Part shown: one piece after another, positions 1 through 33,147 of the stretch
Layout of the letters: the number at the start of each line of letters is the position of its first letter
Numbering within the stretch: the first letter of the stretch is position 1
The notes under the pieces: generated by a model
Databases searched by the model: none
Told to the model about the DNA's origin: nothing
Seen by the model: only the letters and a program-made list of their open reading frames with translations
Translations under genes and position numbers: made by a program
Assembly (NCBI GenBank): GCA_944372455.1
Contig: CALVZF010000013.1
Span: 1 to 33,147 of the forward strand
Source: an uncultured Bacilli bacterium
GTDB taxonomy: Bacteria; Bacillota_I; Bacilli_A; RF39; UBA660
Direction: 5' to 3'
Length of the DNA stretch: 33,147 nucleotides

Positions 1-1500
1 GAAGGGATAGTAAATGAAGGAAAACTAGCAGAAGGAATGATACCAGTAGTTTATGATGAAACAAACAACGTATGGGTAAAAGCAGGAGGAGATTTAGGTT
101 GGTATGACTATTCTAAACAAGAGTGGGCTAATGCGGTAGCTATTTATGAAACAAAAAGAAATTGCTACGAATGGGATGGCATAACTGGTGATGTTACAGG
201 TGCTGGCTATCTTTGGGATAGAAAAAATAATATTGAAAATATTCCTGAACCAGATGGCGATCTTTCAAAAGAAGATAGCGAGATGATAATTAATTCATTC
301 ATTGGAGGGAGTGAAGGTGATTTTTCCCAAGAAGAATGGCTTAATCGTGCAGATGTTGATGGAAATGGAAAAGTGAGTACATTGGATGCTGCTAAAATTA
401 TCGACATGTTAATTAATGGTATTTGTACAGAAGAAACAAGTAATAATAGAACTAAAGAAGAATATCTAGCTGCTCCTGCAGGAACAATAATAAGTCCAAT
501 CAATACAGAATTTATGTATACTTGGATACCAAGATATAAATATAGAATAAATAATACAGGGAGTACAGCCTTACCAAGTATGATAGATGTAGAGTTTGAA
601 AGTGGTGTTACTTCAACTGGAGTAAGTATAAATACAAGTGGAGTAGCTAAAACAGAATATTATACTCATCCAGCATTCAGAGATGGAAGTAAAGTATATA
701 AGGAAACTCCTTACGACCAATCTGGTTGGGATAAAGAATTATCTGGTTTTTGGGTAGATAAATTTGACAATTCGGGTACCTATGATATTAGTGCTGATGC
801 TATGGTAGATTATACCATAACAGATTATGTTGATAATTATGAATGGCTGAATAGCGATTATTCACCTAAAACAAAAGCAGAATACCACATGATAAAAAAT
901 ACCGAATGGGGGGCGATAGCCTACCTTTCACAAAGTAAATATGGAAAGATGGGTAATACTAACTTTACAGGCGCTAATAAAGAAATTTATATTAATGGAA
1001 ATTCAAAATTTATTTCAGGAAGAAGTGGAGGAAGTCCAAATGCCGCAAGTTTTTCAGGTGGAGGATATAGATATAATGGATTTGAATGTATAGTTACTTT
1101 GTGTCCAAATAATCAAGATATCTTAAAAGGAACCGGAGCAAGTACCACAGGAACAGTATATGGAGTATACGATATGAATGGAAATGCCAATGAATACGTA
1201 ATGTCAAACTATAATAATTCACTAGCTTCATCAGGACTTACAGCAGATTTCTTTACAAATGAAGCAAATAAAAAATACTATGATAGTTACAATTCAAGTA
1301 AAACTTATATATTAGGAGATGCCACACATGAAACAAGTGGATGGTATAATGATACAACTGGTACCTTAGGTATAGATGAGCCCTTTTTAGTAAGAGGTGG
1401 CGCTTATGATGGAGGGGCTAATTCAGGAATATTTAGTTATGGAACTAACACTGGAGATGCTGATACTAAGACTTCTACTAGGTACATTTTAACTAGATAA
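1..1500 (+). CDS. Modular surface protein, 5'-truncated: dockerin-like segment plus FGE/C-type-lectin-like domain
   Basis: The frame is open from base 1, and the first codons (ending AEGMIPV) align with residues about 220 of the paralogue at 3353-5455. The visible 499 residues are therefore the C-terminal part, and about 210 residues including the signal and TasA-like domain lie outside the window. An acidic segment (bases about 180-435) has Ca-loop character (ADVDGNGKVSTLDAAKI) like one half of a type I dockerin repeat; the other half is interrupted by an insertion. The C-terminal half looks like the formylglycine-generating-enzyme/sulfatase-modifying fold: TEWGAIAYLSQS, then YGVYDMNGNANEYV, then RGGAYDGG and a terminal RYIL. 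I see no FGE-type catalytic Cys pair, so a binding role is more likely than catalysis. Surface location is inferred from the paralogue. A hairpin terminator follows. Function unknown. Confidence 0.8.
   Translation, partial: EGIVNEGKLAEGMIPVVYDETNNVWVKAGGDLGWYDYSKQEWANAVAIYETKRNCYEWDGITGDVTGAGYLWDRKNNIENIPEPDGDLSKEDSEMIINSFIGGSEGDFSQEEWLNRADVDGNGKVSTLDAAKIIDMLINGICTEETSNNRTKEEYLAAPAGTIISPINTEFMYTWIPRYKYRINNTGSTALPSMIDVEFESGVTSTGVSINTSGVAKTEYYTHPAFRDGSKVYKETPYDQSGWDKELSGFWVDKFDNSGTYDISADAMVDYTITDYVDNYEWLNSDYSPKTKAEYHMIKNTEWGAIAYLSQSKYGKMGNTNFTGANKEIYINGNSKFISGRSGGSPNAASFSGGGYRYNGFECIVTLCPNNQDILKGTGASTTGTVYGVYDMNGNANEYVMSNYNNSLASSGLTADFFTNEANKKYYDSYNSSKTYILGDATHETSGWYNDTTGTLGIDEPFLVRGGAYDGGANSGIFSYGTNTGDADTKTSTRYILTR
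613..701 (+). repeat. 89-bp block shared with the paralogous gene (copy 1)
   Basis: This block matches 4544-4632 at 85 of 89 positions by eye, far above the rest of the two genes. It encodes the segment TGVSINTSGVAKTEYYTHPA and onward, just before the FGE-like fold. Other near-identical patches include 522-548 with 4441-4467 (27 of 27). Confidence 0.85.
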
Positions 1501-1511
1501 TAAATATTCTA

Positions 1512-1550
1512 AATAAAGAAAGTATTTTGTTACTTTCTTTATTATTTTCT
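1512..1550 (+). terminator. Rho-independent terminator of the first surface-protein gene
   Basis: A perfect 13-bp stem (1512-1524 with 1531-1543) around a 6-nt loop, followed by a T-rich tail. It lies 11 bases after the stop codon. Confidence 0.85.
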
Positions 1551-1581
1551 GATATACTATATTTAGTTTTTAGGTGATATT

Positions 1582-2397
1582 ATGAATGAGGTAAAAGAAA
1601 TAGAAAAAAGTATTATCAAAAAATATAGAAAACAAATATGGGCTAGATTTATAAGAGGAGTACAAGAATATCAACTTATAAATGAAAACGATAAAATTGC
1701 AGTTTGTATTTCTGGGGGTAAAGATTCTTTTTTATTAGCTAAATGTATGCAAGAATTAAAACGTCATGGTAAAGTAAATTTTGACTTGGAATTTTTAGTA
1801 ATGAATCCAGGATATGCTTCTGAAAATTTAGAACAAATTAAATCCAATGCCAAAAAATTAGATATTCCAATTACCATTTTTGAATCTAATATTTTTGATG
1901 TAGTAGATAATACTACAAATGGGAACCCTTGTTATTTATGTGCAAGGATGAGGAGAGGATTTCTATACGATAAAGCTCAAAAATTAGGATGTAACAAAAT
2001 CGCACTTGGTCATCATTTTGATGATGTAATAGAAACTATCTTACTTAGTATGATATATGGATCTGAAATTAGGACTATGATGCCAAAGCTTCATTCAACT
2101 AACTTTGAAGGTATGGAATTAATTAGACCATTATATTTAGTTAAAGAAGCAGATATTATTTCGTGGGCTAAAAGTAATCATTTAACTTTTTTAAATTGTG
2201 CTTGTAAATTTACAGAAAAAAATGATATAGAAAATAATTCAAAACGTAAAGAAATGAAAAAATTAATTAATGAATTTAGAAAAATAAATAAAAATTTAGA
2301 TTATAACATTTTTAAAAGTGTTGAAAATATTAATTTAGAAACAATAATTTCCTATAAAAAAGATGGAATAATACACCATTTTTTAGATGATTATTAA
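1582..2397 (+). CDS. ttcA: TtcA-family tRNA 2-thiocytidine synthase-like ATPase
   Basis: A 271-residue PP-loop ATPase. The pyrophosphate loop SGGKDS is at residues 44-49, a CYLC motif (Cys117, Cys120) is followed by ARMRRG, GHHFDD is at 143-148, and a late CAC (Cys206, Cys208) follows. In TtcA the CxxC pair and a third Cys hold an Fe-S cluster and the enzyme thiolates C32 of certain tRNAs using ATP and a sulfur donor. The residue layout here fits this, although Firmicute relatives of TtcA are poorly tested and may act on another tRNA position. The start ATG has the site AGGTGA (1572-1577). The gene is monocistronic, between two terminator-like hairpins, and TATACT at 1553-1558 may be its -10. 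The tail after residue 210 is Lys/Asn rich and poorly conserved. Substrate is inferred. Confidence 0.8.
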   Translation: MNEVKEIEKSIIKKYRKQIWARFIRGVQEYQLINENDKIAVCISGGKDSFLLAKCMQELKRHGKVNFDLEFLVMNPGYASENLEQIKSNAKKLDIPITIFESNIFDVVDNTTNGNPCYLCARMRRGFLYDKAQKLGCNKIALGHHFDDVIETILLSMIYGSEIRTMMPKLHSTNFEGMELIRPLYLVKEADIISWAKSNHLTFLNCACKFTEKNDIENNSKRKEMKKLINEFRKINKNLDYNIFKSVENINLETIISYKKDGIIHHFLDDY

Positions 2398-2407
2398 AAT
2401 TTGAATA

Positions 2408-2452
2408 AAAAAATCTCTTTTCTACCATTATTATGATGAAAGGAGATTTTTT
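2408..2452 (+). promoter_or_regulatory. Hairpin that ends ttcA and buries the sigG ribosome binding site
   Basis: Arms 2408-2422 and 2438-2452 form a 15-bp stem with one G-U pair and a 15-nt loop. The 3' arm holds the sigG Shine-Dalgarno (AAAGGAGA, 2439-2446) and six T just before the ATG at 2453. On a transcript reading through from ttcA the site would be sequestered; the same stem with its T run can also act as a terminator. Confidence 0.65.
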
Positions 2453-3226
2453 ATGGCACGTCATAAAGTAGAAATAAGTGGCGTGAATACATCAAATATC
2501 AAAGTTTTAACTAGTGAAGAAATGGAAGAATTATTTATAAAAATGAAAAATGGGGATAAGTTTGCTAGAGAAGATTTAGTTAATGGTAATTTAAAACTAG
2601 TATTAAGTATTTTGAGAAAATTTTCTTCCAAGGTAGATAATTTAGATGACTTATTTCAAATAGGATGTGTAGGATTATTAAAAGCTATTGATAATTTTGA
2701 TTTAAGTTATGGAGTAAAATTTTCAACATACTCTGTTCCGATGATTCTAGGTGAAATTAAAAGGTATATTAGAGATAACAATCAAGTAAGAGTTTCTAGA
2801 AGTGTTAAAGACATTGCTTATAAAGCACTTAAAATCAAAGATGAACTAACTTTAGATAAAGGCAAAGAACCTTCTACAAAAGAAATAGCAGAAAAATTAG
2901 AAGTAACTGAATTTGAAGTGATAAATGCTTTAGAAGCTTTAAAAGATCCTGTAAGTATGTTTGAACCAATATATAATGATGGTGGTGATACAATATATTT
3001 ATGTGATCAATTAGAAGATGTAACCTCATCTAAAGATTTAGATCTAAAAATAGCAATTGATAAAGCAATGAGACAACTAAAAAATAGAGAACAGGAAATT
3101 ATCAATGAAAGATTTATTATAGGAAAAACCCAAATGGAAATCTCTAAGGAATTAGGTATAAGCCAAGCTCAAGTTTCTAGAATTGAAAAATGTGCATTGG
3201 AGAAAGTAAAAAAACTTATAAAATAA
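2453..3226 (+). CDS. sigG: RNA polymerase sporulation sigma factor SigG (late forespore)
   Basis: A 257-residue sigma-70 family factor of the F/G/B type. The N-terminus MARHKVEISGVNTS closely follows the conserved SigG start (in Bacillus subtilis MSRNKVEICGVDTS). Region 2 contains NGNLKLVLS, DDLFQIGCVGL and KFSTYSVPMILGEIKRY; region 3 contains RDNNQVRVSRS and the SigG hallmark LFEPIYNDGGD; region 4 ends with the helix-turn-helix GKTQMEISKELGISQAQVSR. Length matches the family (about 260). SigG drives late forespore genes after engulfment, so the organism is very likely an endospore former. Unlike B. subtilis, it is not next to spoIIGA-sigE. The ribosome site sits inside a hairpin (2408-2452), which suggests translational control. 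A weak inverted repeat with a T-rich tail (3227-3250) follows and may terminate transcription. Confidence 0.95.
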   Translation: MARHKVEISGVNTSNIKVLTSEEMEELFIKMKNGDKFAREDLVNGNLKLVLSILRKFSSKVDNLDDLFQIGCVGLLKAIDNFDLSYGVKFSTYSVPMILGEIKRYIRDNNQVRVSRSVKDIAYKALKIKDELTLDKGKEPSTKEIAEKLEVTEFEVINALEALKDPVSMFEPIYNDGGDTIYLCDQLEDVTSSKDLDLKIAIDKAMRQLKNREQEIINERFIIGKTQMEISKELGISQAQVSRIEKCALEKVKKLIK

Positions 3227-3269
3227 AAGTAAAATTTTACTTCTTCTTTTTCTAAAATAATAAAAATTA

Positions 3270-3298
3270 TTGACTAGAAAGATAGAATATTATATAAT
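3270..3298 (+). promoter_or_regulatory. Sigma-A type promoter of the second surface-protein gene
   Basis: TTGACT (3270-3275), a 17-base spacer and TATAAT (3293-3298). The leader is about 50 bases long before the ATG at 3353. Confidence 0.8.
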
Positions 3299-3352
3299 TT
3301 TTCTAGAATAGTATAACAGTCGTCAGTATGTTATTTGAAAGAGTGTGTGCTT

Positions 3353-5455
3353 ATGAAAAAGATTAAAAATTTATTTTTCAGTAAAAATGAAAACGGAGAT
3401 AGTGAATTAAATAAACAAGTAATTATTACATTTGTTTCGGTACTTGCAACTGTAATGTGTACGATTGGAGTTTCCTTAGCTGCTTTTGTATGGAGTGATA
3501 ATTCAGAAAAGGAACAAAATTTAATAGTTGGGAATTTGGAACTTACTATTTCATCTGATTCTAATTCGTTAGGTAGCGAATTAGATTTCCCTGTAGCTGA
3601 TAGTGATGCTGCTAACTTAACACCTTACACCTTTACTATTAAGAATACAGGAAATTTAGCTTCAAATTATTCTTTAAAAATTGTAGATGATGAAGCAGCA
3701 ATGGCTTCAGATGGATGTTTAACAAATAAAATAGATAGTAATTATATAAAATTTAGTGTTAGTGGAGCTTATAATACTAATCCTGAGAAACTTTCTTCTT
3801 ATGATGGAAAGGCTTTTACTAGTGGAGTTTTATTACCTAATGAAAGTAAAACTTACAATATAAAAATGTGGATCTCTTCAGATGCACCAAATAGTGTTAT
3901 TGGTAAACATTACCATGGCAAAATCTTACTAGAGTCTTCACAAATAGACGAGGTAGATCCTTTTAAAGATAAAAGTGGAGCTAATGCACCAGTATTAGCA
4001 GAAGGAATGATTCCAGTAAGATATGATGAAATAAATGATACTTGGGTAAAAACTGATGTTACAACATGGTATAACTACGGAAATCAAATGTGGGCTAATG
4101 CAGTTATGGTAAAAGAAAATGCAAGTACTTGTGAAGTATGGGATGGGGTATTAGGTGACGTTAATAAAGATGGAGATCTTACACAGGAAGATGTTGATAA
4201 TATATTAAGAAAGAATTTAGGAATAGATAATACAGGACTCACAGATCAAGAGTGGTTAGAACGTGGAGATATTAACAAAAGTGGAAGTATTGATGCTTCG
4301 GATGCTGGCGATTTGTCAGGTATTATTAATGAATTGATTCCTTACTGTGATACTCCAATAACTAGCAAATCTCGTCAAGAATATTTAGACGCTGAACCAG
4401 GAACGCCAATAGAAAAAAATGATATTTTGCAGTTTTTTGTTTGGATACCAAGATATAAATATAGAATTACTAGTAATGTAGGAAGTAGTAGTATGGTTAG
4501 TCAACCTCCAACTATTGATGTAGTATTTGAACAAGGCGTAGCTTCAACAGGAGTAAGTATAAATACAAGTGGAGTAGCTAAAACAGAATACTATACTCAT
4601 CCAGCATTTAGAGACGGAAGTAAAGTATATAAAACAACAGCTTACGATCAAGGAGGCTGGGATAAAGAGTTATCTGGATTTTGGGTTGATAAATTTGAAA
4701 ACTCTCTAGCATATAATACAGACCTATTTTCTGGAGGTTCAATTAAAGATATAATTGATTATTATAATGATAATATTATTTCATATGTTCCAAGTACTCA
4801 CATGATGAAAAACACTGAATGGGGAGCAATCGCATACTTAAGTCAAAGTAAATATGGAAAAATGGGGAATAATGATTTTACAGGAGTAAATAAAGAAGTA
4901 TTTATAAATTCAAGTGAAGATTTAATTTCAGGAAGAAGTGGAGGAGGAGTAGCAGGTGGAAATGTCTTTCTTACTCCAGACGCTATATCAACTTTAAATA
5001 AACAAACTTACTCTTACGATGGATATTCTTGCAGTTCTACATTCATAAAAAAATGTAAAGGTGAAAAAACAACTTTAAGAGGAACCGGAGCAAGTACTAC
5101 AGGTAATATATATGGAATATATGACATGGTAGGAGGAATGTCAGAATATGTAATGGCAAACTATAATAATTCTCTAGGTTCATCAGGACTTACAAATGCA
5201 GACTTCTTTACGACAGCAGCAAACAAAAAGTTATATGATAGTTACACTCCAAGTAAAACTTATATCTTAGGAGATGCAACTTATGAAACAAGTCATTGGT
5301 ATAGCGATACCGCTAGAGTACTTGATACAGATAATCCATTCTATCATAGAGGAGGATTATATAGCGATAAAGCATCTGCAGGTCTATTTAACTTTGCTAA
5401 GAGTACTGGTGAAGCAAATGATAATATAAATATAAGATATATAACTATTCCTTAA
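3353..5455 (+). CDS. Modular surface protein: TasA/camelysin-like N-domain, dockerin-like repeats, FGE/C-type-lectin-like C-domain
   Basis: 700 residues from ATG 3353, which has GAAAGAG about 10 bases upstream; an in-frame TTG at 3335 would add six residues but has no ribosome site. A long signal/anchor (residues about 20-45, VSVLATVMCTIGVSLAAFVW) is followed by a TasA/camelysin-like beta domain (LIVGNLELTISS, FTIKNTGNLASNYSLKI), the type of protein usually matured by SipW-like peptidase; no SipW gene is in the window. Residues about 262-325 contain two Ca-binding loops of dockerin type I kind (GDVNKDGDLTQEDV and GDINKSGSIDASDA). The C-terminal 350 residues resemble the FGE-sulfatase fold (TEWGAIAYLSQS, YGIYDMVGGMSEYV, RGGLY, RYI). 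It probably acts outside the cell as a binding or matrix protein. It has its own promoter and terminator and is a paralogue of the gene at 1-1500. Confidence 0.8.
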   Translation: MKKIKNLFFSKNENGDSELNKQVIITFVSVLATVMCTIGVSLAAFVWSDNSEKEQNLIVGNLELTISSDSNSLGSELDFPVADSDAANLTPYTFTIKNTGNLASNYSLKIVDDEAAMASDGCLTNKIDSNYIKFSVSGAYNTNPEKLSSYDGKAFTSGVLLPNESKTYNIKMWISSDAPNSVIGKHYHGKILLESSQIDEVDPFKDKSGANAPVLAEGMIPVRYDEINDTWVKTDVTTWYNYGNQMWANAVMVKENASTCEVWDGVLGDVNKDGDLTQEDVDNILRKNLGIDNTGLTDQEWLERGDINKSGSIDASDAGDLSGIINELIPYCDTPITSKSRQEYLDAEPGTPIEKNDILQFFVWIPRYKYRITSNVGSSSMVSQPPTIDVVFEQGVASTGVSINTSGVAKTEYYTHPAFRDGSKVYKTTAYDQGGWDKELSGFWVDKFENSLAYNTDLFSGGSIKDIIDYYNDNIISYVPSTHMMKNTEWGAIAYLSQSKYGKMGNNDFTGVNKEVFINSSEDLISGRSGGGVAGGNVFLTPDAISTLNKQTYSYDGYSCSSTFIKKCKGEKTTLRGTGASTTGNIYGIYDMVGGMSEYVMANYNNSLGSSGLTNADFFTTAANKKLYDSYTPSKTYILGDATYETSHWYSDTARVLDTDNPFYHRGGLYSDKASAGLFNFAKSTGEANDNINIRYITIP
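4544..4632 (+). repeat. 89-bp block shared with the paralogous gene (copy 2)
   Basis: Counterpart of 613-701 with four mismatches by eye. The similarity drops on both sides, which suggests either strong constraint on this segment or local gene conversion between the paralogues. Confidence 0.85.
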
Positions 5456-5482
5456 AGAATACATTAAGTATTCTTTTTCTTT
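5455..5482 (+). terminator. Rho-independent terminator after the second surface-protein gene
   Basis: An 8-bp perfect stem (5455-5462 with 5468-5475), a 5-nt loop and a T-rich tail. The stem begins in the last base of the stop codon. Confidence 0.8.
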
Positions 5483-5528
5483 TATCATTATTTAAAATTT
5501 AAAACATATATTTTATTGGTGATAAATA

Positions 5529-6158
5529 ATGGACAAAGATATCAATGAAATAAAAAGAAAATTAAAAATGAAGAATAATAGTTCTAACAAAACTAAAAAT
5601 AAAACAAAATATATTAAAAACTTTGGATATAAATTATTAATAACTGGCATCTTAGTATTAGCTGTTTTAATTGTTACTAAAAATAGTGATAAGTTTAAAG
5701 CTATTATAAAACAAAATGTATATGATAAAAATTTTTCTTTTGCTTCTGTTAATAAACTTTATACAAAATATTTAGGTTCTGCGCTTCCGTTTAAAGATTT
5801 AAAAATTTTTAAAGATAATGTAGAAACTACCTTTAATGAAAAGTTAGAATATAAAGAAAGTAGTAAATATTTAGAGGGGGTTAAACTTACAGTTGATAAA
5901 AATTATTTAGTACCTATTCAAGAAAGCGGGTTAGTAGTATTTTCTGGAGAAAAAGAAGGTTATGGAAATATAATTATAATTCAACAAGTTAATGGAATAG
6001 ATATGTGGTATGGTAACTTAGAAAATGTAAATGTTAAATTATATGATTATGTAGAAAAAGGAAATTTATTAGGAGAGGTTAAAGATGAAACTTTATATTT
6101 AGTATATCAAAAGGATGGTAAATACATTGATTATAAAGAATATATTAAAGAAAGTTAA
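5529..6158 (+). CDS. spoIVFA: Stage IV sporulation protein FA (SpoIVFA)-like, membrane-anchored degenerate LytM domain
   Basis: 209 residues: a Lys-rich cytoplasmic N-terminus, one membrane helix (about residues 35-50) and a C-terminal M23/LytM-like fold (about 125-205) with VPIQESGLVVFSG, then IIIQQVNGIDMWYGNLENVNV and YVEKGNLLGEV. The metal-binding histidines of active LytM peptidases are absent, as in SpoIVFA. In B. subtilis SpoIVFA sits in the mother-cell membrane around the forespore, holds SpoIVFB inactive with BofA, and is cleaved by SpoIVB. Identity rests on this architecture and on the spoIVFB gene that overlaps its 3' end. The start ATG has GGTGAT upstream. CATATATT (5505-5512) resembles a sigma-E -10 element, which would fit mother-cell expression, but that is weak evidence. 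Confidence 0.8.
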   Translation: MDKDINEIKRKLKMKNNSSNKTKNKTKYIKNFGYKLLITGILVLAVLIVTKNSDKFKAIIKQNVYDKNFSFASVNKLYTKYLGSALPFKDLKIFKDNVETTFNEKLEYKESSKYLEGVKLTVDKNYLVPIQESGLVVFSGEKEGYGNIIIIQQVNGIDMWYGNLENVNVKLYDYVEKGNLLGEVKDETLYLVYQKDGKYIDYKEYIKES

Positions 6159-6915
6159 TATTCATCCTATATTCTTTTTTTTAGCATTTACTTCTATTAT
6201 AACTGGATTATTTAAAGAGTTTTTTATATTTTCCTCTATAATTTTTATTCATGAATTGGGGCATACTTTAGTTGCTTTAACTTTAAATTGGAAAGTTAAA
6301 GTTATCAATTTTTATCCATTTGGGGGTTATATAGAATTTGATGAAATATTAAATAAACCTATTAAAGAAGAATTTTTAATTGTAATCTCAGGATTATTAG
6401 TACAAATCTTATATTTTATATTTATAACTATCCTGTTTAATAATTATTTAATGACAGAAACTACATATTTAATGTTTAAACATTATCATTATTCAATACT
6501 TTTATTTAATTTAATTCCAGTATACCCTCTTGATGGAATTAAATTAGTAAATTTAGGATTAAGTAAATATTTTTCTTTTAAACTTTCGCATTCAATTTCA
6601 ATTTTTATATCAATAATTTTTGTAATTTTATTTATCATTTTTTCAATAACTAACTATTTAAATATGAATATATTATTAATTGTTGGATTATTATTAAATC
6701 AAATATTTAAAGAGAAAAGAAATCATAATTTGATATGTACTAAATTTATATTTGAAAGGTATTTATATTCACTTAAATTTAACAAAACCAAGGTAATTAA
6801 AAATGAAAATATTGGTAAAATGTATAGGGATTATAATCATGTTTTTAAAAGAAATGGGGAATATATAACAGAAAAAAAGATTTTAAAAAATAAATTTGGA
6901 AAAAATATTCAATAA
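6115..6915 (+). CDS. spoIVFB: Stage IV sporulation protein FB (SpoIVFB), intramembrane site-2 metalloprotease
   Basis: Up to 266 residues, multi-spanning, family M50B. The zinc motif HELGH is at residues 46-50, followed by PFGGYIEFDE, KPIKEEFLIVISG and the second metal-site motif NLIPVYPLDGIKL (Asp140), all in the order and spacing of B. subtilis SpoIVFB. The family member cleaves pro-sigma-K in the mother-cell membrane. The soluble C-terminus (KFIFERYLYS onward) matches the CBS-bearing tail in position, though shorter. It overlaps spoIVFA by 44 bases, so the two are probably coupled. The start is uncertain: ATG 6115 lies directly against AAAAGG (6109-6114), too close for normal use; TTG 6127 has it 12 bases upstream and gives an N-terminus closer in length to SpoIVFB. 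No sigK gene is in the window. Confidence 0.9.
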   Translation: MVNTLIIKNILKKVNIHPIFFFLAFTSIITGLFKEFFIFSSIIFIHELGHTLVALTLNWKVKVINFYPFGGYIEFDEILNKPIKEEFLIVISGLLVQILYFIFITILFNNYLMTETTYLMFKHYHYSILLFNLIPVYPLDGIKLVNLGLSKYFSFKLSHSISIFISIIFVILFIIFSITNYLNMNILLIVGLLLNQIFKEKRNHNLICTKFIFERYLYSLKFNKTKVIKNENIGKMYRDYNHVFKRNGEYITEKKILKNKFGKNIQ

Positions 6916-6917
6916 AA

Positions 6918-6946
6918 TTGACTAAAATTCATTAATATGATAAAAT
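6918..6946 (+). promoter_or_regulatory. Promoter of the rplU-prp-rpmA operon
   Basis: TTGACT (6918-6923), 17 bases, TAAAAT (6941-6946). It starts two bases after the spoIVFB stop; no terminator separates the two genes. Confidence 0.8.
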
Positions 6947-6952
6947 TATCAC

Positions 6953-7047
6953 TGTTTGTAGGGCCTCCGCCTTACAACCGCACAGAAAAGGTTGAAAATG
7001 TATTACCTTAATGGCGAGTCTTAAGAAAATTAATAAGGAGGTTAATT
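6953..7047 (+). ncRNA. Ribosomal protein L21 leader RNA
   Basis: The leader contains a 9-bp hairpin (6956-6964 with 6969-6977, loop CTCC), then CCGCACAG (6978-6985), GGTTGAAAA and AATGGCGAGTC just before the rplU ribosome site. This order of conserved pieces matches my memory of the Firmicute L21 leader family, a cis-acting element upstream of rplU thought to give ribosomal-protein feedback. A covariance search against that family would settle it. Confidence 0.8.
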
Positions 7048-7347
7048 ATGAAAGCAGTTATAGAAACTGGTGGTAAACAATATATTGTTACCAAGGATTC
7101 AGTAATTTATGTAGAAAAACTTGATGTTCCAGCAGGTCAAACTATTACTTTTGATAATGTTTTGATGGTTGATGGAAAAATAGGGAACCCTTACGTTAGT
7201 GGTGCGAAAGTTACTGCAAAAGTAGAAAAACATGGTAAACAAAAGAAAATTGTGGTTTACAAATATAAACCAAAGAAAAATTACCATAGAACACAAGGAC
7301 ATAGACAACCATATACAAAACTTGTTATTACTAAAATAGAAGCGTAG
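7048..7347 (+). CDS. rplU: 50S ribosomal protein L21
   Basis: 99 residues starting [14 protein letters not shown] and containing [37 protein letters not shown], an unmistakable L21 of usual length. It binds 23S rRNA in the large subunit. First gene of the classic rplU-prp-rpmA operon, 7 bases before prp, with AAGGAGG upstream and an L21 leader. Confidence 0.97.
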
Positions 7348-7354
7348 TGGTAGT

Positions 7355-7666
7355 ATGGTAAGTGTTAGTATTGAAAAAAAGGAAAATCTTATTACAAAAA
7401 TAACTATATCTGGACATTCGGATTACGATGAAAGAGGAAAAGATATAGTGTGTGCTTCAGTTAGTAGTATAGTAATTACTACAATTAATGGGATTCTGAG
7501 TATAGATTGTGATGCTTTAAATTATTTAGATAGTGATGGCTTTATTAAAGTGGAAATTTTAAAGCATACTGATGTAATAGATATTTTAATACAAAACATG
7601 GTAAATTTGCTTAGAGAATTAGAAACAGATTACGATAAATATATTAAAATAGAGGAGGTGCAGTAA
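7355..7666 (+). CDS. prp: Ribosomal-processing cysteine protease Prp
   Basis: 103 residues with the two catalytic blocks of Prp (YsxB family): [12 protein letters not shown] (His21) and [10 protein letters not shown] (Cys33), 12 residues apart as in the Staphylococcus aureus enzyme. Prp removes the N-terminal extension of L27, which is needed for ribosome assembly in these bacteria. The substrate is encoded next, one base after the prp stop, and carries the matching extension. The ribosome site of rpmA lies inside the end of prp, implying coupled translation. Confidence 0.93.
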
Positions 7667-7667
7667 T

Positions 7668-7955
7668 ATGGAATTAATGAAGTTAAATATTCAATTATTT
7701 GCGCATAAAAAAGGTAAAGGTTCATCTTCAAACGGTAGAGATTCTGCTGGTAGAAGATTAGGAGCTAAGGCTAGTGATGGTGAATTTATCACTGCTGGAA
7801 GCATTATATATCGTCAACGTGGAACAAAAATATATCCAGGAACAAATGTAGGTATGGGAAATGATCATACATTATACACTACAATTGATGGGTATGTTAA
7901 GTATGAACGCAAAGGAAAAGATAAAAAACAAGTTAGTGTTTACGAAACAATTTAA
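7668..7955 (+). CDS. rpmA: 50S ribosomal protein L27 with Prp-cleavable N-terminal extension
   Basis: 95 residues. The leader [12 protein letters not shown] precedes the mature start [14 protein letters not shown]; the LNIQLFA stretch is the Prp recognition motif, with cleavage expected after FA. The core ([30 protein letters not shown]) is typical L27, which reaches the peptidyl-transferase centre with its mature N-terminus. ATG 7668 is preferred because AGGAGGTG (7653-7660) is well spaced; ATG 7677 is the fallback. The usual downstream neighbour obg is displaced by an insert of about 1.5 kb. Confidence 0.96.
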
Positions 7956-7970
7956 TTGACTGTCAATTAT

Positions 7971-8004
7971 AAAAAAAAGACGAGAAAGATTGTCTTTTTT
8001 TTTT
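7971..8004 (+). terminator. Terminator of the rplU-prp-rpmA operon
   Basis: An 11-bp stem (7971-7981 with 7992-8002) with a 10-nt loop, flanked by A and T runs, 15 bases after the rpmA stop. The A/T symmetry may allow use from either strand. Confidence 0.85.
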
Positions 8005-8017
8005 ATGGTGCTAAAAT
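7990..8017 (+). promoter_or_regulatory. Extended -10 promoter for the mini-ORF and downstream membrane gene
   Basis: TTGTCT (7990-7995), 16 bases, TAAAAT (8012-8017) preceded by TGC (extended -10 TGnTAAAAT). An overlapping TATAAT (8017-8022) is an alternative. The -35 lies inside the upstream terminator stem. Confidence 0.55.
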
Positions 8018-8057
8018 ATAATTGTAAAACTAGATGATATGAAGGGAGGTGTAGAAT

Positions 8058-8084
8058 ATGTGGAAATGGTTCTGGTGGCTATAA
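8058..8084 (+). CDS. Candidate 8-residue Trp-rich leader peptide MWKWFWWL
   Basis: ATG 8058 is preceded by a near-perfect Shine-Dalgarno (GGGAGGTG, 8044-8051) at ideal spacing, and no other start nearby would explain that site. The reading frame is MWKWFWWL and stop: four of eight codons are Trp, in the shortest possible stretch. It lies 25-40 bases after a promoter and about 90 bases before a membrane-protein gene. Two mutually exclusive hairpins follow (8080-8094 and 8094-8122). This is the layout of a translation-sensing attenuator leader, so ribosome stalling at Trp or by a drug could control the genes downstream. It could instead be a functional small peptide or chance. Confidence 0.5.
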   Translation: MWKWFWWL

Positions 8085-8093
8085 TTTAATTAT

Positions 8094-8122
8094 AAGTGGT
8101 TATGTTTATTATGTAACCACTT
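8094..8122 (+). promoter_or_regulatory. Leader hairpin downstream of the Trp-rich mini-ORF
   Basis: Perfect 9-bp stem AAGTGGTTA (8094-8102) with TAACCACTT (8114-8122), loop of 11. AACCA (8115-8119) can alternatively pair with TGGTT (8067-8071) inside the mini-ORF, and a second small stem (8080-8094) overlaps the mini-ORF stop. There is no strong T tail, so it is not a standard terminator. Confidence 0.5.
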
Positions 8123-8174
8123 CTAACGATTATACAAGTTTTATACTTTTTAAATATAAAGGAGGAGTTTTATT

Positions 8175-8849
8175 GTGAAAAATATGGATAAATTAACAAC
8201 TGCAATAATTGTTTTAGTTTTATACTTCTTATATCCATACTTTCTGGGATTTTTACTACCATCAGTAGTAGATTCAAATACTATTCAAATAATTATAAGA
8301 AGCTTATTTGATATAATTTTTATAGCTGTGCTTTTTATACTTTACAAAAAAGAACTAAAAAAGGAATGGAATAAATTTAAAAAACGTCCAGTTAAAACTA
8401 TATTAATTTCATTAGGGTTTTTCTTGTTGGGATTTATCTTAATGCCACTTTCTACAATGTTAATTTATAATTTAACAGGTGGAGCTACTACAAGTTCTCA
8501 TTCACAAGTAGGTATAAGTACGTTGTGGCCAGCATCTCCATTATATGCAGTATGGTTAACCTTTATTGTGTCCTCATTCACAGATGAAATAGCATTCAGA
8601 AAAACATTTAAAAATATAATATCAAATAAAGTACTTTATGTAATAATTTCAAGTTTAGTTTATGGTTTTTATATGATAGGGTACACCGCGACTTCTTTAA
8701 ATGATGTATTATGTATAATTCCTTATGCATTATTCGGAGCAGCAATTGCCGTTTCTTATGTAAAAACAGAAACTATTGTATCACCAATATTTATAAGAAT
8801 AGTATATAGCGGATGGATGTTATTAGGAGTTTTATTAGGACAAGTTTAA
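8175..8849 (+). CDS. CPBP/Abi-like membrane protein with altered catalytic motifs
   Basis: 224 residues with about six to seven membrane helices. The segment SSFTDEIAFRKTF (about residues 136-148) resembles motif 1 (EExxxR) of the CPBP/Rce1-like intramembrane peptidase family, but the first Glu is Asp. The later motifs that supply histidines are not recognisable (LVYGFYMIGY and IFIRIVYSGW appear in their places). It may be a non-catalytic relative. The start is GTG 8175, eight bases after AAAGGAGGAG; ATG 8184 is too far. It sits in a two-gene unit with 8879-9505, behind a leader with a Trp-rich mini-ORF. CPBP proteins are often linked to bacteriocin maturation or immunity; nothing here proves that role. 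Confidence 0.55.
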   Translation: MKNMDKLTTAIIVLVLYFLYPYFLGFLLPSVVDSNTIQIIIRSLFDIIFIAVLFILYKKELKKEWNKFKKRPVKTILISLGFFLLGFILMPLSTMLIYNLTGGATTSSHSQVGISTLWPASPLYAVWLTFIVSSFTDEIAFRKTFKNIISNKVLYVIISSLVYGFYMIGYTATSLNDVLCIIPYALFGAAIAVSYVKTETIVSPIFIRIVYSGWMLLGVLLGQV

Positions 8850-8878
8850 ATTTTTGGGGAATAAAAGGAGGTTAATTT

Positions 8879-9505
8879 ATGAAATACATAAAAATAGGTA
8901 TACTTAGTGTTTCATTATTGATAGGGATTATTATTTTAACCCCTTTTTTCCAGCCTAAAATTAATACTAATAAAGTAGTTAAAAATACCGGAAATTTAGT
9001 TTTAGAAAAAGCTAGTGATAACAATACTATTACTTATAGTTACAAGTCTGGCACTAAAATAATATATTCTTGGATATTTGATAAAAAAGAAATTGAAAAT
9101 CATGAAAATTTAAATTTAGATATGGATTTTGAATCTGAATTTTTAAGAAAAACAGTTGATTTAAATAATGATATGAAAATACTTTCTTTTGATCATCATG
9201 GATTACTTCCGAAAAATACTAAAGTAAAAGTGTATGTTAAGGATAAATATAATCCTTATGATAAAATAAACATGTATTATTATGATGAAGATATAGAATT
9301 ATTAAGATATAAAGATAGTTACACAGTGGACAAAGAAGGTTATATTTTAGTTAATTTAGATCATTGTTCAGATTATTTATTAACTGCAACAATTGTTCAA
9401 GATGCCGCTAATAATCCTCAAAATATAAACATAGTAATAATGGTTTTAATAGGTATAATAATATTACTTATAGCAGTTTCATTGTTTTCTTCAAGTAAAA
9501 AATAG
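8879..9505 (+). CDS. Hypothetical membrane-anchored extracytoplasmic protein
   Basis: 208 residues that I do not recognise as a named family. An N-terminal hydrophobic segment (about residues 4-25) acts as signal or anchor and a second helix lies near the C-terminus (about 183-203, IVIMVLIGIIILLIAVSL), so the roughly 155-residue middle is probably outside the cell. That middle is rich in beta-type sequence (VKVYVKDKYNPYDKINMYYY) and ends with LVNLDHCSDYLLTATI, a pattern often seen at the end of extracellular beta domains of Firmicutes. A good ribosome site (AAGGAGG) lies upstream. It is 29 bases after the CPBP-like gene and probably cotranscribed. Its stop codon forms part of the terminator stem. 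Confidence 0.6.
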   Translation: MKYIKIGILSVSLLIGIIILTPFFQPKINTNKVVKNTGNLVLEKASDNNTITYSYKSGTKIIYSWIFDKKEIENHENLNLDMDFESEFLRKTVDLNNDMKILSFDHHGLLPKNTKVKVYVKDKYNPYDKINMYYYDEDIELLRYKDSYTVDKEGYILVNLDHCSDYLLTATIVQDAANNPQNINIVIMVLIGIIILLIAVSLFSSSKK

Positions 9506-9528
9506 AATGAACTATTTTTTACTTTTTT
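9493..9528 (+). terminator. Terminator overlapping the stop codon of the preceding gene
   Basis: Perfect 13-bp stem (9493-9505 with 9512-9524), 6-nt loop and T tail. The TAG stop at 9503-9505 is the last part of the 5' arm. Confidence 0.88.
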
Positions 9529-9543
9529 AATAAAAGTAAATTA

Positions 9544-9572
9544 TTGACTAATGGTATATTTATCCATATAAT
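9544..9572 (+). promoter_or_regulatory. Sigma-A promoter of obg
   Basis: TTGACT (9544-9549), 17-base spacer, TATAAT (9567-9572), 21 bases before the obg ATG. Confidence 0.85.
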
Positions 9573-9593
9573 AAGTACTAAAGGGTGATCATT

Positions 9594-10871
9594 ATGTTTA
9601 TTGATGAAGTTATATTAAAAGTAATTGCAGGAAAAGGTGGAGATGGATGCACCTCTTTTAGACGTGAAAAATATATTCCTCTTGGAGGGCCGGATGGTGG
9701 AAATGGAGGAAGAGGAAGTAATATTATTTTTGAAGTTTCAGAAGGATTAAAAACTTTAATTGATTTACGTTATCAAAAACTTTTAAAAGGTAAAAGAGGA
9801 GAACATGGTAAAGGTAGTAATAGAAATGGTAAAAATGCACCTGATATTATTGTTAAAGTACCTCCCGGAACTACTATTACTGATAATGAAACAGGACTTA
9901 TAATAGCGGATTTGACTAAAAATAAAGAACAAGCTGTTATTGCTTCAGGAGGAAGAGGAGGAAGAGGAAATAAAGCTTTTGCTACTCATGATAATCCTGC
10001 TCCTGAAATAAGTGAATATGGAGAACCTGGTGAAGAAAGAGAAATAAAAGTAGAATTAAAACTTTTAGCAGACGTAGGTTTAGTTGGAATGCCTAGCGTG
10101 GGTAAATCTACATTTTTATCTATAATTAGTGCTTCTAAACCTAAAATTGCAGCTTATGAGTTTACCACATTAAATCCTAATTTAGGAGTAGTAAAAACTA
10201 TTGATAATAGAAGTTTTGTTGTAGCAGATTTACCTGGATTAATAGAAGGGGCAAGTCTTGGGGCTGGACTAGGGGATAAATTTTTAAAACATATTGAAAG
10301 AACTAAAGTAATTGCTCATATAGTGGATATGAGTGGGTATTTTGGTAGAAATCCAATAGAAGATTTTGAAAAAATTAATAAAGAATTAAAGGAATTTAAT
10401 GAACAACTTATAAAAAAGCCAATGGTTGTAATCGCAAATAAAATGGACATTGAAGGCGCTAAGGAAAATCTTAAAGCTTTTAAATCAAAATATAAAGAAC
10501 TTAAAGTTTTTGAAATGAGTGCGATAAAAAAAGAAGGTATAGATAAAATTTTAATTGAATTAGCTAACATTTTAGATAGTATAGAATCTACACCAATATA
10601 CGATGAATCTAAATTTGAAAGTCATGTATTATATAAATTCAAAAAAGAACAACCATTTAAAATTTCTAAAGATGAAGATGGGACTTGGGTTATTTCTGGC
10701 GAACAAGTAGAAAAATTATTTAAAATGACTAAATTTACTACTGATGATAGTATTAAAAGATTTGCAAATAAATTAAGAAAAATGGGAATTGATGATAAAC
10801 TTTACGAAATGGGAGCTAAAGAAGGAGACACTGTAAGAATCCTAGATTACTTATTTGAACTTAGGGCATAG
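9594..10871 (+). CDS. obgE: GTPase Obg (CgtA), ribosome assembly and stress
   Basis: 425 residues. ATG 9594 (MFIDEVILKVIAGKGGDG) is chosen because it matches the family start and has AGGGTGAT upstream; a GTG at 9585 lies inside that site. The Gly-rich Obg fold covers about residues 1-158 (GPDGGNGGRG, PPGTTI, GGRGGRGN), the G domain about 159-330 with P-loop GMPSVGKST (165-173), DLPGLIEGA and NKMD, and a C-terminal OCT domain covers about 345-425. Obg is an essential slow GTPase associated with the 50S subunit and (p)ppGpp response. It normally follows rpmA; here three small coding units intervene. No clear terminator follows. Confidence 0.96.
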   Translation: MFIDEVILKVIAGKGGDGCTSFRREKYIPLGGPDGGNGGRGSNIIFEVSEGLKTLIDLRYQKLLKGKRGEHGKGSNRNGKNAPDIIVKVPPGTTITDNETGLIIADLTKNKEQAVIASGGRGGRGNKAFATHDNPAPEISEYGEPGEEREIKVELKLLADVGLVGMPSVGKSTFLSIISASKPKIAAYEFTTLNPNLGVVKTIDNRSFVVADLPGLIEGASLGAGLGDKFLKHIERTKVIAHIVDMSGYFGRNPIEDFEKINKELKEFNEQLIKKPMVVIANKMDIEGAKENLKAFKSKYKELKVFEMSAIKKEGIDKILIELANILDSIESTPIYDESKFESHVLYKFKKEQPFKISKDEDGTWVISGEQVEKLFKMTKFTTDDSIKRFANKLRKMGIDDKLYEMGAKEGDTVRILDYLFELRA

Positions 10872-10888
10872 GTGATTTGTATGTAATA

Positions 10889-11150
10889 ATGCCTTGTTTT
10901 CTAATAATATTTATTTTACAGTTGATACCTCTTATATTTTTAATAAAAAAAAGAAATCTAAATTTTAGATAATATTATTTATTATCATATCAATATTTTT
11001 ATTAAATTATTATAAGAATTTACCAGGTTATGGATTTATACCTGGACTTATATATATATAGGGTTGTTTTTAATTTGTAAAGCTGCTATAATACTTTATA
11101 CAACAATGTTAATAATTTCTTTTATTATTTATTGTTCCAAAAAGAGCTAA
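10889..11150 (+). pseudogene. Remains of a small membrane-protein gene
   Basis: Three hydrophobic stretches in shifted frames follow one another: an ATG at 10889 opens 27 residues (MPCFLIIFILQLIPLIFLIK onward) to a TAA at 10970; a second frame from 10969 reads through FIIISIFLLNYYKNLPGYGF to a TAG near 11058; a third reads LFLICKAAIILYTTMLIISF to a TAA at 11148. Joined, they would make a plausible protein of about 85 residues with three membrane helices. Two frameshifts or stops would be needed, so I read this as a decayed gene. AT-rich DNA easily yields hydrophobic frames, so chance is a real alternative. Confidence 0.35.
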
Positions 11151-11167
11151 AGAAATTAAAAGCTCAC

Positions 11168-11196
11168 TTGTAAAATGTTATTTTTTATGTTAATAT
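11168..11196 (+). promoter_or_regulatory. Candidate promoter for the plus-strand small RNA
   Basis: TTGTAA (11168-11173), 17 bases, TAATAT (11191-11196). Expected start of RNA is near 11203. Confidence 0.5.
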
Positions 11197-11202
11197 GAAT
11201 AT

Positions 11203-11321
11203 GTCAAGGAAACTTGAATAAAATAAAAAAGGATACATTTGATTGCGGAATCAAATGCATTCCCTTGTTTGGGCTTGCATCTGAAATCAACTGGTGTTGA
11301 AATCAGATGCTTTTATTATTT
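11203..11321 (+). ncRNA. Candidate structured small RNA (possible antitoxin RNA)
   Basis: No ORF, but four stems in a row: TCAAG-GAAA-CTTGA with a GNRA loop (11204-11217); a 9-bp core stem with loop GCGG (11236-11257, extendable to 11233-11260); a small CCC/GGG stem (11262-11273); and a long hairpin (11277-11310: 8 bp, a 2x2 internal loop, 5 bp, loop TGGT) followed by TTTTATTATTT as a terminator. Two pieces, TCAAATGCAT (11251-11260) and GCATCTGA (11277-11284), are nearly identical to plus-strand sequence at 11440-11449 and 11427-11434, so this RNA can pair with the 5' leader of the opposite transcript as well as with its 3' end. Confidence 0.5.
11218..11263 (-). terminator. Terminator of the minus-strand mini-ORF transcript
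   Basis: Read on the minus strand, a stem with a 9-bp core (11257-11249 with 11244-11236) and a closing GGA/TCC, loop CCGC, is followed by the run TTTTTTATTTTATT (11230 down to about 11217). This is a stronger intrinsic terminator than the same hairpin read on the plus strand. Confidence 0.6.
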
Positions 11322-11337
11322 AAATAGTAGGTGATTA

Positions 11338-11391
11338 CTATAAAAATAATAGTAGAATTATAATAAATTGAGATTTCTCTCTATTTGTCAT
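11338..11391 (-). CDS. Candidate 17-residue hydrophobic peptide (possible type I toxin)
   Basis: ATG at 11391 (minus) opens MTNREKSQFIIILLLFL and a TAG. A purine-rich ribosome site AAAGGTGG (11407-11400) lies eight bases upstream, and a consensus promoter lies at 11486-11458. The polar head and hydrophobic tail resemble in size and character the Ibs-type toxins (18-19 residues) of type I toxin-antitoxin loci. The ribosome site is partly paired in a leader hairpin and the transcript ends in a stem-loop that is transcribed from the other strand as a structured RNA. No similarity search was possible, so toxin function is inference from layout. Confidence 0.45.
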   Translation of the reverse strand: MTNREKSQFIIILLLFL

Positions 11392-11402
11392 AATAACCAC
11401 CA

Positions 11403-11423
11403 CCTTTCCTTTTTGAAGAAAGG
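11403..11423 (-). promoter_or_regulatory. Leader stem covering the mini-ORF ribosome site
   Basis: On the minus-strand RNA, CCUUUC (11423-11418) pairs with GAAAGG (11408-11403) around a 9-nt loop; the 3' arm contains the first half of the Shine-Dalgarno. Confidence 0.5.
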
Positions 11424-11457
11424 GAAGCATCTGATATTTTCAAATGTATCTAGACTT

Positions 11458-11486
11458 ATTATAACAAACAAATTTTATCATCACAA
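11458..11486 (-). promoter_or_regulatory. Promoter of the minus-strand mini-ORF transcript
   Basis: On the minus strand TTGTGA (11486-11481), 17 bases, TATAAT (11463-11458). The RNA would start near 11451, right at the inverted-repeat block 11450-11427. It lies just downstream of the DUF192 gene, which reads the same way. Confidence 0.65.
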
Positions 11487-11496
11487 TAACTTGTAG

Positions 11497-11814
11497 TTAA
11501 CCTTTAAAAATTATCTTTGTATTTAAAATATCATTCTTAATAGAATTACCAGGCAATTCTATTATTTTTTTTGCACGCTTAATCCTATAAAATTTGTAGG
11601 GATTTAAACTTTTTTTATACCCAACTACGATATTATTTTCATCAATACCAATAACATCTATAGCTTCCTTCATAAATATAGTATGAATAAAGTTACACTT
11701 TTCAAATAATAATCCAGTATTAATATTTTTTTTAAACATAAGTCCAAATAGTCTATCTTTAAATGATTTACAATTGTTAATCTTTATTTCATTATTTTCA
11801 ATTACTATTTTCAT
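11497..11814 (-). CDS. DUF192 family protein
   Basis: 105 residues, recognisable as DUF192 by KDRLFGLMFKKN (the GLM core), the block FIHTIFMKEAIDVIGIDENN and the late VELPG-like segment KKIIELPGNSI. The family is small, of beta type, widespread and without an established function; many members are exported but this one lacks a signal peptide. ATG 11814 has GGTGA upstream. A divergent promoter (TTGTAA-17-TATTAT on the minus strand, about 11830-11860) overlaps the region that drives holA. It is transcribed divergently from holA, and the mini-ORF promoter follows its stop. Confidence 0.75.
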   Translation of the reverse strand: MKIVIENNEIKINNCKSFKDRLFGLMFKKNINTGLLFEKCNFIHTIFMKEAIDVIGIDENNIVVGYKKSLNPYKFYRIKRAKKIIELPGNSIKNDILNTKIIFKG

Positions 11815-11863
11815 ATTTTCACCAATATTATAATACCATTCTTAAATAATAATTACAAATGTA

Positions 11864-11872
11864 TGGTATAAT
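11864..11872 (+). promoter_or_regulatory. Extended -10 element of holA
   Basis: TGGTATAAT, a TG-extended -10 without a good -35. It includes the ATG at 11859-11861 region upstream of RNA start, which rules that ATG out as the holA start. Confidence 0.6.
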
Positions 11873-11888
11873 TAAATTGGTGGTAATA

Positions 11889-12839
11889 ATGAATAATAAT
11901 TTTTTGGTTTACGGTAATGATTCATTTTTAATAAAAAATAATATTAAAAAAATTATTAAAAGGAAAGGTACAAAAGAAAGTAATATTATTTTTTATGATT
12001 TAACAGAAAATAGTATAGAAGAAGTAATAGAAGAGCTAAATACTTTTGATTTATTTGATAATCAAAAAATAGTTGTTATAACTAATACAATATTTTTAAC
12101 CAGTGAAAATAAAAAAGAAGGTTATAATACTGATTTATTATTAGAATATTTAGAAAAAACCAAAAATGATAATATATTGATTATTAGTGTAGATGGTTCT
12201 ATTGATGAAAGAAAAAAAATAGTTAAGGAAACTAAAAAATTATGTGAAGTGATTGAATGTAATAAATTAAGAGATTATGAAATAGAAGAGACTATAAATA
12301 AAAAATTTAAAATTAAAGGATATAAAATATCTAATCCTAAATTAATTTTAGATAGAACTGGTAATGATTTACAAATTATAAACAATGAAATTGATAAATT
12401 AATGATGTATAAAATAGATGAAAAAATAGTAACTGATGAAGATATTATTAACTTAATTCCTAGGAAAATTGACGATAATATTTTTGATTTGATTGATGCG
12501 GTAACTAAAAAAAATACAAAAAGAAGTTTTGAATTGTATGAAGGGCTTACTAAATTTTATGGTGAAGATGCAACTAAAATTATAGTTATGATTGCATCAC
12601 AATTTAGATTAATTTTACAGTGTAAGATACTTTTCAATCAAAATTTAAATGAAAGTAGTATTGCTTCTTTTTTAAAGGTTCATCCATATAGGGTAAAATT
12701 AGCACTTGAAAAGGCAAAACATTTAGAATATGAAACTTTAGAAAAATATTTAAAAGATTTATCTGTTTTAGATATAAATATTAAGAGTGGAAAAAAAGAT
12801 AAAAATTTAGGATTAGAACTATTTTTACTTAACATGTAA
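11889..12839 (+). CDS. holA: DNA polymerase III delta subunit (HolA)
   Basis: 316 residues. Start ATG 11889 (MNNNFLVYGNDSFLIKNNI) has GGTGG upstream and matches the family start; upstream in-frame codons lie in the promoter. The pattern fits HolA/YqeN: an N-terminal FLVYGNDSFLI motif, an AAA+-like domain without a usable Walker A, DLFDNQKIVVI, the central LILDRTGNDLQIINNEIDKL and a C-terminal helical collar domain (FDLIDAVTKKNTKRSFELYE, MIASQFRLILQCKIL, HPYRVKLALEKA). Delta opens the beta clamp within the clamp loader. Identity is by motif order; overall conservation of this family is low. Confidence 0.87.
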   Translation: MNNNFLVYGNDSFLIKNNIKKIIKRKGTKESNIIFYDLTENSIEEVIEELNTFDLFDNQKIVVITNTIFLTSENKKEGYNTDLLLEYLEKTKNDNILIISVDGSIDERKKIVKETKKLCEVIECNKLRDYEIEETINKKFKIKGYKISNPKLILDRTGNDLQIINNEIDKLMMYKIDEKIVTDEDIINLIPRKIDDNIFDLIDAVTKKNTKRSFELYEGLTKFYGEDATKIIVMIASQFRLILQCKILFNQNLNESSIASFLKVHPYRVKLALEKAKHLEYETLEKYLKDLSVLDINIKSGKKDKNLGLELFLLNM

Positions 12840-12863
12840 GGCTTAAATTTTTTATCTTTTTTT
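12791..12863 (+). terminator. Possible long AT stem terminating holA
   Basis: An A-rich arm inside the end of holA (12791-12810) is complementary, with one bulged base, to a T-rich arm after the stop (12842-12863). The loop is about 31 nt. The second arm ends in seven T. Confidence 0.4.
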
Positions 12864-12952
12864 GAAAATATATTGAACAAATGTATGCTTTTTTATATAA
12901 TTAGTTTATGTATATATAATAATAAATTTTGCATACTAAATTTACATTAATG

Positions 12953-12961
12953 TGTTATAAT
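12953..12961 (+). promoter_or_regulatory. Extended -10 promoter of pflB
   Basis: TGTTATAAT at 12953-12961, no good -35. The 45-base leader contains a small stem AATGC/GCATT (12966-12981). No Rex box was recognised. Confidence 0.5.
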
Positions 12962-13006
12962 TAAATAATGCGGTTTTGCATTGATAAAAGAAAGGAAGTA
13001 ATCAAG

Positions 13007-15232
13007 ATGGAAGAATGGAAAGATTTTGTTTCAGGAAATTGGCAAAAAGAAATTGATGTTAAAGACTTTATTGAAAAAAACTATAAAGAATATGTTAGCG
13101 ATGAATCTTTTTTAGCTCCAATTTCTAAAAAAACTAAAAAAATATGGGATAAATGTTTAGTTCTACTAGAAGAAGAAAGAAAAAAAGGAATTATAGATGT
13201 TGAAGTAAATAAAATTTCTGGTATAACTAATTTTGATCCTGGATATATAGATAAGGATAATGAGGTTATAGTTGGACTTCAAACAGATGCGCCTTTAAAA
13301 AGAATAGTTAATGTTTATGGTGGGTTAAGAATGGCACATTCTGCTTTAGAATCTTACGGCTATAAATTAGATCCAACTATTGATAAACATTTTAGTGAAT
13401 ATAGAAAGACTCATAATGATGGGGTTTTTGATGTGTATACTCCTGATATTAGAAGAGCTCGTAGTAATGCTTTACTTACTGGGTTACCTGATGCCTATGG
13501 TAGAGGAAGAATAATTGGGGATTATAGGAGAATTGCCCTTTACGGAATTGATTATCTAATTGAGCAAAAAGAAAAAGATAAACAAGAATTAGTAGGTAAT
13601 ATGCTTGATGATTTAATTAGAAAAAGAGAAGAAGTAGCTGAACAAATAAAAGCTTTAAAGCAAATTAAAGAAATGGCTCTTAGTTATGGTTTTGATATTT
13701 CAAAACCTGCTAAAAATGCTAAAGAAGCTATTCAATGGCTATACTTTGGATACTTAGCTGGTATTAAAGAAAATAATGGCGCAGCTACTTCTCTTGGTAG
13801 AACTTCTACATTTCTAGATATATATATAGAAAGAGATTTAGAAAAAGGTTTAATAACCGAAGAAGAAGCTCAGGAAATGATAGATCAATTTATTATAAAA
13901 TTGAGATTAGTAAGACATTTAAGAACTCCTGAATATAATGAACTGTTTGCTGGAGATCCAACATGGGTTACAGAGTCAATTGGTGGAATGCTAAATGATA
14001 AAAAAAGTTTAGTTACTAAAACTTCTTTTAGATATTTACATACTTTGACTAATTTAGGAAGTGCGCCTGAACCTAACATGACAATTTTATGGAGTGAACA
14101 CCTTCCAGAAGCTTTTAAAAAGTATTGTGCAAGAATTTCAATTGAAACAGATTCTATTCAATATGAAAATGATGAATTAATGAGACCAATATATGGTAAT
14201 GATTATGCAATTGCTTGTTGTGTTTCAGCAATGCAAGTAGGAAAACAAATGCAATTTTTTGGAGCACGTTGTAATCTTGCAAAGGCATTACTTTATGCTA
14301 TAAATGGTGGGATAGATGAAAGAACTAAAAAGACCGTTATAGAAGGGTTAGAACCAATTAAAGATGAAATATTGGATTATAATACTGTAATGGAAAAATA
14401 TAATAAAGTTTTAGAAATAGTTGCAGAAATGTATGTAAATACTATGAATATAATTCATTATATGCATGATAAATATGCTTATGAAGCAAGTCAAATGGCA
14501 CTTCATGATACTAAAGTAGAACGTCTCATGGCATTTGGATGTGCTGGACTTTCAGTAGCTGCGGATTCTTTATCAGCTATAAAGTATGCCAAAGTTAAAC
14601 CTATTAGAGATGAAGATGGAATTACAGTAGATTTTGAAATTGAAGGAGATTTTCCAAAGTACGGAAATGATGATGACAGAGTAGATAGTCTAGCTGTTTC
14701 ATTAACTGATAAATTCATTTCAGAATTAAGAAAACATCCATTATATAGAAATGCAATTCATACATTATCAATACTTACTATCACATCAAATGTTGTGTAT
14801 GGTTCTAAAACTGGTGCAACTCCAGATGGAAGAAAAGCAGGAATAGCTTTTGCGCCAGGAGCTAATCCAATGCATGAAAGAGATAAAAGTGGAGCAATCG
14901 CTTCATTAAATTCAGTTGCTAAAATTAACTATGAATGTTCTTGTAGAGATGGAGTTTCAAATACGTTCTCAATAGTACCAGATACCTTAGGACATACGAA
15001 AGAAGATCAAATAAACAACTTGGTGTCAATTTTAGATGGATACTCAAAACAAGGAGGTCATCATTTAAATATAAATGTACTAAATAGAGAATTATTAATT
15101 GATGCAATGAATAATCCAGATAAATATCCTCTACTTACAATTCGTGTTAGCGGATATGCGGTAAACTTCAATAGACTTACAAGAAAACAACAAGAAGAAG
15201 TAATTTCAAGAACATTCCACGAAAAAATGTAA
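13007..15232 (+). CDS. pflB: Formate C-acetyltransferase (pyruvate formate-lyase)
   Basis: 741 residues, the family's normal length. The active-site pair Cys404-Cys405 ([14 protein letters not shown]) and the glycyl-radical site RVSGYAV (Gly716) are intact. It converts pyruvate and CoA to acetyl-CoA and formate in the cytoplasm without oxygen, the central step of mixed-acid fermentation. ATG 13007 ([22 protein letters not shown]) is chosen because AAAGGAAG lies upstream and the start agrees with known PFL; an in-frame ATG at 12968 would add 13 residues without a ribosome site and lies about at the RNA start. The activase gene follows with a one-base overlap. Confidence 0.97.
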
Positions 15233-15933
15233 TGACTGGTTATATTAGTAAAATTGAAACTTTTGGTACAGTTGACGGTCCAGGAATTAGAACTGTAATA
15301 TTTTTACAAGGATGTATGTTAAGATGTGTATTTTGCCACAATCCTGAAATGTGGAAACTTACTGGAGGAAAAGAATATACCGTTGAAGAACTTTTAAATA
15401 TTATTTTAAAATATAAAAATTATTATGGTAAGACTGGTGGGGTAACATTTTCAGGTGGAGAACCTTTAGTACAATCTAAATTTTTAATAGAAATTTGTAA
15501 AAAATTAAAAGAACTAAATATAAATATTTGTTTAGATACCGCAGGTGTTGGTAGTAATGAAGAAGAAGTTTTAAAGTATATAGATTTAGTGATTTTTGAT
15601 ATAAAACATATTGAAAGAGAAGGTTATAAGAAGATTACTGGTTTAGAGATAGACAAAAGTTTAGAATTTTTAAATTCTTGTCAAAAGTTAAACAAAAAAT
15701 TATGGTTAAGACAAGTAATTATCCCTGGTATAAATGATAATGAAAAATATATTTTAAAATTAAAGGAATTTATTAAAACTATTAAAAATGTAGAAAAGGT
15801 AGAATTATTACCTTATCATACAATGGGAGTATCTAAATATAAGGATTTAAACATTGATTATAAACTAAAAAATGTTGATTCAATGGATAAAATAGAATGT
15901 GAAAGATTATCTAAAATTTTAAACGAAATATAG
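15232..15933 (+). CDS. pflA: Pyruvate formate-lyase activating enzyme
   Basis: 233-residue radical SAM enzyme. The cluster motif CMLRCVFCH (Cys28, Cys32, Cys35), the FGTVDGPGIRTVIFLQGC start, GGVTFSGGEPL and the late LLPYHTMGVSKY are those of PflA. It uses S-adenosylmethionine and a 4Fe-4S cluster to abstract hydrogen from Gly716 of PflB. The start overlaps the pflB stop (TAATG) and lacks its own ribosome site, so translation is probably coupled. The stop lies inside the following terminator. Confidence 0.96.
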   Translation: MTGYISKIETFGTVDGPGIRTVIFLQGCMLRCVFCHNPEMWKLTGGKEYTVEELLNIILKYKNYYGKTGGVTFSGGEPLVQSKFLIEICKKLKELNINICLDTAGVGSNEEEVLKYIDLVIFDIKHIEREGYKKITGLEIDKSLEFLNSCQKLNKKLWLRQVIIPGINDNEKYILKLKEFIKTIKNVEKVELLPYHTMGVSKYKDLNIDYKLKNVDSMDKIECERLSKILNEI

Positions 15934-15966
15934 AAGGAATTTTTAAAGTTCTTTCTATATTTTTAT
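15929..15966 (+). terminator. Terminator of pflB-pflA, overlapping the pflA stop
   Basis: 11-bp stem with one G-U pair (15929-15939 with 15949-15959), 9-nt loop, T tail. TAG 15931-15933 is in the 5' arm. Confidence 0.8.
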
Positions 15967-16051
15967 AAAGTAAACTTCTTTTCATGTTGATAGAAACTTC
16001 TTGACTGAAAGATAATAGTAATAAGTAAATCAGATCCTTACGTCGTTCAAT

Positions 16052-16110
16052 AAAAAAGAGTTTATATGTAGTATTAACGATAATATTATATATAGCTTTT
16101 TTCTTTTATA
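16052..16110 (+). other. Long intergenic hairpin with T-rich tail before topA
   Basis: AAAAAAG (16052-16058) pairs with CTTTTTT (16096-16102), and inside it 16063-16076 pairs with 16081-16094 (14 bp, G-U allowed) around the loop ACGA. CTTTTATA follows. It looks like an intrinsic terminator but is 120 bases beyond the pflA terminator. A TTGACT at 16001-16006 has only a weak -10 (TAAGTA, 16022-16027). It may end a small RNA starting near 16030 or act as a backup terminator. Confidence 0.5.
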
Positions 16111-16119
16111 TAAAAATAG

Positions 16120-16148
16120 TTGACAAAACTCTAAAAAAAAAGTATATA
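16120..16148 (+). promoter_or_regulatory. Sigma-A promoter of topA
   Basis: TTGACA (16120-16125), 17 bases, TATATA (16143-16148); TATAAT at 16145-16150 is the 19-base alternative. Confidence 0.8.
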
Positions 16149-16177
16149 ATTAGTATTAGGACAAAGGAATGGTGTTA

Positions 16178-18208
16178 ATGGCAAAAAAATTAGTTATAGT
16201 AGAATCCCCTTCAAAAAGTAAAACTATAGAAAAATATTTAGGTAATGAATATAAAGTAGTTTCTAGTAAAGGACATATTAGAGATTTAGCAACTTCTGGT
16301 AAGTTTGGATTAGGAGTTGATATAGAAAATCACTTTAAACCAAACTATATTAATATTGCTGGTAAATCAAAAGTTATTAATGAATTAAAAAAAGATGCTA
16401 AAGAAGCAGATAAAGTTTATTTAGCAAGCGACCCTGACCGTGAAGGAGAAGCAATAAGTTGGCATTTATATGATACTTTAAAATTAAAAGATAATAATTA
16501 TGAGCGTGTGGTTTTTAATGAAATAACTAAAAATGCTGTTATTAATGCTTTTAACCATACTAGAAAAATAGATATGAAAATGGTTAATAGTCAAGAAGCC
16601 AGAAGAATTTTAGATAGAATAATTGGATTTAGACTAAGTAAACTAATGCAATCTAAAACTAGTGGTAAATCAGCTGGTAGAGTACAAAGTGTTGCTCTTA
16701 AACTTATAGTTGATAGGGAAAGAGAAATAGAAGCTTTTAAAATAGAAGACTATTATGAAATAGATGCTATTTTTAAAGAATTTAGTGCTAAACTTGAAAA
16801 ATATAAAGATCAAGATATCGAAATTAAAACTTCTGAAGAAGCAGACTTAATTTTATCAAAATTATCTAAAGCCTTTGAAATAGAAAACATAGAAACAAAA
16901 AGTAAAAATAAAAAGTCAAAGGCCCCATTTATTACCAGTAGTTTGCAACAAGATGCTTCAGCAAAATTGAATTTTGGTGCAAGTAAAACAATGCGTATCG
17001 CACAAAAATTATATGAAGGGGTAGATTTAGCTAATGAAACAGTAGGGCTTATTACTTATATGAGAACAGATTCTATTCGTTTATCAGATGAATTTGTTGG
17101 AAGTACTTTTCATTATATTGAAGAAAATTTTGGAAAAGAATATATTGGTTATCCTAAACAAAGCAAAAAGAAAGAAAATGTTCAAGATGCCCATGAAGCT
17201 ATTAGACCTACAAGTATAAATAGAACTCCAGAAAGTGTTAGAAAATATTTAAGTGATGATGAATATAAACTATATAGATTAATTTATTATAGAGCATTGG
17301 CTTCATTAATGAAAGATGCTAAAGTAGAACAAACAGTAGTTATTTTGAATAATAATGATTACAAGTTTAAAGCTACTGGTCAAGTATTAATATATGATGG
17401 ATATTTAAAAGTTTATAAGGAATTTGAAGAGAGTGAAGATAAAGTTTTACCGCCATTTGACACTTATCATTCAAAAGTAATAGTTGCAGAAGAAATAGAA
17501 AAAAGTTTGCATCATACTAAACCACCAGCTCGTTATACAGAAGCAAAACTAATTAAAGAATTAGAAGATTTGGGAATTGGTAGACCAAGTACTTATGCTA
17601 AAATTGTTGAAACTCTAAAAGAAAGAGGATATGTAGATACAGTAGATAAAAAATTTCATCCTACAGAAGTAGGATTTGAAATAACTGATAAACTACAAGA
17701 ATTTTTCTCAAGTATTATAAATGTAGAATATACTGCTAAAATGGAAGCTGAACTAGATGAAATAGCTGAAGGAGATTTAATTTGGTATAACTTAGTAGAA
17801 GAATTCTTTGATAAATTTGAACCATTAGTAGAAGATGCTTTCCATAAAATGGAGAAAAAGGCCCCTATCCAAACAGGAGAAATGTGTCCTTCTTGTGGGA
17901 ATCCTTTAGTTATGCGAAAAGGAAAATACGGAGAATTTATAGCATGCAGTAATTATCCTGAATGTAAATATATTAAACAAGAACCAAAAAAGATAGTTGA
18001 AATAATGGACTGCCCAATATGTGAAGGAAAAATTGTTGAGAAAAAAACTAAAAAAGGTAAATTATTCTACGGATGTAATAATTATCCAACTTGTAATTAT
18101 GCATTATGGGATAAGCCAACGGGTTCATACTGTCCAAACTGTCATGGAATTTTAGTTAATAAAAATAAAAAAATTAAATGTGTAAATTGCGATTATGAAA
18201 GTGAGTAA
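16178..18208 (+). CDS. topA: DNA topoisomerase I (type IA)
   Basis: 676 residues. ATG 16178 (MAKKLVIVESPSKSKTIEKY) has AAAGGA nine bases upstream; the ATG at 16169 touches that site. The Toprim domain has the IVESPSK glutamate (Glu9) and DPDREGEAIS; the nicking tyrosine is Tyr294 in LITYMRTDSIRLS; QDAHEAIRPT and RPSTYAKIVETL are standard. Three C-terminal zinc ribbons follow from about residue 570: CPSCGNPLVMRKGKYGEFIAC, CPICEGKIVEKKTKKGKLFY and CPNCHGILVNKN. It relaxes negative supercoils behind RNA polymerase. In many Firmicutes dprA lies upstream; that is not the case here. Confidence 0.97.
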   Translation: MAKKLVIVESPSKSKTIEKYLGNEYKVVSSKGHIRDLATSGKFGLGVDIENHFKPNYINIAGKSKVINELKKDAKEADKVYLASDPDREGEAISWHLYDTLKLKDNNYERVVFNEITKNAVINAFNHTRKIDMKMVNSQEARRILDRIIGFRLSKLMQSKTSGKSAGRVQSVALKLIVDREREIEAFKIEDYYEIDAIFKEFSAKLEKYKDQDIEIKTSEEADLILSKLSKAFEIENIETKSKNKKSKAPFITSSLQQDASAKLNFGASKTMRIAQKLYEGVDLANETVGLITYMRTDSIRLSDEFVGSTFHYIEENFGKEYIGYPKQSKKKENVQDAHEAIRPTSINRTPESVRKYLSDDEYKLYRLIYYRALASLMKDAKVEQTVVILNNNDYKFKATGQVLIYDGYLKVYKEFEESEDKVLPPFDTYHSKVIVAEEIEKSLHHTKPPARYTEAKLIKELEDLGIGRPSTYAKIVETLKERGYVDTVDKKFHPTEVGFEITDKLQEFFSSIINVEYTAKMEAELDEIAEGDLIWYNLVEEFFDKFEPLVEDAFHKMEKKAPIQTGEMCPSCGNPLVMRKGKYGEFIACSNYPECKYIKQEPKKIVEIMDCPICEGKIVEKKTKKGKLFYGCNNYPTCNYALWDKPTGSYCPNCHGILVNKNKKIKCVNCDYESE

Positions 18209-18227
18209 AATCACTTTCTTTTTCTTT
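18197..18227 (+). terminator. Terminator of topA with the stop codon in its loop
   Basis: GAAAGTGA (18197-18204) pairs with TCACTTTC (18211-18218); TAA 18206-18208 is in the loop; TTTTTCTTT follows. Confidence 0.85.
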
Positions 18228-18254
18228 GACAACTATATCAAATAATGTTAAAAT
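18226..18254 (+). promoter_or_regulatory. Sigma-A promoter of the hypothetical gene at 18280
   Basis: TTGACA (18226-18231), 17 bases, TAAAAT (18249-18254). The -35 begins in the T tail of the topA terminator. Confidence 0.8.
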
Positions 18255-18279
18255 AGCACCTATCGGGGAAGTGTATTAA

Positions 18280-18819
18280 ATGGGATTAAATAATATAGTT
18301 AGTATTTTAACTAATGGGGATTTAAACGATTTAGAAAGATATAATAAAATAGTAAATGAAGAATATTTAAAAAAAGAAAACTTAAAATTAATTTTAATAG
18401 AAATTAAAAGTATTTTAAAAGAAATTAATTTTAAAATTTTAGAAAATAAAATTAATTTATCTAAACTAGACTTTTTACTTAATAGTGTTGATAATGATGA
18501 TTTAATGTATTTAATAGATGATTTAACTAAATTTATATTAATTTGTATAAATGAAATTAAAACTGAAAAATCGTATATAAAATATCTTAAAAATTATTTA
18601 AAAGAAAAAAGTCTGGTTGCAGTAAAATCTACATATATAGTTTTATCAATACTAGCCTATATTGAAAAAGAAAGAGCTTTAACAATATCTGGTCATACGA
18701 AACATCTCAAAGATATTATTCAAAATAAACCTGTAGTATTAGTTAATACAGAAAATACAAATTCTAAAATTTTAAATGATATTGATAAAATAATTATTAA
18801 AAAAAAGAAAGTTTTATAA
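18280..18819 (+). CDS. Hypothetical helical protein
   Basis: 179 residues that I do not recognise. It is Lys/Leu/Ile/Asn rich, predicted almost all helical and probably soluble. Residues about 114-129 (VAVKSTYIVLSILAYI) form the only hydrophobic stretch. There is no signal peptide and no known motif. It has its own promoter and the ribosome site GGGGAAGTG. Its last six bases overlap the 3' end of the convergent PflX-like gene, and no terminator separates them. Confidence 0.7.
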   Translation: MGLNNIVSILTNGDLNDLERYNKIVNEEYLKKENLKLILIEIKSILKEINFKILENKINLSKLDFLLNSVDNDDLMYLIDDLTKFILICINEIKTEKSYIKYLKNYLKEKSLVAVKSTYIVLSILAYIEKERALTISGHTKHLKDIIQNKPVVLVNTENTNSKILNDIDKIIIKKKKVL

Positions 18820-19713
18820 TCCTTCAAAATTAAATGAAGGAATAAAGCTTTCTTTTTGTGTTTCACCTTCTTGAATATAAGCATTTTCTACTCCTATAGA
18901 AATAGCGTAATTAATTACTTCATCATATTCTTTAGATGTAACAATTCTATTTAATTCTTTATATTTTTTTACATTTTCAAGAGGAGTATACTGATTCATA
19001 ATACTAATATAAATGTTATTACCATATTTATTATAAAGATATTTAATAATTTTTTTGGAATCATCTATTAATCCAGGTAATATTAAGTGTCTTACAATTA
19101 TTCCTTTTTGCATTATTCCTTGTTTATCAAATATAGGATTTCCAATTTGATCATACATTTTTTCTAAAGCTATACTTGCACATTCAAAGTAATTATCTAT
19201 TTTAGAATATTTTTTAGAATAATTATTATCATAATATTTAAAATCGGTTAAATAAATATCTATATATCCATCTAACAATTTGATAGTTTCAACACTCTCA
19301 TAACCACTAGTATTATAGACAATAGGGATTTTTAATCCTAAATTTTTAGCTATTTTAATTGCTTCAATTATTTGAGGTACATAATGAGTAGGGGTTACTA
19401 AATTTATATTGTGGGCTTTCTTATTTTGTAATTCTATCATGATTTTGCCAAGACGTTCTACTGTGATTTTTTTACCATAACCACAAGTACTTATTTGATA
19501 ATTTTGACAATATACACAACCTAAATTACAATTTGAAAAAAATATAGTACCACTTCCAGAACTTGCTGAAATACAGGGCTCTTCAAAATAATGGAGCGCT
19601 GCTCTAGATATTACTATATCTTTAGTAGCCTTACAAAAACCTATTTCGTTAGCTAATCTATTAACTTTGCACTCTCTAGGACAAAGTGTACAACATTTTA
19701 ATAATTCATACAT
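18814..19713 (-). CDS. PflX-like radical SAM protein (COG1313 type)
   Basis: 299 residues from the ATG at 19713 (minus). This start matches the family (MYELLKCCTLCPRECKVNRL) and is preceded by GGTGTGAT; a longer frame begins at 19767 without a ribosome site. The N-terminus has a Cys-rich head (Cys7, 8, 11, 15, 27: CTLCPRECKVNR and GFCKA). The radical SAM cluster motif CNLGCVYCQ (Cys62, Cys66, Cys69) is followed by LVTPTHYVPQI and VYNTSGYES, typical of the PflX group. The product and substrate of this group are unknown; it is related to pyruvate formate-lyase activases but its real target is not settled. A minus-strand promoter TTGTCA-17-TAATAT lies in the intergenic region shared with the ESX operon. 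Confidence 0.85.
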   Translation of the reverse strand: MYELLKCCTLCPRECKVNRLANEIGFCKATKDIVISRAALHYFEEPCISASSGSGTIFFSNCNLGCVYCQNYQISTCGYGKKITVERLGKIMIELQNKKAHNINLVTPTHYVPQIIEAIKIAKNLGLKIPIVYNTSGYESVETIKLLDGYIDIYLTDFKYYDNNYSKKYSKIDNYFECASIALEKMYDQIGNPIFDKQGIMQKGIIVRHLILPGLIDDSKKIIKYLYNKYGNNIYISIMNQYTPLENVKKYKELNRIVTSKEYDEVINYAISIGVENAYIQEGETQKESFIPSFNFEGL

Positions 19714-19774
19714 ACTAATCACACCACTAAATAATATTATATTACATTTTTTGACAATTGTTGACAAAAAATAC

Positions 19775-19802
19775 TTGACCGGGGGGGGTTATATTATATA
19801 CT
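19775..19802 (+). promoter_or_regulatory. Promoter of the ESX operon with a G8 tract in the spacer
   Basis: TTGACC (19775-19780), then eight G (19781-19788) within a 16-base spacer, then TATACT (19797-19802). Two further TTGACA hexamers lie at 19751 and 19761. A change of one G would bring the spacer to 15 or 17 bases and alter promoter strength. Confidence 0.75.
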
Positions 19803-19852
19803 CTAATTAGAATTGTGAATAATTATACAATTCCTTTGAAAGGAGGGTATTT

Positions 19853-20143
19853 ATGGTAATTGAATTTAACAATGTAGAAGAAGCTATTTCTGATGGTAGA
19901 AGTTTACAAAGTGTTTCTCAAAAATTATTAGAGTTAAACGATAGACTTACCAACATAGTAAATAAAATAGATGCTTCATGGGCGTCAAATACTGAAGATA
20001 AAACTACTTATATTGAAGCTTTAAGAAAAGTAATTCAAGGGTTAGGGTATGCTAACGGTACTGGGTTAGTACCTACATTAAATGCTACAGGAAGAACCTG
20101 CGAATTATATGCAACAAATATTAGAAATCAAGGTAATAACTAA
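19853..20143 (+). CDS. WXG100-family protein (EsxA-like)
   Basis: 96 residues, the size of ESAT-6/EsxA proteins, with two helical halves around a turn at Trp43 (DASWASNTEDKTTY). The third residue is Ser, where WXG100 proteins usually have Gly. No signal peptide. Such proteins are exported as helical-hairpin dimers by type VII systems and often bind the EssC ATPase. First gene of the cluster, with a perfect ribosome site AAAGGAGGG. The membership rests on size, Trp motif and the EssC gene downstream. Confidence 0.75.
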   Translation: MVIEFNNVEEAISDGRSLQSVSQKLLELNDRLTNIVNKIDASWASNTEDKTTYIEALRKVIQGLGYANGTGLVPTLNATGRTCELYATNIRNQGNN

Positions 20144-20160
20144 AATAAAGGAGTGTAATA

Positions 20161-20544
20161 ATGGGAAATTATTTTAATATAGGATCTGAAATATATGAGT
20201 TACAAAGACAGTTAACTTCTCTAATAGAGGATTTTCAAAGAGAATTTAACAATGCTAATAATCTTTTAAATTCTTTAAAAAATAATTGTAGAGAAACAAA
20301 TTTTTGTTCAAAATTAGAAAAATTATCATCACAAGTTACAACAGCTTCTCAAAAATCTGTTTCTAATCTTAGTAGTTTAAAAACGTTTGCTGATCATCAA
20401 ATTGCAGCGTATGGTGATAGTTTAAATCAATTCGCACTTTCTCTTGAAAAAGCAATTCAAGCTTATGAAGAAGAAAAAATGAAAATTGATCAATTACAAA
20501 ATGAAATAATGCTTGGAACAAAGATGTATCAAATGTATGAGTAA
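20161..20544 (+). CDS. Small helical protein of the ESX cluster
   Basis: 127 residues, all-helical with heptad character (SEIYELQRQLTSLIEDFQRE, and LNQFALSLEKAIQAYEEEK), no signal peptide and no WXG. It contains two Cys (residues 43 and 49, NCRETNFC). It could be a chaperone or partner of the neighbouring WXG100 proteins, like the small helical proteins found near LXG toxins. Seventeen bases after the first WXG100 gene and 12 before the next; function unknown. Confidence 0.65.
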   Translation: MGNYFNIGSEIYELQRQLTSLIEDFQREFNNANNLLNSLKNNCRETNFCSKLEKLSSQVTTASQKSVSNLSSLKTFADHQIAAYGDSLNQFALSLEKAIQAYEEEKMKIDQLQNEIMLGTKMYQMYE

Positions 20545-20556
20545 GGAGGTTTAGAT

Positions 20557-20850
20557 ATGGGTGTTATAAGTTTAGAAATTAGAAACAATAACGAATTAAA
20601 TGAAAGTGCAAATAAAATGGTTGGAGAGTTTTCTAACTTAATTACTAATTGTGAATCAATTTATTATGTAATAAATAGTATAGAAGAAGCTTGGATAAGT
20701 GATTATCCAGATAAAAAAGAAGCAATAAAAGCAATGAAAGAATATGTAGAATGTATAAAAAGATATGTAGAAGTAAGTAAAAATTTTACTTCAGCGTTAA
20801 ATCATTATTCAATTACTAATGCAGAAATAGGTAGTAAAGCTGCAAGATAA
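20557..20850 (+). CDS. WXG100-family protein (second copy, divergent)
   Basis: 97 residues with a helical hairpin and Trp46 in EEAWISDYPDKKEAI, the same position and flanking acidic pattern as the first copy (Trp-x-Ser). The two differ widely elsewhere, so they may form a heterodimer. Ribosome site TAAGGAGG overlaps the preceding stop. Exported substrate or structural partner of the type VII system by inference. Confidence 0.7.
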   Translation: MGVISLEIRNNNELNESANKMVGEFSNLITNCESIYYVINSIEEAWISDYPDKKEAIKAMKEYVECIKRYVEVSKNFTSALNHYSITNAEIGSKAAR

Positions 20851-20867
20851 AAGAGGAGGTAAACAAA

Positions 20868-21206
20868 ATGGCATTAAAAATTAGTGAAAGTGAATTACTT
20901 AGAATGGGACAAAGATTATCTCAAATTAAAGGTGAAATTATACAAGAAATGAATAGTATACAAGAACAAGCAAATACAGTTAAAGATAATATTAAAAAAG
21001 GTAATGCTGATGGGAAAGATATAAGAAATATTATCTCAGAAATAGCGTTTAATATTGAAGGATATAAAGGGAATTTAGAAGAATTTTTAGAATTAATTAT
21101 TCAGTATTTAACTGAAAAGTCAAAAAATTATGGAGCACTACAAACGGATGCTAATGAACAATTAACTAAAGTAAATGAATTAATAGATGGAATTAGTTTC
21201 GAATAA
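20868..21206 (+). CDS. Small helical protein of the ESX cluster (WXG100-like without Trp)
   Basis: 112 residues, helical throughout, starting ALKISESELLRMGQRLSQIK, with a central turn near residues 43-47 (KGNADGKD). No Trp, no signal peptide. Length and layout are like WXG100 relatives but the motif is missing. Strong ribosome site GAGGAGG. Last of four small genes before a hairpin and essC. Confidence 0.65.
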   Translation: MALKISESELLRMGQRLSQIKGEIIQEMNSIQEQANTVKDNIKKGNADGKDIRNIISEIAFNIEGYKGNLEEFLELIIQYLTEKSKNYGALQTDANEQLTKVNELIDGISFE

Positions 21207-21252
21207 AACACTAAAATAAAAATTTAAAAGATAATTGTAATTAGAAATATTA

Positions 21253-21290
21253 ATTAAGCAATTCATATTTTGAATTGCTTAATCTCTTTA
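21253..21290 (+). terminator. Hairpin between the small ESX genes and essC
   Basis: Perfect 13-bp stem (21253-21265 with 21271-21283), 5-nt loop, weak tail CTCTTTA. No promoter is seen before essC, so this is probably a partial terminator or an mRNA end stabiliser that gives more small-protein than ATPase mRNA. Confidence 0.6.
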
Positions 21291-21311
21291 GAGTAAATAG
21301 GGGATGTAATT

Positions 21312-24300
21312 ATGAAGTTAGCGATTATAAAAAAGAATAAAATTAAAAATTATACTTTACCTAAAGAAAATACTAATAGCTATTGGATAACAGATTATGA
21401 CGAATTAAATGATAAAACCAATTTAATTGAATTAGTACAAAAAGATAATGCCTGGGAAATTATTAGTAATTCTGAAATTAAGGTAATTCTAAATAATACT
21501 TATGTTAGTAATATAAAATTAAAAGAATATGAATTCTTTTATTTAAAACCAACTATAACAGATACCTTAATAATCATTTATTGTTATCCAGATTTTGATA
21601 ATACTTTTAAACAATTTTCAATAAATAATAATACTACAATTACTATTGGTAATAGTAAAACAAATAATATCTATTATAATAGTCCTCATATTTTACCAAA
21701 TAATTCTTATTTGATATATTCAAATAACCAATGGACACTCAAATGTGGACAAGGAAAGTTTGTTTATGTAAATAATAAATTAGTTCAAAATAAAATTTTA
21801 CAAATTGGCGATATTATATTTATAATGGGATTAAAAATAATTATAGCAGGTAATTTTATTGTTGTTAATAATCCTAATAATTTAGTAACCTTTGATGTAA
21901 ATATACTATTACCTAAGAAATTTGTAAGAAAAAGTGTTGATATTTTAAATGAAGAAGCAGATTTTACTCTTTATAGTCCAACAGATTATTTTCATAAATC
22001 CCCAAGATTTATTTCAACAATTCAAGAGTCGGTTTTTAAAATTGATCCTCCCCCAGATCCAGTTAAAAAAGATGATAAACCTTTTATTTATACTCTTGGT
22101 CCAATGATGACTATGGGACTTACCTCAGTAATGTTTGCCTGGCAAGCAATAAATGGGGTAGTCAATGAAGGAAAAGACATTAGTACTGCCTTACCTTCAA
22201 TAGTTATGTCAATAGCTATGCTTTTATCCACTTTATTTTGGCCTACACTTTCAAAAATGTACGATAATAAAAATGTAAAAAGAAAAAATAAAAAAATTTT
22301 TAAAAAATATACTGATTATATAAATAAATTTGAAAAAGAAATTGAAACAGAAATTAGTAATCAAAAAATAACCTTAATACAAAATAATGCAGATTTAAAT
22401 GATTGTGTAAAAATTATTATGTCTAGAACCTCAAGGCTTTGGGAAAGAAGATTAAAAGATGATGATTTTTTAAATGTAAGAATAGGACTTGGAAATGTTG
22501 ATTCTAAAATTAAAATAGAAACTAAACAAGAAGGGTTTACAGTTGAAGAAAATAATTTAAAACCTTTACTAGATCAGCTTTTAAATAAATCAAAATTAAT
22601 GGAAAATGTACCAATATGTGTCTCCTTTACAGATAAGAATGTAGTCGGTATAGTAGGAAATAATAATCTAACTGTTAATTTTATAAATGGTCTTATTTTA
22701 AAATTAATAACTTTTCATAGTTATGAAAAATTAAAAATAATTCTCTTAACTAATGAAGATGATTCTAATAATTATAATTATTTAAAAATTTTACCACATA
22801 GTTTTAGTAATAATAGAGACATAAGATTTTTTGGAACTAATTCTGATGAAATTCAACAAATATCTAATTATTTAGATGATGTTTTAAACAAAAGAATTAG
22901 TAACTTTAACGAACAAGAAGAAAGTAGTTATAAAGAGGTTGAACCTTATTATTTTATAATAGTAGATTCTTTTAAAGAAGCTAAAAATATGAGAATAATA
23001 AAAAGAATTTTAGAGACTGATATAAATTATGGGTTTAGTATTGTTTTTAAGGCTGATAATTTATCTACTTTACCTAATGAATGTACTACTTTTATAAATT
23101 TGTTTGAAAAGGAATCAGGATTATTTGAAAATGAATTAATTGCTAATAAGCAAAAAATATTTTTTGCAGATTTTTTAGAAAATATTAATATGTTTAAGAT
23201 TGCTCAAATACTTGCAAATACTCCAATAGAAGATATAACAAATAATAAAAAAACTATTCCTGAATCAATAGGATTTCTTGAAATGTATAATGTAGGTAAG
23301 ATAGAGCAATTAAATATTCAAGAAAAATGGAAGACTAATAATCCATATTTAAGTTTACAAGCTCCTATTGGTATAGATGAAAATGGAGAAATATTTAAAT
23401 TAGATATACACGAAAAATATCATGGACCACATGGATTAATAGCTGGTATGACAGGTAGTGGTAAATCAGAATTTATAATCACATATCTTTTATCACTAGC
23501 AGTAGAATATCATCCTAATGATGTTTCATTTGTTTTAATTGATTATAAAGGGGGAGGACTTTCTGGCGCTTTTGAAAATAAAGAACGAAACATTAAATTA
23601 CCACATATTGCTGGTTCAATTACTAATTTAGATAAATCTGATTTAGATAGAGCTTTAACTTCCATTCAAAGTGAATTAAGAAGAAGACAGACAATTTTTA
23701 ATAAAACTCGCGATAAATTAAACGAAAGTACAATGGATATATATAAATATCAAAGTTTGTATAGGCAAGGGGTAATCACTGAGCCCATTCCACATTTATT
23801 GATTATTTCAGATGAGTTTGCAGAGCTTAAGAGTCAACAACCTGATTTTATGGATCAATTAATTAGTACTGCACGTATTGGTCGTAGTTTAGGAGTTCAT
23901 TTAATTTTGGCAACTCAAAAACCTGCTGGAGTAGTTAATGACCAAATTTGGAGTAACTCTAGATTTAGAGTTTGTTTAAAAGTTCAAGAAAAATCGGATA
24001 GTATAGATGTAATTAAACGTCCGGATGCAGCAGAATTAAAAAATGTAGGAAGATTTTATATTCAAGTAGGTTATAATGAATTATTTAAATTAGGACAGGC
24101 AGCCTGGTGTGGAATGCACTATATTCCCCAAGATATATATAAAAAGAAAGAGGATACATCCATTAATTTTATAGATAATGTAGGTAATGTAATTAAAACT
24201 ATTGATAACAAGAAAAAATCAGTAAATTCTAATTTAGGAGAAGAATTAGCTAATATTGTTAAATACTTAGATGAAATCGCTAAACAAAATAATATAGAAA

Positions 24301-25886
24301 CTAGAAAATTATGGTTAGATAAAATTCCAGCAAAAATATTTGTAGAAGACTTGAAGAAAAAATATTCCTTTAATAAAGAACCATTAAACATAAATCCAAT
24401 TATAGGAGAATATGATGATCCATATAATCAAAGACAAGGACTACTTACTTTACCGTTAACAAATAATGGTAATACCTTAATATATGGAGCTCCTGGAAGT
24501 GGTAAAGAGATGTTACTAAACACTATTATTTATTCTACAATCACAATGTATAGTGCAAAAGAAGTAAATATTTATATTTTAGATTTTGGAGGAGAAACTT
24601 TAAAAATATTTTCAAAAGCTCCACATATTGGTGATGTATTACTAGTAACAGATGAAGAAAAAATTAATAATTTATTTAAACAACTTTATAGTTTAATTGA
24701 AAATAGAAAAAAACTTTTTAGAGAATATAATGGAGAATATAAAACTTATTCTAAGAAAAGTGGAAATATTTTACCTACTATTTTAATAATTATTAATTCT
24801 TATGAAACTTTTATAGAATCTTATAGCCAATATGCAGAAGATATACAAAAAATATCGAGAGATTCTTATAAATACGGCATAATATTTATTTTAAGTACTA
24901 ACTCATCAAATTCTATTAGATATTCGTTACAACAAAACTTTAATCAAACTTTAGCTTTAAAAATTAGTGATTCTTCTGATTATACATATATTTTTGGAAA
25001 GCAAGTTAGAACTATTCTTTCAAAAGAAAAGGGAAGGGGACTAGTTAGTTTAGATAATATATATGAATTTCAAACTGCCAGTATAAATAATACCATAGAT
25101 GACGATAATACATTTATAGAAAAATTATGTAAGTCATTAACCGAATTAGGAAAATATTTTGCTACAAAGATTCCAGTACTTCCTAAAACAGTAACTTTTG
25201 AGTTATTAGAAAAAGAAATTAGTACGCTTGATAAACTTCCATTAGGATACTTAAAAGAAAACTTAGAAGCAGCTAAATATAACTTCAATAAAACTCTTAG
25301 TATTATTACAGGTGAAACAGTAGAATTTTCAAATATTATTTCAGGAATAATAAAAATACTAAACTACCTAATCAATTATCAATTAATAGTAATTGATGCT
25401 CTAAATCTTTTAGATTTTACAAAATTTCAAAAGGGTACATTTATAAATGATAATTTCAATCAAGTTTTTCAAAATATATATAATCATATAGAAAATAGTC
25501 AAAAGCCAGATAGAACTCAATATAAACCTATTATTTGTGTAATAATTGGAATGAATACTTTCATAAATAATATTTCTATGGAAAATAAAACCAGAATAGA
25601 TAAATTATTTGATAATTCTAATCAAAGTAAAAATATAAACTTTATAATAATTGATAGTATTTCAGAATTAAAAAAATTAACTTATGAGGGATGGTTTACT
25701 AAATATATAAACAATAAGGATTTTGTATGGATTGGTAGTGGTATAGCAAATCAATATACGTTTACTTTAAATAAAACAGTTAAAGAAAATTATGAACAAA
25801 TGCAAGATTCATTTGGATATGTTGTTAAAAATGGTAATGCTTTTTTAACTAAATTTATTAATGATGGAAGTGATAAAGATGAATAA
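21312..25886 (+). CDS. essC: Type VII secretion ATPase EssC (FtsK/SpoIIIE family)
   Basis: 1524 residues, the EssC size. Domains in order: an N-terminal region with FHA-like segments (about 1-190; FSINNNTTITIGNSKTNNIY), two membrane helices (about 255-320; LGPMMTMGLTSVMFAWQ and LPSIVMSIAMLLSTLFW), a degenerate ATPase-like segment, then ATPase D1 with Walker A GMTGSGKS (712-719, Lys718), VLIDYKGGGLSG and Walker B HLLIISDEFAEL. D2 has GAPGSGKE (1059-1066), with Glu instead of Ser/Thr and a weak Walker B (TILIIINSYETF). A third domain (about 1300-1524) has no recognisable Walker A. EssC drives substrate export through the membrane. It follows four small helical genes and precedes esaB. Confidence 0.93.
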   Translation: MKLAIIKKNKIKNYTLPKENTNSYWITDYDELNDKTNLIELVQKDNAWEIISNSEIKVILNNTYVSNIKLKEYEFFYLKPTITDTLIIIYCYPDFDNTFKQFSINNNTTITIGNSKTNNIYYNSPHILPNNSYLIYSNNQWTLKCGQGKFVYVNNKLVQNKILQIGDIIFIMGLKIIIAGNFIVVNNPNNLVTFDVNILLPKKFVRKSVDILNEEADFTLYSPTDYFHKSPRFISTIQESVFKIDPPPDPVKKDDKPFIYTLGPMMTMGLTSVMFAWQAINGVVNEGKDISTALPSIVMSIAMLLSTLFWPTLSKMYDNKNVKRKNKKIFKKYTDYINKFEKEIETEISNQKITLIQNNADLNDCVKIIMSRTSRLWERRLKDDDFLNVRIGLGNVDSKIKIETKQEGFTVEENNLKPLLDQLLNKSKLMENVPICVSFTDKNVVGIVGNNNLTVNFINGLILKLITFHSYEKLKIILLTNEDDSNNYNYLKILPHSFSNNRDIRFFGTNSDEIQQISNYLDDVLNKRISNFNEQEESSYKEVEPYYFIIVDSFKEAKNMRIIKRILETDINYGFSIVFKADNLSTLPNECTTFINLFEKESGLFENELIANKQKIFFADFLENINMFKIAQILANTPIEDITNNKKTIPESIGFLEMYNVGKIEQLNIQEKWKTNNPYLSLQAPIGIDENGEIFKLDIHEKYHGPHGLIAGMTGSGKSEFIITYLLSLAVEYHPNDVSFVLIDYKGGGLSGAFENKERNIKLPHIAGSITNLDKSDLDRALTSIQSELRRRQTIFNKTRDKLNESTMDIYKYQSLYRQGVITEPIPHLLIISDEFAELKSQQPDFMDQLISTARIGRSLGVHLILATQKPAGVVNDQIWSNSRFRVCLKVQEKSDSIDVIKRPDAAELKNVGRFYIQVGYNELFKLGQAAWCGMHYIPQDIYKKKEDTSINFIDNVGNVIKTIDNKKKSVNSNLGEELANIVKYLDEIAKQNNIETRKLWLDKIPAKIFVEDLKKKYSFNKEPLNINPIIGEYDDPYNQRQGLLTLPLTNNGNTLIYGAPGSGKEMLLNTIIYSTITMYSAKEVNIYILDFGGETLKIFSKAPHIGDVLLVTDEEKINNLFKQLYSLIENRKKLFREYNGEYKTYSKKSGNILPTILIIINSYETFIESYSQYAEDIQKISRDSYKYGIIFILSTNSSNSIRYSLQQNFNQTLALKISDSSDYTYIFGKQVRTILSKEKGRGLVSLDNIYEFQTASINNTIDDDNTFIEKLCKSLTELGKYFATKIPVLPKTVTFELLEKEISTLDKLPLGYLKENLEAAKYNFNKTLSIITGETVEFSNIISGIIKILNYLINYQLIVIDALNLLDFTKFQKGTFINDNFNQVFQNIYNHIENSQKPDRTQYKPIICVIIGMNTFINNISMENKTRIDKLFDNSNQSKNINFIIIDSISELKKLTYEGWFTKYINNKDFVWIGSGIANQYTFTLNKTVKENYEQMQDSFGYVVKNGNAFLTKFINDGSDKDE

Positions 25887-26130
25887 AGTGTTAGTAGTTT
25901 TATATATTCCTATTATAGAAATGCGATATGATGTATATATTCCTATAAATAAAAAAATTGAACAAATAATAATTTTACTTGGTAATGCTCTTAATGAACT
26001 TACAGATGGAGGTTTTATTCTTCAAAATAATACAATTTTAATTAATAAGGAAACTGGAAATATATATGATAATAATCAATACGTTAAAAATGCAGAAATT
26101 AAAAATGGAACAGAGTTAGTATTAATTTAA
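25879..26130 (+). CDS. esaB: EsaB/YukD-like ubiquitin-fold protein
   Basis: 83 residues from ATG 25879 (MNKVLVVLYIPIIEMRYDVY); GGAAGTGA sits upstream inside essC, and the two genes overlap by eight bases. Beta-grasp pattern: strand, strand, helix (KIEQIIILLGNALNEL), strands, ending TELVLI, as in YukD/EsaB of Bacillus and Staphylococcus type VII loci. These small proteins are cytoplasmic accessory or regulatory parts. The longer frame from 25861 has no ribosome site. Confidence 0.8.
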   Translation: MNKVLVVLYIPIIEMRYDVYIPINKKIEQIIILLGNALNELTDGGFILQNNTILINKETGNIYDNNQYVKNAEIKNGTELVLI

Positions 26131-26135
26131 AAAGG

Positions 26136-26164
26136 TTGACAAATTAGGAATAAATGTATATAAT
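26136..26164 (+). promoter_or_regulatory. Sigma-A promoter of infC-rpmI-rplT
   Basis: TTGACA (26136-26141), 17 bases, TATAAT (26159-26164), starting five bases after the esaB stop. Confidence 0.87.
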
Positions 26165-26331
26165 TAAACATGTAATTTAAAAAAGGAAAGCAATTGTATC
26201 CACAATTCACCTGATTTCTGCATATTTAGAAATGGGTAAAATGCCAAATTACATTTATTTTTAATAGTGTAATGAAATAGGTAATTAAAGTGGATACATT
26301 AGTATTCACTTTTTTATTGGAGGTGTTTTTT
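26165..26331 (+). ncRNA. L20-type leader with transcription attenuator
   Basis: The roughly 160-base leader has a closing stem TGTAATTT (26171-26178) with AAATTACA (26246-26253), an inner hairpin ATTTCT/AGAAAT (26214-26233) and an early stem AATTGT/ACAATT. An intrinsic terminator follows: 26288-26297 with 26302-26311, one G-U pair, then T5. GTATCCAC (26196-26203) is perfectly complementary to GTGGATAC (26290-26297) in the terminator, an evident antiterminator pairing. Leaders of this type upstream of infC-rpmI-rplT are repressed by L20 in Bacillus. Family identity is by position and layout. Confidence 0.8.
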
Positions 26332-26856
26332 ATAGCAAACAATACTAAAGACGCTTTAATAAATCGTCAAATTAGAGCTAGTCAAGTACTAGTGATAGGT
26401 CCTCATGGGGAACAAATGGGAGTTAAAAACTTAGAAGATGCTTTAACTTTAGCTGAATATGCGGGTTTTGATTTAGTTTTAATAAGTCCTAATGCTAATC
26501 CACCAGTTTGTAAAATAATGGATTACAACAAATATAAATATGAAAAAAATAAGAAACAAAAAGAAGCACAAAAAAAACAAAGGGAAAACAACCTTGAAAT
26601 GAAAGAGTTTAGATTATCTCCAGTAATAGATGTTCACGATTTTAATACTAAGCTTAAGAATGTTTCAAAATATTTAGAAAAAGGACATAAAATTAAAGTT
26701 ACTATACGTTTTAAAGGACGTCAAATGGCACATACAGAAATTGGACGTGATGTATTAATAAAATTTGCGAATGAGCTAGAAGGAAAAGCTAGTGTTGAAC
26801 AACCCCCTAAAATGGATGGACGTAGTATGTTTATGTTATTAGCACCTATCAAATAA
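26332..26856 (+). CDS. infC: Translation initiation factor IF-3, probable AUA start
   Basis: 174 residues: ANNTKDALINRQIRASQVLVIGPHGEQMG, LVLISPNANPPVCKIMDY and RFKGRQMAH are typical of IF-3. There is no ATG, GTG or TTG at a proper distance after the strong site GGAGGTG (26319-26325); six bases later stands ATA (26332). The GTG at 26290, GTG at 26323 and TTG at 26317 are in the terminator or the ribosome site itself. IF-3 genes are known for AUU starts that let IF-3 control its own translation; AUA would serve the same. First gene of the infC-rpmI-rplT operon. Confidence 0.93.
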   Translation: MANNTKDALINRQIRASQVLVIGPHGEQMGVKNLEDALTLAEYAGFDLVLISPNANPPVCKIMDYNKYKYEKNKKQKEAQKKQRENNLEMKEFRLSPVIDVHDFNTKLKNVSKYLEKGHKIKVTIRFKGRQMAHTEIGRDVLIKFANELEGKASVEQPPKMDGRSMFMLLAPIK

Positions 26857-26876
26857 AAATTAAGGAGGAATTATTT

Positions 26877-27065
26877 ATGCCAAAGATGAAAACACACAAA
26901 GGTACTAAAAAAGTATTAAATGTTAGAAATAGTGGAACAATAGGTATTGGTTGTCCAGGATCAAGACATAATACAGGAAAGAAAAATGCGAAAGCAAATA
27001 TGAAAAAAAGAAATGGATCTACATTAAATAAATCTGATTACAAAAGAGTAAAAGATATTATTTAA
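26877..27065 (+). CDS. rpmI: 50S ribosomal protein L35
   Basis: 62 residues, Lys/Arg rich: [16 protein letters not shown] and [22 protein letters not shown] are L35. Normal length. Ribosome site AAGGAGG. Lies between infC and rplT in the usual order and is probably under L20 feedback with them. Confidence 0.95.
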
Positions 27066-27088
27066 TAATTTTAGAAGGAGGAATTATA

Positions 27089-27622
27089 ATGCCAAGAGTT
27101 AAAAATGGTGTTGTTACAAAACAAAGACACAAAAAAGTATTAAAACAAGCAAAAGGATATTTTGGTAGTAAACATAGATTATATAGAACAGCTAAAGAAC
27201 AATTAATGCATTCAGGAGCTTATGCTTATAGAGATAGAAAACAAAATAAAAGAAACTTTAGAAAATTATGGATAACTAGAATTAATGCCGCTTGTCGTGA
27301 AAATAATATTAGTTACTCAAAATTCATAAATGGACTATCTAAAGCAGGTGTAGAAATTAATAGAAAAATGCTTTCAGAAATTGCAATTGCTGATAAAGAA
27401 GCATTTACTAAATTAGTAGAAGTAGCAAACGATGCATTAAATGGAAAATTACCAAAAACTGAAACAAAAGAAGTAAAGAAAACAAGTACAAAAGAAGAAA
27501 AAAAATCAAATGAAGATTTATCAAAATTAACAGTTGCTGATTTAAAAGCAATGGCTAAAGAAAAGAATATTGAGGGTTATACTACAATGAAAAAAGCAGA
27601 ATTAATAGATGCTTTAAAATAA
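27089..27622 (+). CDS. rplT: 50S ribosomal protein L20 with a C-terminal Rho_N/SAP-like extension
   Basis: 177 residues against the usual 117-119. Residues 1-120 are a standard L20 ([38 protein letters not shown], and [19 protein letters not shown]). A charged linker (about 121-142, Lys/Glu/Thr) leads to a 35-residue helical module, [20 protein letters not shown] then [11 protein letters not shown], of the Rho N-terminal/SAP type (short DNA or RNA-binding helix-extended loop-helix). The same module ends rpsB 1.1 kb downstream, with near-identical DNA. L20 is an early 50S assembly protein and operon repressor; the extension might change RNA binding, which is inference. Confidence 0.93.
27509..27622 (+). 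repeat. 114-bp direct repeat encoding the shared tail (copy in rplT)
   Basis: The last 37 codons plus stop of rplT match 28678-28791 in length and almost in sequence. The first 52 bases or so are identical, then a few differences occur around codons 160-171. Confidence 0.9.
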
Positions 27623-27711
27623 TCACAAGTAGGAATTTAAATATCTAGTGCCTTTAGGTGGTATTTATTAGAACTATTTGGAAGAAAAACGAAAGAGGAG
27701 GAAATTAATTT

Positions 27712-28791
27712 ATGGCAGTAGTGTCAATGAACAGTTTATTAGAAAGTGGAGTTCATTTTGGACATCAAACAAGAAGATGGAATCCAAAAATGAAAGAATA
27801 TATTTTTGCAGCAAGAGAAGATATTTATATTATTGATTTAAACAAAACCGCAGCACTATTAGAAGAAGCTTATGCTGAACTTAAAAAAATTGCTGAACGT
27901 GGAGGAAAAGTTTTATTCGTAGGAACTAAAAAACAAGCTCAAGAAGCTGCAAGAGAAGAAGCAACACGTTCTAACATGTATTATGTAAACGAAAGATGGT
28001 TAGGGGGAACTTTAACTAACTTTAGAACAATACGTGGTAGAGTAAGAAGATTAGAAGAAATTGAAAAACAAGAAAAAGATGGATTATTTGAAGTACTTCC
28101 TAAAAAAGAAGTAATTAAAATTAAAAAAGAATATGAAAAATTAGACAAATATTTAAGAGGAATTCGTAACATGAGAAGACTTCCTGAAGCATTAGTAATT
28201 GTTGATCCAAAAAAAGAAATTAATGCAATAAGAGAAGCAAGAAAGTTACACATACCTGTATTTGGAATCGTAGATACTAACTGTGATCCAGATGATGTAG
28301 ACTATGTTATTCCAGGTAACGATGATGCAGTAAGAAGTGTTAAAACTATTCTTGGAGTATTAAATAATGCTATTGTTGAAGTAAATGGTGGAACAATGGT
28401 AGATTATGTAAAGGGATCAGATAAAGATATCAACATGGAAGAAGCCTTAAATAAAGCTCCTGCATTCAAAAGAGATAACAGAAACTTTAGAAAAGATAAT
28501 AAAAATAGAGACTTTAAAGGAAAAAATAATAACTTTAAAAGAGATGAAAACAAAAAGGTTAAAGAAACAGATATAGAAAAAACTAAAGAAGCAGTTACCC
28601 AAGATACTAAAAAAGAAAATATAATAAAAGAAGTAGTAGAAAAAGAAGTTAATCCAACTAAAGAAGAAAAGAAAGTAAATGAAGATTTATCAAAATTAAC
28701 AGTTGCTGATTTAAAAGCAATGGCTAAAGAAAAAGGGATTAAAGGTTATACTACAATGAAAAAAGATGAACTTATTAATGCTTTAAAATAA
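27712..28791 (+). CDS. rpsB: 30S ribosomal protein S2 with a long C-terminal extension
   Basis: 359 residues against about 230-260 for most S2. Residues 1-235 are normal ([47 protein letters not shown] and [20 protein letters not shown]). Then comes a basic stretch with repeated F-K/R-x-D units (about 252-282), an acidic/lysine-rich linker (about 283-325) and the Rho_N/SAP-like module [20 protein letters not shown] with [10 protein letters not shown] (329-359) also found at the end of L20. S2 sits on the back of the 30S near S1; an RNA-binding tail could bear on mRNA binding, which is speculation. It precedes tsf as usual. The 90-base gap after rplT has no terminator, so rpsB may be transcribed with infC-rplT. 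Confidence 0.94.
28678..28791 (+). repeat. 114-bp direct repeat encoding the shared tail (copy in rpsB)
   Basis: Counterpart of 27509-27622. Both copies start at the same Asn-Glu-Asp codons and end at TAA, so whole-module transfer between the two genes is likely. Confidence 0.9.
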
Positions 28792-28805
28792 GGGAGAGAT
28801 AATTT

Positions 28806-29684
28806 ATGGTTAATGCACAAATGGTAAAAGAATTAAGAGAAACAACTGGTGTAGGAATGCTTGATTGTAAAAAAGCATTAGAAGCAACTAATGGAGATTT
28901 TGACAAAGCAATAGATTTTTTAAGAGAAAAAGGATTATCTAAAGCTAAAAAGAAAGAAGCAAGAATAGCTGCTGAAGGGTTATCAAATATATTTATTGAT
29001 GGTAATAAAGCAGTTATATTAGAAATAAACTCTGAGACAGATTTTGTAGCTAAAAATGAAGAATTTCAAAATTTAGTTAAACAAATTGGAGAAACTTTAT
29101 TAAAAGGTAATGCAACTTCTATTGAAGAAGCAAACAACTTAGAAGTAGATGGAATGAAAATTAGTGATTTAATTGTAAATGCAATTTCAAAAATTGGAGA
29201 AAAATTATCTTTTAGAAGATTTGAAATAGTTACTAAAAATGATGACGAAGTATTTGGTTCTTATTTACACATGGGTGGAAGAATTGCAGTACTTACAGTT
29301 ATTAATGGAGCAAATGAAGAAGTTGCAAAAGATGTCGCAATGCAATCAGCAGCTATGAAACCTAAATATGTAACTAAAGAAGATGTACCAGAAGAAGAAC
29401 TTGAAAAAGAAAAAGCAATTCTTAAAGAACAAGCTATAAACGAAGGAAAACCTGCTGAAATAGCTGAAAAAATGGTAATGGGTAGAATTCAAAAATTCTA
29501 CAAAGAAATCTGTTTAGAAGAACAACCATTCATTAAAGATGGAGACTTAAGTGTTAGTGCTTATGTTAAAAATAATGGTGGGAAAATTGTAAAGATGGTT
29601 CGTTATGAAGTAGGCGAAGGAATTGAAAAAAGACAAGATGATTTTGCCAGCGAAGTAATGAGTCAAATAAATAATAGTCAATAA
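28806..29684 (+). CDS. tsf: Translation elongation factor Ts
   Basis: 292 residues. The UBA-like N-terminus ([33 protein letters not shown]) and the core [11 protein letters not shown] are definitive. EF-Ts exchanges GDP for GTP on EF-Tu. ATG 28806 follows rpsB by 14 bases with GGGAGAG as ribosome site, the classic rpsB-tsf pair. The next gene follows by 12 bases without a terminator. Confidence 0.97.
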
Positions 29685-29696
29685 ATTGGAGTATTT

Positions 29697-30422
29697 ATGA
29701 AAAAAATAAAATATAGTGAAAGAAAAAAATATATAATTAGGGGACTTTCTTTAATTATCTTAGGAATTATTTCACTTGGTCTAGTAATATATTTTAATAT
29801 TACTAATAAAGACACTAATCCTTTTGAAACTGATAATAGTATAACTGATGCAGTAAAATTTAAAAAGGAATATGAAAGTTTAAATCAAAACGAAGACATG
29901 TTAAGTATTAAAGTTGATAAAGATAATCCAATGAAATACTTAGTAGATGAAGAATTAAAGGACTTTTTAGATTCTGGTACTGGAATTATTTACTTTGGAT
30001 TTAATGAATGTCCATGGTGTCGGAACGCAGTTCCAGTATTAATAGATGCTTTAAAAGAAAGAAATATTAAGGAAGCTTATTATTTAGATGTTAAAGATAT
30101 AAGAGATGAAAAAAAGTTAGATGAAGAAGGTAAAATAATTACTACTAAAGAAGGTAGTGATAGTTATAAACTTATACTTGAAAAATTAAATAGTTATCTT
30201 CCTTCATATGAGGGTTTAAATGATGAATCCATTAAAAGACTTTATGTTCCAGCAGTATTATTTATGAAAAATGGAGAAATTGTTGGAATACACTCTAATA
30301 CTGTTGAATCTCAAACTGATCCAAGTATTCCTTTAAATGAAGAACAATATAAAGAGCTTAAAAATATTTATTTAAATAATATTGATAAAGTTTACAATTT
30401 TAATTGTAGTGATGGATGTTAA
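29697..30422 (+). CDS. Membrane-anchored thioredoxin-like protein (CPWC)
   Basis: 241 residues. A basic N-terminus and one membrane helix (about 15-34) are followed by an extracytoplasmic thioredoxin-like fold: IIYFGFNECPWCRNAVPVLI (CPWC at 105-108), a strand EAYYLDV, a helical insertion, and the cis-proline region RLYVPAVLFMKNGEIVG. A second Cys pair ends the protein (NCSDGC). The active-site pair suggests thiol-disulfide exchange at the cell surface; whether it reduces or oxidises is not readable. Poorly characterised relatives occur in gut Firmicutes. It is 12 bases after tsf, and a terminator begins at its stop codon. Confidence 0.75.
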   Translation: MKKIKYSERKKYIIRGLSLIILGIISLGLVIYFNITNKDTNPFETDNSITDAVKFKKEYESLNQNEDMLSIKVDKDNPMKYLVDEELKDFLDSGTGIIYFGFNECPWCRNAVPVLIDALKERNIKEAYYLDVKDIRDEKKLDEEGKIITTKEGSDSYKLILEKLNSYLPSYEGLNDESIKRLYVPAVLFMKNGEIVGIHSNTVESQTDPSIPLNEEQYKELKNIYLNNIDKVYNFNCSDGC

Positions 30423-30453
30423 AACTATTCAACTAATTTGAATAGTTTTTTTT
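30421..30453 (+). terminator. Terminator after the tsf-thioredoxin-like unit
   Basis: 12-bp stem (30421-30432 with 30438-30449), 5-nt loop, T tail. It starts inside the TAA stop (30420-30422). Confidence 0.87.
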
Positions 30454-30466
30454 GTTATGATAAAAT
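30438..30466 (+). promoter_or_regulatory. Promoter of the methyltransferase gene, -35 inside the terminator
   Basis: TTGAAT (30438-30443), 17 bases, TAAAAT (30461-30466), the latter with a TG extension. Confidence 0.65.
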
Positions 30467-30483
30467 GTGATAGAGGTGTTTAA

Positions 30484-31365
30484 ATGTTAGTTGCTGATAA
30501 TTGGAAAGAATATAAAATTTTAGATATGTCTAATGGGGAAAAATTGGAAGTGTGGGGTAAATACAAATTCTTAAGGCCCGATCCTCAAATAATTTGGAAT
30601 GTTAGAAATAATCCAAATTTATGGAATAATATAGATGCTCATTACCATAGAAATAACAAGGGAGGAGGATTTTGGGAATATAAAAAAAATATTCCTGAAA
30701 CTTTTGTATTAAATTATAAAGATTTAAAATTTAAAATAGGATTAATGGGTTTTAAACATACAGGATTATTTCCAGAACAAGCGGTTAATTGGGATTATTT
30801 TATAGAAAAAATTTCTAGAGCTAATAAAACTAGAAATACTAAGATTAAAGTGTTAAATTTATTTGCATATACTGGTGGAGCTACCGTTGCTTGTTCTTAT
30901 GCAGGAGCAGATGTAGTTCATGTAGATTCTTCTAAAGGAATGGTAGCTTGGGCTAAAGATAATATTAAACTTTCTCTTTTAGAAGATAATAATGTTAGAT
31001 TTATTGTTGATGATTGTATTAAATTTGTTAAAAGGGAAATAAGAAGAGGGAATAAATACGATGCAATTATAATGGATCCTCCTAGTTATGGTAGGGGTAG
31101 TAATGGTGAAATTTGGGATATTGAAAAAGATTTATTTTCATTATTGGAACTTTGTGTAGAACTTTTAAGTGATGATCCATTATTCTTACATATTAATTCT
31201 TATACTACTGGATTACCTATGTCTATTTTAAACAACATTTTAAAGCTTACAGTAGCTAAAAAGTATAATGGGACTATAACATATGATGAAATAGGATTAC
31301 CTGCTTTAAATAGTGATTTAATTCTTCCTTGTGGAGTTTATGGAAGATGGGAAAGTAATGAATAA
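30484..31365 (+). CDS. Class I SAM-dependent RNA methyltransferase, RlmI/RlmK-like
   Basis: 293 residues. The Rossmann SAM site LNLFAYTGG (124-132) and the catalytic-loop motif MDPPSYGRG (197-205) mark the RlmI/RlmK group (methyltransferases of 23S rRNA or of similar targets). The N-terminus (EVWGKYKFLRPDPQIIW) replaces the PUA domain of RlmI with a short beta segment. ATG 30484 has AGAGGTG upstream. It overlaps the next gene, a pseudouridine synthase, by eight bases, so both probably modify RNA and are translated together. Exact target unknown. Confidence 0.8.
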   Translation: MLVADNWKEYKILDMSNGEKLEVWGKYKFLRPDPQIIWNVRNNPNLWNNIDAHYHRNNKGGGFWEYKKNIPETFVLNYKDLKFKIGLMGFKHTGLFPEQAVNWDYFIEKISRANKTRNTKIKVLNLFAYTGGATVACSYAGADVVHVDSSKGMVAWAKDNIKLSLLEDNNVRFIVDDCIKFVKREIRRGNKYDAIIMDPPSYGRGSNGEIWDIEKDLFSLLELCVELLSDDPLFLHINSYTTGLPMSILNNILKLTVAKKYNGTITYDEIGLPALNSDLILPCGVYGRWESNE

Positions 31366-32032
31366 TTTAAATATTTTATATGAAGATAATCACATAATAG
31401 TAGTTATAAAACCAGCTGGAGTTCTTTCACAAAAAGATAATACCAATGATATAGATATGCTTACACTAATAAAAAAATATATTAAAGAAAAATATAATAA
31501 ACCAGGAAATGTTTATCTAGGATTAGTTCATAGATTAGATAGAATGACTTCTGGAATAATGGTATTTGCAAAAACTAGTAAAGCGGCTAAAAGACTTAGT
31601 GAAGCTATTAAAAATAAAAAATTTTATAAAGAATATTTATGTATTGTTGATGGTATTCCAGATAAAAATCATGAAAAATTAGAAAATTATTTATTAAAAG
31701 ACGAAAAATTAAATAAAAGTTTTGTTGTAGATAAAACAAAGGGAAAATTAGCTTCGTTAGAATATGATGTATTAGAATCAAATATTAGTCAGAATATAAG
31801 TCTATTAAAAATAAAGTTATTTACTGGTAGACATCATCAAATTAGGGTTCAATTAGCTAATATTGGATATCCTTTAACTTGTGATATAAAATATAATAGT
31901 AATGCTAAAAAAGGTAAGATTTATTTACACGCATATAAACTTTCTTTTTATCATCCGACTAAAAAAGAATTAATGACTTTTGAAAATTATCCAAAAGAAG
32001 AACTTTGGAGTAAATTTAAAAAACTATCTTGA
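31358..32032 (+). CDS. RluA-family pseudouridine synthase
   Basis: 224 residues from ATG 31358 (MNNLNILYEDNHIIVVIKPA), which is where the family begins; a longer frame from 31331 lies within the methyltransferase gene. The catalytic motif HRLDRMTSG (58-66, Asp61) and the GRHHQIRVQLANIGYPL block are intact. There is no N-terminal S4 domain, so it is not the standard RluD. It isomerises uridine to pseudouridine in rRNA or tRNA. It ends with TGA at 32030-32032, inside the shared terminator. Confidence 0.9.
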   Translation: MNNLNILYEDNHIIVVIKPAGVLSQKDNTNDIDMLTLIKKYIKEKYNKPGNVYLGLVHRLDRMTSGIMVFAKTSKAAKRLSEAIKNKKFYKEYLCIVDGIPDKNHEKLENYLLKDEKLNKSFVVDKTKGKLASLEYDVLESNISQNISLLKIKLFTGRHHQIRVQLANIGYPLTCDIKYNSNAKKGKIYLHAYKLSFYHPTKKELMTFENYPKEELWSKFKKLS

Positions 32033-32047
32033 TTTGATAGTTTTTTT
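32018..32047. terminator. Bidirectional terminator between convergent genes
   Basis: Arms 32018-32028 and 32036-32046 form an 11-bp stem flanked by A and T runs. Stop codons of both converging genes (TGA 32030-32032 plus strand, TAG 32026-32024 minus strand) lie in it, so the genes overlap by nine bases. Confidence 0.85.
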
Positions 32048-32899
32048 ACTTTTTTCATAAACTACTAATAATATTATTGAAATAATAATTGTAACAATTG
32101 AACAAGTAACAAAAGTTTTAATTATTGATCTAGAAAATGGGTTAATAAGCGCATTTGAAATAGAAAAGTGTCGAGATACTAAATTAAATATAGGATTTAT
32201 TGAAATACTAAAAATAAACGTAAAAATTGTTACTACAAGAAAAGTATTTCCTAAGTAAAGTAGCCATTTTTTATTTTTTCTTTGTAATAAATATATTAAT
32301 AGAGTAAGAATTAAAATTGTAACTATCAAAATAATTCTTAAAGTATTTCCTAATATAAATCTTACAAAGGATAAAATGTTTTTATCAATTAAATTATTTG
32401 TATTTGTTAGGTTAGGTATTATTTCAGTTACTTTATATGAATATTGATTTACAAATTTTTTAATATCATTTTGTTCTTTGTTAGATAAACTTGTTTGATT
32501 ATTATTAATATATTCTTGAATGGTATTATTTAAATCTTGCTCAATTTCTTGATTTGTAATATTAATTGTATTAATGTTTAAAAGATTATCAGTTCCATAA
32601 GAAATATATTTGGAAATAAACTCTTTAACTTCTTTAGAATTTATAATATTATTTACTGTTTCTTCTTTAATATTGTGTTCTTTAGCTAAAAGGTATAATT
32701 CATCTAGTTCACGATTATAATTAATATTTTCGTTACTATTATTATTTGATTCATTATTTTTGTCTGTAATATTGATATTATCTACTATCTTAGTAATATT
32801 AGTTTTACTTAAATTGTTGGAAAGTATAATATTGAATTCTAGAATAAATATTGATAAAAACAGAAAAATAGATAATACTATTAATGTAAATTTTTTCAT
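32024..32899 (-). CDS. Hypothetical membrane protein
   Basis: 291 residues. A single N-terminal helix (about 5-25), then about 155 residues of Asn/Ile/Glu-rich, mostly helical sequence likely outside the cell, then three C-terminal helices (about 185-206, 213-233, 262-281) and a Lys-rich tail. No known motif was recognised. The outer segment contains two helical blocks (ELYLLAKEHNIKEETVNNII and IEQDLNNTIQEYINNNQ). The start ATG lies about 15 bases after AAGGAAA, a rather long spacing. Function unknown. Confidence 0.65.
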   Translation of the reverse strand: MKKFTLIVLSIFLFLSIFILEFNIILSNNLSKTNITKIVDNINITDKNNESNNNSNENINYNRELDELYLLAKEHNIKEETVNNIINSKEVKEFISKYISYGTDNLLNINTINITNQEIEQDLNNTIQEYINNNQTSLSNKEQNDIKKFVNQYSYKVTEIIPNLTNTNNLIDKNILSFVRFILGNTLRIILIVTILILTLLIYLLQRKNKKWLLYLGNTFLVVTIFTFIFSISINPIFNLVSRHFSISNALINPFSRSIIKTFVTCSIVTIIISIILLVVYEKSKKTIKSR

Positions 32900-33021
32900 A
32901 ACTTTTAATCATTTCCTTTTCTATATATTAATAATTATTCCTTAATACATCTATATTTTACAACTATTATTATAAAAAAGAAATAAAATTTATTTTTTTT
33001 CATAAAATATGGTAATGAGTA

Positions 33022-33051
33022 TTGACAAAGAGCAGTAATAAATGGTATATT
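33022..33051 (+). promoter_or_regulatory. tRNA promoter
   Basis: TTGACA (33022-33027), 18 bases, TATATT (33046-33051) with TGG extension, about 25 bases before the tRNA. Confidence 0.7.
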
Positions 33052-33075
33052 AATTTACGTCCGATGGAACTATTT

Positions 33076-33147
33076 GGGCGATTAGCTCAGTTGGTTAGAG
33101 CACCTGCCTTACAAGCAGGGGGTCATAGGTTCGAGTCCTATATCGCC
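33076..33147 (+). tRNA. tRNA-Val (anticodon UAC), 3' end cut by the window
   Basis: Acceptor arm GGGCGAT (33076-33082) pairs with ATCGCC and the base beyond the edge. D arm TAGCTCAGTTGGTTAGAGCA, anticodon stem CCTGC/GCAGG with loop CTTACAA (anticodon TAC), T arm ATAGG-TTCGAGT-CCTAT. Only the last acceptor base, the discriminator and CCA are missing. It probably heads a tRNA cluster to the right. Confidence 0.93.

Follow-up and report, generated by a model that had tools for sequence, protein, structure and literature searches.

A likely decayed copy of a multi-copy type I toxin-antitoxin-like family in small-genome gut Bacilli

The 33,147-nucleotide stretch of DNA analyzed here (the window) is contig C13 of a draft genome that comprises 49 contigs and 1.15 Mb. 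The gap between obgE and holA contains a predicted minus-strand toxin-type gene with a small hydrophobic ORF, facing a plus-strand gene for an antitoxin-type RNA (Table 1). The initial annotation, which proposed a type I toxin-antitoxin locus at this position, described two facing promoters, a mini-ORF with a Shine-Dalgarno (SD) sequence and a hairpin covering it, a toxin-RNA terminator near 11217, and a structured plus RNA that overlaps the toxin transcript and carries its own terminator; each of these elements is present. Promoter-like matches in the AT-rich window are not above chance, with 11 observed and 13.7 expected from shuffles, and an Rfam search of the locus region gave no match at the gathering threshold. 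A weak match to IsrM (20.7 bits, with a threshold of 376) was taken as chance. Because promoter matches are at chance level and Rfam holds nothing for the locus, the case rests on comparison with relatives; the facing promoters matter since they are conserved in more than 200 copies, not for the promoter match itself.

Table 1 Predicted elements of the toxin-antitoxin-like locus, in window coordinates.
Element	Position	Strand	Basis
Antitoxin-type RNA promoter, TTGTAA-17-TAATAT, TG before −10	11168–11196	+	Sequence reading
Predicted antitoxin-type RNA, ~119 nt	11203–11321	+	Sequence and fold
Parts of this RNA: 5′ hairpin CAAG-GAAA-CTTG; hairpin 1 (11231–11264); hairpin 2/terminator (11277–11310 and T run)		+	
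Toxin mRNA terminator: stem 11264–11231, U run 11230–11217	11217–11264	−	Both arms complementary to toxin leader
Plus-RNA terminator stem, inside toxin mRNA 3′ UTR	11277–11310	+	Sequence and fold
Truncated toxin-type ORF MTNREKSQFIIILLLFL, 17 aa, with SD-ATG	11338–11391	−	Sequence reading
Span of ancestral 25-aa ORF (MTKREISQFIIILLLFFIVITLLFK type), now frameshifted	11316–11391	−	Alignment with relatives
Hairpin covering the SD of the toxin ORF	11403–11423	−	Fold
Toxin mRNA leader, pairs with own terminator (11231–11266)	11420–11451	−	Fold and covariation
Toxin promoter, TTGTGA-17-TATAAT	11458–11486	−	Sequence reading

Relatives carry many copies of the locus region, sometimes in tandem, with 75–86% identity over most of it. 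A profile of the segment comprising the antitoxin promoter, 5′ hairpin and toxin U run identified at least 212 unique copies among the loci retrieved. We also applied R1, a sequence-only model of the same segment, to the window's bacterial family: 287 of 386 genomes had a match, as did 118 of 150 genera. A genome gave up to at least 11 matches; since 11 candidates were scored, per-genome counts are lower bounds. The −35 and −10 columns of the plus promoter are near-invariant in 36 aligned copies and in the R1 matches. The 5′ hairpin of the plus RNA is kept across copies with paired changes (e.g., ATGAA...CTTC and GCAAG...CTTGC), and copies from all five subfamilies described below have equivalents of the SD-covering hairpin. 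In a class-wide sample, 38 of 395 genomes matched R1, 37 of them from the same family. The remaining genome, G552, belongs to another family and has a single intact C-type copy close to a contig end (L240; contig C32, 11711–11792), which represents either transfer or a binning error. Named records that carry copies are animal-gut MAGs labelled Bacilli, Tenericutes, Erysipelotrichaceae, Candidatus Ventrenecus and a few others; the group is probably GTDB order RF39. Viral contigs, phages and plasmids that were searched contained no copies, and on this ground we rejected a phage or plasmid origin.

The surroundings of the copies vary. No neighboring gene is shared among 130 copies, the commonest neighbor cluster being a C39-peptidase-type ABC transporter (identified by eye) at 11 loci. 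A B-type copy lies ~1.2 kb beyond obgE, among other genes, in a genome of the same genus (G001); the other genomes examined have no copy near obgE. Tandem arrays comprise two to three copies, some differing in subfamily (G022:C15 38339–39503, G027:C16 7010–7742, G034:C24 2916–3603). In many copies (e.g., L106, 7555–7585), an inverted repeat of the type AACGACTT-GTCAAA-AAGTCGTT with a T run after it extends over the antitoxin −35. This repeat, degenerate in the window copy, might terminate read-through transcripts of the toxin gene or of a neighbor. Between obgE and the locus, the non-coding sequence at 10880–11160 resembles a decayed gene for a small membrane protein. Elsewhere in the window, a ribosomal protein L21 leader (Rfam RF00559; 6966–7031) lies upstream of the L21 gene. 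At 19853–26130, four WXG100-sized small ORFs are followed by a 1524-aa ORF that is FtsK/EssC-like by eye, with an FHA domain at its N-terminus, and by a ubiquitin-sized small ORF; the arrangement resembles a type VII secretion locus, here in a bacterium with a reduced genome. Large, secreted-looking paralogous proteins are encoded at 37–1500 and 3335–5455 and also at the start of L073, with several copies in the genome. These share a C-terminal region of the ..GVYDMNGNANEYV.. type (formylglycine-enzyme-like by eye) and dockerin-like segments.

An SD sequence followed by a hydrophobic ORF was found in 127 of the 193 copies of adequate length. The intact peptides are single-span and nearly all 24–37 residues long, mostly 25–30, with two length outliers that are probably spurious. 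They fall into five subfamilies: A (MTKRE..FIIILLLFFIVITLLFK, 25 residues), to which the window copy belongs, B (M.KKDFLI.., 27 residues), C (MK.K.F.IKVL..I.IILLL.., 30 residues), D (M.K.E.YL..IIILLIIVILIILIKIVPT., 30 residues), and E (MKKKDLLISFL.., 29 residues). The intact minus-strand ORFs are evidently under purifying selection, with nonsynonymous/synonymous ratios of 0.25–0.40 against expectation within subfamilies. The family therefore has, in these 127 intact ORFs, the conserved hydrophobic membrane-spanning peptide of the type I class, while the ORF of the window copy is not intact. On the plus strand, the conserved promoter, the hairpins, and a terminator that overlaps the toxin 3′ UTR appear to represent the antisense RNA gene of that class. 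The peptides matched no known-toxin model in Pfam or NCBIfam, so the name “toxin” rests on architecture. PADLOC and PHROGs likewise gave no meaningful peptide match.

The toxin promoters of relatives often read TTGtnn-nAAGAACAAATGTTTGA-TATAAT. Counting as a LexA-type box any site that agrees with GAACN4GTTC at six or more of its eight defined positions, we found one in 46 of 125 toxin promoters, 43 of them at a single offset abutting the −10. Shuffled spacers give a box in 2.4%, though this shuffle test ignores the shared ancestry of the promoters. Boxes occur in every subfamily (A 17/34, B 11/34, C 9/30, D 4/15, E 2/8), and two thirds of the copies are without one. The genome of the window encodes both LexA and RecA; its recA has CGAACAAATGTTTG ~83 nt upstream of the start codon, and its lexA promoter contains CGAACAATTGTTTG. 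The box in the relatives' toxin promoters matches these two operators. In the window copy, the same position holds a degenerate TAAAATTTGTTT with 5 of 8 matches. As judged from these promoter comparisons, the case for a LexA operator is strong for the family, though not proven. Divergent from lexA (L073) lies a ~50-aa ORF (MLNNVLKQRKELFLFLLMFILFAYFAVIRVDH...) with the same promoter layout and a perfect LexA-type box, CGAACGTGTGTTCG, between −35 and −10; it is possibly a YneA-like SOS division inhibitor.

LexA-type boxes, together with a small gene beside lexA that has the same promoter layout, would also suit an alternative in which the peptides are regulatory rather than toxic, small membrane proteins controlled by antisense RNA and acting, for instance, as an SOS-induced checkpoint in the manner of YneA or DinQ. 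We consider this unlikely for the family. Type I toxin loci typically combine a high copy number, rapid divergence into subfamilies, frequent loss of the ORF, and elaborate RNA locks, and the family shows these features.

Alignment with 33 intact relatives revealed two single-base deletions in the window ORF, one in CTACTATTATT-TTTATAG and one in CAC-CTACTA, and these lead to a stop after residue 17. The 17-residue peptide of the initial annotation is present as an ORF, but by this alignment it is a relic of a 25-residue peptide and not the ancestral product. The four copies in the window's genome all lack an intact ORF beginning with ATG. The C1 copy has a C-type ORF with ATA where other copies carry ATG, and might start from a rare codon; the C15 and C19 copies are remnants. 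This genome thus seems to carry relics only. The frame and both inverted blocks, whose conservation in homologous loci had been proposed as a check, are kept in relatives, which speaks for the family and against an intact toxin gene in the window copy. It is improbable that the window copy remains functional as a type I locus and makes a shorter toxin. Its SD and start codon are intact, as are the two promoters, the two terminators, and the leader-terminator pairing, and 17 residues come close to the hydrophobic toxin of E. coli Ibs/Sib (18–19 aa), to which the peptide had been likened on grounds of size. The family does share a very short hydrophobic peptide with Ibs/Sib. However, no intact relative is as short as 17 residues, a length that results from the frameshift, and the size analogy fails on that account. 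The two deletions lie within the ORF, the LexA-type box is degenerate, and the remaining copies in the genome are broken too.

The initial annotation also had the plus RNA pairing with the toxin leader at two blocks. Block 1, GATACATTTGA at 11232–11242, has an inverted copy at 11450–11440. Since the genes are convergent and the blocks inverted, both RNAs carry the same sequence here, and the leader is complementary to the 3′ end of its own toxin RNA. The plus RNA is antisense to the toxin 3′ UTR and identical to the toxin leader at block 1, so pairing of the two RNAs at that block falls away. A contact through hairpin 2 survives, with a predicted plus RNA:leader duplex of −21.3 kcal/mol against −14.2 ± 3.0 for shuffled sequences. 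The duplex of the window leader with its own 3′ UTR is predicted at −33.6 kcal/mol, compared with −10.9 ± 2.8 when shuffled. Over 109 copies, the mean leader duplex is −34.6 kcal/mol with the copy's own 3′ UTR, −30.0 with that of a same-subfamily copy, −17.7 with that of another subfamily, and −13.5 for a shuffled leader. At ten positions of the leader-terminator pairing in 88 copies, 86.9% are paired in the copies' own combination. All 500 re-pairings within subfamilies fall below this value (mean 83%, maximum 85.5%), and re-pairing with random partners across all copies gives a mean of 60% and a maximum of 68.4%. A-T, T-A, C-G, and T-G pairs are found at the same positions, with several types at most of them. 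The end-to-end form, which encloses the SD hairpin, is the minimum free energy fold for the window copy as well as for six relatives from four or five subfamilies. Together, these data point to base pairing between the leader at the 5′ end of the toxin RNA and the terminator at its 3′ end, with covariation of the two across five subfamilies. Covariation of the inverted blocks, taken by itself, would fit inverted repeats at the DNA level too.

Such repeats could be the termini of a small, MITE-like mobile element with an incidental mini-ORF, a reading that suits dispersed, multiple and sometimes tandem copies, an ORF flanked by inverted blocks, and the absence of the locus from the obgE-holA gap in other genomes. 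We reject it as very improbable. Conservation runs ~70 bases past one block, through the antitoxin promoter and 5′ hairpin, and ~45 bases past the other, through the toxin promoter, so the blocks are not element ends. Purifying selection acts on the ORF, whose SD is fixed, and the subfamilies are alike in layout while unlike in block sequence. It is scarcely credible that the window copy is intact and its two deletions are assembly errors of a draft genome in 49 contigs, given that they are independent single-base events, that the operator is degenerate as well, and that the ORFs of other copies are also broken.

The architecture recalls several known type I systems. In TxpA/RatA and BsrG/SR4, the genes are convergent and an antisense RNA of ~100–120 nt covers the 3′ part of the toxin mRNA. 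The same arrangement, with an antisense RNA of ~100–120 nt, is described for Bacillus SR6/yonT (PMC5848175), and 3′ overlap of convergent genes is common to all three systems and the window family. Peptides of TxpA, BsrG, and YonT are longer (58 aa for YonT), and the window-family peptides, compared with those of TxpA/RatA and BsrG/SR4 by models only, have no Pfam or NCBIfam match. A further difference from these three systems is that the toxin leader of the window family duplicates antitoxin sequence and, in addition, pairs with the terminator. In aapA/IsoA and hok/Sok, the antitoxin pairs with the 5′ part of a truncated, translatable mRNA, whereas the plus RNA of the window family is antisense to the 3′ UTR rather than to the leader or ribosome-binding site. 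What the window family appears to share with them, from fold prediction and covariation, is 5′–3′ closure of the toxin mRNA. In Helicobacter aapA/IsoA, the full-length toxin mRNA is inert through pairing of its 5′ and 3′ ends, in addition to SD hairpins (PMC6733600), and no homology to the window-family peptides was seen.

Fst/RNA II has convergent promoters, a small hydrophobic peptide, and a stem over the SD (PMC7472228), all common to the window family. The closer analogy that the initial annotation drew with Fst/par does not hold. In Fst/par of pAD1, both RNAs cross direct repeats and share one bidirectional terminator (PMC7472228), while the repeats of the window family are inverted and the window locus has two separate terminator stems. 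The PXXXG motif of Fst is absent by eye from the window-family peptides, which have no Pfam match. The tisB/istR-1, dinQ/agrB, and symE/symR systems are enterobacterial, with peptides unrelated to those of the window family and, unlike it, with antisense RNAs that lack the convergent 3′ overlap and leader copy. They are SOS-inducible type I toxins of E. coli, and the SOS-induced type I systems named in a review are those of this species (PMC6563280). It is this inducibility to which we liken the LexA-type boxes.

From the architecture, ORF selection, leader-terminator covariation, promoter boxes, and decay of the window copy, all read from sequence, the window locus is most likely a decayed copy of a multi-copy type I toxin-antitoxin-like family of small-genome gut Bacilli. 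The type I architecture proposed by the initial annotation is strongly supported by comparison with relatives, although the window copy lacks an intact toxin gene. The family, previously unnamed, is present in roughly three of every four genomes of one bacterial family. The open-licence papers searched contained none combining RF39 with toxin-antitoxin, which is weak evidence of absence.

We infer a scheme for transcription, peptide toxicity, LexA binding, RNase III action, and the order of events as follows. In an intact copy, an mRNA of ~240 nt for a membrane-spanning peptide of 25–30 residues would arise from the minus promoter, which LexA would hold in check in about one third of copies. 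A local hairpin would mask the SD, and the leader would zip onto both arms of the mRNA's own terminator, such that the full-length toxin mRNA, folded end to end, would be poorly translated. The convergent plus promoter would give an RNA of ~119 nt complementary to the entire toxin 3′ UTR. As the 5′ hairpin of this RNA repeats the leader sequence, the antitoxin and the leader would be rivals for one 3′ target. Once bound, the antitoxin would dislodge the leader, and repression is therefore more likely to proceed via decay of the duplex, probably cut by RNase III, as in the 3′-overlapping Bacillus systems. After DNA damage, LexA would be lifted, toxin mRNA would outnumber antitoxin, and the peptide would enter the membrane. 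We give roughly even chances to the fuller proposal of a large, undescribed SOS-controlled type I family of uncultured gut Bacilli in which the leader is a cis copy of the antitoxin 5′ hairpin and competes for the terminator.

If the family works as inferred, it would be among the most widespread small-peptide loci of this gut lineage, occurring in three quarters of the sampled genomes with up to at least 11 copies in genomes of ~1.2 Mb. LexA control of type I toxins would then extend beyond E. coli. The five diverging subfamilies would serve as natural mutants for how 5′–3′ locking and antisense RNA share work, and the window copy illustrates how such loci decay.
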